64,000 nucleotides of DNA, taken from contig JANQKS010000115.1 in NCBI GenBank assembly GCA_028281005.1, positions 62,001 through 126,000 on the forward strand. The letters are read 5' to 3'. The notes under the pieces are model-generated. The model saw only the letters and a list, made by a program, of their open reading frames with translations, did no database searches and was not told the DNA's origin. The first letter of the stretch is position 1, and each line of letters starts with the position of its first letter. Positions 1 to 64,000 of this stretch are shown here, one piece after another. The position numbers and the translations under genes are program-made. This DNA is from Pseudomonadales bacterium. Its GTDB lineage: Bacteria; Pseudomonadota; Gammaproteobacteria; Pseudomonadales; Azotimanducaceae.

Positions 1-2040
1 CCCGATCCCCGCACTCGGGCCGTCTTTGGGCGTGGCGCCTTCGGGTACGTGGATGTGCAGGTCGTAGTTCTCATGAAAATCGTCGGCCAAACCCAGCGCT
101 TGCGAGCGGCTGCGTACAAAGGTCAACGCCGCTTGAATGGATTCCTGCATAACGTCGCCTAAAGAACCGGTTTTGGTCTGACGGCCCTTGCCCGGTACCG
201 CCACTGCTTCGATACTGAGCAGCTCGCCACCAGCCTGCGTCCAAGCTAAGCCGGTCACAATGCCAACTTGGTTTTGCTCTTCCGCCAAACCGTAATTGAA
301 GCGGCGCACACCAAGAAACTCGTCCAATTCAGCGGGTTCGATGGTCACCGCCGCCCTGTTTTTGTCCAGCGCCTGCTGCTTGACGACCTTACGCGCCAAC
401 TTAGCTATTTCTCGCTCCAGACCACGCACACCCGCTTCCTTGGTGTAGTACCGGATGATGTCGAGCAGCGCATCATCCCCAATTTCCAGCTCACCTGCGC
501 GTAAACCATTGGCCTTGGTTTGTTTGGGCACCAAGTAACGGCGCGCAATATTACGCTTTTCGTCTTCTGTGTAGCCCGGCAGGCGAATGACCTCCATACG
601 GTCCAACAGCGGTGCCGGGATGTTCATCGAGTTTGAGGTACAGATGAAAAATACCTTGGAGAGGTCGTAGTCCACTTCCAGATAGTGGTCGTTAAACGTG
701 TTGTTCTGCTCCGGGTCGAGTACTTCCAATAACGCGCTGGCCGGATCACCCCGCACATCCATACCCATCTTGTCGATTTCATCTAACAAAAACAGCGGGT
801 TAGCGACAGCGGCTTTGGACATCTTCTGAATGACTTTACCGGGCATGGACCCAATGTAAGTTCGCCGATGGCCGCGAATTTCGGCCTCGTCGCGTACGCC
901 ACCCAACGCCATGCGCACAAACTTTCGGTTGGTTGCCCGCGCGATGCTTTCACCGAGGCTGGTCTTACCGACACCCGGAGGTCCCACCAGACACAGCACC
1001 GGACCTTTCATTCTGGTGACCCGGTTTTGTACCGCCAAATACTCGATGATGCGGTCTTTGACCTCTTCCAAGCCGTAGTGATCTTCATCGAGGATCTTCT
1101 GGGCGGCCGCCAAGTCTTTGCGCACGCGGCTCTTTTTCTTCCACGGCACATTCAAAATCCAATCGAGGTAGCTGCGCACCACGGTGGCTTCCGCAGACAT
1201 CGGCGCCATCAATTTAAGCTTGTTGAGCTCCGCCTCAGCTTTGTCCTTGGCTTCCTTGTGCATGCCGGAATCGGCAATGCGGCGCGCGAGTTCGTCAACC
1301 TCACCTTGTTCATGCTCACCCATTTCCTTCTGGATGGCCTTCATTTGCTCATTGAGGTAGTACTCGCGCTGGCTCTGTTCCATTTGTTTTTTGACACGGC
1401 CGCGAATGCGCTTTTCCATTTCAAGCACATCAATTTCCGTATCCATAAGCTCCAGCAGCAGATTCATCCGCGCTTTTAACTCGATGGTCTCCAGCACCGC
1501 TTGTTTGTTGTCGATGGACAACGTCATTTGCGCGGCGATGGTGTCTACCAGGCGGGCCGGGTCGTCGATACTGGACAACGAAGCCATGACTTCGTCTGGT
1601 ATTTTTTTGCTGGCCTGTACGTATTGCTCAAACTGTTCCAGCAGCGAACCCGCTAACGCTTCTCCTTCGCGATTGTCCAGCTCCGGTTCTTCGTGCAGCT
1701 CTACGCGACCATTGATGTAGTCTTCGTTAAATTCGAGCTGTTGGACCGTCGCGCGACGACCGCCTTCAACCAGCACCTTAACCGTGCCGTCTGGCAGCTT
1801 AAGCAGCTGCAGGATGGTGGCGACCGTGCCCATTTCGAACAAGTCCACCTCACCCGGTTCACCCACTTCCGGGTCGCGTTTGGCCAGCAGCAAGATCTGC
1901 TTATCATCCGCCATGGCCGCGTCCAAGGCGCGAATTGAGCTTTCAGTGCCCACAAACAAGGGATGCACGCCATGGGGATACACCACCATGTCGCGTAAAG
2001 GGAGTACGGGTATAAAGTCTATAAGCGCGGGTTCAGCCAC
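1..2040 (-). CDS. lon: ATP-dependent protease Lon, C-terminus cut by window edge
   Basis: Lon is a cytoplasmic AAA+ serine protease that degrades damaged and short-lived regulatory proteins. 680 codons are visible. The N-terminal substrate domain begins with the family motif IPVLPLRD (residues 10-17). The Walker A motif GPPGVGKT lies at 353-360. The peptidase domain begins near the left edge and shows PKDGPSAG with the catalytic serine at about 676; the catalytic lysine lies outside the window. The start is a GTG at 2040, 11 bases after the clpX stop; there is no ATG before the conserved N-terminus, and the ribosome site is weak, which suggests translation coupled to clpX. It is the last visible gene of tig-clpP-clpX-lon, the usual gammaproteobacterial order. 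Confidence 0.97.
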
Positions 2041-2051
2041 GGGGACGGCCG

Positions 2052-3332
2052 TTATTCTTCAGGTGCCGCCTTGGCTTGATCAACATTTTCGTAGATCAGC
2101 ATCGGCTCACTTTCACCCTTAATGACACTTTCGTCGATGACCACCTTGGTGACGGAATCGCTCGACGGTAGGTCGTACATGGTGTCCAGTAGTACCGCTT
2201 CCAGTATGGAGCGTAGTCCACGAGCGCCGGTTTTGCGTTCCATGGCTTTATCGGCAATGGCACGTAAGGCATCTTCGCGGAAGTCTACTTCTACGTCTTC
2301 CATATCAAACAGCTTTGTATACTGCTTAGTGAGTGAATTCTTCGGCTCGGTGAGAATACGTATCAGCGCGTCGGCATCCAATTCTTCTAACGTGGCAACC
2401 ACCGGCAAACGGCCGACAAACTCAGGAATCAAGCCATAGTGAATCAAGTCTTCTGGCTCTACCCCACGCAGCGTTTCACCGATGCTTTTACGGTCTGATT
2501 CACCTTTCACCACGGCACCAAAGCCGATACCGGATTTGTCGGAACGATCCATGATGACTTTATCCAGGCCGGCAAACGCACCGCCACAGATAAACAGAAT
2601 ATTTGAAGTATCTACCTGCAGGAATTCCTGCTGCGGGTGTTTGCGTCCACCTTGGGGCGGTACTGACGCGACAGTGCCCTCGATTAGTTTCAACAAGGCC
2701 TGCTGGACACCCTCTCCGGAAACATCGCGGGTAATCGAGGGGTTGTCGGATTTACGCGAAATCTTGTCGATTTCGTCGATGTAGACGATCCCCACTTGAG
2801 CACGGTCGACGTCGTAATCGCACTTTTGCAGTAGCTTCTGGATAATGTTCTCAACATCTTCACCCACATAACCGGCTTCGGTTAACGTGGTGGCGTCGGC
2901 GATGGTAAACGGTACGTCTAACAAACGTGCCAACGTCTCAGCAAGCAGGGTTTTACCGCTGCCGGTGGGACCAATCAGCAGGATGTTAGACTTTGATAGC
3001 TCTACATCGTCTTTTTTGCCGTTGTAGTTAAGGCGCTTGTAGTGGTTGTACACCGCGACAGACAACACCTTTTTGGCGTGTTCTTGACCAATGACGTATT
3101 GGTCAAGAATATTCTTGATTTCCTGGGGGACCGGTAACTTGCTGGAATCCCCAGACTGTGTTGCCTCGGATACCTCTTCGCGAATGATGTCGTTACACAA
3201 CTCGACACATTCATCACAGATGAAGACCGAGGGGCCGGCGATCAATTTCCGAACTTCGTGCTGGCTCTTACCGCAAAAGGAGCAGTATAAGAGTTTGCCT
3301 GAATCGTCGGTTTTGCCGCTGTCGTCGGACAT
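2052..3332 (-). CDS. clpX: ClpX, ATPase subunit of ClpXP protease
   Basis: ClpX is the AAA+ unfoldase that recognises tagged substrates, such as ssrA-tagged proteins, and feeds them to ClpP. The 426-residue protein has the N-terminal C4 zinc-binding domain (Cys 17, 20, 39 and 42), Walker A GPTGSGKT at 121-128, Walker [10 protein letters not shown] and the pore loop GYVG. Its length matches the family. The ATG is preceded by AGAGGAT. It is separated from clpP by an unusually long, palindrome-rich 404-base spacer, so clpX and lon may have their own promoter in addition to read-through. Confidence 0.98.
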
Positions 3333-3736
3333 TATGATCCTCTTGTTCGCTTGCGCTTATGTCTATCGCGCTTGTTTACAATTGATTGCACTGGTTTAAA
3401 CCGATGCACTTACACCAGTTTAACCTAAAACTGTGTGCCGCTATCTTACCGGTTCGTTTGTTTACCGGCCCGTCTGACAGCTAAGCAGTTTGCGGACAAC
3501 TTTAGGGGTAGGCAGCTTACCTGCCGGTTATCAGCCTAGTTTCCGCCCTTGTTCTGCCGTACCCAGTTTCAAAAATGGTTGAAACCAGGTCGAGGCCTTA
3601 ATCTCTTTAGGCCTTAATCTCTGTGAGGAGCTCGACCGTGAGCTTTTGCTCGGGCGTTACATTGCGGGCTATGGCCATTTAATGCAAGCCCGCAGTGTAA
3701 ACAGTTTAACGTGTTTTACGCGAGATTTGCTGCGGC
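3333..3736. other. Long clpP-clpX spacer with no gene, rich in repeats
   Basis: I see no coding sequence here. The spacer holds a short hairpin at 3566-3585 (GTTTCAA, 6-base loop, TTGAAAC), a 7-base-pair stem (3588-3594 with 3631-3637) that encloses a 14-base tandem repeat, and another dyad at 3663-3670/3687-3694. None is followed by a clear run of T in the direction of transcription, so none is a convincing Rho-independent terminator. The part nearest clpX is AT-rich and could hold a promoter, but I could not pick a clean -35/-10 pair. Confidence 0.6.
3593..3622. repeat. 14-base tandem direct repeat in clpP-clpX spacer
   Basis: AGGCCTTAATCTCT occurs at 3593-3606 and again at 3609-3622, a 16-base period. 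The pair sits in the loop of a hairpin whose arms are GGTCGAG (3588-3594) and CTCGACC (3631-3637). Function unknown. Confidence 0.8.
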
Positions 3737-4384
3737 TTAATCGCTCGTTTGCGCAAGTTGTGTGCGGGTTTGCTGGACTTTGTCCACCAGGCCATATTCT
3801 TCGGCTTCTTCTGGGCTCATCCAAAAATCCCGGTCGGTGTCTTTCGCCACCGTTTCCTCACTTTGGCCCGTGTGTTGCGCGATCAGCTTGTTCATACGTT
3901 CACGCATCAGCAAAATTTCCTGCGCTTGTATCTCAATATCCGCGGCTACGCCGCGGCTGCCGCCGCTGGGCTGATGCAACATCATCCGTGAATTAGGCAG
4001 CGCAAAACGTTTGCCGGAGTGGCCAGCCGCGAGCAGAAATGCCCCCATGCTGGCAGCCTGGCCAATACATAACGTGCTGACATCCGGCTTGATGAACTGC
4101 ATGGTGTCGTATATCGACATACCTGCGGTAACCGACCCGCCGGGGGAATTGATGTACAGATGGATGTCTTTGTCTGGGTTTTCGGACTCCAAAAACAGCA
4201 GCTGAGCAACAATCAAATTCGCCATGTGGTCCTCTACCGGGCCCACCATAAATACGATCCGGTCTTTCAACAGGCGAGAATAGATATCGTAGGCCCGCTC
4301 ACCGCGCGCGGATTGCTCCACCACCATCGGCACCATACCCAGGTTTTGCACGGGCGCTAGATACGGGTCACGTATGTCTGTCAT
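3737..4384 (-). CDS. clpP: ClpP, proteolytic subunit of Clp protease
   Basis: ClpP forms the tetradecameric serine-peptidase barrel that works with ClpX and ClpA. The 215-residue protein shows the catalytic triad Ser112 (in [10 protein letters not shown]), His137 (MLHQPSGG) and Asp186 (DTDRDFWM). The frame is open further upstream, but the ATG at 4384 is preferred: it has GGAG eight bases before it and gives the usual ClpP N-terminus, while the upstream extension is Arg/Lys-rich and overlaps the end of tig. It follows tig by 13 bases, so the two are almost certainly co-transcribed. Confidence 0.97.
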
Positions 4385-4397
4385 TAAATTCTCCGAT

Positions 4398-5876
4398 TTA
4401 CTCGTCTTTTTTATCCGTCGCTGCGGCTTTGTCCGTCGCCGCGGCGCTGTCCGCAGCCGCTGCGTCCGTTTCGGCTTCGGCTTCATCTTCTGCGTCTGGT
4501 TCTGTGTCTGGGGCTGCTTGCGATGCCGCTTCGAGCTCCGCCGCTTTTGCTTCCGCGTTGGGGTCGGCGGCGGCGCTGCCGTTCAACACCTCTTCGTAAC
4601 TGGCCACAACAGTTTCCACCACTGCATTAGACAGTATGTGGTCAACGACCTGTTCTTCAAGCAGGCTCATCTCAATATTTTGCATCTCCTCCTGATTATT
4701 GCGGTAAAAGGCAATCACCTGTTCCGGTTCGCCATATTGGGAAGCAATTTCTTGTAAGCGTTCGTCGAGTTTTTCCTGGTCTACCTGTAGTTCGTTGGAG
4801 GAGATGACTTCGTTGACAACCAAGCCCACCTTGACGCGCTTCTCGGCCTCATCCGAAAACAATTCATCCGGCAAATCGATGTCGAGGGTGTTGCCCGGCC
4901 CCGCCATCTGAAATTGACCCAACATTTGGTCTTTTAAGTCTTGTATCTCTCGCTGCACCAGGGCAAGCGGGAGTTGGAACTCGTGCAACTGCGCCAATTG
5001 ATCCATGACCTGTTGCTTCACCTGGTTTTTGATCGCGTTGTCCATTTCGCGCTGCATATTGTCACGCACTTCGTCGCGAAACGCCGCTTCGCCGCCCTCT
5101 TCGACCCCAAATTCGGCAAAGAATTCATCATTGAGCTCGGGCTGTTGCGCTTGTTTCACTTCCGTGACGGTGACTGTGAACTGGACTGTTTTACCTTGCA
5201 GTTCTTCAGCGCGGTAGTCATCGGGAAACGTCGCGTCAAATTCTACGGTGTCGCCGGCTTTGGCGCCGCGCACACCCTGATCAAAATCTTCGATCATCTG
5301 ACCTTGGCCAACCCGAAACTCAACGTCCTCACCGTCGGTACCCTCTACGGGTTCGCCGTCCGCGGTGGCGCCAAAGTCGGCCTTGACCATGTCACTGTCC
5401 TGCACTTCGCGCTCTACCGGTTCAAAGGTAGTGTGCTGCTCCTGCAGGCGTTCAATCATTCTGTCGAGGTCCGCATCGGTAATTTCCGCCTGTGGTTGGC
5501 GGATGGCAACCTTGGAAAACTCAGCCAGGGCCACCGTGGGAAACACTTCAAACGTGGCGGTGAATTCGAAGTCGATACCCGGATCCATCTTCACCACTTC
5601 CAGATTGGGCGAGCCGGCCGGATTTAACTCCTCCTGCTGTACCGCTGTAAAAAAGCTCAACTGCATCAATTCACCGGCCACTTCCGCGCGTACCGCGGGA
5701 CCAAAGCGCCGTCGCACTTCTTTTAACGGTACCTTGCCGGGCCGAAAACCGGCGATGCGCACCTTGCCGCGCGCATCCTGCAAACGCTCGGTAATCTGCG
5801 TCTCAAACTCTTCAGAAGGAAGCGCAATGGTCAGGCGGCGTTCCAAACCGCTCATGGTTTCAATGGATACGTTCAT
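4398..5876 (-). CDS. tig: Trigger factor with extended acidic tail
   Basis: Trigger factor is the ribosome-bound chaperone and peptidyl-prolyl isomerase that meets nascent chains. The N-terminal ribosome-binding domain carries the signature GFRPGKVP, followed by the FKBP-type domain (around residues 160-245) and the helical C-terminal chaperone domain. I chose the ATG at 5876 ([10 protein letters not shown]) because it matches the usual N-terminus; a TTG 33 bases upstream is possible but lies close to the tRNA-His 3' end. At 492 residues it is some 55-60 longer than typical family members. The extra is a low-complexity Ala/Glu/Asp tail ending in Lys-rich repeats ([12 protein letters not shown]). 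Confidence 0.96.
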
Positions 5877-5916
5877 GAACTTACGATGGCCTGCTTGATT
5901 GTCTAACAAGAGGAAA

Positions 5917-5993
5917 TGGGGTGGACGATGGGGCTTGAACCCACGACCGCCGGGATCACAACCCGGAGCTCTACCAACTGAGCTACGCCCACC
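5917..5993 (-). tRNA. tRNA-His (anticodon GTG)
   Basis: The minus strand folds into a 77-base cloverleaf with encoded CCA. It has the hallmark of tRNA-His, an extra 5' G (position -1) opposite C73, giving an 8-pair acceptor stem. The anticodon loop reads TTGTGAT and the T-loop TTCAAGC. It is the third tRNA of a Pro-Arg-His operon that runs into tig. Confidence 0.95.
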
Positions 5994-6297
5994 ATGGTTT
6001 TCAAAGGGAGCGGATTATATGCGCGAGATTCCTTATACGCTAGCGCAGATTGAAGCTTTCAGATCGACAGCTCACCTGCTGCAAAACATCGATTTACGAT
6101 CGTGAACCTCGAATCTATAACGACGTTTTGAGGCAAAGCCTCAAAACTCGCTAAGGTCGCCGCTCAAGCGGCGGCCGGCACTGGCGCGCCCGGAAGACGC
6201 CGAACCACCGGTTCGGCGGTGCGAGCGCGAAATCGCATACCGGCGATTTCGAATCAAGCGAGCAGTGTTTCAAGTCCGGAGACGCTAACTTTAATCC
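5994..6297. repeat. tRNA-His/tRNA-Arg spacer: four dyads and a copied tRNA-Arg 3' end
   Basis: This 304-base spacer has no gene. It holds four perfect or near-perfect hairpins: 6125-6147 (10 pairs, loop AAA), 6159-6172 (6 pairs), 6198-6218 (9 pairs, loop ACC) and 6228-6251 (9 pairs, 6-base loop). Between them, 6181-6196 (CTGGCGCGCCCGGAAG) repeats exactly the 16 bases at 6297-6312, which are the CCA end and acceptor/T-arm start of tRNA-Arg. The array could be a decayed tRNA duplicate plus extragenic palindromes. The 6125-6147 hairpin has no T-run and is a weak terminator candidate. Confidence 0.7.
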
Positions 6298-6374
<77 letters not shown>

Positions 6375-6409
6375 TTGGACTTTTTTACAGTCGAGCTTTC
6401 GTTAAAAAG

Positions 6410-6486
6410 TGGTCGGGGTAGAGAGATTCGAACTCCCGACATCCTGCTCCCAAAGCAGGCGCGCTACCAGACTGCGCTATACCCCG
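6410..6486 (-). tRNA. tRNA-Pro (anticodon TGG)
   Basis: A 77-base minus-strand cloverleaf beginning CGGGGTA and ending TACCCCG-A-CCA. The anticodon loop is TTTGGGA (UGG, reading CCN) and the T-loop is TTCGAAT. It is the first gene of the tRNA operon, directly behind a strong promoter. Confidence 0.95.
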
Positions 6487-6496
6487 ATGCGGCGCG

Positions 6497-6524
6497 ATGA
6501 TACTACGAGATTCCCGCGGGTCAA
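6497..6524 (-). promoter_or_regulatory. Sigma-70 promoter of the tRNA-Pro/Arg/His operon
   Basis: On the minus strand TTGACC (6519-6524) is followed after 16 bases by TATCAT (6497-6502), ten bases before the first base of tRNA-Pro. The spacer starts with a GC-rich CGCGGG block. Position and hexamers fit a stable-RNA promoter. Confidence 0.75.
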
Positions 6525-6554
6525 TGCGTTTAGAATACGTGTTTTGGAGACCCC

Positions 6555-7421
6555 ATGACCGCACAGATTCTCGACGGCAACCGTATCGCTAAATCGCTGC
6601 GTGCAGACATCAGACAAGAGTTGCAACAATGGCAGGCGGATGGCCACAGGTTACCGGGGCTTGCGGTGATTTTGGTGGGTAACGACCCCGCCTCGGAGAT
6701 CTACGTCAAGGGGAAACGCCGCGACTGCGACGAAGTCGGCTTCCACTCCATTGTCCAACACCTGAGTGCCAACGTTACACAGAGCGATCTCGAAGCACGC
6801 ATCGCCGCACTCAACGCGGATGACAGTATCGACGGCATCCTGGTACAGACGCCCTTACCTGATCACATCGACGAAGACCGCATCATCGACTGTATCGACC
6901 CCAACAAAGATATCGACGGCTTTCACGCCTATAACATCGGGCTGCTGGCGCTGCGGCGCCCGGCGTTACGCTCTTGCACACCCAAAGGGGTCATGCTGTT
7001 GTTAGAGCATATTGGCTGCGAGTTTAAGGGTATGGATGCGGCCATCATTGGCGCTTCCAATCACGTTGGCCGTCCCATGGGGTTAGAGTTGCTGCTGGCG
7101 GGCTGCACCGTCACCACGGCACATAAGTTTACCCGGGATATCGCCGCCAAGGTGAAGCTGGCGGACATTGTGGTCTCCGCGGTGGGTAAACCGAATCTAG
7201 TGCCGCCGGAGTGGATTAAACCCGGCGCCATTGTCATCGATGTGGGTATCACTCGCGGCGACAACAACAAACTGCACGGTGATGTACAGTTTGACGCAGT
7301 CAAAGACATAGCCTCGTGGATCACGCCGGTACCCGGCGGCGTTGGCCCCATGACGCGCATAGCGCTGCTGCAAAACACCTTGCAAGCCGCGCGCTCCCAC
7401 CAAGGCCGCTTAAAACTCTAG
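6555..7421 (+). CDS. folD: FolD, methylenetetrahydrofolate dehydrogenase/cyclohydrolase
   Basis: FolD is the bifunctional cytoplasmic enzyme that interconverts 5,10-methylene-THF, 5,10-methenyl-THF and 10-formyl-THF using NADP. The 288-residue protein carries the first signature around [13 protein letters not shown], with the catalytic Tyr/Lys, and the second one [10 protein letters not shown] near residue 260; QTPLPDHI lies between them. The usual length supports the ATG, which follows TGGAGA. TAGAAT at 6531-6536 could be its -10 element. It is divergent from the tRNA operon and followed 10 bases later by lpxH. Confidence 0.97.
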
Positions 7422-7431
7422 GCCGACGGAT

Positions 7432-8154
7432 ATGCGCCGGATTTTTATCTCCGATTTACACTTAGAAGATCCGCAAGGTGCTGCGTTTGCGCGCTTCGCA
7501 GAATGCCTTGCCGTGGAAAGTACCCGGGTTGACGAGATCTATATCCTCGGTGACCTGGTGGAAATGTGGATTGGCGACGATGACGACAGTCCTACGGCTA
7601 CGCGTCTGCGCGAGGTGCTGGCCCGCACCGTGGGGGACTGCGCGGTATACCTGCAACATGGTAATCGCGATTTTCTGTTTAGCACTGAGTTTTGCGAAGC
7701 CACCGGCGTGCAACTCATCGCCGACCCGTTTTGTACCGAGGATGGCGTATTGTTAAGCCATGGCGACTTGCTGTGCACTGACGACACTGAATACCAATCC
7801 ATGCGTACCCTGCTGCGCAGCGATGCCTGGCAACAGGACATTCTCAGCAAAACCCTGGCGGAGCGGAAAGCGTTTGGCCAAGCATTGCGCGAACAGAGTA
7901 AAAGCAGTAATGCCAACAAAGCCGCCAACATTATGGATGTCAACGCGGAGGCGGTTGCCGCACTGGTTGCCGAACACCAACCGAGCAGCGGCGTTCTGAT
8001 CCACGGCCACACCCATCGACCGGGGATCCATCAGATCGAGGCTGGCCAGCGGATTGTGACCGGGGCTTGGGAACTGTGTGGGTGGTTGTGCCGTCAACAC
8101 GATCAACAGTTCCAGTTGGAGTGCTTCAGCCTGGCACGCCGCTATGGAACCTGA
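7432..8154 (+). CDS. lpxH: LpxH, UDP-2,3-diacylglucosamine diphosphatase
   Basis: LpxH hydrolyses UDP-2,3-diacylglucosamine to lipid X and UMP in lipid A synthesis, acting at the inner membrane face. The 240-residue protein shows all the metal-ligand motifs of the calcineurin-like phosphoesterases in order: SDLHLE near the N-terminus, GDLVEMWIGDDD, GNRDF, SHGD and HGHTHRP. It lies 10 bases after folD in a likely two-gene unit, and its last 29 bases overlap the 3' end of the convergent miaE. Confidence 0.95.
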   Translation: MRRIFISDLHLEDPQGAAFARFAECLAVESTRVDEIYILGDLVEMWIGDDDDSPTATRLREVLARTVGDCAVYLQHGNRDFLFSTEFCEATGVQLIADPFCTEDGVLLSHGDLLCTDDTEYQSMRTLLRSDAWQQDILSKTLAERKAFGQALREQSKSSNANKAANIMDVNAEAVAALVAEHQPSSGVLIHGHTHRPGIHQIEAGQRIVTGAWELCGWLCRQHDQQFQLECFSLARRYGT

Positions 8155-8734
8155 ATTCCTCGTCGGCTGAAGTAATCAGCTCAGCGTCGCGGCGCAGAAA
8201 ATCGGCGACGCGGCTATCGATGTCTGCACCAGCCGCTTGTTTTGCCAACTGCAGATAGTCGCTGAAGTGGCGAGCTTCGGAGTGCACCAGTTGCCGGTAC
8301 AGATCGCTCATGGCTGCCGGTAACACCCCAATCAGGCTGACAAAACGCTCGCAAGAGCGCGCCTCAACCACCGCACCCAAAATTAACAAATCCACCAAAC
8401 GCTGAGGTTCACTGCTGCGCACCAGAGCGTGTAGCTCGCGCGCATAGCGAGATGCATTCAAATGCGTATAGGCCACATCACATGCCGCCATCAAGTCCAA
8501 CACTTGCTCAAAGTGGCGCAACTCTTCCCGCGCCAGGCGTGACATTTTGTGCAGCAGCTCGGTCTGATCAACATATTTGTACATCAGGCTCAGCGCGGTA
8601 CTGGCAGCCTTCTTCTCACAATTGGCATGATCGATGAGGAGCTCAGGCAAGTGGTGTGGGACCGCGTCCAGCCAAGCCTCGGGGGTGCGTACGCCAACAA
8701 ATTCAACGGCTGGATTAACGTCTGCGCGGCTCAC
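8126..8734 (-). CDS. miaE: MiaE, tRNA-(ms2io6A) hydroxylase
   Basis: MiaE hydroxylates the isopentenyl group of ms2i6A at position 37 of tRNAs that read codons starting with U. The 202-residue ferritin-like protein shows the diiron ligands in two pairs: a Glu in HANCEKKAAS with ExxH in REELRHFEQ, then a Glu in EARSCERF with ExxH in SEARHFSDY. It overlaps the upstream DUF1289 gene by four bases (ATGA), so the two are translationally coupled. It converges on lpxH with a 29-base overlap. Confidence 0.93.
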   Translation of the reverse strand: MSRADVNPAVEFVGVRTPEAWLDAVPHHLPELLIDHANCEKKAASTALSLMYKYVDQTELLHKMSRLAREELRHFEQVLDLMAACDVAYTHLNASRYARELHALVRSSEPQRLVDLLILGAVVEARSCERFVSLIGVLPAAMSDLYRQLVHSEARHFSDYLQLAKQAAGADIDSRVADFLRRDAELITSADEEFRFHSGVPG

Positions 8735-9192
8735 AGCGGAATCTTGAAGTTACGTTCGTAGTGCGCCACGGAGCGGCTATACAGTTCTGCATCAATGGCT
8801 TGCAGCGCCGTCAGCGCGTGCTGCTCTTCTGCTGGTTGCAAATGTGCTGGTTGCCAACCGGGTTGTAATTCCAACCCGGCGCTCGTCAGACTGTGGCGGC
8901 CGGCCGCCAGGTGGCTGAGCACTGCATAAACCGCTGTACTCCTTGGCTCTGTCAGAATGGATGCCGCTGTACAGGTTTGCACAAACCGCTCCTCATCCTC
9001 TACATGCAGGAACTGTGTCACCACCGCATCGCGCAAGCCAATCAATCGCTCCCACACGCGTTCCTGCTGTTCAGTGTCGTAACCGTTCCACTGCACAATT
9101 TCATGCGCAAAACGTTTACACCCGCGGCAGACCAAGTCTCCATAGGTGGTCGAGCAGATTCCCACACAGGGTGTGCGTTTGCGTAGCGTCAC
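8731..9192 (-). CDS. DUF1289 family protein
   Basis: A 153-residue cytoplasmic protein with a GTG start. The N-terminal part has the DUF1289 pattern of four cysteines (CVGIC, then CRGC about ten residues later), which looks like a metal site, followed by a Trp in the short helical region. The remaining ~100 residues show no domain I recognise and are longer than in minimal DUF1289 proteins. The function is unknown. It ends in a 4-base overlap with miaE, suggesting a shared transcript, possibly reaching back to moxR and purF. Confidence 0.8.
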   Translation of the reverse strand: MTLRKRTPCVGICSTTYGDLVCRGCKRFAHEIVQWNGYDTEQQERVWERLIGLRDAVVTQFLHVEDEERFVQTCTAASILTEPRSTAVYAVLSHLAAGRHSLTSAGLELQPGWQPAHLQPAEEQHALTALQAIDAELYSRSVAHYERNFKIPL

Positions 9193-9231
9193 GGGCGGTG
9201 AAGTGAATTTGAAGTTGTTGCGATCGGGCCG

Positions 9232-11268
9232 TTAGGATGCGTTGCCTGTGGTGCCGAAAGCAAGCTTAAATCGTAGCTTTCTGAAATCTTGTCGGAGTGC
9301 CCGACTGTCAGTGCCGCCGCTGGCTGCTTCCGGGTCATACAACGATGCCTGCAGGCGATTGACCAAGGGTTCAGCATCCAGCTGCGCAAGGCGGGCCAAA
9401 CGGCGAATGTAGGCAGCAGGTGTTTCATCCACACCGCGCGCATGCCCCTGTCGCGCCATGGCGTTGCAAAACGCCTGGAAAAGCCGTTCGGCAGGATGTT
9501 TAGGCTGCGGACGACGCCGCAGAAACAGCGTCAGCGTCACAATCACCAGACAGAGTCCACCACCCGCTAAAATGGCCATACCCACACGCGCGGGTGTTAC
9601 TTCACCCAGCAGGTCGGAGAGTAAGTCGGATTGGGTGCTGGCATCGTAGCCGACGACCCAAAGGTTCCAACGGTGTTCAAGGGAATCCACAAACTCCAAC
9701 ATGCTGTTGAGCAGCCCTTCACCGCCAAAGCGCGCGCTGGTGAGGAACGACAGCACCGCACGGTCTTCACTGGAGAGTGCCGCGTCCAAGCCATTTTCTA
9801 CGCGAGCCGGCGCCACTGCCGCGGTGGGGTCGTAGCGCGTCCAGCCCTGGCCTGGCAACCAAACCTCAATCCATGCGTGTGCTTGATATTGGCGTACCAC
9901 CACGTGGCCGGTGACGTTGTTCACTTCGCCGCCTTGATAGCCGCCCACCATGCGGGCGGGGATGCCGACAGCACGTAAGGCAAAGACCATGGTCCCCGCG
10001 TAGTGGCTACAGAATCCGCGCCGCGATTCAAACCAAAAAGCATCAATACTGTTAAGCCGGGGCAGCACCGGCGGTTGCAAGGTATAGCTATAGGGGCCCG
10101 TGCGAATTTCGTCCAACATGGCTTCCACCATGGCTTGCGCGCTGCCGGTTTGCGCGTACAAGGCCTGGGCGTATTCGCGTAGGCGAGGGTTGTCTTGGGG
10201 CGGCAATTCGGTTTCCCGCGCGCGTATCGCGTCGCTCAGTTCAGCATCCATGGTGAAGTTGGGGTCACTTGCCAAACGGTAGCGCAGCACCGACAACACC
10301 GGCTCTGCGTTGAGCAACCGATAATCACCCAATAGATCGATGCGCCCGCCGTAGGCCACCGGTGTATCCAAGGAAAACAGCCACTTGCTCTGGGTAGGTT
10401 CGAGGAATACCTCGTAACCGATGCGTTCGGGGCTGTCCGCGCTGGCTTCTTCTATGTCCAATGGATCGAGCGCGTCGAGCGGTTCAGCCACTGCCCAGGT
10501 ACCAAACCGAAATTCCGAGTACACCAAGCCGCGCCAATACAAATCCCGCTGCGCAGGGACAGCCTCATCAAACACCGCCCGAAATGCGAGCTCATCAGAT
10601 TGCGTCAAATTAGCCACGTCGCCAGGGGTTATTTTGTCGCTGATGCCGGTTGTAGCGGCGGACGGCATGGGTATCGACCACAACGGTGCCACCCGCGGAA
10701 AAAATAAAAACAACACCAGCGTCAGCGGCAGTGCTTGCGCAATCAGTGCGGCGGCAATTTTTAAGCTGGCTAACGGCCGCACCCGGGATTGCATTTGATT
10801 CATGCCCACCATCGCCGCGGTCACCACTACCGCCGCCAGCACTTCATAGGCGGTGAGCGCCATGGACTGGTCAAACAGAAACGCGGTGGCGATCAAGAAA
10901 TAACACAGGTAAATCACCAGGTAGGCATCGCGGCGGTTTTTCATCTCCACCAATTTCAGCGCAAATGCCAGCACCAACAGGGAGGTGGCCGCTTCCAAGC
11001 TGAATGAGCCGTAGCCGCTGAACGCAATGCCCGCCACCGCACCAATCACCAGCAGGGTTTTCACCAGCCCGGATGGATAACCCCAGCGGCCCTGATAGAC
11101 GCCGCTACGCCAGTAACCGCAGATCAAACAGACCGCCACAATCCATGGGGATATATGCACGATCAAAGGCAGCACCACAACCACCTGGGAGACCATCAGC
11201 AACATCAGGGAGTTGCGCGGTATCTGATAGGCGATGCCGACGCTAAGGCTGTCAGCCGCTGATGCCAT
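9232..11268 (-). CDS. tgpA: TgpA-type membrane transglutaminase (DUF3488)
   Basis: A 678-residue inner-membrane protein: several hydrophobic helices in the first ~190 residues (DUF3488), a periplasmic transglutaminase-like domain, then another membrane segment near residue 570 and a C-terminal tail. The catalytic triad is visible as Cys in RRGFCSHYAG, His in YQAHAWIEVW and Asp in TRYDPTAAV. The Pseudomonas relative TgpA is essential for viability; its substrate is uncertain. The ATG at 11268 is preferred because it gives a 17-base overlap with the upstream DUF58 gene; a start at 11364 would overlap by 113. MoxR-DUF58-TgpA is a recurrent trio. Confidence 0.93.
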   Translation of the reverse strand: MASAADSLSVGIAYQIPRNSLMLLMVSQVVVVLPLIVHISPWIVAVCLICGYWRSGVYQGRWGYPSGLVKTLLVIGAVAGIAFSGYGSFSLEAATSLLVLAFALKLVEMKNRRDAYLVIYLCYFLIATAFLFDQSMALTAYEVLAAVVVTAAMVGMNQMQSRVRPLASLKIAAALIAQALPLTLVLFLFFPRVAPLWSIPMPSAATTGISDKITPGDVANLTQSDELAFRAVFDEAVPAQRDLYWRGLVYSEFRFGTWAVAEPLDALDPLDIEEASADSPERIGYEVFLEPTQSKWLFSLDTPVAYGGRIDLLGDYRLLNAEPVLSVLRYRLASDPNFTMDAELSDAIRARETELPPQDNPRLREYAQALYAQTGSAQAMVEAMLDEIRTGPYSYTLQPPVLPRLNSIDAFWFESRRGFCSHYAGTMVFALRAVGIPARMVGGYQGGEVNNVTGHVVVRQYQAHAWIEVWLPGQGWTRYDPTAAVAPARVENGLDAALSSEDRAVLSFLTSARFGGEGLLNSMLEFVDSLEHRWNLWVVGYDASTQSDLLSDLLGEVTPARVGMAILAGGGLCLVIVTLTLFLRRRPQPKHPAERLFQAFCNAMARQGHARGVDETPAAYIRRLARLAQLDAEPLVNRLQASLYDPEAASGGTDSRALRQDFRKLRFKLAFGTTGNAS

Positions 11269-12238
11269 AAAGCGCAAGCTCTCGAAGTACTGTTTCCAAA
11301 TGGACCTGGCCGACACCGGGCGATATGCTGCGATTCGGCAGGCGTAAGCCAAACTCACGTTCACTGCGAGTGGCGCGCAAGGCTAATCCGGTTAAGCGGC
11401 TCAGTTTTTCTTCCGCGTCTCCCGGCACTTCGTCAAAGTCGAACCACAGGCGCGGTTCCACGTAGCTGGCGTAACGTTTCACCACCAAATTGTCGGAACG
11501 CGCATAGGAGCGCCACAAGATGTTTTTGATGGGGTCCCCGGCGGCATAGTCACGAATGTCGACAAAGTCATCGCTGCCAAGCGGATCGATCAACACACCG
11601 TCGTCGCGGTGTTTACTGGACGCGTGGGTGGCCGCTTCATCGAACAACGGTTTCGGATACACCAAGGCTTTGGCGTTGATGTCCACCCAGGTCCACGCGC
11701 GCAAGATACCCAAGGGAAAATAAGTCTCCACTAACATACGGCCGGGTTTTAACCATCCACGGCGCTCTGCATTGACATACAAGTCAACCACCGCGGCTTC
11801 GTCTTCGGATATTTCCACCCACTGCTTAAACCCTTCCGGCCAGCCAATTTGGATCCCTTCACGTCCTTTGCCTTTGGGCCGCTCCACACGTACGGCAAAC
11901 TCAATATCCTCGCCCACAAACCCGGAGCGTGCCTCGGCTAGTTCGATACTCAGACCAGACAAATTACGAAAGGTATAAAGGATGGTGATGGTGAACACCG
12001 CACCCAACAAAAACGCCACCCCGTAGACCAAACTGTTTTGGTAGTTGATGGCACCGAGGATGAGGATGGCGAGGAGTCCGCCGAAGGTAAAACCCGAACG
12101 CGTGGGGAAGATGAAGATATTGGACTGGCTTAGCGTAATGCGTTGACCCGGGGGTATGCGCCGCGCCAGCCAGGCATTAAAGCGGGTGTTGGTTTTGCGC
12201 GATCCGACCTTCTGCGCCGAATGGCTTGCGGTTTCCAT
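11252..12238 (-). CDS. DUF58 domain protein
   Basis: A 328-residue protein with two adjacent hydrophobic segments around residues 50-90, so probably membrane-anchored. The DUF58 signature GDPIKNILWRSYARSDNL lies near residue 230. DUF58 proteins have a von Willebrand A-like fold and usually sit between a MoxR ATPase and a transglutaminase, exactly as here. The role is unknown; the context suggests a cell-envelope complex assembled with MoxR. It starts 29 bases after the moxR stop. Confidence 0.9.
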   Translation of the reverse strand: METASHSAQKVGSRKTNTRFNAWLARRIPPGQRITLSQSNIFIFPTRSGFTFGGLLAILILGAINYQNSLVYGVAFLLGAVFTITILYTFRNLSGLSIELAEARSGFVGEDIEFAVRVERPKGKGREGIQIGWPEGFKQWVEISEDEAAVVDLYVNAERRGWLKPGRMLVETYFPLGILRAWTWVDINAKALVYPKPLFDEAATHASSKHRDDGVLIDPLGSDDFVDIRDYAAGDPIKNILWRSYARSDNLVVKRYASYVEPRLWFDFDEVPGDAEEKLSRLTGLALRATRSEREFGLRLPNRSISPGVGQVHLETVLRELALYGISG

Positions 12239-12267
12239 GTCAAATAGACAACGGCAGCTGTGCCGCG

Positions 12268-13269
12268 CTAAGACACCACATCCACACTGCCAAGCAGCTT
12301 CTGCGCCAGCGCTCCGCCACCGTGACCGGCAAAATCAGCGGATTCACGCAAGCGGTGTTCCACCACACTGGGCAAGATGGCTTGTACGTCTTCCGGCACT
12401 ACATGGCTGCGGTTATGCAGCAACGCCCAACTTTTTGCGCTTTGCATCAAAGCCAACGCGCCACGCGGTGACAAGCCAAATGCAAACTCGGTACCTTGAC
12501 GACTAAACGCGACTAAGCGTTGCACGTAGTCGACCAAAGGTTCCGACACCTTGATGGCGTCTACCGCAGCTTGGATTTGGCGCAGTTCAGACAAATTCAA
12601 CAGCGCTTGCAGTTGCTCGGCCACAACCCGCCGGTCTCCGTTCAATAACAACTCTCGTTCCGCCGCGGGCTCAGGATAGCCGAGCTCAATGCGCATGAGA
12701 AAGCGGTCGAGTTGAGATTCCGGCAGTGGGAAGGTACCCGCCTGGGTCGAAGGGTTTTGCGTGGCGATGACAAAAAACGGCTCCGGCAGAGGTAACGATT
12801 CACCGTCAGTGGTGACTTGGCGTTCTTCCATGGCTTCGAGCAGCGCACTTTGACTTTTCGGCGTGGCCCGGTTGATCTCATCCGCGAGCACCACCTGTGC
12901 AAACAAAGGACCTTCAACAAAGCGAAAGGCGTTGGTTTGCTTGTCGAAAATGGTGGCGCCGATGATGTCCGACGGCAACACATCAGAAGTGAACTGGATG
13001 CGGTTGTAAGACAATCCCAGGGTTTTCGCCAGGGCATGGGAGAGCAGCGTTTTGCCCATACCGGGTAAATCTTCGATGAGCAGGTGGCCGCGCGCAAAAA
13101 TGCACGCCAGCGCCAACTTGATCTGCTGTTCTTTGCCTAACAAGACACCGTTGAGCGCATCTACCAGGCTTTGAATATGCTCTTTCACCTGTGTTCTGCT
13201 GGCACCGGCATCTTCAAGCGTGGTTGTGGAGCTCGAGTATGTTTGCATCTGCGAGGAGTTCGGCGTCAC
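12268..13269 (-). CDS. MoxR family AAA ATPase
   Basis: MoxR ATPases act as chaperones or metal inserters for partner proteins, often VWA/DUF58 proteins encoded next door. Walker A lies in [11 protein letters not shown], Walker B in [10 protein letters not shown], followed by [13 protein letters not shown] and the sensor motif ATQNP. The full start gives 333 residues and overlaps the end of purF by 56 bases; a second ATG at 13248 gives 326 residues and overlaps by 35. I cannot decide between them. It begins the moxR-DUF58-tgpA unit downstream of purF. Confidence 0.92.
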
Positions 13270-14740
13270 GGCGCTGTTTCATCTGATCACTACGCGCCAA
13301 GGATAACTGCTGCAGATAGGCATCATCTATGTCGCCAGTCACGTATTGGCCATCAAAAGCGGAGCATTCGAAGTCGTCCACCTCGGGATTCCCCTCATGG
13401 GCGCTCTTTTTGAGGTCTTCGATGTTCTGATACACGAGCCAATCGGCACCTATGATCTGTGCCACTTCTTCGTCGGTACGTTGATGTGCAACAAACTCTT
13501 CGCGCGCCGGCATGTCGATGCCATAAACGTTCTGATAGCGCAGCGCAGGGGCTGCAGACGCGATATAGACCTTACGTGCACCGGCATCCCGAGCCATCTG
13601 GATGATCTGCTGGGTAGTGGTGCCGCGTACAATGCTGTCGTCCACCAGCAGCACGTTCTTGTCCTTAAATTCCAGCTCTATGACGTTTAGTTTCTGCCGT
13701 ACCGATTTCTTCCGCTCCTGTTGCCCGGGCATGATAAAAGTGCGACCAATGTAGCGGTTCTTAACAAACCCTTCGCGAAACTTTACGTCTAGCTGACGCG
13801 CCAACGGCAACGCCGCGGTACGCCCGGTATCAGGGATTGGGATCACTACATCAATGTCATGTTCCCGCTGGCCGTAATGGGCCAACACTTGAGCCGCCAA
13901 ATACTCACCCATCCGCAAGCGGCTTTTGTAAACTGAGATATCGTCCATGATCGAATCTGGACGGGCCAGGTAGACGTGTTCAAAGATGCACGGCACCAAG
14001 CGGGTGTGGTCCGCACACACCTGCCGATGGATTTCACCTTGGTTGCTGATAAACACCGCTTCCCCGGGTAACACGCTGCCCATCAATTCGAAACCCTGCA
14101 GGTCCAAAGCCACGGATTCAGACGCCAGCATATAGTCTGTGCCCTGCTCCGACTCGCGCCGTCCATACACCAGCGGGCGGATGCCGTGTGGGTCGCGGAA
14201 GCCGACCACACCGCTGCCGATGATCATGGCCACCGCTGCATAGGCACCACGACAGCGGTGATGGACACCGGCCACCGCGGTGAAAATTTCAGCCGGGGAA
14301 GGATCAAAGGCACGTTGCCGCTGCAGTTCGTGGGCAAAAACGTTGAGTAAAACTTCAGAGTCGCTGTTGGTGTTGATATGGCGTAAGTCTGCGGCAAACA
14401 GATCTGCTTTGAGTTGCTCCGCATTAGTCAGATTGCCGTTGTGCGCCAAGGTGATGCCGTAAGGGGAGTTTACATACATGGGCTGCGCTTCGGCTGAACT
14501 TGAAGTGCCCGCCGTCGGATAGCGCACATGCCCAATCCCGATATTGCCAACCAGACGCTGCATGTGTTCTTGGCGGAACACATCGCGCACCAGACCGTTG
14601 GCTTTACGCAGATGCAGCTTAGCACCGTCGCTGGTCACCATACCCGCCGCATCCTGGCCACGGTGCTGCAGCACGGTCAGTGCGTCGTAAATCTCCTGAT
14701 TAACCTGATGCTGGGAAACGATGCCGACAATGCCACACAT
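13214..14740 (-). CDS. purF: PurF, amidophosphoribosyltransferase
   Basis: PurF makes phosphoribosylamine from PRPP and glutamine, the first committed step of purine synthesis. The protein begins MCGIVGIV, so Cys2 becomes the N-terminal nucleophile of the glutaminase domain. The phosphoribosyltransferase domain has the PRPP loop [14 protein letters not shown] near residue 365. At 508 residues it has the usual length. It follows cvpA by 2 bases, the classic cvpA-purF pairing. Confidence 0.97.
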
Positions 14741-14742
14741 AT

Positions 14743-15246
14743 TTAACTGGTCCCCGTATTTTCACGCACAATCTCTCGGGCGCGGCCTAACAAATCCCGC
14801 ACTTCATCCTCAAATGCCAACAACTCAGTTTGCAGCATGGAAGCCTGCCACCAGCTACGGTCCTCGGCAACTTCGCGCAGGCCCATGAGCAGCACCACGC
14901 AGATGAGTAAACCTCGCGCGCTGCCAAACAAAAAACCAAGCAAACGATCGGTTCCGCTTAAGCCTGTGGAGGTCACCAACTGCGCAATGAGCCATTGCAA
15001 GATGGCCGCGGATATCAGGGTGCCGATAAACAAGGCGGCAAACGCAATTACTAAGCGTAGCGAATCCGTACCCCAAGACAGCGGTAACTGTTCCGCAAGC
15101 AGCGGCGCAAAGTAAATGGCAATGACAAAGGCGGCCACCCAGGAAACCAGGGATAAAATTTCTTTGATAAGACCACGCACCAGGCCAATGCCCGCGGACA
15201 ACAGCACAACGGTTGCGATGGCGATATCTAGGCCTGCAACCGGCAC
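14743..15246 (-). CDS. cvpA: CvpA family membrane protein
   Basis: A 167-residue inner-membrane protein with four hydrophobic segments in the first ~125 residues and a charged C-terminal tail. CvpA is needed for colicin V production in E. coli and for envelope homeostasis in other species. It starts with GTG, which overlaps the SPOR gene stop by one base (TAGTG), and is followed by purF after 2 bases. The DedD/SPOR-CvpA-PurF order is conserved in gammaproteobacteria. Confidence 0.93.
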
Positions 15247-15782
15247 TATTGCGTCATCTCCATGACGGTAGGCTGCAATTCAAACTCCGCACCGATGTTG
15301 GATTGCATTTGTTCCGCATCAGCAAAACTCAACAACGGGCCCACTGCCACACGATACATGGGTGCGTCATCTTCGCGACCCTTAACAGTTGAAATAAAGG
15401 CTTCATATCCAGCCGCACGCAAGTCTTCTCGAAACGCCCTGGCATTATCCAAGCTGGCAAAGCTAGCCGCCTGCACTGCCCAAACATCGGTATCTGCATC
15501 CGCCGGCAGCAGCACCGGCTCACCAAACAGGGTGCCGCTGTCACTGCTGTAGCCTTGGTCGTCTATCTCTTCGCGTAAAGTCTGCACACGCTCGACCACA
15601 TCCGAGGTCGGCACCACTTCATCGAAGTTCGGCAGCGGCTGCGCCAGAGCGCGTGGCTGCGGCATGGGCGGTGCTTCACGCATGGCAGGGCCAGCACCAT
15701 CAAACACCATGGGAAGCAAAATCACGGCCAGGGCGATGAGAAAGATGGAGCCGGTGATCCGATACCGGTTACGTTCGTTCAT
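15246..15782 (-). CDS. SPOR domain protein (DedD-like)
   Basis: A 178-residue bitopic membrane protein: a short basic cytoplasmic start, one transmembrane helix (about 10-28), a Pro/Gln-rich linker, and a C-terminal SPOR domain (about 100-178) recognisable by WAVQAASF and a paired aromatic/valine pattern ending in MYRVAVGPL. SPOR domains bind denuded glycan strands at the septum; DedD helps cell constriction. It overlaps folC by 4 bases (ATGA). Confidence 0.88.
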   Translation of the reverse strand: MNERNRYRITGSIFLIALAVILLPMVFDGAGPAMREAPPMPQPRALAQPLPNFDEVVPTSDVVERVQTLREEIDDQGYSSDSGTLFGEPVLLPADADTDVWAVQAASFASLDNARAFREDLRAAGYEAFISTVKGREDDAPMYRVAVGPLLSFADAEQMQSNIGAEFELQPTVMEMTQ

Positions 15783-17047
15783 GTCGGGGATGTGATGTCT
15801 AGGGACTGTTTGATCTGGTGGAATTGTTCAATCAGGTTGAACGAACCAAAGGCAAGAATAACACTACCCGGCGGTGTTGCCGAATTTACTTGACGCAACA
15901 ACTGCGGCCAGTCGGCACAAACCTGCACGTCTTTGCATGCAAATGCCGCAGCCAACTGTGCGGCGTCCATACCCCGCTCGCCCGTGGTGCCGATGCAAAA
16001 CCAGGGTACATCAAGCTCCGCTCGCATGATTGAAAACACCTCAGCATGCCGCTTATCGCGCAGCATGCCACACACGATGGCGGCCGGGGTGAGCGAGCGA
16101 GCGCGCAACTGACGCAGCAGAAACGTTGCAGCCGCCGGATTATGGGCGACGTCCAACCACCACTGTCGCTCAGTAAACATCACCTGTTGCATACGGCCGG
16201 GCAACCGGATCGACGCCGCAGCTTGACTCAGCTGGGCAAGGGGCACTGGGTGCAAGGTGGTGACCGCAAGGTAGGCCAACAGCAAATTATGTGGCGGACA
16301 GCCGCCATAAGGTAATGTCAAAGGGTCGGTACGCGTCTGCTCCCCGAGTTGATGCGATACCAAGTTCCACTGCCCGGCATCACTCTCGGCAACCTCAAAT
16401 AGCGCCTCAACGTGCTGGGGTGTCAAATTGAGGTCTGTGCAGGAGGACAATACCGAAGCGGGCATATCCGCCCCCAATACCACCTGCTGCCCGGCGCGTA
16501 AAATACCCGCCTTTTCACGTCCGATCGTCTCACGGTTGTCGCCGAGAAAAGCTTCGTGATCCAGGCCGATGCTGGTGATTACGGCTACATCCGCGTCGAT
16601 CACGTTAAACGCATCAAGCCGCCCGCCAAGGCCAATCTCCAACACCGCCACTTCAACCGCACAGTGTTTAAAACACCATAGGGCCGCCAATGCGGAAAAC
16701 TCAAAGTAGGTCAGCGGTGTGTCGCCGCGCGCCTCTGCCACCGCTTGCATCGCCTGCACAATCAGGGCGTCGTCAGCTTCACACCCGTCGATACGGATGC
16801 GTTCATTGAAACGCGTTACGTGGGGGGAGAGAGTCACACCGGTTTTTACACCCTGCTGGCGCAACAACGTTTCGCACGCCACACAGGTGGACCCTTTGCC
16901 ATTGGTGCCGGCTACGGTAATCACTTTGGGGGCCGGTGTTTGCAGATCGAGACGCGCGACCATTTTGCGCATACGGTCCAGACCCATGTCGATGTTTTGC
17001 CAATGCTGACGGGAGATATACTCCAGCCATTCATCCAACGATTGCAT
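15779..17047 (-). CDS. folC: FolC, folylpolyglutamate/dihydrofolate synthase
   Basis: FolC adds glutamate to dihydropteroate and to tetrahydrofolates. The 422-residue Mur-ligase-type protein has the ATP loop TVAGTNGKGST near residue 44 and HEAFLGDNRETIGREKAGI in the central domain. Its ATG overlaps the trpA stop by one base (TAATG). In many relatives accD lies between trp genes and folC; here it is absent and trpA abuts folC. Confidence 0.96.
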   Translation of the reverse strand: MQSLDEWLEYISRQHWQNIDMGLDRMRKMVARLDLQTPAPKVITVAGTNGKGSTCVACETLLRQQGVKTGVTLSPHVTRFNERIRIDGCEADDALIVQAMQAVAEARGDTPLTYFEFSALAALWCFKHCAVEVAVLEIGLGGRLDAFNVIDADVAVITSIGLDHEAFLGDNRETIGREKAGILRAGQQVVLGADMPASVLSSCTDLNLTPQHVEALFEVAESDAGQWNLVSHQLGEQTRTDPLTLPYGGCPPHNLLLAYLAVTTLHPVPLAQLSQAAASIRLPGRMQQVMFTERQWWLDVAHNPAAATFLLRQLRARSLTPAAIVCGMLRDKRHAEVFSIMRAELDVPWFCIGTTGERGMDAAQLAAAFACKDVQVCADWPQLLRQVNSATPPGSVILAFGSFNLIEQFHQIKQSLDITSPT

Positions 17048-17844
17048 TAAGTTGCTTGATCAACTCCCTGACGTAAATCTTGCGCCGCTGATTGCAAAGC
17101 AGCGGCCGCCTGCTCAACGGAACCCTCGTGAGCCGCCAGTTGCTGCACCAAGGCGCTACCCACGACAACCCCGTCCGCCACTTCAGCTACGCGCGCGGCT
17201 GTGGCGGCATCTTTGATGCCAAAACCAACACACAGCGGTAGCTGTGAGTACTGGCGCAGGGTGTTTAGGCGAGTCGCAACATCATCGGTGCGCAGATGGT
17301 CGGCACCGGTAATGCCTTTCAACGACACATAGTAAGCAAATCCGCTGGCCCGCTGCAGAATCAATTGCGCACGTTCGTCGGTGGTGGTGGGCGCAATTAG
17401 AAATATCAGATCTATGTCGTGAGCGGCAAGATCAGCTTGGATATCAGCGGCGGATTCAGGCGGCAGGTTGACCATGATCAGCCCATCGATACCCGCTTGC
17501 TGGGCCTGGGCGGCAAAATCTGGCATGGCTAAGATGGAGTTTAGGTATCCCATCAGAACCACCGGCGTATGGGTATTGTCCCGCCGGAAATCCCGCACCA
17601 TGTCTAACACCATATGTAAGGTGACGCCATTGGCCAGCGCTCGCTCACTGGAGGCCTGGATAGCTGGGCCTTCCGCTTCCGGATCGGAAAACGGCACGCC
17701 AAGTTCGAGGATATCTACCCCACCCGCCACCAATGCATGTAGTGCCGGCACGGTATGTTCCAGGGTTGGATCGCCTGCGGTGACAAAGCTGATCAACGCA
17801 GTGCGTTCAGGATTGTCATCAAAATAGGTTTTGATACGAGTCAT
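17047..17844 (-). CDS. trpA: Tryptophan synthase alpha chain
   Basis: TrpA cleaves indole-3-glycerol phosphate to indole, which is channelled to TrpB. The 265-residue TIM barrel has the catalytic Glu in [12 protein letters not shown], with the catalytic Asp at the end of the same motif. The segment after it reads EAEGPAIQ where most relatives have ADGP. The start overlaps trpB by 4 bases (ATGA). Confidence 0.96.
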
Positions 17845-19064
17845 GTCAGCTGGATATTGTCGAGTTTTGCAATTGTGTTGATGTCTTTGTCACCACGGCC
17901 GGAGAGATTCACCACAATGATATCCTCAGCTTGCATGGACGGTGCGTTGGCCGCTACCCAGGCGATGGCGTGGCTGGATTCAAGCGCTGCAAGAATACCT
18001 TCGGTGCGATTGAGCAAGCGAAACGCCGCCATGGTTTCTTCATCCGTTGCCGCCGCATAAGTGGCGCGGCCAATGTCCTTCAAATACGAGTGCTCCGGAC
18101 CGACACCGGGATAGTCCAGACCGGCAGAAATGGAATGAGTTGCCTTGATCTGGCCATCTTCGTCCGCCATCAAGTAGGTGCGGTTACCATGCAACACACC
18201 CACCTTGCCATCGTTTAACGGCGCAGCGTGCTCACCGGTGTCGAGGCCGCGACCGGCAGCTTCTACGCCGACCAAGTCCACGTCTACGTCGTCAATAAAG
18301 GCGTGAAACAAACCCATGGCGTTGGAACCACCACCAACACAGGCCACCGCCACGTTGGGTAGACGGCCTTCCAATTCCAGAATTTGCGCGCGCGCTTCCT
18401 GACCAATCACCGCGGCAAAATCCCGCACCAGCATGGGAAAAGGATGCGGTCCGGCCACGGTCCCAATGATGTAATGCGTGTCATCGACGTTGGTGACCCA
18501 ATCCCGCATTGCCTCGTTTAGGGCATCTTTTAAGGTACGTGAACCGGATTCCACCGGAATGACGTTGGCGCCAAGCAGCTTCATACGGTAAACGTTGAGG
18601 CTTTGCCGCTCGACGTCTTCCGCACCCATATAGACATCACAGGTCAGACCTAAACGTGCCGCCACCGTGGCCGTGGCCACACCGTGCTGGCCCGCCCCGG
18701 TTTCAGCGATGACCCGCGGCTTACCCATCCGTTTCGCCAGTAGCGCCTGGCCGATGGTGTTGCAGATTTTGTGAGCACCGGTGTGATTCAGGTCTTCCCG
18801 CTTCAGATACACCTTGGCGCCGCCCAGCTCCTTGGTAAGCCGTTCCGCAAAATACAGCGGCGTGGGACGGCCAACATAATACTTGAGGTCGTCGTGTAAC
18901 TCCTGTTGGAACTGCGGATCTTGTTTGGCTTGGACATACAACTGCGCCAGTTCGTCTAACGCATGGGTGAGCGTTTCCGCCACGTAGCGGCCGCCAAATT
19001 CACCAAATTGTCCATCCTCACTGGGCTGAGCATAGTTGCTGCCTGCCTGTTCAACGCCGGGCAC
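17841..19064 (-). CDS. trpB: Tryptophan synthase beta chain
   Basis: TrpB is the PLP enzyme that joins indole and serine to give tryptophan. The 407-residue protein shows the PLP lysine in [11 protein letters not shown] (most homologues have HKINN, so one neighbour differs), the glycine-rich phosphate site GGGSNAMG and the N-terminal [10 protein letters not shown]. It overlaps trpF by 14 bases and trpA by 4, so trpF-trpB-trpA are one transcript. Confidence 0.97.
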
Positions 19065-19674
19065 CGCGAACCTCCTGTATAAATTGAACCACTTTTTGGT
19101 GGTCTTTAACGCCCTTCACAGAGCCTTCTACACCACCGGCGACGTCCACGCCAAATGGATCTAATGTGGTGACCGCGTCTGCGACGTTGGCGGCACTCAG
19201 GCCGCCGGCCACCACCAAACGCTGGCCAGTCTGGTGCGGCCATAAACGCCAATCGAAGCGCTGCCCGGTACCCCCGGGTTGACCTGTCACGTAGGTATCT
19301 AACATCAATGCCCACGCTGATGCATATGACTCAGCCCAAGCGGCAAAGTTCGCATTCTCGCGCATGCGCAGTACTTTCATGTAGGGTAGCCCAAAACGGT
19401 TGCAAAACGCCTCAGGCTCTTCACCGTGAAATTGCAGCAGATCTATGTCTGCAGCCTCTAACACCGCGGCCACTTGGGCTTCGCTAGGGTCGACAAACAA
19501 TGCGACCCGAGTGACGGAAACCTCCGCCGCCATTGCACCAATTTGATCCGCGGCAACAAAACGTGGACTGGCCGGGAAACAGTTAAACCCTAGCGCATCC
19601 GCACCGGCTTGCTGGGCCGCGATTGCATCGTCGAGGCTGGTAATGCCGCAAATCTTGCACCAGATGGAAGGCAC
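19051..19674 (-). CDS. trpF: Phosphoribosylanthranilate isomerase
   Basis: TrpF isomerises N-(5-phosphoribosyl)anthranilate in tryptophan synthesis. The 207-residue TIM barrel begins with the typical WCKICGITS (catalytic Cys), followed by QFHGEE, and ends with the phosphate-binding stretch [11 protein letters not shown] and [10 protein letters not shown]. It uses a GTG start with a weak ribosome site, 69 bases after the truA stop. The truA-trpF adjacency is common in gammaproteobacteria. Confidence 0.95.
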
Positions 19675-19743
19675 AGCGCGCGTACCGGTGAGCTAAGAAG
19701 CGCGCTAGTCTAGCGGCTCGGCGGAGCGCTTTAAAGGGTGCTG

Positions 19744-20598
19744 TCAGACATTCGCCAGTGGTACCGGTCCGGCCTCGGGAAAGGCCCACTGGGGGTATGC
19801 TACAGAAGCCAGGTACAGACCCTCGGGTGGTGCGGTCGCACCTAAACGAGTGCGGTCGCGCCGCGCCAGGAGCTCCGCTATACCTTCCTGCCCCATCTGT
19901 GTAGCCATCTGTCTATCCATCTGTGTAGCCACCTGAGTACCCGCCTCTGTTTCCCTGGCTGCGCCAATATCGTGGAGCGCGCGCGCAATGTTGCGCACCA
20001 TATGCAGCAAAAACGCGTTGGCTTCGATGTCCATGACCACAAACTCACCACGGCGCATCACCGCGCAGCGGTGCACACGGCGCATCGGGGTCAAAGATTG
20101 ACAGCCTGCGGCTCGAAAGGAGGAGAAGTCATGCTCCCCTACCAACGCTTGGGCGGCGCGATGCATGGCATCCGCGTTCAATGCCTGGCAGGTCCACACT
20201 TGCTCACGCAACAATGGGTGTAAGAGCGGGTGTGTGCCTGGCACGCCAGTGTCGTGGAAGAGATAAACATAGCGGCGCGCAGTGGCATGGTAACGCGGGT
20301 GGAAACTCGCATCGACGGCTTGCAGCCAATCCACTCGTACTGCCGCGGGGGTCAGCGCATTTACACCGCGCAGCCAATCTTGATCTTTACGCGGCGCAGG
20401 CGAACTGAAAGCGGCCACTTGGCCGGTGGCATGTACTCCCGCATCGGTGCGTCCGGCTGCGCGTACACTGACGGGGTGATCGGCCACGCGGGACAAGGCT
20501 TGTTCCAGCGCACCTTGCACACTGGGCACTTCGGCTTGACGTTGCCAACCGTGAAAGACGGCGCCGTTGTAGGTTACGCCGATGGCGTAGTGGCGCAC
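19744..20598 (-). CDS. truA: TruA, tRNA pseudouridine(38-40) synthase
   Basis: TruA isomerises uridines 38-40 in the anticodon arm of many tRNAs. The 284-residue protein has the catalytic Asp in the motif RTDAGVHATGQV near residue 52, and FLLHMVRNI in the C-terminal half. A short Gln/Met/Thr-rich insertion with near-repeats (TQVATQMDRQMATQMG, about 222-237) is unusual. The GTG start follows GAAGG at a good distance. It lies 42 bases after fimV. Confidence 0.95.
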   Translation of the reverse strand: MRHYAIGVTYNGAVFHGWQRQAEVPSVQGALEQALSRVADHPVSVRAAGRTDAGVHATGQVAAFSSPAPRKDQDWLRGVNALTPAAVRVDWLQAVDASFHPRYHATARRYVYLFHDTGVPGTHPLLHPLLREQVWTCQALNADAMHRAAQALVGEHDFSSFRAAGCQSLTPMRRVHRCAVMRRGEFVVMDIEANAFLLHMVRNIARALHDIGAARETEAGTQVATQMDRQMATQMGQEGIAELLARRDRTRLGATAPPEGLYLASVAYPQWAFPEAGPVPLANV

Positions 20599-20640
20599 GC
20601 GTTGCCTTCGCTCAGCCTGATGGGGGGATGATGGAGGAGA

Positions 20641-23367
20641 TTAGCTGGCTAAGCGGTTGAGCATTTCCTGAGCTTTCTGCTGTTGCTCAGGCGTGCCTTC
20701 CTCCAAGACTTCCGAAAGAATGTCCTGGGCGCCGTCAGAGTCACCCATGTCGACATAAGCTTCCGCCAAATCCAGCTTGGTGGCGTTGATGTCGCCGTCG
20801 GCGGTGGCGTCGAAGTCAAAATCTTCGTCTTGCTCAGTGGGTGCGGCTTTGGCGTTTGCAGCGGTCTCTGACGCAACGCTAGCGTCCGGCACGGCTTCAA
20901 GGCCGGTATCCCCTGCGGCCGTGGCCTCGTCTGCCTCGTCCACGTCCAATTCACTCAACAATTCATCGAGGTCTTCCGCGGCAATTTCATCCGCCTGGTC
21001 AGCTACATCGTATTCAATATCAGCCAGGTCTTCGGTGACTTCTTCCATCGAATCTTCCCTAGGATCTTCCATCGAATCTTCGACCACCTCATCGGCAGCA
21101 GCCTCAAGTTCAGAGGTTGCAGCGTCGGTGTCTTCTACTGAATCATCCGCAACGTCGCGGTCCGGGTCGAAATCAATACCCAAATCGCCGCCCAGCGCAT
21201 CAGTGACCGCATCGTCTAGCGGTTCTTCTTCTGCGGGAGGCGCCGCCGCTTCGTCCTCGGCGTCAAACTCCAGTTCAAAATCGAGCTCATCGGCCTGTTC
21301 GATTGATTCCCCCGCATCAAGCTCGGCTGCGGCATCGCCGGCACCGGCATCGAGGTCATCCAAATCAAGATCCAAGATGTCACTATCGTCGTCGGCCACC
21401 GTTGCCGCGGTATCGGCTGTGGCGCTGTCTCCGCTGCTGTCTGCCTCTGGGTCGGCGTCTAAATCGCTGAGATTGACATGGTTGCTGTCGAATTGCGCTT
21501 CTAAGTCACGGCAAGCCAGCAGCACTTCTTCATCGTCACAATGATCAAGCAGGTATTGAGCGTGGGTGGCAAACGCCTCTTCGTCATGCGACTCCACGCA
21601 GACTTCCAACATTTTAAGACGCACATCCCAGCGATCAGGCTCGTTATCCAAGGCCCCGCTGAGCAGATTGGCGGCTTGACCATAGCGCCCGTAGGCGATG
21701 TAGATTTCCGCCTCACCAATTACATCGCCGGTTTCGCCTTGGCCGGCCTCAGCGGGTTTGTCACCTGCTGTGTCGGTAAGATCAGTATCGTCCAGAGTCT
21801 CATCGCCAAGATCATCGAAATCCGACGTCAACGACGCCTCGTCAAGGTTGTCGTCAAGCTCGCCGATATACGGTTCTTCGTCCGCTGCATCTGTCGCAAG
21901 CGCTTCGCTATCGGCTACGCCAGCTGCCGCGCCGACAAAACTCTCCCGCGGCGTTTCATCCAGGTCGTACTCCGCTTCATCCGCATAGTCCGCATCCCCT
22001 AGACGATTGCGACGCAGAGCGATGAGCGCTACGACAAGAACCAATACCAAAACGCCAATCACACCCAGCAACACCATGGGGGACATCCACCACGGAGTAT
22101 CCGGCGTGCTAGGGCTGGGGCTTTGGTCTTGATTCTGGTTGGTTTGTGCGTCCGCCAGAGCAGCGCGCATTTGCGCCATTTGCTCTTGCAATTGGGCAAT
22201 CTCAGCGTCTTTCACTTCCAACTGACGGTCTTTGACGGTGACTTCATTGGCCGCAATTTCTTTTTCGCGATCGAGCTGATAGGTCAGTTCATCCACCTGA
22301 CGGGTGAGCGAATCTTTTTCTTCAATCAGCTGGTTGACGCTCGGATCATCGCCCCGAGCGGTACCCGTGGCTAATTCGCCGGTGTTGGCGACAATACGCA
22401 CTTCGCCTTGACTGTCCTGGGCCCGCGTCGGCGCGGCTGCTGTATTGTCGGTGGCGTCAACCTGGGCGCTAAGCTCGGGTGCTGCCTGGCTATCGCCGGC
22501 GTCGACCGCCGGAGCCACATCCGCCACTTGTTCGGAGGTTGCACCGCTGCGCCAATCTCGCGTTTGCCCAGCGACCTCAGCATTGGCTTGCTGTGCGGTA
22601 AGCGCCTGGGCTTCACTTTCCGTGGGTATATCAAGCATATAACCCGCTTTCAGCAGGTTAATGTTGTTGCGCATAAACGCTTGGGGGTTTTTACGCTGTA
22701 TGGCCAGCATTTGCTGATTCACAGTAACCCCGTCCGACGGCAACGTACGCTGGGCGATCTGCCATAACGTATCATCACGGGTTGTCATAACCCCTTCGCC
22801 GGGTAAACGTCGTGGTTCCGCAGGTACTGAGGACCGTGGCGCCAAACTCACACGGGTGCCGCTGTCGCTGGGCCGCGGGGCCGCAGCCGGGGCGGTTTGC
22901 GCGGCAGGCTGCCGCGCCACGGGTTGTTCCGGAGAAGCCACCGCTGGCGCAGGTGCCGCGCTGAAGGTCGGTGGATCCAGCAACACCGTGTACTCCTTGA
23001 GCAGACGCCCACGGGGCCAGAGTATTTCGACGATGAAGTTCAAATACGGTTCGGCCACGGGCTGAGAACTGCTGACGCGAACCTGGGGGACTGAACCGCT
23101 CAGATCTACTTCAAAGTTCAGATTGGTCAGGTAAAAGAAACGTTCCACGCCAACCCGATCAAAGTCTTCCCGAGAGGCCAGCGAGACAACAATTTCAGTG
23201 TTCTGAAAGCCTTCGGCGTCCAGCAATTCGATACTACCGGCAAAGCGTTCATTGAGGGCGGAATCCACCTCCAATTCACCCAAGCCGAGCGCCCAACTCT
23301 GTGTGGGTAAACCGATGCAAACCGCCAGCAACGCCATAGGCAGCCATCGGCACTTGCGCAAAAGCAT
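20641..23367 (-). CDS. fimV: FimV-like peptidoglycan-binding polar hub protein
   Basis: FimV organises the cell pole and supports type IV pilus secretin assembly and cAMP signalling. The 908-residue protein has a signal peptide (about 1-26), the FimV N-terminal domain, a LysM-like domain (DTLWQIAQRTL), a coiled coil before one transmembrane helix (starting around residue 430), then a long very acidic cytoplasmic region rich in Asp/Glu/Ala and a C-terminal TPR-like motif (LDLAEAYVDMGD) typical of FimV. I chose the ATG at 23367 because GGAGGG lies ten bases upstream and a signal peptide follows at once. It sits between asd and truA, as in Pseudomonas. Confidence 0.94.
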   Translation of the reverse strand: MLLRKCRWLPMALLAVCIGLPTQSWALGLGELEVDSALNERFAGSIELLDAEGFQNTEIVVSLASREDFDRVGVERFFYLTNLNFEVDLSGSVPQVRVSSSQPVAEPYLNFIVEILWPRGRLLKEYTVLLDPPTFSAAPAPAVASPEQPVARQPAAQTAPAAAPRPSDSGTRVSLAPRSSVPAEPRRLPGEGVMTTRDDTLWQIAQRTLPSDGVTVNQQMLAIQRKNPQAFMRNNINLLKAGYMLDIPTESEAQALTAQQANAEVAGQTRDWRSGATSEQVADVAPAVDAGDSQAAPELSAQVDATDNTAAAPTRAQDSQGEVRIVANTGELATGTARGDDPSVNQLIEEKDSLTRQVDELTYQLDREKEIAANEVTVKDRQLEVKDAEIAQLQEQMAQMRAALADAQTNQNQDQSPSPSTPDTPWWMSPMVLLGVIGVLVLVLVVALIALRRNRLGDADYADEAEYDLDETPRESFVGAAAGVADSEALATDAADEEPYIGELDDNLDEASLTSDFDDLGDETLDDTDLTDTAGDKPAEAGQGETGDVIGEAEIYIAYGRYGQAANLLSGALDNEPDRWDVRLKMLEVCVESHDEEAFATHAQYLLDHCDDEEVLLACRDLEAQFDSNHVNLSDLDADPEADSSGDSATADTAATVADDDSDILDLDLDDLDAGAGDAAAELDAGESIEQADELDFELEFDAEDEAAAPPAEEEPLDDAVTDALGGDLGIDFDPDRDVADDSVEDTDAATSELEAAADEVVEDSMEDPREDSMEEVTEDLADIEYDVADQADEIAAEDLDELLSELDVDEADEATAAGDTGLEAVPDASVASETAANAKAAPTEQDEDFDFDATADGDINATKLDLAEAYVDMGDSDGAQDILSEVLEEGTPEQQQKAQEMLNRLAS

Positions 23368-23703
23368 AGGCAAGACCCTCCTTCGTTTATCACAGTGATT
23401 GTCTGAAAATGGTTGCACGCCCGAAGAGGCGCAGCCCCCCTGGGCGTAGCAGTGGGTACCGAGGGAATCGACCGAAGCTTGTGTGTCCAAATCCGTGTGT
23501 CCGTTCTCGTTGCTAACCTATGCGGCAAATTAATGTGCCGCACCCATACTCATGGCGTATAGGCTACCCGCGCTGCGGTGCCGTCAGTTACTGAAGTACG
23601 ATAACGCAGATGTTATCCCGTTAGGCGGGCACATGTACCACTTTCAAGCATTTTCCGCGCTTTTTCTGACGCTGAATAAACAAAAATGCGCACGTTTGGT
23701 AAT
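23368..23703. other. asd-fimV spacer, no gene
   Basis: No coding sequence is supported. The end nearest fimV carries its strong ribosome site. A dyad ACGCCC/GGGCGT flanks a 19-base loop around 23414-23444, and a small hairpin GATAAC-GCAGAT-GTTATC lies near 23600. No clear terminator follows asd, so fimV may be reached by read-through from the leu/asd operon or have its own promoter here. Confidence 0.5.
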
Positions 23704-24726
<1,023 letters not shown>

Positions 24727-24740
24727 TTTATTTCTCTAAG

Positions 24741-25826
24741 TTAGAGATGTTCCAATACCAAATCAGCCATGGCCTTGGTACCCACCAATTGGTCACTTTG
24801 CACAGCTTCATTACCTTGGATATCCAAAGTGCGATAACCGGCATCCAGGACTTGCGCCACGGCGCGCTCAATGGCATCTGCGGCAGCCGGTTGATCCAGG
24901 CTATAGCGATACATCATGGCCACCGACAAGATGGTGGCTAAGGGGTTGGCTTTGTCCTCACCGGCAATGTCCGGCGCGGTGCCATGCACAGGCTCGTAGA
25001 GGCCTACACCACTGGCCGCCAGGCTGGCAGAAGGCAACATACCTAACGACCCAGTCAACATGGCGGCGACATCGGACAGGATGTCCCCAAACATGTTGCC
25101 GGTAACAATCACGTCAAACTGTTTGGGTTCACGCACCAACTGCATGCCGGCGTTATCGACGTACATATGCGATAACTCTACGTCCGGGTAGTCGTCTGCT
25201 AGGTTGCTAACCACTTCCCGCCACAACTGTGAACTGTCCAGCACATTGGCTTTGTCCACGCTGCAGAGGCGGCCATTACGCTTCTGCGCCAATTCAAAAC
25301 CCACCCGCGCAATGCGTTCTATCTCGTGCTCGGAATACACCAGCGTATTGAAGCCAACGCGTTCGTTGTCGCGCATCTCGATGCCACGGGGCTCACCAAA
25401 ATAGATGCCGCCGGTGAGTTCGCGGATGATGAGAATATCGAGGTCTGCAACCAGCTCGGTTTTTAACGACGACGCTTGCGCCAGCGGGCCAAACAGCAAA
25501 GCGGGCCGCAGGTTGGCAAACAGTCCGAGCGCCTGGCGTAACCCCAGCAACCCCCGTTCAGGCCTGGCATCCATGGGCAAGTCGTCCCACTTCGGACCCC
25601 CCACGCCGCCGAGCAACACCGCATCTGCCTGTTGTGCGGCGGCTAGGGTTTCTTCAGGCAAGGGCGAGCCGGTGGCGTCGATGGCCACCCCGCCAACCAA
25701 ACCTTGCGTGACATTGACAGCGCAGCCAACCTGATCAGCCGCAGCCTGCATCACCGCCACCGCCGGTCCCATCACCTCTGCGCCAATGCCGTCGCCCGGC
25801 AGTACGTATACGTTGTGTTCGCTCAT
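24741..25826 (-). CDS. leuB: 3-isopropylmalate dehydrogenase
   Basis: LeuB oxidatively decarboxylates 3-isopropylmalate with NAD in leucine synthesis. The 361-residue protein shows [13 protein letters not shown] at the start, [14 protein letters not shown] and the metal/substrate segment [13 protein letters not shown], then [12 protein letters not shown]. The ATG at 25826 overlaps the leuD stop by four bases and has GAGGGAT before it, so the longer frame (8 residues more) is not needed. Confidence 0.97.
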
Positions 25827-26467
25827 ACTTGATCCCTCATGAACAACCAAGGTTGTGCTTGCTTGTGGCTGGTCTCAAATGTGTCAATCAGTTCTTTCTC
25901 CGCCAACGTCATGGCGATGTCGTCCATGCCGTTCAGCATTTTCTCTTTTAGACCTGCGTCGATATCGAAGCTATACACAGCCCCATCAGCGGCCACCACT
26001 TGTTGGGCAGCAAGGTCAATCGACAACTCGTAGCCCGCCCCCACTTCCGCAAACAACTTCTCTATACTTTCTTCTTTTAAAACAATTGGTAACAGACCAT
26101 TTTTAAAGCAATTACCGTAAAATATGTCGGCAAAACTCGGAGCAATCACGGCGCGGAAGCCAAACTCCTGCAAGGCCCAGACGGCGTGTTCACGGGAGGA
26201 TCCGCAACCAAAGTTGTCCCGCGCCAGCAGTACAGACGCCCCCTGGTAGGCAGGTTTGTTGAGCACAAAGTTGTGATTGATGTCCCGCTCGTTGGGGGTG
26301 ATGCCAATGTCGCCTTCATCGTGAAAACGCCACCCGTCGAACAAGTAATCGCCAAAACCGGTACGTTTGATGGACTTCAGATACTGTTTGGGGATGATCT
26401 GGTCGGTATCGACGTTGACCCGATCCAACGGTGCTACGGTGCCTTTATGACTGGTAAATGCTTGCAT
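25823..26467 (-). CDS. leuD: 3-isopropylmalate dehydratase small subunit
   Basis: LeuD is the swivel-domain subunit of isopropylmalate isomerase with LeuC. The 214-residue protein has [14 protein letters not shown] and [11 protein letters not shown], the substrate-binding loop. The ATG at 26467 overlaps the leuC stop (TAATG) and is preceded by GGGAG; a GTG nine bases upstream is a less likely start. It overlaps leuB by 4 bases. Confidence 0.97.
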
Positions 26468-27882
26468 TAGAGCCACTCCCTTACGTCAACAAAATGCCCG
26501 GCGATGGCCGCTGCGGCCGCGGTAGCGGGGCTGACCAGATGGGTGCGGCCGGCATGCCCCTGACGGCCCTCAAAATTGCGGTTGGACGTCGAGGCGCAGT
26601 GTTCACCCGGACCCAGTTTGTCCGGATTCATGGCTAAACACATGGAGCAACCGGCATCCCGCCACTGCATCCCGGCATCCACAAATATCTGCGCCAACCC
26701 CTCCGCTTCGGCCTGGGCCTTAACCAGGCCGGAACCCGGCACCACTAACACTTGTTTGACGTTGGCGGCCACTTTTTTGCCTCTCACCACGGCAGCGGCG
26801 GCACGCAAGTCTTCAATGCGCGCGTTGGTGCATGAGCCAATGAAGACTCGATCCAATTGGATGTCGGTAATTGGGGTGCCCGGGGTTACATCCATATATT
26901 TTAGGGCATGTTGCGCCGCTTCTTTCTGCACCGGATCGTCAAACTGATCCGGATCCGGTATGCGCTCACCTACGCCGGCCACCTGCTCCGGAGAGGTACC
27001 CCAGGTGATTTGCGGGCTGATGCTGGCGGCATCTAACTCTAGAGAGCGGTCAAATTCAGCATCTGCATCACTCACCAGGGAGCGCCAGTACTGCTCCGCC
27101 TGCTGCCACAGAGCGCCTTCTGGCGCAAACGGCCGGCCGCGGATGTAATCGATAGTAGTGTCATCCACCGCCACCATACCGGCGCGAGCGCCCGCCTCGA
27201 TGGACATGTTGCACAACGTCATGCGTCCTTCCATAGACAGATTGCGGATGGTTGAACCCATGTACTCGAGGGTATGTCCGGTGGCGCCTGCGGTGCCAAG
27301 ACGGCCAATAATGGCAAGAATGATGTCTTTGGCGTAGACACCCGGCGCCATCTCACCGTCCACCACCACGGCAAAATTACGCGCTTTGTTCTGCACCAGG
27401 CATTGCGTGGCCATGACGTGCTCAACTTCGGATGTGCCTACACCCTGGGCCAAGGCAGCAAAAGCGCCGTGGGTGGACGTGTGGGAATCACCGCACACAA
27501 TGGTCATACCCGGCATGGTGGCGCCCTGCTCGGGGCCGACCACATGCACGATGCCTTGGCGCCGATCGAGAATGTCGAACTGCTCCACGCCGAACGCTTT
27601 GCAATTTTTGTCCAGGGTAATGACCTGCTCCAACGCTACCGTATCGGTGATGCCTTGCAAACCCAACGCACGTTGGTCCGTCGGCACGTTGTGATCCGGC
27701 GTCGCCAGGTTGGCACCCACGCGCCATAACGGCCGCTTGTTGAGCGTTAACCCTTCAAACGCCTGGGGTGAGGTCACTTCATGTAACAGCTGCAAATCGA
27801 TATAAATCAGACTGTTACCGTCTTGGCGACGCCCCACAAAGTGCGCGTCCCAGACTTTGTCGTACAGAGTTTTACCCGCCAC
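26467..27882 (-). CDS. leuC: 3-isopropylmalate dehydratase large subunit
   Basis: LeuC carries the [4Fe-4S] cluster of isopropylmalate isomerase. Cluster ligands are seen as Cys in [13 protein letters not shown] and the pair in [12 protein letters not shown]; the substrate-side stretch is [25 protein letters not shown] prefer the GTG at 27882 ([14 protein letters not shown], the usual N-terminus) because AGGAG lies ten bases upstream; a TTG at 27906 would add eight residues. It is the first gene of leuC-leuD-leuB-asd and is divergent from a LysR gene. Confidence 0.95.
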
Positions 27883-27993
27883 GATGCCGCTGCTCCTGTG
27901 CTGCAAAACGATGGCGCGGCAGTCTACGACCGACCAATAAATAACACAAATTCATTATATTTATGTTTTGAATAACGTATGGTTATAGATTCT

Positions 27994-28848
27994 ATGAACA
28001 TCAACGATTTACGCACCTTTATGGCCGTGGCGGAGACCGCATCGTTTTCCCAGGCGGCAGACCAGCTGTTTGTCACCCAGCCCGCGGTCAGCAAACGCAT
28101 CCAGGCTTTGGAGCAAGACCTGGCGGTGCAGCTGTTTGATCGCGTCGGCAAACGCGTGTTGCTGACCCAAGCCGGTAATGTCCTGGTGCCCCAGGCACAG
28201 CAAATGTTGGCGATGTTGGCGGATACCGAAAAACAGCTGCGCAACCTCTCCCGCGACATCAGCGGCACTTTAAACATGGCCACCTCTCATCACATCGGCC
28301 TGCACCGCTTAGCGCCGGTTTTGCGCACGTTTACCGACCGTCACCCTGAGGTGCAATTGAACATATCCTTTGAAGACTCCGAAGTGGCCCACGACATGCT
28401 GCGCCACGGCGACATTGAACTTGCAGTGGTGACGTTAAACCCTGCAGGTGACGATCAGCTGCACTATGCGGAAATCTGGCAAGACCCGTTGGTATTTGTC
28501 TCAGCAGATCGCGCCCGCGCGCTCAGCATGCAACAGCTGGCTGCAATGCCCTGTGTCTTGCCCGGCACCGGAACCTACACCGGCCGCATCGTTTTGCAGC
28601 GTTTTGCGGAGTTAGGGATAAACCTCACGCCCAGCATGTCGACCAACTACCTGGAAACCATTGGCATGCTGGTCAGTGTGGGATTAGGTTGGAGCGTGCT
28701 GCCTCGCAGCATGGTGGGGGATTTACACGAAATTGAGGTGGACTGCCCATCGATGTCACGCACGCTAGGCAGCGTCACCAATCCCGCGCGTGCTGTGAGT
28801 AATGCAGCCAGCGCGTTTTTGCAGACTGTGGCCGAGTTTGGTGACTAA
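27994..28848 (+). CDS. LysR-type regulator divergent from leuC
   Basis: A 284-residue LysR regulator: winged helix-turn-helix at the N-terminus (FSQAADQLFVTQPAVSKRIQ is the recognition region) and a periplasmic-binding-like effector domain. A LysR gene in this place, divergent from leuCDB, is conserved in Pseudomonas relatives, so control of the leu operon is a reasonable inference but not shown. Start choice is unclear: ATG at 27994 gives the typical MNINDLRTF; ATG at 27979 adds five residues. Neither has a good ribosome site. The intergenic region has an ATTCA/TGAAT dyad that could be its operator. Confidence 0.88.
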   Translation: MNINDLRTFMAVAETASFSQAADQLFVTQPAVSKRIQALEQDLAVQLFDRVGKRVLLTQAGNVLVPQAQQMLAMLADTEKQLRNLSRDISGTLNMATSHHIGLHRLAPVLRTFTDRHPEVQLNISFEDSEVAHDMLRHGDIELAVVTLNPAGDDQLHYAEIWQDPLVFVSADRARALSMQQLAAMPCVLPGTGTYTGRIVLQRFAELGINLTPSMSTNYLETIGMLVSVGLGWSVLPRSMVGDLHEIEVDCPSMSRTLGSVTNPARAVSNAASAFLQTVAEFGD

Positions 28849-28852
28849 GCTC

Positions 28853-29911
28853 TCACCCGTTCTGACCGCGGTGGCGCAGCAAATGATCCATGAGCACCAG
28901 CGCCACCATGGCTTCAGCGATCGGCGTTGCGCGGATACCGACACAGGGGTCGTGGCGGCCCTTGGTCACCACTTCCACCGGGTTGTTGTTGCGGTCTACC
29001 GAGCGTCCCGGGGTGGTGAGGCTGCTGGTGGGTTTTAAGGCGATACGCGCCATCACGTCCTGACCGGAGCTGATCCCGCCGAGGATGCCACCCGCGTGAT
29101 TGCTTAAAAACCCGTCGGGAGACATCTCGTCGCGGTGTTGGGTGCCACGTTGCTGCACCACTGCCATGCCGTCCCCAATTTCAACACCTTTCACCGCGTT
29201 TATGCCCATAAGTGCGCCGGCCAGATCTGCGTCGAGCCGATTAAACACCGGTTCACCCAAACCCACTGGCACACCGGTGGCACAGACCGTCACTTCGGCG
29301 CCGATGGAATCTCCTGCACTGCGTAGCTCATCAATCAGTCCGGCAATCTCCTGCACCTTGCCCGGCTGCGGGCAGAAAAAAGGGTTGGCGTCGATATGGC
29401 TGCGGTCTTCAAAAGTGATGCTGATGTCGCCAATCCCGGACAGGTAACCGAATACGTCGACCCCTGCTTGTTCGGCCAGGTACTTCTTGGCGATGGCGCC
29501 GGCCGCCACCCGCATGGCGGTTTCCCGCGCGGACGAACGCCCGCCGCCACGATAGTCGCGAAAGCCGTACTTTTTTTCGTAGGTGTAGTCGGCATGGGCG
29601 GGACGATAGACATCTTTGATGTTGGTGTAGTCTTTGCTCTTCTGATCTTCGTTTTCAATCAGCAAGCCAATCGGAGTACCGGTGGTTTTACCTTCAAACA
29701 CGCCGGATAAAATGCGCACCTGATCGGACTCACGGCGTTGGGTGGTGTATTTCGATTGACCTGGACGACGACGGTCTAAATCCGGCTGCAGATCCGCCTC
29801 ACTTAATGCCAAGCCCGGAGGACAGCCGTCCACTATGGCACCCAGCGCCAAGCCGTGGCTCTCTCCAAAGGTGGTCACCGTAAACAACTGACCGATGCTG
29901 TTTCCTGCCAT
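28853..29911 (-). CDS. aroC: Chorismate synthase
   Basis: AroC uses reduced FMN to turn EPSP into chorismate, the last step of the shikimate pathway. The 352-residue protein has the signatures [18 protein letters not shown] at the start, [19 protein letters not shown] in the middle and [16 protein letters not shown] near the end. Family length matches. It converges on the LysR gene with only four bases between stops, and prmB lies 31 bases upstream. Confidence 0.97.
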
Positions 29912-29942
29912 GTGGGCTGCGTCCTAAGCGCAAAGGTGTGCG

Positions 29943-30824
29943 TCAAAAATCCGGCGCAGTATGGGAACTTAGATCGGCTGCTTCAAGTAGAAATACCCCT
30001 TCCCCGCCCTGAGGCAGCTCCGGCCAGACAAACGGCCAGTTTGGGTACTTGCTGTGCAGCGCGGGTGCGCTGGCACCCACTTCGCCGACAAACAACCCAG
30101 CGTCACTCAACCATCTCGGTAACGCTTCAATCAACGGGCCTATGATGCTTAAACCATCTTCGCCTGCGGCCAACGCCAACGCCGGTTCGGCTTGGTACTC
30201 TGCCGGTAACGAGCGTACGTCTGCGGCATCCACATAGGGTGGATTGGCCAGGATCAGGTCATAACGATGCGGCAGCTCTAAATCAGCGGTGACGTCTTCC
30301 TGCACAACCTGGACGCGCTGGGCTAAATCATGCGCGCGGACATTGTCAGCCGCCAGCGCCACAGCGGCTTCATCCACATCCACCAAGGTGACGTGGGCGC
30401 CCGGAAAGCGATGCGCCGCCAGAATACCAAGACAACCGCCGCCACAGCATAGATCCAAAACACGCTCGACCTTGTGCGGCAACCACGGTTGTAACCCATC
30501 CCACAGCAGGTAACCAATGGGCGAGCGCGGCACCAACACACCGGGCCGCACCAAAAACTCATAACCCATGTAGGTGCAGCGCCCGAGGATATAGGCCAAT
30601 GGTTGGCGGCTATCGATGCGCAACCCCGCCGCCTGTTCACACGCTTCAGCCTGGGCTGAGGTCAACGTCAAGGCAAGCGAAGCCTGTTCATCTGCGGCAC
30701 CACTGATCCCAAGCACCAACGCCACCGCTTCATCCCAAGCATTATCGGTGCCGTGCCCATAACTTAAGGCTGCTTGCTCAAACCGCTGGGAGATCGATTC
30801 GATCAGCGAGCCGATGGTGGGCAT
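29943..30824 (-). CDS. prmB: PrmB, ribosomal protein uL3 glutamine methyltransferase
   Basis: PrmB methylates the side chain of a glutamine in ribosomal protein L3. The SAM-dependent methyltransferase fold is clear: DLCCGGGCLGILAA (SAM loop), then the catalytic NPPY in ILANPPYVDA. The PrmB-specific YGHGTDNAWDEA near the N-terminus separates it from PrmC. The start is uncertain: ATG at 30824 (293 residues) lies just after htpG, while an ATG at 30860 overlaps htpG by 20 bases. The prmB-aroC order is conserved. Confidence 0.93.
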   Translation of the reverse strand: MPTIGSLIESISQRFEQAALSYGHGTDNAWDEAVALVLGISGAADEQASLALTLTSAQAEACEQAAGLRIDSRQPLAYILGRCTYMGYEFLVRPGVLVPRSPIGYLLWDGLQPWLPHKVERVLDLCCGGGCLGILAAHRFPGAHVTLVDVDEAAVALAADNVRAHDLAQRVQVVQEDVTADLELPHRYDLILANPPYVDAADVRSLPAEYQAEPALALAAGEDGLSIIGPLIEALPRWLSDAGLFVGEVGASAPALHSKYPNWPFVWPELPQGGEGVFLLEAADLSSHTAPDF

Positions 30825-30840
30825 CAACAAAAGGTACTGA

Positions 30841-32805
30841 TCAGCTGTCGAGCAAGTCAAGCAGCAGCCGATTTAGGCGTTCTACATAGGCGCCAGGGTC
30901 CGCCAAGGTGCCGCCTTCCGCCAGGCTCGCCTGATCAAACAGGATGCCAACCAATTCGGCGAAACGATCTTCGTCACTTTCACTGTCCAGACGCTGCAGC
31001 AACGGGTGCTCGGGATTAAACTCAAAAATGGGTTTGCTTTCCGGCATGGCCTGCCCGCTGGCTTCCATAATTTTGCGCATCTGCACGCCCATGGCGTAGT
31101 CCGCCAACACCAAACAAGCCGGTGATTGGGTCAGACGTTTAGAGGGACGCACTTTTTCTACTTTATCTGCCAACGCCGTGGTGATGCGCTCTGCCAGGGG
31201 TGAAGTCTCGTCTTCTTCAGCCCCTTCCTTTGTCCCCTCTGTCCCCTCGGCATCGTCGCTGTCCTCTGCGGAATTGACCTCGCCGGGTAAGCTGACGTCG
31301 TCGCGCATGACGTCGACAAAAGAGATGTCGTTGTATTGGGTCAACATACTCATGAGCCACTCGTCGATGCGGTCAAACATCAACAGCACTTCAACGTCTT
31401 TGTCTTTGAATACTTCCAAGTGCGGGCTGCGGCTCGCGGTCTCGTAGGTTTCCGCGCAGATGTAGTAGATTGATTCTTGATTTTCGGCTTTGCGCTCCAG
31501 GTATGCATCGAGACTGACGGTTTTTGCCGGGCCGTCGGTTTTTGTGGTGGCAAAGCGTAACAACTTAGACAACGCTTCGCGGTTGGCAAAATCTTCGCCC
31601 GCACCTTCTTTCAGCACTTCGCCAAATTCATCCCAAAACGCCTGGTACTGTTCGGGTTCTTTTTTTGCCATGCTGTCGAGCATGCTCAACACCCTCTTGG
31701 TCAGCGCGTTGCGGATCGACGTCACCCGATCGTCCTGCTGCAGAATTTCCCGAGAGACATTGAGCGGTAAGTCGTTGGAGTCGACCACACCCTTAATGAA
31801 GCGCAGGTACAGCGGCAAAAACTGTTCCGCGTCATCCATGATAAACACGCGCTGTACATAGAGTTTTAATCCCCGCGGGGCTTCGCGGTTGTATAGATCG
31901 AACGGCGCGCGTTTGGGGATATACAGCAAACTGGTGTATTCGAGTTTGCCTTCGACTCGATTGTGGCTCCAACTCAGCGGGTCTTCGAAGTCGTGGGAGA
32001 CGTGCTTGTAGAACTCCTTATATTCTTCGTCCTCGACCTCACTGCGGGAGCGGGTCCACAGCGCCTTGGCAGAGTTGACCGCTTCAAACTCAAGCGTTGT
32101 GTCTTGCGCTTGCTCTTCGGAGTCGGGGTCACCTGGCGGTGTTTGTTGCAGCATACGCACCGGCACACCGATGTGGTCGGAGTATTTGCGCACCACACTA
32201 CGCAGGCGGAAATCGTCGGCAAAATCTAAGGCATCTTCCTGCAGGTGCAGAATCACTTGGGTACCACGGCTAAGCCCGTCAATGTCCTCCAATTCGTAGG
32301 CGTCTTCGCCGGCTGACCGCCAGCGTACACCCTGCTCTGCCCCGGCGCCGAGGGTCCGTACTTCGACCTCGTCAGCGACCATAAAGGCAGAATAAAAACC
32401 CACGCCAAACTGGCCAATTAATTGCGCATCTTTCGCTTGATCACCGGTTAAGGTGGCGAGGAATTCCGCGGTACCCGATTTAGCGATGGTGCCGAGGTTG
32501 GTAATCACTTCCTGCCGTGTCATGCCGATGCCGTTATCGGCGATGGTGAGGGTTTTAGCGTCTTTATCGAAGGTGATATCAATATGGTAGTCCGGATCGT
32601 CGCCAAGCAAATCCGGCGCTTCGATGGCTTTGAAGCGCAGTTTATCGATGGCGTCCGAGGCGTTTGAAATCAGCTCGCGTAAGAAGATCTCCCGGTTCGA
32701 GTACAGGGAGTGGATCATTAACTTTAGGAGTTGCTTGGCTTCAGTTTGAAAGTTATGGGTTTCGACAGTCTCGGCTTGTTCAGATTGATTAGTGGTTTCG
32801 CTCAT
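30841..32805 (-). CDS. htpG: HtpG, bacterial Hsp90 chaperone
   Basis: HtpG is the dimeric ATP-driven Hsp90 of bacteria. The N-terminal GHKL ATPase has [19 protein letters not shown] and [13 protein letters not shown]; the middle domain has [10 protein letters not shown] and LPLNVSRE. At 654 residues it is about 25-30 longer than usual; the extra is an acidic Glu/Asp/Gly/Thr insertion (around 520-550, within [20 protein letters not shown]) between the middle and C-terminal domains. It starts 37 bases after sucD without an obvious ribosome site. Confidence 0.97.
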
Positions 32806-32842
32806 AACTATTTGATTATCAGTTGGTTAAAAAACTTGAGTG

Positions 32843-33718
32843 CTAACTCCAGCCGGTGACCTCGGCCAGAGCATCACCAATCTCCGCCAGACTACGCACA
32901 GTGCGTACACCGGCATCTTCTAATGCAGCGAACTTTTCATCCGCTGTACCTTTGCCGCCGGCAATGATGGCACCTGCGTGGCCCATGCGTTTACCCGGAG
33001 GCGCGGTCACCCCAGCAATGTAACCCACCACCGGCTTGGTGACGTTGGCTTTGATAAACGCGGCCGCCTCCTCTTCCGCGGTACCGCCAATTTCCCCCAC
33101 CATGACAATGGCTTCGGTGTCCGGATCTTCCTGGAACATACCCAGCACATCGATGAAGTGGCTGCCTGGAATTGGGTCACCGCCAATGCCAACGCAAGTG
33201 CTTTGGCCAAACCCACGGTCCGTGGTTTGTTTCACCGCTTCGTAGGTTAATGTGCCGGACCGGGACACAATCCCTACTTTACCCGGCAGGTGGATGTCGC
33301 CGGGCATGATGCCGATCTTACATTCACCCGGGGTAATCACACCCGGGCAGTTGGGGCCTATCATGCGCGCGTTACTGACATCCAAACGTGCCTTGACCGT
33401 CAACATGTCCAGCGTCGGAATACCTTCGGTGATACAGACAATCAACTCGATGCCTGCGTTTAACGCCTCTAAAATTGAGTCTTTACAAAACCCCGCCGGG
33501 ACGTAAATCACCGAGGCCGTTGCTCCGGTTGCCGCTACCGCATCGGCGACGGTATCAAACACCGGCAGTCCCAGGTGCTCGCTGCCGCCTTTACTCGGTG
33601 TTACCCCGCCCACCAATTGGGTGCCGTACGCCAACGCCTGTTCGCTGTGTAAGGTCCCTTGCGAACCGGTAAACCCTTGGCAAATGACTTTGGTGTTTTT
33701 GTCGATCAAAATACTCAT
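32843..33718 (-). CDS. sucD: Succinyl-CoA synthetase alpha subunit
   Basis: SucD binds CoA and carries the phospho-histidine of succinyl-CoA synthetase. The 291-residue protein has the CoA-binding [20 protein letters not shown], the signature [10 protein letters not shown], and [17 protein letters not shown] with the active-site His. It overlaps sucC by 4 bases (ATGA). Confidence 0.98.
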
Positions 33719-34887
33719 GCTTGACCTCCCGCTGCGGCCGCTACCGCTTTTTGAACGGCATCCACCAACGATTCTCCGGGTATGATGTTCAGCCCGCTGT
33801 CTGCAAGCGTTTTGCGCCCTAACTCGGAGTTGTTGCCTTCAAACCGCACCACCACAGGCACTTCAACGCCCACTTCTTCCACCGCACCAATGATGCCTTC
33901 AGCGATGGTGGCACAGCTGACAATACCGCCAAAAATATTGATTAAAACCGCGGTTACGGCGTCATCGGATAAGATGATCTTAAAGGCTTCAGCAACCGCC
34001 TCCTTGGTGGCGCCGCCACCGACGTCAAGAAAGTTTGCCGGGTTGCCGCCGTGCAGCTTAACCAGATCCATGGTGCCCATGGCCAGGCCTGCGCCGTTCA
34101 CCATACAACCTATGGTGCCATCCAGCGCTACGTAGTTGAGGCTGTACTCGGCCGCTTGGGCTTCGCGTTCGTCTTCTTGTGATGGGTCGTTCATTTCTGC
34201 CAGACGTGGCTGTCGGTACAGCGCATTGCCGTCGATGTTGACCTTTGCATCCAAGCAGTGAATGTTGCCTTCCGCAGTCACCACCAGCGGGTTAATCTCG
34301 AGCAGAGAGCAATCGAGTTCTTGAAACAATTTGGCCAAACCCATAAACAAGTCGGTGAACTGACGGATCTGCGGGCCCTTGAGGCCGAGCTTAAAGGCCA
34401 GTTCGCGGCCTTGGTACGGCAGCGCGCCGGTGTATGGATCAATCTCCGCGCGCAGAATTTTCTCCGGTGTTTCCTCAGCGACTTTTTCAATTTCTACGCC
34501 GCCTTCGGTAGACGCCATAAACACCACACGGCGACTGCCGCGGTCGACAACCGCACCCAAATACAATTCCGTGTCTATGTCCGTGCAACTTTCGACATAA
34601 ATTTTGCTGACCGGCTGACCGTTTTCATCGGTCTGGAAGGTCACTAAATTCTTACCTATCCAGTTGTTGGCAAAGTCGCGCACTTCATCCAGCGTGTCCG
34701 CCAGTTTCACCCCGCCGGCCTTACCGCGACCGCCGGCATGCACTTGCACCTTAACCACCCAGCGTTCACCGCCAATCTTCTCCGCTGCTGCCACGGCTTC
34801 ATCCGCGGTGTCGACGGCGTAACCTTCCGATACCGGCAAGCCGTATTCAGCGAACAGACCCTTGGCCTGGTATTCATGTAAATTCAC
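33715..34887 (-). CDS. sucC: Succinyl-CoA synthetase beta subunit
   Basis: SucC supplies the ATP-grasp nucleotide site. It starts with the typical [19 protein letters not shown], read from a GTG at 34887 with GGAGGG upstream. [17 protein letters not shown] and the C-terminal [16 protein letters not shown] support the call. 390 residues is normal. It follows lpdA by 26 bases. Confidence 0.98.
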
Positions 34888-34913
34888 TTAAATCATCCCT
34901 CCAACAGATTTTG

Positions 34914-36353
<1,440 letters not shown>

Positions 36354-37604
36354 TTACAGTTCCAATAAAATTCGTGCCGGATCTTCGATCATGCCTTTGA
36401 TCGCCACCAGAAATTGTACCGCTTCGCGTCCGTCGATGAGCCGATGATCGTATGACAGCGCCAGATACATCATCGGTCGCACCACAACTTCACCGTCCAC
36501 CACCACCGCGCGGTCTTGGATTTTGTGCATACCCAACACACCGGTTTGCGGCGCGTTGAGAATGGGTGTGGACATCAGCGAGCCAAATACACCCCCGTTG
36601 GAGATGGTGAATGTGCCCCCGGCCATATCTTCCAGCGCCAACTTGCCGTCACGCGCCTTTTCACCGTAGGCGTTTATCTGATCTTCAATTTGCGCCAGGC
36701 TCAAGGCATCGGCTTCGCGTACCACCGGCACCACCAGGCCGCGCTCGGTGGAGACAGCCACACCTATGTCATAGTAGCCGTGGTACACAATGTCATTGCC
36801 GTCGATAGAAGCATTTACCGCCGGGAAGCGCTTCAGCGCTTCGGTACAAGCGCGGACAAAAAACGACATAAATCCCAAACGTGTGCCGTTGTGGGCTTTT
36901 TGAAATTCGTCCTGGTACTGCTTACGCAAAGCCATCACCGGGGACATATCCACCTCATTGAAAGTGGTGAGCATGGCGGCATTGTGCTGTGCTTCCACCA
37001 TGCGGCGGGCGATGGTGGCGCGCAGCCGAGTCATGGGGACGCGCCGCTCAACGCGCTCGCCCATACCTTCCAGCATGCCTTCGTTAAACAATGCCTCAGG
37101 TCCAGCAGCATCGGGCGCTGTGACCGCCGGCGCCGGTGCTGTGGGCGGCGTGTCTTCCACCAGAGCTTGCTGTGGCATCAATGCAATGGCGCGCGCCACA
37201 TCTTCCTTGGTCACACGTCCGTTGCGACCGGTGCCGGTGACGCTGCTGATGTCAAAGTCGGCTTCGGCTGCAAGTTTGCGGGCAGCGGGGCTGGCGATGG
37301 CATCTACCCCGGTCAATTCGCCTTCTTCTTCATCGTCTTCTTCACTCACTGAAGGTGGAGCGACTGCGGCTGAGCCTGCCTCAAACAGCGCAATCACCTC
37401 TTCCGACTCTACGATGTCACCTTCGGCTTTGAGGATCTCGGTGAGCGCACCATCGTCAGGTGCTACTACTTCGATGACCACTTTGTCCGTTTCGATGTCT
37501 GCCAGCAAATCATCGCGTCGCACCGCCTCTCCCGGCTGTTTGTGCCATTGGGCAACGGTGCCTTCGGTGATGGATTCGGGAAAAGTTGGCGCCTTAATTT
37601 CCAT
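36354..37604 (-). CDS. sucB: 2-oxoglutarate dehydrogenase E2 (dihydrolipoyl succinyltransferase)
   Basis: SucB transfers the succinyl group to CoA. The 416-residue protein has one lipoyl domain (lysine 41 in ETDKVVIEV), an acidic Ser/Glu/Asp linker, a peripheral-subunit-binding domain ([17 protein letters not shown]), a Pro/Ala linker, and the catalytic domain with the active-site His/Asp in [13 protein letters not shown] near the C-terminus. It follows sucA by 20 bases. Confidence 0.97.
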
Positions 37605-37624
37605 ATTGTTGATTACCTTGTTAG

Positions 37625-40459
37625 CTAGCCAAACAGCGCGTCTTGCACCAGTTGCGCTTGTTGTTCGTTGTGCACGCTGGCATAACCCACAGCCGGCGCT
37701 GCGTAAGCTTCGCGGCCGGCATACGCCAGATAGAGATTTTCATCTTGTGCCAATATGCCGCGTCGCAGGCGGTGCTGCATGGCGTACCAGGCACCTTGGT
37801 TCATGGGCTCTTCTTGGCACCAGACCACTTCTTTTAAGTGCTTATAGGGCGCTATCTTGCGCGCAAACTCTTCTTCCGGGAACGGATACAGCTGCTCTAG
37901 CCGCATGATGACAATGTTGGTCGACTCTGCGGCTCGGCGCGCTTCCAACAAATCGTAGTAAACCTTGCCGCTGCACAGCACCAAGCGATCTACCCCCTCT
38001 GGATCGATGTCGTCTATTTCACCGATCACGTTGCGAAAGTGGCCTTCACACATGGCCTCCCACGGAGACACCGCTAACTTGTGGCGCAGCAGGCTTTTGG
38101 GTGTCAATGCCACGAGGGGGATACGCGTGGGTCTTAGCGCTTGACGCCGCAGCATGTGGAACACCTGCGCCGGTGTCGACGGCACGCAGACCTGCATATT
38201 GTGTTCGGCGCACAGTTGCAGAAAACGCTCGAGGCGGGCTGAAGAGTGTTCCGGCCCAGCGCCTTCAAAGCCATGGGGCAGCAACATGGTTAACCCACAC
38301 AAGCGTTGCCACTTGGTTTCGCCAGAACTGATGAACTGGTCGATGACCACTTGAGCGCCGTTGGCAAAATCTCCAAATTGCGCCTCCCAGACCACCAAGG
38401 TATTAGGTGCGGTGGTGGCGTAGCCGTACTCAAATGCCAATACCGCCTCTTCTGACAGCAGCGAGTCGTAGAGATCAAAGGTTACATTCTCGCGCAGCAG
38501 ATTAAGCGGGATGATACGTTTGCCCGTTTTTTGGTGATGATGGGCGGCGTGACGATGAGAAAAGGTGCCGACGCCTACGTCTTGCCCCGTGAGACGCACC
38601 GGTACACCTTGATCAATCAAAGTTGCGTACGCCATCACTTCGGCAAAACCCCAATTCACCGGCATCGCCCCGGCTGCCATGCGGTGCCGGTCTTCCAAAA
38701 TCTTCTGTACTTGTCGATGCACCGCAAAACCTTCCGGCAAGTTACCCAACTTGCCGGCGAGTTCTTTGAAGCGCGCCTTATCAAAGGTGGTGTCTACCGG
38801 GGTTTCCCAACCGTGGCCGAGATAGGGGTTCCAATCCACAAACAATTTTTCATCGGGTTCATGCACAATGGACAAAGCCACATTGCCGCCGGTTTCCAGC
38901 TTTTCGCGGTTGGCGTCGGCCATCTGCTCAGCTTCCGCCTTCGAGACAATCCCTTCTGCCGCCAGTCGGTCGACGTAGATACTGTGGGTGGTCGGATGTG
39001 AGCGGATGCGTTGGTACATCTGCGGCTGCGTTTTCATCGGCTCTTCGGATTCGTTGTGGCCGCGGCGGCGGTAACAAACCAAGTCGATGACCACATCTTT
39101 GCGGAACTCCATGCGGTAGTCCGCCGCCAACTGTGTGGCAAACACCACCGCTTCCGGATCGTCTCCGTTCACGTGCAAGATTGGCGCTTGCACCATTTTC
39201 GCCACCTCTGTGCAATATTCCGTTGAACGCGCGTCTATCTGGCGGTGGGTGGTGAAACCAATCTGGTTGTTGATGATGATATGTACCGTGCCCCCGGTCT
39301 TGAACCCTCGGGTCTGGGACATTTGGAAGGTTTCCATCACCACGCCTTGACCTGCAAACGCAGCATCTCCATGGATCAGGATAGGCGCCACCAAATCACC
39401 GGAGTAATCCCGGCGACGGTCTTGGCGTGCGCGCACGCTGCCTTCCACTACCGGGCCCGCAATCTCCAGATGGGACGGGTTAAACCCTAGCGCCAAGTGC
39501 ATCTCACCGCCCGGGGTCATCACATTGGATGAGAAACCCTGATGGTATTTAACGTCACCGGAACCTTTGTCCGGCACCACGCGCCCATCAAACTCATCAA
39601 ACAGCTCCGCGGGGTTTTTGCCCAGCACATTCACCAACACGTTTAAACGGCCACGGTGCGCCATGGCGATGACCGCTTCGATCACCCCATGTGAACCCAA
39701 ACGCTGTAACAATTCGTGCAGCATCGGGATGAGACTTTCGCCGCCTTCCAAACCAAAACGTTTGGTCCCCGGATAGCGCCGGTGCAGGTATTTTTCTAAC
39801 CCTTCCGCAGCGGTCAGGCGCTCTAAGATCGAGCGCTTCTGCTCAGCACTAAAGCTGGGGCGTCCCCGGCCAGACTCCAAGCGTTGTTGCACCCACAGTT
39901 GTTCTCCGGCATCAACAATGTGCATGTACTCCGCGCCGATGGAACCGCAATAAGTCTGTTCTAGGGCATCTACCAGATCGCGTAACTTGGCGGAGCCATC
40001 GCCGTAGTGAAACGTACCCGTCGAGAACGTTTCGTCCAAATCCGCAGGTGATAGATGGTGATAGGCCAAATCCAGTACGGGCATGCTGGGACGCTCCATC
40101 ATGCCCAGGGGGTCAATGTCTGCTTTTTTGTGGCCGCGGTGGCGATAGGCTGAAACCAGGTCTTGCACCCGCATCTGCTTGGTTTCGTGCTCAGAGGAGA
40201 TACTGGTGGCAACTTTTTCCGGCCGTGCCTTGAGGCGATTGCGGCCTAAACGTTCAAAATGGTTTACCACGGCCGAGTGAGGTGTATCCGGCCCAATCAC
40301 CCCCTCTACGGTGGGCAGTTGCTCAAAATAGCTGCGCCAGTTGTTCGGCACGGTATTGGGATCGTCTAAAAACGCTTCATACATTGTCTCGATGTAGGCG
40401 GCGTTCTGCCCCCCAAGGTGGGAGCTTTTCAGCATGCGCTGCATAAACGAATCTGTCAT
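37625..40459 (-). CDS. sucA: 2-oxoglutarate dehydrogenase E1
   Basis: SucA is the thiamine-diphosphate decarboxylase of the 2-oxoglutarate dehydrogenase complex. The 944-residue protein shows [18 protein letters not shown], the ThDP segment [19 protein letters not shown], and [16 protein letters not shown] in the C-terminal half. Length is normal. It is the first gene of sucA-sucB-lpdA-sucC-sucD and is separated from sdhB by a hairpin terminator. Confidence 0.98.
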
Positions 40460-40513
40460 TGCCTCACCTCTTTACCTTGGTCCGTTACCTTGGTCCGCTG
40501 ACCTAAAAAGGAC

Positions 40514-40548
40514 AAAAGCCCATCGCGAGGACATCGCGACGGGCTTTT
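40514..40548 (-). terminator. Hairpin terminator between sdhB and sucA
   Basis: The minus strand reads AAAAGCCCGTCGCGA, a five-base loop, TCGCGATGGGCTTTT, a stem of about 14 pairs with one mismatch, followed by GTCC and a run of T. It sits 19 bases after the sdhB stop and 55 before the sucA start. In E. coli sdh and suc are joined by read-through, so this could be partial. Confidence 0.75.
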
Positions 40549-40566
40549 AATCTTACAAAACTGTTT

Positions 40567-41271
40567 CTAAGTCCCTTGCTGCATCAGCATGGTGCGGATT
40601 TTACCTATCGCCCGAGTTGGGTTCAGTCCCTTTGGACACACGTTGACACAGTTCATGATGCCGCGACAGCGGAATACGCTAAACGGATCATCCAAAGCCG
40701 CCAAGCGGTCAGCCGTGGCCGTGTCGCGAGAATCCGCAAGAAAGCGATAAGCCTGCAACAAACCCGCGGGGCCAATAAACTTGTCCGGGTTCCACCAAAA
40801 CGATGGGCATGACGTGGAGCAACAGGCACACAAGATGCACTCATACAAGCCGTCTAATTCCGCACGATCTTCCGGCGATTGCAGGCGCTCTTGCGCCGGA
40901 GGCGGCGTGTTGTTGATCAGGAACGGCTGAACTTTTTCGTACTGGCGATAAAACTGCGTCATGTCGACCACGAGATCACGGACCACGGGTAAACCCGGCA
41001 ACGGTCGCAAGATCAGCTTGCCGCCCTTGGCCACTTCCGAAACCGGCGTGATACAGGCCAAGCCATTTTTGCCATTCATGTTCATGCCATCGGAGCCACA
41101 CACCCCTTCGCGGCAGGAGCGGCGATAACTCAGGGTAGGATCCTGAGTTTTCAGCAGCGCCAGCACATCCAACACCATCAGGTCTTTGCCTTCCGGTAGA
41201 TCCACCTGCATGTCGCGCATGCTGGGCACTTCATCAACGTCCGGGTTGTAACGATAAATACTAACTTGCAT
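40567..41271 (-). CDS. sdhB: Succinate dehydrogenase iron-sulfur subunit
   Basis: SdhB holds the three Fe-S clusters that pass electrons from SdhA to quinone. The [2Fe-2S] ligands are in SCREGVCGSDG and the later GLACITP; the [4Fe-4S] and [3Fe-4S] ligands are in CILCACCSTSCPSFWW and CRGIMNCVNVCPKGLNP. 234 residues. Last gene of sdhCDAB. Confidence 0.97.
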   Translation of the reverse strand: MQVSIYRYNPDVDEVPSMRDMQVDLPEGKDLMVLDVLALLKTQDPTLSYRRSCREGVCGSDGMNMNGKNGLACITPVSEVAKGGKLILRPLPGLPVVRDLVVDMTQFYRQYEKVQPFLINNTPPPAQERLQSPEDRAELDGLYECILCACCSTSCPSFWWNPDKFIGPAGLLQAYRFLADSRDTATADRLAALDDPFSVFRCRGIMNCVNVCPKGLNPTRAIGKIRTMLMQQGT

Positions 41272-41294
41272 GTCTAAATCCTGAAAAAGAAGCC

Positions 41295-43067
41295 CTAGTA
41301 AACGCGCTCCATGGGCTCAAAAGTGGGTACTGTTTTTGGCTCAAAATTTACCCCTCGCTTGGCCAAACGCTTGCCTTCGGGGAAGTACAGCGAATGGCTC
41401 AACCAGTTTTCATCGTCGCGCTCTTGATAGTCGTCGCGCGCGTGGGCGCCCCGACTTTCTTTACGGCCTTCTGCCGCAATAGCGGTGGCTTCAGCCACTT
41501 CCAGAAGGTTATCTAACTCCAGGGCTTCTAAACGCGCGGTATTAAACGCCATTGACTTGTCCGGCAAATGGGCCTTGCCGATGCGTTCACGCAGGTCGGC
41601 CAGCTCCTGAATTCCTGTTTGCATGTGCTCCTCCGTGCGGAACACGCCGAAGCTATTCTGCATGACCGTCTGCAGCTCTTTTTTGAGGCTGTCCACAGAT
41701 TCACCATCGGTGGACTCGTTCCAGCGGCTCAAACGGGCCATCGACGCTTCTATGTCCGAATCACTGGCTTCGCGGTAGGACACGCCCTGACGCATCACTT
41801 CTTCGATGTGCATACCGGCAGCACGGCCAAACACAATGAGGTCGAGTAGAGAGTTGCCGCCCAACCGATTGGCGCCATGTACCGATACGCAGGCCGCTTC
41901 TCCGGCGGAATACAACCCTTCGACCGGCAGGTCTTCACCCGCGGCGTTTTGCGTCAATGCCTGGCCGCTCACCTGGGTCGGAATACCACCCATCATGTAG
42001 TGGCAAGTGGGTACTACAGGAATGGGCTCTTTTACCGGATCGACGTGGGCAAAGGTACGCGACAACTCCAAAATACCGGGCAAGCGGCTGTTGAGCACCT
42101 CTTCGCCGAGATGGTCAAGCTTTAAGAACACGTGATCCGCTTCTGGACCACAGCCACGCCCTTCGAGAATCTCGATGATCATGGAGCGGGCAACGACATC
42201 CCGGCCTGCCAAGTCTTTGGCGGTGGGTGCGTAGCGTTCCATGAAACGTTCACCATCTTTGTTGATCAAGTATCCGCCTTCACCCCGGCACCCTTCGGTC
42301 ACCAAGGTACCGGCACCGTGGATGCCGGTGGGATGGAACTGCCACATCTCCATGTCTTGCATGGGCAAGCCTGCGCGCAGCGCCATACCGGCGCCATCGC
42401 CGGTGCACATCAGAGCGTTGGTGGTGGAGGCATAAATGCGCCCTGCCCCGCCGGTGGCCAACACCGTGCCGCGCGATTTTACGTACACCGTTTCGCCGGT
42501 TTCCATACAAATGGCAATCACGCCGGTAATTACGCCATCTTGGTTTTTCACCAGGTCAACGGCAAACCATTCGTTTAAGAAGGTTGTGTTGGCTTTCATG
42601 TTACCCTGATACAACGCGTGTAGCAGAGCGTGTCCGGTACGGTCCGCCGCCGCGCACGTGCGCGCAGCTTGGCCACCTTTACCAAAGTCTTTTGATTGGC
42701 CGCCAAAGGGACGCTGATATATACGCCCGCTTTCCGTGCGCGAAAACGGCAAACCCATGTGTTCCATTTCAAACACCGCTTGGGGGCCTTCGGAACACAT
42801 GTATTCAATGGCGTCCTGATCACCGATGTAATCAGAACCTTTAACCGTGTCGTACATGTGCCAGCGCCAATCGTCATTCGGATCGTCGCTGGCGATGGCG
42901 CACGTGATCCCGCCTTGGGCAGACACCGTATGGGAGCGCGTGGGAAAAACTTTAGAGATGACCGCCGTGTTTAAACCAGACTGGGCTAATTGCAGCGCGG
43001 CTCGCATACCCGCGCCGCCGCCACCGACGATTACACCGTCGAATTCCATTTTTCTCAGAGTTGCCAT
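41295..43067 (-). CDS. sdhA: Succinate dehydrogenase flavoprotein subunit
   Basis: SdhA oxidises succinate to fumarate using covalently bound FAD. FAD loop [18 protein letters not shown], the flavinylated His in [11 protein letters not shown], and active-site [21 protein letters not shown]. The ATG at 43067 is preferred (AGAGG nine bases upstream, 590 residues, normal length); the frame stays open 55 codons further upstream through sdhD, which is not expected to be translated. It lies 11 bases after sdhD. Confidence 0.97.
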
Positions 43068-43078
43068 TTCAAAACCTC

Positions 43079-43444
43079 TTAAAACTGCCAGACCAGGCGC
43101 ATCGCCCACACCAGATAAACAAATAAAGCCAACAGGCAGAGGATCTGGTAGACAAAGCGAATGGCGGTGGCCATACCACCGATGTGCGCGGGCCGCAGAT
43201 AATCTGTGCCGATGGTCCACATACCAATCCAAGCGTGAGCGGCGATAGAGAGCACCGCCAAGGTGCTGAAGATCTGCATGCTCGGTGACCAGAAAAACGC
43301 CACCAAACCGGCGTGGTTGACGTTGTCACCGAGAAAAAAGCCCAGCAAACAAAGACTGTAAGCACCGAGGATGACCGCGGTCACCCGTTGGACAACAAAA
43401 TCCGTGAGTCCGCTGCGGGACAAACTGAGTGCTTGGGTTACCAT
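43079..43444 (-). CDS. sdhD: Succinate dehydrogenase membrane anchor SdhD
   Basis: A 121-residue inner-membrane anchor with three transmembrane helices. [18 protein letters not shown] in the second helix carries the haem-ligand His and the conserved Tyr/Asp near the quinone site. It overlaps sdhC by 7 bases. Confidence 0.94.
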
Positions 43445-43812
43445 AACAATGCTCCTAACACAGCGGTGATGACAATGGTGGCGACAATGACCACCACTGC
43501 GCCGATGCGTGCGGCTTCCAGCGAATCACCCATATGGAAATCCAACAGCAGATGCTTCACACCGGCAACAAAGTGATACACCAGCGCTAACAACAAACCA
43601 AACAGTATGAATCTGGCCAAAGGTTGCTGGATCAACACCGCGGCTTCATCAAATCCCGCGGGGGAGGACAGCGCGAGGTCCAAGGCATATAAACCAAAGG
43701 CCACGCCGACAAACAAAACAACACCCGTAATGCGATGGGTGATGGAGGTGATCGCGGCTAACGGCCACGACATTTTGAACAAGTTTAAGTTGACAGGACG
43801 ATCTGTCTGCAT
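43438..43812 (-). CDS. sdhC: Succinate dehydrogenase cytochrome b556 subunit SdhC
   Basis: A 124-residue membrane protein with three helices. RPVNLNLFKMSWPLAAITSI and SITHRITGV form the typical N-terminal region with the quinone-site Ser/Arg, and YHFVAGVKHLLLDFHMG has the haem-ligand His. The ATG at 43812 has GGGAT ten bases upstream and gives the usual length; the longer open frame is unlikely. First gene of sdhCDAB, divergent from gltA across 287 bases. Confidence 0.94.
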   Translation of the reverse strand: MQTDRPVNLNLFKMSWPLAAITSITHRITGVVLFVGVAFGLYALDLALSSPAGFDEAAVLIQQPLARFILFGLLLALVYHFVAGVKHLLLDFHMGDSLEAARIGAVVVIVATIVITAVLGALLW

Positions 43813-43981
43813 GTGTCTAATCCCAACTAGATTCGAACTATAAGATCCGCGTGCGACGTGATGTGAGGCGCTCGTGCAACGACGCTCACAATGGGTATGT
43901 GCAGGCAGCGCAATTCTAGAGATGTTGCGGCGCAAAGCCAAGTTCTGCACAGGCTGTCGGGCAGTTGGACGTGACGAAGAT

Positions 43982-44011
43982 TTGACACTTACAACTAATC
44001 ACGTTTAATAC
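43982..44011 (+). promoter_or_regulatory. Putative sigma-70 promoter of gltA
   Basis: TTGACA (43982-43987), an 18-base spacer and TAATAC (44006-44011), about 80 bases before the gltA start. The -35 element is a perfect consensus. I found no equally clear promoter for the divergent sdhC. Confidence 0.65.
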
Positions 44012-44099
44012 GTCCTCGCCCCGTCGCAGTCTGAGCTCGCAAGGGGCATAATCAAAAAAATATAACAATATCTGCCGTCGTTTTATTCTGGGAGGATTC

Positions 44100-45398
44100 A
44101 TGGCGAACGAAGCCAAAAAGACAGCCACGCTTTCGATTGAGGGAGCGGCTGAACCCATTGAGCTGCCTATCTATGGAGGCTCCGAAGGCCCAGATGTCAT
44201 CGATGTTGGCAAGCTCACTTCCCAGGGTTACTTCACTTACGACCCGGGTTTTGTCTCCACCGCATCGTGCGAATCAGAAATTACCTACATTGACGGCGAC
44301 CAGGGCATTTTGCTGCACCGCGGGTATCCCATCGATCAGCTGGCCGAACAATCAAATCACCTGGAACTCTGTTACCTACTGCTAAACGGCCACTTGCCGA
44401 ACAAAGCGGAAAATGACCAGTTTGTGCACACCATCAAAAACCACACCATGGTGCACGAGCAGCTGCGCCACTTCTTTCAGGGGTTTCGCCGGGATGCGCA
44501 CCCAATGGCCATCATGTGCGGCGTCACCGGGGCTTTGTCCGCGTTTTATCATGACTCGTTGGACATCGATAACCCCGAGCATCGCACCATCACCGCCCAC
44601 CGATTGATCGCCAAGATGCCGACGCTGGCCGCCATGAGTTACAAACACTCACTGGGCCAACCGTTTATGTATCCGCGCAACGACTTGAGTTATGCAGAAA
44701 ATTTCCTGCATATGATGTTCGCCACACCGTGTGAAGATTACGTCGTGAGCCCCACGCTTGCGCGGGCCATGGATCGCATCTTCCTGCTGCATGCGGATCA
44801 CGAACAAAACGCGTCAACATCCACGGTGCGATTGGCAGGATCCACCGGTGCCAATCCTTTTGCATGTGTAGCCGCCGGCATCGCGGCCTTGTGGGGCCCC
44901 TCCCACGGTGGCGCCAACGAGGCGGTGCTGACCATGCTGAACGAGATTGGCAGCGTTGATAACATCGACACCTACATCAAGAAAGCCAAAGACCCGAATG
45001 ATCCTTTCCGCATCATGGGTTTTGGTCACCGGGTGTATAAAAACTACGACCCGCGCGCCAAAGTGATGCAGCAAACCTGCCATGAGGTGCTGGGTGAGTT
45101 GGGCGTGGAAGACGACCCCATCCTGAAAATGGCACAACGGTTGGAGCAGATTGCGTTAGAAGACGAGTATTTTGTCAGCAAGCGACTGTACCCGAATGTT
45201 GATTTCTACTCGGGCATCATTTTGAAGGCCATTGGCATTCCAGTGGAAATGTTCACCGGCATCTTTGCCACCGGCCGCACACCGGGTTGGATTGCCCACT
45301 GGAACGAAATGGTCAGCCACCCCTATAAAATTGGCCGGCCACGCCAATTGTACAAAGGCTCTACCCAGCGCGACTACGTCGCCATTGAGTCACGCTGA
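44100..45398 (+). CDS. gltA: Citrate synthase (type I)
   Basis: GltA condenses oxaloacetate and acetyl-CoA. The 432-residue protein has the catalytic region [19 protein letters not shown] with its histidine, [12 protein letters not shown], and the signature [13 protein letters not shown], followed by the Asp in VDFYSGI. N-terminal beta domain and length fit the hexameric, NADH-sensitive class of gammaproteobacteria. GGAGG precedes the ATG. Confidence 0.97.
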
Positions 45399-45439
45399 TC
45401 CTATCAATTGCAGTAGGCAGTGGGCAGCAGGGGCTACCA

Positions 45440-46348
45440 TCAAGGGCGCGTTAGTCTGCGCAGCAGACTAGACGTGTCCCAGCGTCCGCCCCCCATGGCC
45501 TGTACATCGCCGTAAAACTGATCCACCAGTGCGGTTAGCGGCAAGCGCGCGCCCAATCCTTCGCCGGTACGCAGGGCTATACCCAAATCTTTGCGCATCC
45601 AGTTGACCGCAAAACCGAATTCAAACTCATCTTCAGCCATCGTAGGGCTGCGGTTTTCCATCTGCCAGGACTGTGCTGCCCCTTGGGCAATCACATCCAC
45701 CACTTGAGCGATGTCTAACTCTGCGCGTTGCGCAAAGTGGATGCCTTCCGCCAACCCCTGCAGTACACCGGCGATGCAGATTTGGTTCACCATCTTGGTG
45801 AGTTGCCCAGCACCCGCCGGGCCGAGTAAGGCGCTCTTCTTGGCATAAGCGCCAAAAAACTCGTCTGCGCGTTCAAAGTCTTCCGGTCGCCCTCCCGCCA
45901 TTACCGTCAGCACGCCGTTTTCTGCCCCCGCCTGGCCGCCAGATACCGGCGCGTCTAAAAAGCCTACACCTTGCTCTGCACAGGCAATATCCAGCTCCAC
46001 AGCGAGTTCCTGAGAGGCGGTGGTGTGATCTACCAGCGATGTGTCTGCGCCCATCCCGGCAAGCGCACCCTCCTCGCCCAGAGCAACTGCGCGCACGTCG
46101 TCATCATTCCCCACGCACATGAACACCACTTCCGCGCCCGCAGCAGCGGCCGCAGGTGTTGCAGCTGCACGTAAACTGGCGTCAGCTTCACCCTGATATT
46201 CATCCAACCACTGGTCTGCTTTGCTGGCAGTACGGTTGTACACCGCCACTTCAGCGCCCTGTAGAGCCAAGTGTCCTGCCATGGGGTAACCCATTACCCC
46301 GAGGCCGATAAAGGCAACCCTGCGTCCGCTTAAATCTGTATTCGCCAA
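45440..46348 (-). CDS. Beta-hydroxyacid dehydrogenase (3-hydroxyisobutyrate dehydrogenase family)
   Basis: An NAD(P)-dependent oxidoreductase of 302 residues. The family pattern is complete: FIGLGVMGYPMAGHL (Rossmann loop), VDHTTASQ, the substrate loop DAPVSGGQAGAENG and the catalytic lysine in GQLTKMVNQI. Substrate cannot be told: tartronate semialdehyde, 3-hydroxyisobutyrate and succinic semialdehyde reductases look alike. It converges on gltA and is downstream of the PLP-enzyme gene, from which it is separated by palindromes. Its last codons contain an 8-pair dyad (45453-45471). Confidence 0.88.
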   Translation of the reverse strand: MANTDLSGRRVAFIGLGVMGYPMAGHLALQGAEVAVYNRTASKADQWLDEYQGEADASLRAAATPAAAAAGAEVVFMCVGNDDDVRAVALGEEGALAGMGADTSLVDHTTASQELAVELDIACAEQGVGFLDAPVSGGQAGAENGVLTVMAGGRPEDFERADEFFGAYAKKSALLGPAGAGQLTKMVNQICIAGVLQGLAEGIHFAQRAELDIAQVVDVIAQGAAQSWQMENRSPTMAEDEFEFGFAVNWMRKDLGIALRTGEGLGARLPLTALVDQFYGDVQAMGGGRWDTSSLLRRLTRP

Positions 46349-46379
46349 TCTCTTGCTCCGCTCTAACTGGTTCTTGTCC

Positions 46380-46510
46380 AGAAATTGTCATCCATGACAA
46401 TTTCTTCCCACGGGTTGCTACGCAACCCTCTCAAAAACCTACGGTTTTTGGCTCGCGCTATCCATGCGCTCGAAGTCGATGTCCAAAATACAAGTATTTT
46501 GGACATCGAC
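46380..46510. repeat. Array of five palindromes between two metabolic genes
   Basis: Within 131 bases there are perfect inverted repeats at 46380-46405 (12 pairs, 2-base loop), 46412-46428 (7 pairs, loop TAC), 46432-46450 (8 pairs, loop TAC), 46455-46469 (4 pairs) and 46475-46510 (17 pairs, loop AA). The last runs up to the stop codon of the PLP-enzyme gene and shares its final base. None is followed by a T-run on the transcribed strand. The origin is unknown; a similar array lies in the tRNA spacer at 6125-6251. Confidence 0.85.
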
Positions 46511-47778
46511 TAACTGTACGAAACGTCGCCGCTGCGGCGGCTGCGGACCCCGCTGCGGACGTCCGCTAGGTGTTTTCCCAGCACCTCGAGATAGGCTGGC
46601 ATAGTGCGTTGGTGTTCCGGCGAAATCATGTACTGGATGCCGTCCGGGTCTTGCAGCCGGGAAGAGAACCAACCGTCCGCGTACAAACCCTCACCTACCG
46701 CGAGAATATCGTCAGCATCACTGCCAAATCCGACGATGGACAACTTGGGCTCGCCATACACCCTCAGGCCCAGCTGCTCACAACCGCTCAACAACTGCAG
46801 GCGCGCATCATCAATCCTGCGAGCGCGATCTTCATAACCCTCACGACCAAGAAAATTGAGCACCGCCCATGCTGCCGCGATGGCGCCGCCAGGACGCGTG
46901 CCGGCAAAAGTGGGGGTATACATGTGCCCGCATGGCCAATCTGAAAAGTGAAACACTTGGGCATCACGCAGCGTCTTGGCGCGATACAACACCGTAGATG
47001 CACCTTTGGCTGCGTAGCCGTATTTGTGCAGATCCAACGACATGGAACTGACGCCGGGTAGGCTAAAATCATAAGCTTCTATGGTCTGCGCGGATATAGC
47101 GCGCATGAAGGGATTGAGATAACCACCCACGCAAGCATCGACGTGCAACCACAGATTGCGGCGCGTGGCGAGATCGCTAAGGTCTTCAATCGGATCGATC
47201 AGGCCGTATGGAAAACAGGGTGCGGAGCCAACCAGCATCACCGTGTTGTCGGTGATGGCGTTTTCCATCGCGGTCACATCAGCCTTAAAATCCTCTGCAC
47301 ACGGTACTCGCACCACGCGCAACCCCATCAAGTGCGCACCTTTGTCAAACGCCGGATGTACGCTGTAAGGCGCAACAATTTCCGGCGTTCCGTGGACCGG
47401 CTTGTGAGCCGCCACATGGTCGCGGCAGGCTTTGATCGCCAACAAAATACTTTCAGAACCACCTGAGGTCATGCACCCCGCCGCACCGTCCGGAGCCTGC
47501 TGCAAGGACAACGCCATGCTGACCACTTCGCTTTCCATGCGCTTCAAGCTGGGAAAGGCCGCAGGCCCAAGCCCATTTTCCGCAATGAACATGCCGTAAG
47601 CATCATGCGCTACCTGCATTACGTCATCACCGGAATGAAACACGTAAACAGCAGCCTTACCACCGCGCCAGTCCACGTCGGCGCCACCCATACTCATCAT
47701 TTGGTCTTTAAGTTCACCCCAATCGCGCCCATCGGCGGGAAGGTCTAGGTGTGGCTTGTGTGTGCCTGTATCACTCAC
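46510..47778 (-). CDS. PLP-dependent decarboxylase/sphingosine-1-phosphate-lyase-like enzyme
   Basis: A 422-residue group II PLP enzyme. The PLP lysine is in MSLDLHKYGYAAKG; upstream are TSGGSESILLAIKACRDH (phosphate loop) and LHVDACVGGY with the Asp that pairs with the pyridine nitrogen. The closest pattern I know is the S1P lyase/DUF-type carbon-carbon lyase group (CxGG or ACVGGY), not glutamate decarboxylase. The substrate is not known. The last ~12 residues (Arg/Ser/Gly-rich) are coded by GC-rich repeats that continue into the palindrome array, so the original C-terminus may have been altered. Divergent from selA. Confidence 0.85.
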   Translation of the reverse strand: MSDTGTHKPHLDLPADGRDWGELKDQMMSMGGADVDWRGGKAAVYVFHSGDDVMQVAHDAYGMFIAENGLGPAAFPSLKRMESEVVSMALSLQQAPDGAAGCMTSGGSESILLAIKACRDHVAAHKPVHGTPEIVAPYSVHPAFDKGAHLMGLRVVRVPCAEDFKADVTAMENAITDNTVMLVGSAPCFPYGLIDPIEDLSDLATRRNLWLHVDACVGGYLNPFMRAISAQTIEAYDFSLPGVSSMSLDLHKYGYAAKGASTVLYRAKTLRDAQVFHFSDWPCGHMYTPTFAGTRPGGAIAAAWAVLNFLGREGYEDRARRIDDARLQLLSGCEQLGLRVYGEPKLSIVGFGSDADDILAVGEGLYADGWFSSRLQDPDGIQYMISPEHQRTMPAYLEVLGKHLADVRSGVRSRRSGDVSYS

Positions 47779-47891
47779 GGACTGCTCCTGCTGATCTGTT
47801 GAGGCTTAGCATAATAAACTCATTGGCCCACATTTCCCCTAGAAGTAAACTTAGCGCCACACAATTACAGTCTCACAACCAGCGGTTAAAT

Positions 47892-49253
47892 ATGCCCGAA
47901 CTACGTGATCTACCGGCGGTGGATACGTTGCTTAGCGACTCACAGCTCGGACCGGCCATACAACAACATGGCGTAAAAGCTGTGCGTGACGCCATCCGTA
48001 GCTTACAAGGCGAGATGCGGGCAGCCAAAAGCGTTCCTGCATGGGCCGTTGAGCCCACCGAATATGCCACGCGTATCTCCCAACAACTGCGAGTAGAGGC
48101 GTACACACCGGTTTTTAATCTCACCGGCACCATCGTCCACACCAATCTCGGCCGCGCCTTGTTAAGCGACCGCCTGTGGTCAGACATCGCAGACCTCGTG
48201 ACCCGGCCGATGAACCTGGAATACAACCTTGCCGCCGGCAAACGCGGCGACCGTGATGCCATCGTCGAACAGCGCTTGTGCCGCCTGACCGGGGCGGAGG
48301 CGGCAACCATCGTTAACAACAACGCCGCCGCACTGTTGTTGTGTTTAAACACTTTTGCCCAAGGCAAAAAAGTACCCGTCTCCCGGGGAGAGTTAATCGA
48401 AATTGGCGGTAGCTTCCGCCTCCCTGAACTCATGTCGCGCTCAGGCTGTGAGCTGTTGGAAGTCGGCACCACCAACCGTACCCATGGCAAAGACTATGCG
48501 GCGGTGCTCGACCAGGCCGCCATGCTGCTCAAAGTGCACCCCAGCAACTACTACATCGGCGGTTTCTCGACCGAAGTCCCAGCAGCAGAGCTGGCGTCAA
48601 TGGCCACTGAACAAGGGATCCCAAGCTGCGTAGACTTAGGTAGTGGCACACTCGTCGATTTAACTCGGTGGGGTTTACCTGCGGAACCCACGCCGCAATC
48701 GGTATTGGCAGACGGCATCGATCTCGTCACCTTTAGCGGAGACAAATTGCTAGGCTCGGTGCAGGCCGGCATCATCGTCGGCAAACACGAACTGTTAGCT
48801 CAGATCAAAAAGAACCCGCTCAAACGTGCGCTGCGTGCAGACAAAATCACCCTCGCCGTGCTCGAAACCACGCTAAAACACTACGAAGAGCCGGATACGC
48901 TGGCGCAACACATTCCGCTTTTGCGCACCTTAACGCTGGAAGAATCAGAATTGCGCCGCCGCGGCGAGGCGCTAGTGAATACCTTAAAACACCTTTCAAC
49001 AAGCTGGTCGACGGCATTGGAAATGTCCACGGCCCAAATTGGCAGCGGTGCCTTACCGGATAAGACGCTCCCCAGCCTAAGTCTTACTCTCACTCACAGA
49101 GACAAGTCCGCGGACGAAATTGCCTCGCTGCTGCGCAATTTGAGTACACCCGTCGTCGGCCGCATCAGCGATGACAAGGTGTGGCTCGACTTACGTGGAG
49201 CGGAACCGGAAACCGCACTACATAAAACCCTGCAGGAGTTCGTCGGCCAGTGA
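47892..49253 (+). CDS. selA: SelA, L-seryl-tRNA(Sec) selenium transferase
   Basis: SelA converts Ser-tRNA(Sec) to Sec-tRNA(Sec) with selenophosphate. The 453-residue PLP protein shows LRDLPAVDTLL at the start, INLGRALL-type HTNLGRALLSD, VNNNAAALLL and the PLP lysine in FSGDKLLGSVQAG. The ATG at 47892 gives the usual N-terminus; the frame is open for 47 more codons upstream but those overlap the divergent gene. It overlaps selB by four bases (GTGA). Confidence 0.97.
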   Translation: MPELRDLPAVDTLLSDSQLGPAIQQHGVKAVRDAIRSLQGEMRAAKSVPAWAVEPTEYATRISQQLRVEAYTPVFNLTGTIVHTNLGRALLSDRLWSDIADLVTRPMNLEYNLAAGKRGDRDAIVEQRLCRLTGAEAATIVNNNAAALLLCLNTFAQGKKVPVSRGELIEIGGSFRLPELMSRSGCELLEVGTTNRTHGKDYAAVLDQAAMLLKVHPSNYYIGGFSTEVPAAELASMATEQGIPSCVDLGSGTLVDLTRWGLPAEPTPQSVLADGIDLVTFSGDKLLGSVQAGIIVGKHELLAQIKKNPLKRALRADKITLAVLETTLKHYEEPDTLAQHIPLLRTLTLEESELRRRGEALVNTLKHLSTSWSTALEMSTAQIGSGALPDKTLPSLSLTLTHRDKSADEIASLLRNLSTPVVGRISDDKVWLDLRGAEPETALHKTLQEFVGQ

Positions 49254-51106
49254 TCGTGACACTGGCCGGCCATGTGGATCACGGCAAAACTTCATTGGTG
49301 CGGGCGCTCACCGGAGTCGATACCGACCGTTTGGAACAAGAAAAGCAACGCGGCCTCACCATTGACCTCGGGTTTGCATACGTTAAGGACGATAACCCGT
49401 CCGGTACATTAGGTTTTGTGGATGTGCCAGGCCATCATAAGTTCATCCACAACATGGTGGCCGGAGTGGCCAGCCACCAGTACGCCCTGCTGGTCATTGC
49501 GGCCGACGACGGACCCATGCCCCAAAGCCGCGAGCACCTCGATATCCTGCGTTTGATCGGAGTTGAAAGAGGTGTCATTGCGCTGACCAAAATTGATCGC
49601 GTCGATGCAGACCGCCTAAAACAGTGTGAGCTAGAAATAACCAACCTGGTGGCGGGTTCGTTTCTAGAGAACGCCGCGATTGTGCCCACCAGTGTCGAAC
49701 AGCCAGAATCTATTCAGCGCCTGCTAGAGCATTTGCACGCCCAAACCACAGCCGATCAAGCGCAGGCAGCCGACGGCGCGTTCCGTTTGGCAGTCGACCG
49801 CACCTTCTTAGTTAAAGGCGCCGGTCTTGTGGTCACCGGCACGGTCCACTGTGGGAGTGTCTCCGAAGACGACACCCTCTACCACTTCCCCAGTGGCAAG
49901 GCGATACGAGTCCGCGGCGTGCGCGCCCAAGACCAGAAGGTCACCGCCGCGCACACCGGTGACCGCTGCGCGCTAAACCTGACCGGCATCGATCTTGATG
50001 AGGTGACGCGCGGCGATTGGGTCACCGCAGAACCTTCCCCAGCCTATCGCGAGGTAACGGGGGAGCTAACAGTGCTAGAGAACTTTCCGCGGCCCATCAA
50101 ACACTGGACCCCCGTGCATGTATATCATGCCACCAGCCACACCACCGGACGCATTGCGCTGCTTAGCGACCAACGCCTTGGCCCTGGAGAAGCAGGGTTA
50201 GTCGACCTTTTGTGTGATACCCCCTTGCCGGTGCACCACGGTGATCAACTCGTCATTCGAGATCAAAGCCTCGATGTCACCCTCGGCGGATTGCGCGTAG
50301 TTCATGCCAGCAAGGACCAAACCCAACGCCGGCGCAATGAGCAGCGTCGTGATCTATTAGAACAACTGGACAGCGACAATCACGCCGAAACGTTACGCAA
50401 ACTGTTACAACAAGGATCTGTCGACCCCGAGCACTTCCGCCAAGTGCGGCACCTCAGCCCCGACGACATGGCAAATCTTGTCGAAACGGCAGATGCACTG
50501 AAGGTTCAGGGATTGCTAGTCAATCGAGCTTATTGGGGCAACTTAGCCAAGCAGGCTTTCACTCAGGTTAAACAGCACCAAACCGAGAACCCCAGCTCCC
50601 CGGGCCTGCGAGAAAACCAGATCACCGGCATCCCGGATACGCTCAAACAAACCCTACTCAACGCCCTGGTGCAGGCCAAACAACTGAAAAACACCGCCGG
50701 TTTATTTCAGCTCCCGGAACACACGGCAGAGCTACCCGAAACCTTGGCCAAATCATGGCGCCGCCTGCAACCGGCGCTGGATCAGCCGCAAGCACCTTCA
50801 ACTGGCGATCTCGCTAAACAGTGGTCAACGCCCCAACAACAAATTGAAGCGGACCTAAAAGAGCTCAGTAAGCGCGGCTACGTCACACACATTGCAAACC
50901 ACCGTTTCTACTTGCCGACCCAACTTGAAAGTCTGTCGAAGCAGGTACTAGCGCTTGCCGAAGACAAACCTTTCAACGTTCGCAAATTCAGAGACCGCAC
51001 AGGGATCGGACGCAACGTGGCCATTGAGATCCTTGAATACTTCGACAGGCGCGGATTTACACGCAGACAAGGCAACGAACGGATCGTGTTGAAACAGACT
51101 ATTTAA
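49250..51106 (+). CDS. selB: SelB, selenocysteine-specific elongation factor
   Basis: SelB is the EF-Tu-like GTPase that brings Sec-tRNA(Sec) to UGA codons with a SECIS element. G1 is AGHVDHGKTS (6-15), G2 GLTIDLGFAYV, G3 DVPGHHKFIHNM, G4 TKID. Domains II/III follow, then four winged helices in the C-terminal ~240 residues that read the SECIS hairpin (last one KFRDRTGIGRNVAIEILEYFDRRGFTRR). 618 residues, normal. GTG start inside the selA stop. Its stop codon TAA overlaps the stop codon of the convergent HNH gene in TTAA. Confidence 0.97.
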   Translation: MIVTLAGHVDHGKTSLVRALTGVDTDRLEQEKQRGLTIDLGFAYVKDDNPSGTLGFVDVPGHHKFIHNMVAGVASHQYALLVIAADDGPMPQSREHLDILRLIGVERGVIALTKIDRVDADRLKQCELEITNLVAGSFLENAAIVPTSVEQPESIQRLLEHLHAQTTADQAQAADGAFRLAVDRTFLVKGAGLVVTGTVHCGSVSEDDTLYHFPSGKAIRVRGVRAQDQKVTAAHTGDRCALNLTGIDLDEVTRGDWVTAEPSPAYREVTGELTVLENFPRPIKHWTPVHVYHATSHTTGRIALLSDQRLGPGEAGLVDLLCDTPLPVHHGDQLVIRDQSLDVTLGGLRVVHASKDQTQRRRNEQRRDLLEQLDSDNHAETLRKLLQQGSVDPEHFRQVRHLSPDDMANLVETADALKVQGLLVNRAYWGNLAKQAFTQVKQHQTENPSSPGLRENQITGIPDTLKQTLLNALVQAKQLKNTAGLFQLPEHTAELPETLAKSWRRLQPALDQPQAPSTGDLAKQWSTPQQQIEADLKELSKRGYVTHIANHRFYLPTQLESLSKQVLALAEDKPFNVRKFRDRTGIGRNVAIEILEYFDRRGFTRRQGNERIVLKQTI

Positions 51107-52368
51107 GGGTCTTCATGCTGCATCAACACAAAGTTGATGTAGTGATAGTCAGGTGGTTTATGTCCAAGCTCGGGTGTGAGGGTGTAAGGGTCGATGGCTT
51201 GGGCATCAAACGTTTCGTATGGAAAAAACGTTTCCGCGGAAACGTTTTCTAGCTCGTTCATAGCGGATGCAGACGACGGGATTGGCTCTGGAACAACAGG
51301 TCCAGTTAACTGATCCGCCACCGCTGGCAAAACATTACCTTCAGGGTCACGAAACACAAAATCAACTGAGCCGTCATCTACAAGCTCCCGATGCACCCGA
51401 TATCCTTGCTCATGAATGAGCCGGTGATGAAAGCGACACAACAGCACCAAGTTGTTCAGCTCCGTTTTACCGCCTTTAGACCAATGGTGAACGTGATGGG
51501 CATCCACAAACCGATTGTGGTCACACCCGGGAAAACGACAACCGCCATCCCGTTTGTGTAAGGCGCGTCTGAGTGGACCGGACACCAGCCGCGTTTTAGA
51601 TGCGGGTAACGGTGTTCCCTGCTCATCACATCGGTGTGTCACCACGCTGGCATCACACAGCAGACGTTCTTTCAAAGGTTCCGCCAAGGGTGAGCTATCC
51701 AGATCTATGTGGATTTGGAAGCGGTCGGCGGATGATACGCGGCCGTTAGCCTGCTTCGCCGCCAATGCCTGCTCCACCACCCCCATCAAACACTCAGCAT
51801 TGCGTTGATGACCGCTGACCTCGGCAGGCGGCTCTACCGCCTCTAACGCTTGGAGTAACAGCATCCCGTGTTCCGCGGACAAACGCCCTTTGAATACCAG
51901 TCCACCTGCGCTGTCTCGGGAGTAAGACAAGGTAGAAGCATCTTCCTGCACCTGTTTAACCGTCAAAGTCTGCCGATACTGACGCATCACGGTTTCGGTC
52001 TGCGCCGCGTTGGCATGTAAAGCAATGTTTAACAGACGCTGCTCATTGTCTACCGTGGCCACTCGGGTCATGGCACGTACTTTGGAGTAACTGATGCGGC
52101 CTTCGGCAAATGCAGCCGGGATGACATCCAACTCGTGTAACGCCCGGCCCACCCGCACTTTCTCTCGCGCCGCTGCCGGTCCAATGCCACACCGGTAGGT
52201 CAACCACTGGGCTGTGGTTTTGCAGCCTTCGCGGGCATAACCGCGGTTTTCATCAAACGCGTGGATGAGTTTTAGCAGCGCATAAGTGGCAAGATTGATC
52301 TGTGCGTACAGTGAGCAGATTTGTTCACCCAGGGTGGTGTCGAACGGCACCAAGTGATTGTTTTTCAT
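51103..52368 (-). CDS. DUF222/HNH endonuclease
   Basis: A 421-residue protein: DUF222 helical domain (about 1-270) followed by an HNH nuclease motif with zinc cysteines (CRFPGCDHNRFVDAHHVHHW, then NLVLLCRFHHRLIHE) and a ~90-residue acidic tail. The HNH residues are all present, so it is probably active on DNA. DUF222-HNH proteins are abundant, mostly uncharacterised and often scattered in many copies. It sits between selB and selC, which are usually adjacent or near. Its promoter overlaps a near-perfect LexA box, so DNA damage induction is likely. Confidence 0.9.
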   Translation of the reverse strand: MKNNHLVPFDTTLGEQICSLYAQINLATYALLKLIHAFDENRGYAREGCKTTAQWLTYRCGIGPAAAREKVRVGRALHELDVIPAAFAEGRISYSKVRAMTRVATVDNEQRLLNIALHANAAQTETVMRQYRQTLTVKQVQEDASTLSYSRDSAGGLVFKGRLSAEHGMLLLQALEAVEPPAEVSGHQRNAECLMGVVEQALAAKQANGRVSSADRFQIHIDLDSSPLAEPLKERLLCDASVVTHRCDEQGTPLPASKTRLVSGPLRRALHKRDGGCRFPGCDHNRFVDAHHVHHWSKGGKTELNNLVLLCRFHHRLIHEQGYRVHRELVDDGSVDFVFRDPEGNVLPAVADQLTGPVVPEPIPSSASAMNELENVSAETFFPYETFDAQAIDPYTLTPELGHKPPDYHYINFVLMQHEDP

Positions 52369-52397
52369 GAGGTTACTTTCTGGAAAAGCGAAGCCTT

Positions 52398-52426
52398 ATT
52401 ATAACAAAATACTGGATATATATACA
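52398..52426 (-). promoter_or_regulatory. Promoter of the HNH gene
   Basis: On the minus strand a perfect -10 TATAAT (52398-52403) lies 30 bases before the ATG, with a weak -35 TGTATA (52421-52426) after a 17-base spacer. The -35 lies inside the LexA-like palindrome, so a bound repressor would block RNA polymerase. Confidence 0.7.
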
Positions 52427-52429
52427 GTA
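52410..52429. promoter_or_regulatory. LexA (SOS) box upstream of HNH gene
   Basis: The plus strand reads TACTGGATAT then ATATACAGTA. The SOS consensus is TACTGT-(AT)4-ACAGTA; only one base differs, in one half site, and it covers the -35 region of the HNH gene. selC starts 75 bases away on the other side. Confidence 0.75.
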
Positions 52430-52504
52430 ATATCCCGTACTTCCGAAAGGCTGCATAGGCTGTAGCAAAAGAGTCGTTGCCGTTTTTTTGTTACCATCTC
52501 TCGC

Positions 52505-52597
52505 GGAAGAGCATCGTCTCCGGTGGGGCGCGCGGCCTTCAAAGCCGTTGAGGTGCGAATACGTGCCTGGTGGGTTCGACTCCTACCTCTTCCGCCA
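52505..52597 (+). tRNA. selC: tRNA-Sec (anticodon TCA)
   Basis: A 93-base tRNA with the features of bacterial tRNA-Sec: anticodon loop CTTCAAA (UCA), a long D stem (CGTCTC/GGGGCG), a long variable arm (AGGTGC/GTGCCT), T-loop TTCGACT, discriminator G and encoded CCA. The acceptor stem is GGAAGAG/CTCTTCC (7 pairs) with a 5-pair T stem (GTGGG/CCTAC). E. coli has 8+5; here the base after the seventh pair (C) has no partner, so the stack is 12 pairs. The 3' end is the left boundary of a genomic island. Confidence 0.96.
52584..52597 (+). repeat. Left direct repeat (att site) of the selC island
   Basis: TACCTCTTCCGCCA, the end of the selC T-arm, acceptor strand and CCA. It keeps selC intact. Confidence 0.8.
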
Positions 52598-52858
52598 TAA
52601 AGCTAGCTAAATATGCCGTGCGCACAATTGTCAACTAACACGGTTTACTAGTTAGGAATTATTGAGGTTACAACGCTAACCATCTGTATCTATTACCAAT
52701 TACTACTACACGGCCAATCAGAGAGTTTCGAAAAATAGCGAGAGCACGCGGTGCGCGTTACCCGCCATCGCTTAACCAAGGAAGGACCCGCAGAAGTTAA
52801 CGTGCGACCGTTCTCATGGAGACAAATCCATTGACTGAACTATCAGCGATGAGCCCTG

Positions 52859-53467
52859 TTATGTCTGCTGAGGAACAGCACCAGCCATGTTGTTTTCAAG
52901 GTTTCGCAACCTGTCTAAAAACGGCGAAAAGCCGCGCCCACATTTCCCAGCGACTACCTCAACGTCTAACTCCCGTGCTACGTCAGCGTAGAAATCCGCT
53001 AGTGCCACGTCGAGAGACTCTGTTATCGCACGCGCGACTTCTTTTCCTTTATTTACACGGTCCAACTCCTTCACTTCGTTCACTGTGACAGAAGCTACCT
53101 TTCTGACCGCATTGATATCAGCAAGCATCCACGAGTCGAACGTTCTGATTGGAACACCGAGCGCTCGAGGAAATAGGTTTCCCTCCCAGATTTGAGCATC
53201 TTCTATTTCGCTTAGACGATCGGGATAGTTGTCTTGGTCAACGAGCAAGACTAACGCGTCATAACCACGCTTGTCGGCTTCAATAATCCATCTTATAGCC
53301 CGTTTCATCATCCCGGCTCCCCGACCGTGATGCGTGTGTATCTCATTGTTTGCAACGCGATCCGAGTCAAACTCGGTACAGGATGGACAAACTTGCTTTA
53401 CGATATTTTCCATCGCTCCAAAACGCTCATGCGGGCCTTCGCCGACGATTAGGCACTTTCCGGTCAT
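52859..53467 (-). CDS. TOPRIM-domain protein (DUF4276-like), partner of the ATPase
   Basis: A 202-residue protein that reads as a TOPRIM nuclease domain: the first acidic motif is LIVGEGPHER (Glu10 and Glu14), and the DxD motif is Asp77-Gln-Asp79 in LVLLVDQDN after a predicted strand. Later conserved-looking pieces are FDSWMLAD and AGKCGRGFSPFL. It resembles DUF4276/DUF4435-type proteins that accompany ABC-like ATPases in antiphage systems; I infer a metal-dependent nuclease. Its ATG overlaps the ATPase stop by four bases (ATGA), so the two are coupled. It lies inside the selC island and has no other neighbour there. Confidence 0.78.
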   Translation of the reverse strand: MTGKCLIVGEGPHERFGAMENIVKQVCPSCTEFDSDRVANNEIHTHHGRGAGMMKRAIRWIIEADKRGYDALVLLVDQDNYPDRLSEIEDAQIWEGNLFPRALGVPIRTFDSWMLADINAVRKVASVTVNEVKELDRVNKGKEVARAITESLDVALADFYADVARELDVEVVAGKCGRGFSPFLDRLRNLENNMAGAVPQQT

Positions 53468-54639
53468 ATCTTTGAATCGGCGATCGCCCTATCTCCTTCT
53501 GCTGTCCAAATCTCTCCGAGTGTGAATATGTCTTTTTGGCTTGTCACAAGTTCGCTGTTAGCCAAATTCGTAACGGTGACTTCTCCTTCCTTGTTTTTGG
53601 TGCAGACATTTACATCTTCCGGTTTGAATAGATCAACCACGTAGGGAGAGTGAGTCGTCAACAAGACCTGTGTACCGGCGTTTTCCTCGACCAAGTCTTT
53701 AAAGATGCTCAGTATGTCCTTTAGCCGTTTAGGGTGGATTCCGTTTTCAGGCTCTTCGATGAGCAACATCGACGGCGGATTTGGAAGTTTCAGGAGAGTC
53801 AGGTATGCGAGCACGATTATTAAGCCATCTGAAACCTGCGATGCCGGTACAGGTTTGTTATAGCTCTTGGTTATGAACGCGATCCCTTTGCCGTCACCTC
53901 TCTGCAGCAAGGGCACGGGCATAGAAGGATCGAAATTCGCTCGGTACCCTTGCTGAGGTAAAACTTGAATTCTTTCAATCTGAGGAAAGATCTTTCTGAA
54001 TCGATCTTCTAGTTCCGCGAACAAATGTCTGTCGTATCCGAGCAAGTAGTCCAGACAGCTCGCCAGTCCAAATCCAGATGCATCTATGGTTGGGTCTTCT
54101 CCCCTCGACAAATCGGCTGCTGTGGGCAGCGCAAGAAACGAAGGATTCCATCGTGCTAGCGATACTCCTCGCAAAGTTCTGCGAATCGTAGAGAGCCCTT
54201 CTTGCTGGTTTTTTGGTAGGTCGGCTGATTGGGACAGATTGATTGCTGTGACTCGTTTGTTCTTGCTCTGCGGAAGGTTAAAGCTTCGGGCTGGGCTTAC
54301 CGAGGTATCCGCGTAGGACTCTTCAATAACCCGCACGTCTTTCCCTTGTTTGAAGTCAAGAGCCAGAGAGTAGTTTAACGCCGTGCGCTCTTCGGATATG
54401 TCTGCCTCGAAGGTGACAAACTTACTTCGGTCCTGTCGCCACACAAGCTCTTGGTCAACCCAGTTTCCTGTAAAGCAGTTTTGTAGATCTAGCTCGGCGC
54501 TAGAACAAAGGGCTTCGACAGATTGCAATACACTAGTCTTCCCAGAGTCGTTCGGACCGATTAGAACGCTAATCGGAGAAAACGGAATCGAGACGTTTCG
54601 AAGCGCCTTGAAGTGTCTGATTGTGAGGTGCCTTATCAT
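53464..54639 (-). CDS. ABC/OLD-type AAA ATPase of putative defence module
   Basis: A 391-residue SMC/ABC-like ATPase: Walker A GPNDSGKTS (28-36) right after the N-terminal strand pair IRHLTIRHFKALRN, a signature-like VSDGL (269-273), Walker B MLLIEEPENG (291-300) and the H-loop TTHSPY (328-333). OLD nucleases have this ATPase fused to a TOPRIM domain; here the protein stops after the ATPase and TOPRIM is a separate overlapping gene, the arrangement of PARIS (AriA/AriB). The ATG has AAGG at a good distance. The 230 residues between Walker A and the signature, with no motif I recognise, may be the sensor region. Confidence 0.85.
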   Translation of the reverse strand: MIRHLTIRHFKALRNVSIPFSPISVLIGPNDSGKTSVLQSVEALCSSAELDLQNCFTGNWVDQELVWRQDRSKFVTFEADISEERTALNYSLALDFKQGKDVRVIEESYADTSVSPARSFNLPQSKNKRVTAINLSQSADLPKNQQEGLSTIRRTLRGVSLARWNPSFLALPTAADLSRGEDPTIDASGFGLASCLDYLLGYDRHLFAELEDRFRKIFPQIERIQVLPQQGYRANFDPSMPVPLLQRGDGKGIAFITKSYNKPVPASQVSDGLIIVLAYLTLLKLPNPPSMLLIEEPENGIHPKRLKDILSIFKDLVEENAGTQVLLTTHSPYVVDLFKPEDVNVCTKNKEGEVTVTNLANSELVTSQKDIFTLGEIWTAEGDRAIADSKI

Positions 54640-55153
54640 TGCACGACCTTATGCGCGTTAAACTAGACAATTATTGGGTGAAGTATCCCACGATCTTACA
54701 TTCCATAGTTGTGAGTCGCTCGTAGTTTCGGGTCTCAACTTGTCCTTCGTGAACATACGCCGAGACTACGGAATTCGCCTTCAGAATCAGTTTGTCGATT
54801 CAATTCTTTCGGCCCAGTCTGTAAGTCCTTTGGGTGACACCTCTAGTTGGAGCAACCTTGAGTAGATGTTCTGAGTGACAGTTTTAGTGGATACCACGCC
54901 AGAATCGTCACAAGACCAAAATAGAATTCCGTTACAAACCAGGTTCACTCAGCGCGGCTACCTTCTTCGCAGAAAGTACAGTGCGCGCAGTCTTGGAAGT
55001 CGCAATTTCTCCAACCCACCAATCAACCAGCCAACAAGTCTGGGATAGTGCTGGAAATCTCTAGACTTAGCTAGACGCTAACAGCATTGTTTTTGTTATA
55101 AAAATCGGTGCGAGTAGACTTACTCAGACCTGCATAAACCCCGGATTTACGGA
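54640..55153. other. Non-coding right part of the island
   Basis: About 510 bases, low GC (one line counted at 42%), with no gene that I can support. A 63-codon plus-strand frame at 54674-54865 has no ribosome site or family features. It includes the promoter region of the ATPase gene, in which I could not fix a -35/-10 pair. It might contain an RNA or the remains of a lost gene. Confidence 0.5.
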
Positions 55154-55167
55154 TACCTCTTCCGCCA
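55154..55167 (+). repeat. Right direct repeat (att site) of the selC island
   Basis: TACCTCTTCCGCCA again, identical to the selC 3' end but without the rest of a tRNA around it. It marks the right border, 22 bases before the serine-hydrolase stop. Confidence 0.8.
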
Positions 55168-55189
55168 GACTCAACCCCGAGGGCTGAGA

Positions 55190-56674
55190 TCATCTTCCGC
55201 GAATCACAAGCGTTAACAAAACGACGGCAAGCAACAAGGCTAGTACCATCGACACAACTGCTGTGACAGTCAGATCAGGAAAGAATGCATAGCCGGTCGC
55301 GAAGTCGACCTTAGTCACTTCCTGGAACCCAACCAATACAGCATAAGCACCCGCCACCAGCCCCAATACCGCCCCAAGATTCAGAACGCGTATCTTAAGA
55401 GAAATGGGATCTCCGGGTTTCCGCAGTTGCCGTGCAGCCTTGAAAAGCAATAACAAAAGCCCCAACGGGGCTGTCGCGGCCCACCAGATCGCGGTGCTTG
55501 CGCCAATCGACGCCGCTGCAGGCACAGGCTCCCTGCCCAAAGCGGCGTTGGTCACAGCCCTCGGTAGATCGCCGTGCGCCAGGCCTGACATATTGGTTAA
55601 CACCACCGCCACCTCGCTCCTCGCAGGGACTATTGTGGCGAGGGTAAAGAAACCAGGTGTAAAACCCGAATGCTCGTAGACTAGATCGTCGGCGGAGCTA
55701 TCTGCATACCAACCGTAGGCATACCCCCAATGCCCACCGATGGGTTTAACAGTGAATAGCCTCTCCACACCTTCAGGCACAATACGCGGGTCGCGAGTGC
55801 GTACTGCCTCCACATAGCGAGCCATATCCTCGATACTGGCCCAAACACCGCCGGCGCCGATCATGCGCCTATCAGGCTGTGCCTCCTGCGCTGGCTGCCA
55901 TGCTCGCGGCAACCCAAACCAAAGGCGGTAACCTGTCGCCACCGCAGTCGCGCCCGAAGGCGGCTTACTCACAAAACTGTTCCTCATGCCAAGCGGACTA
56001 AAGATGCGCGTTTGCAATACTTGCTCGAAGCTCTGCTCGTCCAGAACCTCAATCAGGTGGGACAGCAGCGCGTAGTTGGCGTTTGAGTATTGAAAAGACG
56101 TCCCCGGTTCAGCGAACAACTGAACCCCAGCTAGTTCTGCAACCACTGCCGCTGGCCCTGACAAATTGGAGTCGACGGCAGCGGAACGGTTGCCGTCCAA
56201 TGTCGTCAGTCCGCTGTGGTGCGTAACCAGGTGATCAATAATGATGCGATCCGACTGAGATTTAGAAGCAGTGCGGAAAGTTGGAACATGGCGTACCAAC
56301 GGATTATCCAAGCCAAGCAGTCCCTCAGCTGCCATTTGCAGAATGATAAGCGCCACAAAAGACTTGGTGATCGATCCTATTTGAAATGGCGTTTCTGCGG
56401 TAACGGGCGCTCCGGTCGGCCCAGCTATGCCAAAACCTCTTACAAGAACTGTCTGCCCGTTGCGTAATACCGCCACGGCCATGCCCGGCGCCCCAGCCTC
56501 TTCGCGCATCTTTGATGCAGCGGCGTCAAACCATGCTGAGTCAAATTTCTGGTCGGCTTCCCATTGTTCTGCCATTACTTGCTGTCCCAAGAGGACGAGC
56601 AACAGCACACCAATCATTCCTGTCGTCTTAATAAATCCACCAACCAACGGTTTATTGGATTGGATGTTAACCAT
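55190..56674 (-). CDS. Membrane-anchored serine hydrolase (beta-lactamase/AmpC-like fold)
   Basis: A class C beta-lactamase-type serine hydrolase of 494 residues. A hydrophobic signal or anchor lies in the first ~35 residues, then the active-site motif SITK (SxxK), the YSN motif (FQYSNANYALL) and HSGFTPGF as the third element. The last ~110 residues hold three hydrophobic helices, so the catalytic domain is probably periplasmic and tethered. Relatives include D-aminopeptidases, esterases and PBP4-like proteins; the substrate is open. Start uncertain: ATG at 56674, GTG at 56710 or ATG at 56617; none has a convincing ribosome site. Its stop lies 22 bases from the island border. Confidence 0.85.
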   Translation of the reverse strand: MVNIQSNKPLVGGFIKTTGMIGVLLLVLLGQQVMAEQWEADQKFDSAWFDAAASKMREEAGAPGMAVAVLRNGQTVLVRGFGIAGPTGAPVTAETPFQIGSITKSFVALIILQMAAEGLLGLDNPLVRHVPTFRTASKSQSDRIIIDHLVTHHSGLTTLDGNRSAAVDSNLSGPAAVVAELAGVQLFAEPGTSFQYSNANYALLSHLIEVLDEQSFEQVLQTRIFSPLGMRNSFVSKPPSGATAVATGYRLWFGLPRAWQPAQEAQPDRRMIGAGGVWASIEDMARYVEAVRTRDPRIVPEGVERLFTVKPIGGHWGYAYGWYADSSADDLVYEHSGFTPGFFTLATIVPARSEVAVVLTNMSGLAHGDLPRAVTNAALGREPVPAAASIGASTAIWWAATAPLGLLLLLFKAARQLRKPGDPISLKIRVLNLGAVLGLVAGAYAVLVGFQEVTKVDFATGYAFFPDLTVTAVVSMVLALLLAVVLLTLVIRGR

Positions 56675-56775
56675 TGTTGCGAGGACGACACCAGTCCGCG
56701 CCACCCCCACGACACATTTGAACCCATAGCAGATTCAACGTTACCTACTGCTTGAGCATCCATCAGGAAACAACC

Positions 56776-57081
56776 ATGAGAACCCTCTTATCAATCCTCT
56801 TGCTGACTACCGCGGCAGGCGCAATCGCCGATCCAGCTGCTCAATATGAATATCTTACAAGTCAAGCACAGTCGCCTTCTCACCAGGCTTCAGATTACAC
56901 ACGAGGCAACAGCTCTTATGCGAATCAGAGCCCGAGTAAGTACTACGAAGGAACAGTAGCGACAGGCGGTGTGTTAGTTGCGGAAGACCCAACTCAGCCG
57001 CGCGACACAGTTCAAGCAACCAGCAACGAACGAGACAGAGCGTTCCAGACCTTGTCGAATATCATGAAATCCGAACACTGA
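56776..57081 (+). CDS. Small secreted protein of unknown function
   Basis: A 101-residue protein. The ATG at 56776 follows AGGA, and residues 1-18 (MRTLLSILLLTTAAGAIA) form a clear signal peptide with an Ala-x-Ala-type cleavage site. The mature part is rich in Ser, Gln, Tyr, Thr and Asn without cysteines, so no disulfides or lipobox. I recognise no domain. It is divergent from the serine hydrolase and converges on the next gene. Confidence 0.7.
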   Translation: MRTLLSILLLTTAAGAIADPAAQYEYLTSQAQSPSHQASDYTRGNSSYANQSPSKYYEGTVATGGVLVAEDPTQPRDTVQATSNERDRAFQTLSNIMKSEH

Positions 57082-57101
57082 TTCGGGGCACCTGAGTCGG
57101 A

Positions 57102-57503
57102 TTACTGCTCAGCCTCCCGCTGATGCCGAATCCACTCCTTGTCCACGTTAAGTTTGCCGGCAATCTTGTCCTCGGGCGCCACGACCCGCCAAAACGGCGT
57201 AATTTCGCGCAGCGGCGTGCCGCCCTCTAATTCCTCAAGCGCCGCTTGCGCTGCAATCCGTACAAATATTGCAGTGGAGACGGGGCACGTGGCGTCGCAT
57301 TTGTTACGTCGAGCCAGCTCATTCCTGAGTTGATGCATGGTCTTGGTTTTGCCACTGGGGATTTTGCGGATGTAGGTATCCATCATTTGCGGCGTGCCGA
57401 CGAGCATTAATTGCCCTGCCTTGATCCCCGCGAAGTCGTTTTCCAAAACAACTTTCTTTTTCTCTTTTTTCTGCTTTAACCTTGCTACTGCGGATTTGGC
57501 CAT
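57102..57503 (-). CDS. Small basic conserved protein, possibly MGMT/Atl-like
   Basis: A 133-residue protein with a Lys-rich start (KQKKEKKK). The core has CDATCPVSTAIFVRIAAQAALEE and ITPFWRVVAPEDKIAGKL. The WRVV pattern recalls the DNA-binding end of O6-alkylguanine transferases and Atl1-like proteins (PWxRVI), but no PCHR-type active site is present; this is a loose resemblance only. ATG at 57503 chosen; five more codons are open upstream. Function unknown. Confidence 0.65.
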   Translation of the reverse strand: MAKSAVARLKQKKEKKKVVLENDFAGIKAGQLMLVGTPQMMDTYIRKIPSGKTKTMHQLRNELARRNKCDATCPVSTAIFVRIAAQAALEELEGGTPLREITPFWRVVAPEDKIAGKLNVDKEWIRHQREAEQ

Positions 57504-57620
57504 GTTTAACACTCTCACTCCTCGCTAGCCAACTTAGCACGGCTAGCTTGAGACGAAAATAATCCGCCTTTTTCGCCAAATAAAACAATAAGTTACTTCA
57601 TTTCTGCGTTAAGGAACCCC

Positions 57621-58469
57621 ATGCCTAATTGGCTTAAACCCAACAACAATGCGGTCATCACCGGTGGTGCAAGCGGCATCGGCCTCGCGGCCGCGGAGCG
57701 TTTTCTACAAGCCGGTATGAACGTGCTCATTGCAGACGTAAATGCGGACACACTCGGCGATGCTGTGACAACCCTGGCACCCGTCGCGAACGATGGCGCG
57801 CTGCATTCTAAACTCTGTGACGTGGCGGATTTTGCCCAGCTACAAGCACTGCAGTCGACCGCAGCTGACAAGCTGGGCAACGTACACTGCCTGATGAACA
57901 ATGCCGGTACCGGCTTTCCACCCTCCCCACCATGGGAGGGCTTGGAGAATTGGAAGAAGCAGCTGGACATCAATCTGTGGGGCATCATCCACGGTTGCCA
58001 AGCTTTCGTACCGGCCATGTTGGCCGCTGGTGAACCGGGGGCGATCATCAACACTGGTTCCAAACAAGGTATCACCAACCCGCCCGGTAACTATGCCTAC
58101 AATCTCTCCAAAGCAGGGGTCAAAGCTTATACGGAGAGTTTGGCGCATGCGCTGCGCCAAGAGCAGGAGAAGGAGGCTCGGCTAACGGCGCACCTACTGG
58201 TGCCCGGGTTTACGTATACCGGCATGATTGCGCGCTTTGTACCCGAGCAGCCTCCGGGCGCATGGTCACCTCAACAGGTGGTCGATTTTCTCATTGGCGC
58301 ACTTGATCAAGGCGATTTCTACATCCTCTGCCCCGACAATGAAACGCCGCGCGAACTCGATGAACAGCGCATCCAATGGAATACGGACGATTTGATCAAG
58401 AACCGTTCAGCGTTATCGCGTTGGGATCCAGAGTTTGAAGCGGCGTATCAAGCGTTTATCGATGGCTGA
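57621..58469 (+). CDS. Short-chain dehydrogenase/reductase (SDR)
   Basis: A 282-residue classical SDR: cofactor loop ITGGASGIGLAAAE, NNAG motif at about 92, catalytic Ser in NTGSKQG and the YxxxK pair in YAYNLSKAG. Asp at the end of strand two (IADVNAD) suggests NAD rather than NADP. The C-terminal ~50 residues (ELDEQRIQWNTDDL...) are family-specific; substrate unknown. It stands alone, 40 bases or more from neighbours, on the plus strand upstream of metX. Confidence 0.88.
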   Translation: MPNWLKPNNNAVITGGASGIGLAAAERFLQAGMNVLIADVNADTLGDAVTTLAPVANDGALHSKLCDVADFAQLQALQSTAADKLGNVHCLMNNAGTGFPPSPPWEGLENWKKQLDINLWGIIHGCQAFVPAMLAAGEPGAIINTGSKQGITNPPGNYAYNLSKAGVKAYTESLAHALRQEQEKEARLTAHLLVPGFTYTGMIARFVPEQPPGAWSPQQVVDFLIGALDQGDFYILCPDNETPRELDEQRIQWNTDDLIKNRSALSRWDPEFEAAYQAFIDG

Positions 58470-58589
58470 ATATGACGGTGCAGCCATGAGCAATGCCGCC
58501 ATTGTTGGTGCAAAATCGCACTAGCACCCGCGCCGCGAATCTCTTAAGGTTCTCCGCCCCACACCGAACGAGAATCGCCGAGGCCTTTT

Positions 58590-59675
58590 GTGACAGCTGT
58601 GCAGACCATCACCCTTGACGGTGAATTTGCCATGCGCCGTGGCCACATTAATCAACCTACCCTGGCCTTTGAAACCTGGGGTACGTTAAACGCTGCCAAG
58701 GATAATGCGGTGTTGATTTTCACCGGTTTATCCCCCTCGGCGCATGCCTGTTCTTCAGACAAAGATCCGTCGGCGGGCTGGTGGGAAGACATGGTCGGCC
58801 CGGCCAAACCCATCGATACAGATCGCTTTTTTGTGATTTGTGTGAATTCCTTGGGTAGTTGTTTTGGTTCCACGGGCCCTGCCAGTATCAATCCCGATAG
58901 CGGCAAGATTTACCGTCTGACTTTCCCGGTCCTCACGGTGGAAGACATCGCCGACGCCGCCGTGCACGTGCTAGATCACTTGGGTGTGGCTGAGCTAAAC
59001 ACCGTTGTGGGTTCTTCCATGGGGGGCATGACCGCACTGGCGTTTACCCAAGAGCAACCCGGACGCGCCCGTCGCCTGGTGTCCATCTCCTCCGCGGCGC
59101 GCAGCCTGCCGTTTTCGATTGCACTACGCTCGCTACAACGGGAGATGATTCGCACCGATCCGGCTTGGCAAAACGGCGATTATGACCTGGACGGCAATGG
59201 TCCTGTGGCCGGTATGCGCCTGGCTCGCAAGCTCGGCATGATCACCTACCGTTCCGCGGCGGAGTGGGCTGAACGATTTGGCCGTGAACGCGCCACTGAT
59301 TTCACCCACGCCGACAATCCGTTTGGCATCGACTTTGAAGTGGAATCTTACCTGGAGAGTCATGCCAATCGGTTCATCGGCAGCTTCGATGCAAACTGTT
59401 ACCTGTATCTGTCACGCGCGATGGATTTGTTTGACGCAGCCGACCATGGCGGCAGTCTCGACGCCAGCTTCAGTAAGTTGCAGCTTGAATCTGCACTGGT
59501 CATCGGTGTAGAAACCGACTTCTTGTTCCCCGTGAGCCAACAAGAAGAATTAGCCATGGCATTGAACACGCACATCAACGACGTCACGTTTAAACGTCTG
59601 CCGTCGTTGCAGGGGCACGATTCGTTTTTGGTCGACATGGACCGCTTTCGACCGGCGGTGGCGGAATACTTCTAG
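58590..59675 (+). CDS. metX: MetX, homoserine O-acyltransferase
   Basis: An alpha/beta-hydrolase acyltransferase of 361 residues that activates homoserine for methionine synthesis. The nucleophile Ser143 is in VGSSMGGM, and the His is in LQGHDSFLVD near the end. MetX proteins with this sequence may use acetyl-CoA or succinyl-CoA, or in some gammaproteobacteria acylate serine instead; I cannot tell which. GTG start with GAGG upstream. The usual partner metW is not next to it. Confidence 0.93.
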   Translation: MTAVQTITLDGEFAMRRGHINQPTLAFETWGTLNAAKDNAVLIFTGLSPSAHACSSDKDPSAGWWEDMVGPAKPIDTDRFFVICVNSLGSCFGSTGPASINPDSGKIYRLTFPVLTVEDIADAAVHVLDHLGVAELNTVVGSSMGGMTALAFTQEQPGRARRLVSISSAARSLPFSIALRSLQREMIRTDPAWQNGDYDLDGNGPVAGMRLARKLGMITYRSAAEWAERFGRERATDFTHADNPFGIDFEVESYLESHANRFIGSFDANCYLYLSRAMDLFDAADHGGSLDASFSKLQLESALVIGVETDFLFPVSQQEELAMALNTHINDVTFKRLPSLQGHDSFLVDMDRFRPAVAEYF

Positions 59676-59695
59676 GTAAACCACTAAGCCGAGAT

Positions 59696-60319
59696 CTAAG
59701 CTAGAAGCTCCTGCAGCATCGCTGCATCCATATAGCCACCGGCAAACAGCGTTAACGCACCTTCGCGCTCGATCAACAAACTAGGCAACGCATTGGTGCC
59801 AAACGCCCCGGCATTGTCGAACTGAAATCTAACCCGTTCGAGGATCGCCGGCTCACGCATCTTTTCGCGCAACTGCTCGGTTGATACCTCACACCGTGCA
59901 GCCACTTCTACCAAGATTTCGACGTTGGTAATGTCGCGTCCGTGGCGGAAAAACTGCTCCTGCAGGGCGTGCAAGTAATCAAACGGCGCTGCCGAGGTGA
60001 GGTCTCTCACCGCCTCTACCGCTAAACAGGAGGTGACGGAATTATGCACGTATTCTACAGGCAGCTTGAAACCAAACTCCTGCCCCGTGGTATCCGCCAC
60101 TTCCCGCCACAGTCGCATCAAAAAACGCCGACCGTAGTCGCCGATGGGTTGCGTACCATGGGTGTTGATGCCGCCCAACATCAATTCAAAGTCAACGCGG
60201 TGCGCCAGTGCGGCGCGCGCTTTTTCAAACTCCGAAGCCATCCCCCAGCACCAGGAGCACATCGGGTCGGTCACAAACACCAGTTTCTGGCGACTCGGGC
60301 TGTCATCCGCTTGGGTCAT
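59696..60319 (-). CDS. DsbA family thiol oxidoreductase (FrnE-like) coupled to selD
   Basis: A 207-residue DsbA-fold protein with the redox motif Cys21-Ser-Trp-Cys24 (DPMCSWCWG) and the cis-proline loop NALPSLL. It has no signal peptide, so it is cytoplasmic like FrnE and HCCA-type members. Its ATG overlaps the selD stop by four bases (ATGA). That coupling suggests a role in selenium or thiol redox chemistry, an inference only. Converges on metX. Confidence 0.87.
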   Translation of the reverse strand: MTQADDSPSRQKLVFVTDPMCSWCWGMASEFEKARAALAHRVDFELMLGGINTHGTQPIGDYGRRFLMRLWREVADTTGQEFGFKLPVEYVHNSVTSCLAVEAVRDLTSAAPFDYLHALQEQFFRHGRDITNVEILVEVAARCEVSTEQLREKMREPAILERVRFQFDNAGAFGTNALPSLLIEREGALTLFAGGYMDAAMLQELLA

Positions 60320-62406
60320 TCAATCACCCATTCACCAGGGGTTTGCACCACACCTATGTCAGCCGCGGAGTAGCCAGCCGCCAGCAATGCCTGTAGACAA
60401 GCGGGCGCCTGGGCTGGCGGTACCGCAGCCAACAGGCCACCAGACGTTTGCGGGTCCGCCAGCGCGCGTAGCCGCGAGTCGTTCGGTTTAATTGAGCCCT
60501 GCAACATATAATCGTGTAATGCCAGTTCGTTGGCTTGTTGAAGAGAGCTTTGCGTAGCCGTTAGCAGTTCTGCCGCACCTTCAAACAGAGGTACGTCCGC
60601 AAGCTGCAAGCGCACGCCTGCATTGGAGGCACGCAACACCTCACCCAAATGACCGGCCAGGCCAAATCCGGTGACATCGGTCAGTGCATGCGCATCCGCG
60701 TTGATAAAGTGCTGCACCGCGGCTGCATTGCTGTGGTCCATGCTGGCCTGCACCGCCGCCAAACTTTCCGCGGGCGCATCCCCCTGCATCGCTGCGGCCA
60801 GAACCACACCGGTGCCAATGGGCTTAGTGAGTAGTAGGTGATCGCCCGGCTTGGCGCCTTGCTTGAACAGAGTATGAGCGGTGGCGGTGCCGGTCACGGT
60901 TAACCCGATACCAAGCTCCAAACCTTCCGCGGAGTGTCCGCCGACCAACGGTACACCGTGACTGTTCAGTACGTCGGTCACGCCACGCAACAATTGAAAC
61001 AGTTCTTCTTCCATGAGCGCCTCCGCCATCAGCGGCACGGTCACAAACGCCAATGCAGCGGTGGGATGCGCGGCCATGGCATAAATATCGTTGAGGCTGT
61101 GGTGAGTGGCGATGCGACCGAAGCGGTATGGATCGTCGAGCATGGCACGGAAGCCGTCAATCGTCAGCAGCGTGCTGCCCTGGGTTTTTAACATCGCTGC
61201 GTCATCACCAATACCCAGTTCTACGTTCGCATTGGCTTGTTCAGGCAGGCGCGCCAGAACACGGCGCAGGGGGTCCGCGGCCAGTTTTGCGCCACACCCG
61301 CCGCACCGCATTAATTGTTCTGGGAGGCTGTCTGCAAGTGTGTCCGGCAGCTTAGGTTTTACTTCATTCATCTTAGGTAGATGATTGAATTTATTCATGA
61401 AATTCCGGTCGATCTTGTCTTTGATCCACCACCAAAGGGAACCCTGTGCCGACCAGTTACCACGGCTGGCGATGGCCGCGCCATGGCCATCACCAATCAG
61501 TGCTAAGTGTTGAGTTTGCGCCCGAAAGGTCTTCAGTGTTTTGCCGCTCACTACACGACGTAAGTTAGCGGCGAGAAACGGTCCGGCGCGTACGGCATAC
61601 ACACCCGACTTGGCGCGCTCCTGACCAACGAGGTGAGCCACGTCACCGGCGGCAAATACATTCGCATGGGACACGCTGCGCAAGTGTTGATCCACCGAGA
61701 CAAAACCGCGCATATCTGTCGCCAAACCACTTTCCGCCAACCACGGCGGCGCCTGCACATCGGTCACCCACAGCACATAATCGGCATCGAGGTTTTGCTG
61801 TCCTGAAAGGACCAATGCCCCCGTGCTTTCGGTTTCAGCGCGGGCGCGGACCCATTCGATACCATGGCGGTTGAAGGCCTGTTGGGCCTTGTCGATCACA
61901 CCTGGGTTGTGTCCGGGCAACAGCGATTCACTGACCAATTTCAACGCCACGGAGCTCGGCAAAACTCTCCGCGCCGTCAGGGCCAGTTCAACGCCACCGG
62001 CACCACCCCCCACCACCACAATCACCTGCCCGGCTTCCACGTTGTCCTTGATCTCACGCCACTTCGGTAGGAAACGGCTGATGGGTTTAACCGTTACCGC
62101 ACTCGGGTGGGGTTGCTTAGGAACCGCGCCGGTGTTCAAAGACAATACGTCATAACGCAAATCCGGGCGGGAGGTAAAACACACCCGATCTTGGCTTAAA
62201 TCCAGGCCACTGACCTCGTCATGAATCAATCGCGCGCCGGCGAACTGGCACAGGGGCGGAAGCTGTATATGTATGTCCCGTTCACTATACGCACCGCTAA
62301 TGCAGCCGGGTAACATACCGGAGTACGGCGTTTGCAAGTCGCGACAGATCAGCGTCAAGCGCACGCCAGGCTGCGGACGCATGGCAAAAGATTTGAGTAC
62401 TTGCAC
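60316..62406 (-). CDS. selD: NADH dehydrogenase-like/SelD fusion, selenophosphate synthase
   Basis: A two-domain protein of 696 residues from the first usable start (GTG at 62406). Residues 1-~340 are an NDH-2-like FAD/NAD oxidoreductase (second dinucleotide loop VVGGGAGGVELAL at 132-144, AAGDVAHL near 252). Residues ~360-696 are SelD: active site Cys368/Cys371/Lys374 in RCGGCGAKLA, GIGDDAAML and DVTGFGLAGHLGE. SelD makes selenophosphate for SelA. The active site is Cys, not Sec. The first FAD loop (VVLVGGGHSHV) is encoded in the same frame just upstream of the GTG, up to 62511, but no ATG, GTG or TTG precedes it, so the true start is unusual or the sequence has an error. Confidence 0.93.
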   Translation of the reverse strand: MQVLKSFAMRPQPGVRLTLICRDLQTPYSGMLPGCISGAYSERDIHIQLPPLCQFAGARLIHDEVSGLDLSQDRVCFTSRPDLRYDVLSLNTGAVPKQPHPSAVTVKPISRFLPKWREIKDNVEAGQVIVVVGGGAGGVELALTARRVLPSSVALKLVSESLLPGHNPGVIDKAQQAFNRHGIEWVRARAETESTGALVLSGQQNLDADYVLWVTDVQAPPWLAESGLATDMRGFVSVDQHLRSVSHANVFAAGDVAHLVGQERAKSGVYAVRAGPFLAANLRRVVSGKTLKTFRAQTQHLALIGDGHGAAIASRGNWSAQGSLWWWIKDKIDRNFMNKFNHLPKMNEVKPKLPDTLADSLPEQLMRCGGCGAKLAADPLRRVLARLPEQANANVELGIGDDAAMLKTQGSTLLTIDGFRAMLDDPYRFGRIATHHSLNDIYAMAAHPTAALAFVTVPLMAEALMEEELFQLLRGVTDVLNSHGVPLVGGHSAEGLELGIGLTVTGTATAHTLFKQGAKPGDHLLLTKPIGTGVVLAAAMQGDAPAESLAAVQASMDHSNAAAVQHFINADAHALTDVTGFGLAGHLGEVLRASNAGVRLQLADVPLFEGAAELLTATQSSLQQANELALHDYMLQGSIKPNDSRLRALADPQTSGGLLAAVPPAQAPACLQALLAAGYSAADIGVVQTPGEWVIE

Positions 62407-62483
62407 GTGACTGTGCCCGCCCCCAACTAGGACAACATCACGTAACGCGGGAACGTGGGGACTGTGTTTAGCTTGCTGGATGG

Positions 62484-62798
62484 TTAGTCGTCTGTATCGA
62501 GGTCTAGGTAGTCAAAGTCTTCATGAAATTGCCGCTCTTCCATGCGCTCTTCGATGGCGCGTCTAATCTCCAGAGACCGAGCGCTCTGTTCCTTGCTGGA
62601 TAGCGCTACTACCGCATCAATGGATTCGCTGTCGTCTTCTTCGCCGACCTCATCAGAATCGTCGAATTCATCGATTTCCGCAGTAACTTCTTCGTCTTCG
62701 GCGTCCCCGAACTCGTCCTCTTCGGTGTCATCTGTGTCACCGTCCAAGCGCTCTTCTTCAGCGCTTTCGTCTAAGCCGCCATCCTTGTCTGAAGCCAA
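62484..62798 (-). CDS. Very acidic small protein of unknown function
   Basis: A 104-residue protein, about half Asp/Glu in its first 60 residues, with a basic-acidic helical C-terminus (EIRRAIEERMEERQFHEDFDYLDLD). TTG start at 62798 with a poor ribosome site, so the call is less certain than its neighbours. I do not recognise the family. It is directly upstream of the selD frame on the same strand. Confidence 0.6.
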   Translation of the reverse strand: MASDKDGGLDESAEEERLDGDTDDTEEDEFGDAEDEEVTAEIDEFDDSDEVGEEDDSESIDAVVALSSKEQSARSLEIRRAIEERMEERQFHEDFDYLDLDTDD

Positions 62799-62972
62799 TT
62801 CGCCCCCAGAAATGTTGCGCCACGAATAGCGCGATTTTTCGGCTCATGGAGGCCTGCTGTCAAGCAGCAATGTGGGAATTTAGTGGGTTTTTACGAAGAA
62901 AGTTTTTGCTGCGGCTGGAACAACAGTTCAGGCGGGGATTTATGCGTCATTTACGCAACATTTATGCGTCAC
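62799..62972. other. Spacer upstream of acidic protein gene, no gene
   Basis: The part between 62799 and 63115 not covered by the small candidate gene. It carries the tandem dyads at 62939-62980 and probably the promoter of the acidic-protein/selD/dsbA unit. I could not fix promoter hexamers. Confidence 0.4.
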
Positions 62973-62980
62973 TTACGCAA
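62939..62980. repeat. Two tandem TGCGT-N5-ACGCA dyads
   Basis: TTTATGCGTCATTTACGCAA (62939-62958) and TTTATGCGTCACTTACGCAA (62961-62980) differ by one base and have a 22-base period, two helical turns. Each holds the inverted repeat TGCGT-N5-ACGCA. This is the look of a paired operator for a dimeric regulator. Confidence 0.7.
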
Positions 62981-63062
62981 GAAAAGGCACCAGCAGATAG
63001 GCGGCAAATACACCTAATGCCAGCAGGCTGCTACGGTCGAGGCGGGTCTTCAAAACTGTCAT
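62973..63062 (-). CDS. Possible 29-residue single-pass membrane peptide
   Basis: ATG at 63062 with AAGG eight bases upstream; basic start (MTVLKTRLDR) followed by a hydrophobic helix (LLALGVFAAYLLVPFLA) to the stop. It follows the UPF0324 gene by 53 bases on the same strand. Its last codons overlap the second dyad. Features fit a small membrane protein but length is at the limit of what can be judged. Confidence 0.35.
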   Translation of the reverse strand: MTVLKTRLDRSSLLALGVFAAYLLVPFLA

Positions 63063-63115
63063 GCGCGCAACCTTAGCGCCGATGTATCGTTTTGAGAAAG
63101 ACTGAATGTCTATAA

Positions 63116-64000
63116 CTATATAGCGTAGGCGTACAACACCAATAACAGCGCCGCGGGTGCCACCACACACCACAGGCCCACCCCAAAAACTAGGCTTTTT
63201 GCGGACATGCGCTTGAGGGTACCGCGGTCAATCTCCAGTCCAATCATCCCCAGGGCCAGCACCAGCAACGACTTGCTCACCCAGCTGATGGCCGTAGTGA
63301 TGTCGGTGCTGAGCGTAACCAGGCTGCTGGCCAGCGCGGCACCGACAAACAGCAGAACAAATCCGGGTACCCGCAGTTTCGCCTCACCCTGTTGATAAAT
63401 CAGGCTGGCGGCGAAGGCCAGCGGAATTAGCCACAGCGTACGTCCAAGTTTTACGGTGGTGGCAACTTCCGCCGCTTCTGGGCCGTAAATGGCGGCCGTG
63501 GCCACCACCGAGCTGGTGTCGTGGATGGCCAGCGCCACCCACGCGCCAAACGCTTCCTGGGACAAGCCTAACCAGTGACCGATGCTAGGAAAGGTCAACA
63601 AGGCGACCACGTTGAGCAGGAAGACAAGTGCCGTGGTCACCGCAAACTGGTGGGGTTTGGCACCGATGACTGGCGCTAAGGTGGCAATGGCAGTACCACC
63701 ACAAATGGCGGTGCCACTGGCCAACAGGCTTTGCTCAGTGGGGTCACCGCGTAGGATGCGGGCTATCACCCAGCCCGCACCTAACGTTGCAAACACATAC
63801 CCTGCGACTACCAGACCATAGTCTGCGGACACCGCTACCAAGCGGCCAACACCGAGCGTAAATCCGAGCAATACGATGGCGGTCTGCAAGCTGTACTTGC
63901 CCACTGCACCACTCGCGGGCACCGGATTGTGCCGCCATACCAGGCGTACAAACAATCCACCCAACAAGGCGATGGCTGGGTTTCGCAGGTACAACCCGGC
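63116..64000 (-). CDS. UPF0324 (YeiH-type) membrane protein, 5' end cut
   Basis: At least 295 residues with about eight or nine hydrophobic helices. Family landmarks: GGTAIATLAPVIGAK, AIHDTSSVVATAAIYG and KLGRTLWLIPLA. The frame stays open to the right window edge; a TTG at 63994 is the only start inside and is probably internal because family members have one more N-terminal helix. The proteins are thought to be sulfonate or anion exporters of unknown specificity. Confidence 0.88.
   Translation of the reverse strand, partial: AGLYLRNPAIALLGGLFVRLVWRHNPVPASGAVGKYSLQTAIVLLGFTLGVGRLVAVSADYGLVVAGYVFATLGAGWVIARILRGDPTEQSLLASGTAICGGTAIATLAPVIGAKPHQFAVTTALVFLLNVVALLTFPSIGHWLGLSQEAFGAWVALAIHDTSSVVATAAIYGPEAAEVATTVKLGRTLWLIPLAFAASLIYQQGEAKLRVPGFVLLFVGAALASSLVTLSTDITTAISWVSKSLLVLALGMIGLEIDRGTLKRMSAKSLVFGVGLWCVVAPAALLLVLYAYAI

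What the first reader, a model, noticed from the sequence alone, without database searches (positions are those of the whole stretch)
52584..55167. A 2.57 kb integrase-less genomic island sits in the 3' end of selC
Seen: the last 14 bases of selC recur perfectly at 55154-55167, and the DNA between has lower GC than both flanks (hand counts about 42-52% against 57-62%). Known: tRNA 3' ends and selC in particular are integration sites. Inferred: the island was inserted by a tyrosine recombinase that it does not encode. Very small islands carrying only a defence cargo and att sites depend on helper recombinases and are poorly catalogued.
Basis: partly seen in the sequence, partly recalled or inferred. 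Interest (0 to 1): 0.85.

Follow-up and report, generated by a model that had tools for sequence, protein, structure and literature searches.

The report
Integrase-less two-gene island in selC
A 2.6-kb stretch carrying only a putative two-gene phage-defence operon sits in the 3' end of a tRNA gene with the ends of an integrase-driven mobile element but no integrase, and related bacteria carry other small, integrase-less segments at the same site.

Summary
selC ends with TACCTCTTCCGCCA at 52584-52597 and the same 14 bases recur at 55154-55167. The DNA between is the lowest in G+C of its size in the window and encodes an ATPase/TOPRIM operon, no recombinase. New: (1) the right repeat is preceded by CGGA, giving CGGA-TACCTCT-TCCG, inverted half-sites around 7 bp. 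The same junction type lies beside tyrosine integrase genes in five relatives (in four with selC on the same contig) and occurs in a phage contig. (2) Two arm-like repeats lie upstream, placed as at some other such ends. (3) In 11 genomes of the family with selC-anchored core copies, 10 of 17 segments lack a detected integrase, including all 8 of at most 6 kb (one is only 101 bp). Only three of the ten, in two genomes, have the CGGA/GGGA junction; the others have a selC-like one. Cargo varies. This fits cis-mobilizable elements (CIMEs), known from ICEs and Dehalococcoides ssrA islands, so the kind is known; the site, tiny size and defence-type cargo are new here. Supply of the integrase in trans versus its loss is unresolved, no same-species empty site was available, and defence is inferred from resemblance to HEC-01 and OLD-type pairs.

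The parts
52504..52597 (+). selC (tRNA-Sec), intact; its 3' end is the attachment site
   Evidence: ARAGORN 52504-52596; Rfam RF01852 71.7 bits at 52505-52593; base 52597 added from the sequence
52584..52597 (+). left core copy (attL): overlap TACCTCT plus right half-site TCCGCCA
   Evidence: exact 14-mer; preceded by GACTCC, as in most of the selC genes
52598..52858 (.). left non-coding stretch of the island
   Evidence: Rfam finds only selC in 52300-55400; no repeats of 11 nt or more in 52580-52870
52859..53467 (-). TOPRIM-type protein, 202 aa (weak DUF4276, weak HEC-01B)
   Evidence: Pfam E=2.7e-4, below cut-off; PADLOC HEC-01B E=3.5e-5; E10, D77, D79 invariant in 13 aligned sequences; model pLDDT 86.8, first PDB match an OLD-protein C-terminal region, E=0.0098, TM 0.42
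53464..54639 (-). OLD/RecF-like ABC ATPase, 391 aa (AAA_21; HEC-01A), first gene of the operon
   Evidence: Pfam AAA_21 5.2e-32; PADLOC HEC-01A 5.1e-45; GPNDSGKTS, EEPENGIHP and HSP motifs invariant in 12 aligned sequences
54640..55153 (.). right non-coding stretch, where the integrase gene lies in relatives; no integrase remnant detected
   Evidence: tblastn with the G025 and G024 integrases gives one match, E=2.9, and that lies beyond the right core
55062..55076 (+). putative arm-type repeat 1, TAGACTTAGCTAGAC
   Evidence: the repeat finder; 12 of 15 identical to copy 2, reached by 4 of 300 shuffles
55084..55098 (+). AT-rich motif GCATTGTTTTTGTTA, resembling one upstream of related integrases (weak)
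   Evidence: PWM score 11.47, reached by 4% of 300 shuffles
55115..55129 (+). putative arm-type repeat 2, TAGACTTACTCAGAC
55150..55167 (+). right junction (attR): CGGA half-site, 7-bp overlap TACCTCT, TCCGCCA
   Evidence: same 18-mer with at most 1 mismatch in 11 of 146 genomes, this one included; beside an integrase gene in some relatives

Best explanation
This is a cis-mobilizable-type mini-island. A P4-type tyrosine integrase (label recalled; PHROG integrase phrog_1 in G025) recombined a circular DNA carrying an attP (left half-site CGGA, 7-bp overlap TACCTCT, right half-site TCCGCCA, plus arm repeats) with the 3' end of selC. The tRNA was rebuilt at the left end and the hybrid junction left at the right. 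The integrase is not in the island; most likely it was supplied in trans by a selC-specific prophage, satellite or island no longer present. The cargo is one operon, an OLD-like ABC ATPase coupled by a 4-nt overlap to a TOPRIM protein, which I infer acts as phage sensor plus nuclease. Supported by comparison: junction type, arm-like repeats, absence of integrase, conserved operon. Inferred: helper in trans, present mobility, nuclease and defence activity.
For: Repeat and G+C. The CGGA junction occurs in 11 of 146 genomes with at most 1 mismatch, the reversed-pattern control once. Of the 11, one is this genome; three (G097, G103, G030) have a mismatch in the core and lie in or over ORFs, so look like chance; of the other seven, four have an integrase there (G025, G036, G051, G023), two do not (G112, G056) and one cannot be judged (G004, contig begins 270 bp away). 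G469 adds one with integrase, G468 two ends without. Arm-like 15-mer pairs reach 12 of 15 at 6 of 12 such ends, this one included, against 8 of 300 random window pieces. Survey: 11 genomes, 17 selC-anchored segments, 10 without detected integrase; 8 of 8 segments up to 6 kb lack it, one of them 101 bp. A phage contig (terminase, portal, capsid) carries the same attP. The gene pair is adjacent in 13 of the 80 loci kept, overlapping by 1-4 nt in 10.
Against: No helper of selC specificity was found in this genome: its two P4-type integrases (C124, C16), 42-44% identical to those of G023 and G025, lie elsewhere, one beside tRNA-Ser. The phage contig shows no integrase by my P4-type profile. Only 3 of the 10 integrase-less segments (window, both of G468) have the CGGA/GGGA junction; the other 7 have a selC-like left half, so they speak for the site, not for this integrase type. 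The window's arm repeats are modestly beyond chance and the offset range was chosen after seeing them; 6 of 12 ends fall short. No same-species empty site. Integrase loss after insertion would look the same.
Confidence: 0.6

Rival explanations
1. Decay remnant: a larger integrase-bearing selC island or prophage inserted normally and later lost its integrase and most of its body by internal deletion, leaving the ends and the defence operon.
For: Integrase-bearing islands of 9-24 kb with the same junction type exist at selC in G025, G469 and G051. Integrase-less segments also sit in tandem with integrase-bearing ones (G024, G569). CIMEs are explained by decay in PMC5704250 (passages).
Against: No integrase match inside the island (two query integrases only); the end keeps core and arm-like repeats; the short segments lack an integrase in 8 of 8 cases and carry different cargo, which needs many parallel deletions that spare the ends.
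Confidence: 0.32
2. The right-hand 14-mer is a chance or rearrangement copy of the selC tail, and the gene pair arrived another way.
For: The core is only 14 bp, and three of the 11 junction-like hits in relatives look like chance.
Against: Exact copy at the G+C boundary, same strand; CGGA outside the core matches integrase-adjacent junctions; arm-like repeats at a matching offset.
Confidence: 0.04
3. A phage satellite in the strict sense, which uses a helper phage both to integrate and to be packaged.
For: A phage contig carries the same attP; the G056 end lies beside an internal virion protein gene and has arm repeats sharing TATGAGA and near-equal spacing with that phage.
Against: The island encodes nothing recognisable but the two genes: no replication, capsid or packaging gene seen.
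Confidence: 0.04

Closest known systems
Cis-mobilizable elements (CIMEs) of ICE/IME families (PMC5704250; passages read)
   Same: keep attL and attR, have no integration or transfer genes
   Different: only 2.57 kb, a single defence-type operon, and no second core copy or integrase-bearing element in tandem here
Dehalococcoides ssrA genomic islands without integration modules (PMC3146451; passages read)
   Same: direct repeats of an RNA gene's 3' end delimit tandem islands; the authors count 15 islands without an integration module and say they might be cis-mobilizable
   Different: tmRNA gene and CcrB-like serine recombinase there; selC and tyrosine integrases here; different cargo
Integrase-bearing selC islands of the same family (G025, G051, G469)
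   Same: selC target and CGGA/CGGG-TACCTCT-TCCG junction
   Different: 9-24 kb, integrase gene next to attR
HEC-01 (PADLOC) and PARIS / class 4 OLD pairs (PMC10568477 passages; HECs named in PMC12988326 passages)
   Same: ABC ATPase plus separate TOPRIM protein (PARIS per PMC10568477; HEC-01 by profile match)
   Different: the partner matches HEC-01B only weakly and no AriB model; closest full-length homologues found are in Planctomycetota, Binatia and Hydrogenedentota by record title

Membership tests
CIME | flanked by attL and attR of one specificity | tested here: met
   exact 14-bp cores and CGGA-type junction
CIME | no integration or conjugation genes | tested here: met
   two recognisable genes, neither a recombinase nor a transfer gene
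CIME | origin by decay of an ICE or IME | tested here: inconclusive
   no remnant found in the island; integrase-bearing islands at the site in relatives
CIME | att sites still recombine; moves when an element inserts in tandem | not testable with these tools
   needs excision or mating assays; tandem core copies are seen in relatives
Integrase-bearing selC island (IME, satellite or prophage) | own integrase within the att-bounded unit | tested here: not met
HEC-01 (PADLOC) | ATPase matches HEC-01A | tested here: met
   E=5.1e-45, residues 2-380
HEC-01 (PADLOC) | partner matches HEC-01B | tested here: inconclusive
   best E=3.5e-5, residues 39-143
PARIS | partner is AriB-like | tested here: not met
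   six PADLOC families up to E=1, all HEC-01B; the ATPase does match AriA, 6.4e-31
OLD-type TOPRIM nuclease | TOPRIM Glu and DxD conserved (motif recalled) | tested here: met
   E10, D77, D79 invariant in 13 sequences
OLD-type TOPRIM nuclease | TOPRIM fold | tested here: inconclusive
   first PDB hit is an OLD C-terminal region, but E=0.0098, TM 0.42, no hit at E 0.001 or better
Anti-phage defence system | protects cells from phage | not testable with these tools
   bench assay needed

The most novel reading that the evidence does not exclude
In this bacterial family selC works as an open cassette dock. Small units that carry only cargo and an attP-like end (1.6-5.5 kb) are inserted, stacked and exchanged by tyrosine integrases of passing phages and islands, a tRNA-anchored analogue of gene-cassette capture, with defence operons among the cargo.
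Probability: 0.25. Interest if true: 0.72.

Novelty: new member of a known kind. Interest (0 to 1): 0.5.

Why it matters
Methods that find genomic islands from their integrase would miss units like this one. If such minimal units move on borrowed integrases, defence operons can spread with almost no mobile baggage. The short integrase-less segments at selC in this family (8 of 8 up to 6 kb) and a phage contig with a matching attP make that testable at one defined site.

Tried and rejected
Integrase remnant: tblastn with the G025 and G024 integrases gave one match, E=2.9, beyond the right core. The island as DNA in plasmids: no match. The ATPase in phage records: 3 hits, at most 32% identity; in plasmids: 33 records, all under 60%, 28.5% at the top of the list; in viral contigs: one distant hit. 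The TOPRIM gene in 390 genomes of the order: only this genome. Rfam, 52300-55400: only selC.

Empty site: no relative examined shares the right flank at selC. The beta-lactamase-family gene beyond attR is matched over 1.3 kb in G009 and 1.0 kb in G018; G018's copy is 3.7 Mb from its selC and G009 has no selC match over the cut-off. A metX-like gene lies downstream of selC in 7 of 43 other genomes examined (many on short contigs), 0.1-11.8 kb away; in G048 it starts at +104, close to an empty site, though a core copy lies at about +76 there. The window has 3.4 kb of other genes between attR and metX.

The first arm impression (8-mer repeats) was dropped: such repeats are expected by chance in 250 bp (own estimate). 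It was replaced by the 15-mer test, whose offset range was set after looking; two ends not of selC type (C124, C16) were left out of it. The AT-rich motif test is weak and circular for the ends it was built from. The one PDB sequence hit of the TOPRIM profile, a designed TIM barrel at 5.1e-4, was judged spurious. Among the papers listed, none held DUF4276 or the MADS terms in a defence sense.

Rows dropped: the 17 segments come from genomes with two or more exact cores on one contig and strand, the first in selC. Left out: G036 (gap, mismatch), G048 (selC itself differs), G007 (array without tRNA), G080 (different core), genomes with copies on separate contigs. Absence of an integrase rests on a profile from four integrases and PF00589. 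For G468, G565, G569 and G542 all PF00589 matches are listed; for this genome, G024 and G025 one each is not. PF00589 was not run as such on single segments. Much cargo in relatives was named from the translation by eye; Pfam was run on 10 of those proteins.

Full report
WHAT WAS CHECKED. selC lies at 52504-52596 (Rfam tRNA-Sec). Its last 14 bases, TACCTCTTCCGCCA, are repeated exactly at 55154-55167 on the same strand. Allowing two mismatches there are 4 matches in the window against 0.32 expected, and 0 of 100 shuffles reach 4. The DNA between (52598-55153) has 48.2% G+C; 0 of 615 sliding windows of the same length are as low. The 3-kb flanks are 54.8% and 54.4%, not 57-62% as hand-counted.

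CONTENT. Two genes on the minus strand fill most of the unit: a 391-aa ABC ATPase (AAA_21 5.2e-32; HEC-01A 5.1e-45), then, with a 4-nt overlap, a 202-aa protein with weak DUF4276 and HEC-01B matches. A scan of the genome collection kept the best 80 of at least 577 relatives of the ATPase. In 13 of the 80 the next gene is clearly homologous to the second protein (three more match weakly). By record title and recalled taxonomy they are 11 Planctomycetota, one Binatia and one Hydrogenedentota. In 10 of the 13 the genes overlap by 1-4 nt; in two a 7-nt overlap depends on the start chosen; in one the ATPase is a fragment; one TOPRIM frame (L127) is broken. E10, D77 and D79 are invariant in 13 aligned sequences, the TOPRIM pattern as I recall it. 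The predicted model (pLDDT 86.8) has an OLD-protein C-terminal region as first PDB match, weak (E=0.0098). No other genome among 390 of the order has a match to this TOPRIM gene, so the cargo is probably foreign to the group. I infer a sensor ATPase plus TOPRIM nuclease, like PARIS and OLD systems (PMC10568477, passages); this is not shown.

JUNCTION. The window reads TTACGGA-TACCTCT-TCCGCCA at the right end. In G025, G036, G051, G023 and G469 the four bases before the core are CGGA or CGGG and a tyrosine integrase gene starts about 140-195 bp away (in G036 only the 5' part was seen, next to an assembly gap). selC is on the same contig in all but G023. G036 and G023 each have one mismatch in the core. 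The best copies read GGCGGA-TACCTCT-TCCGCC: inverted half-sites around 7 bp, a usual layout of tyrosine-recombinase cores (recalled). selC has GACTCC on the left, so the 14-bp identity is overlap plus right half-site. The 18-mer CGGATACCTCTTCCGCCA with at most one mismatch occurs in 11 of 146 genomes; the reversed control once. Three of the 11 (G097, G103, G030) look like chance: a mismatch inside the core, in or over ORFs of 511, 981 and 199 aa. Besides this genome, two (G112, G056) have a perfect core and no integrase on record: none of G112's three PF00589 matches is on that contig, nor any of the 12 listed of G056's 14. G004 cannot be judged.

ARMS. A pair of similar 15-mers lies at -106 and -53 from the end of the core in the window (12 of 15 identical; 4 of 300 shuffles). 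Of 12 ends tested, 6 reach 12 of 15 (window, G036, G469, G468 second end, G056, phage L269), against 8 of 300 random pieces of the window; six do not (G025 11, G051 11, G112 11, G004 10, G023 9, G468 first end 8). The range was chosen after inspection, so the window's own value is suggestive only.

OTHER CARGO AT THE SITE. The exact core was sought in 206 genomes of the family; 108 have it. Eleven have two or more copies on one contig and strand starting in selC, giving 17 segments. Seven carry an integrase: G025 first, G024 first, G469, G569 first, G566, G466, G051. In ten none was detected: the window; G468, 1.57 and 5.46 kb; G024 second, 3.46 kb; G565, 14.6, 4.0 and 5.2 kb; G569 second, 5.3 kb; G542, 19.7 kb; and a 101-bp piece in G025, too short to hold one. 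All 8 of at most 6 kb lack one. Against my reading: only three of the ten (window and both of G468) have the CGGA or GGGA junction; the other seven have CTCC or CGCC before the core, like selC, and so belong to another integrase type. Pfam-supported cargo in short segments: SAM methyltransferases (G468), an Mrr-type nuclease and DUF6119 (G565), a RES domain (G569), sulfotransferases (G024); of the 10 proteins given, two had no match and one only a weak MarR match. At four of the 11 loci (window, G468, G565, G542) no integrase was found in any segment.

POSSIBLE HELPERS. Of this genome's 12 PF00589 matches 11 are listed, none in the island. Two are of the same type as the selC-island integrases, 42-45% identical to those of G023 and G025; one sits by tRNA-Ser, neither by selC. 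One IMG/VR contig of 14.5 kb with terminase, portal and capsid genes carries TTTGGCGGATACCTCTTCCGCCA with two 29-bp repeats; no integrase was found in it by the four-sequence profile. A phage carrying this site therefore exists.

READING. The most economical account is an att-flanked unit inserted by a selC-specific tyrosine integrase that it does not carry, a CIME in the terms of PMC5704250 (passages). The nearest precedent is the Dehalococcoides ssrA islands, 15 of which lack the integration module and which the authors say might be cis-mobilizable (PMC3146451, passages). Whether the integrase acted in trans or was lost later cannot be decided from one genome. I favour trans supply at 0.6, because no remnant was found, the end is kept, and short integrase-less units recur with different cargo; decay stands at 0.32.

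LIMITS. No same-species empty site: the one genome-contig scan went to the ATPase and no metagenome scan was allowed. Junction 'types' are my label. Literature searches cover open-licence PMC papers only; in the listings I saw no report of this island or of small integrase-less units at selC. Four papers were seen as passages, the rest as listings.

Noticed in passing
L269:4226-4347: IMG/VR phage contig with terminase, portal and capsid genes carrying a selC-type attP with two 29-bp arm-like repeats; no integrase found in its 14.5 kb with a four-sequence profile.
   Followed up: partly
L240:4897-5351: Four exact copies of the core, 132-176 bp apart, in G007; no tRNA in the 8-kb stretch. Looks like an array of empty att units.
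   Followed up: no
L109 (G112:C10:14744-14761, minus strand): Orphan CGGATACC-type end with about five iterated AAGCTTTA-like 13-bp repeats beside it (by eye); no tRNA found in the 19.5-kb stretch.
   Followed up: no
L111 (G056:C304:3086-3103, minus strand): CGGATACC-type end next to an internal virion protein gene (phrog_308), with arm repeats sharing TATGAGA and near-equal spacing with phage contig L269.
   Followed up: partly
window 55168-58589: Between attR and the metX-like gene lie a beta-lactamase-family gene, two small ORFs and an SDR gene. No match to the beta-lactamase or 138-aa ORF near selC in 43 other genomes, only weak SDR matches (31-35%) 12-13 kb away in two. Possibly an older insertion.
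   Followed up: partly
window 51103-52368: A DUF222/HNH gene lies between a selB-like gene (named by eye) and selC; possibly mobile itself.
   Followed up: no
L082 (G080): The selC tail recurs about 870 bp downstream of selC, an even smaller candidate segment in another family of the order.
   Followed up: no
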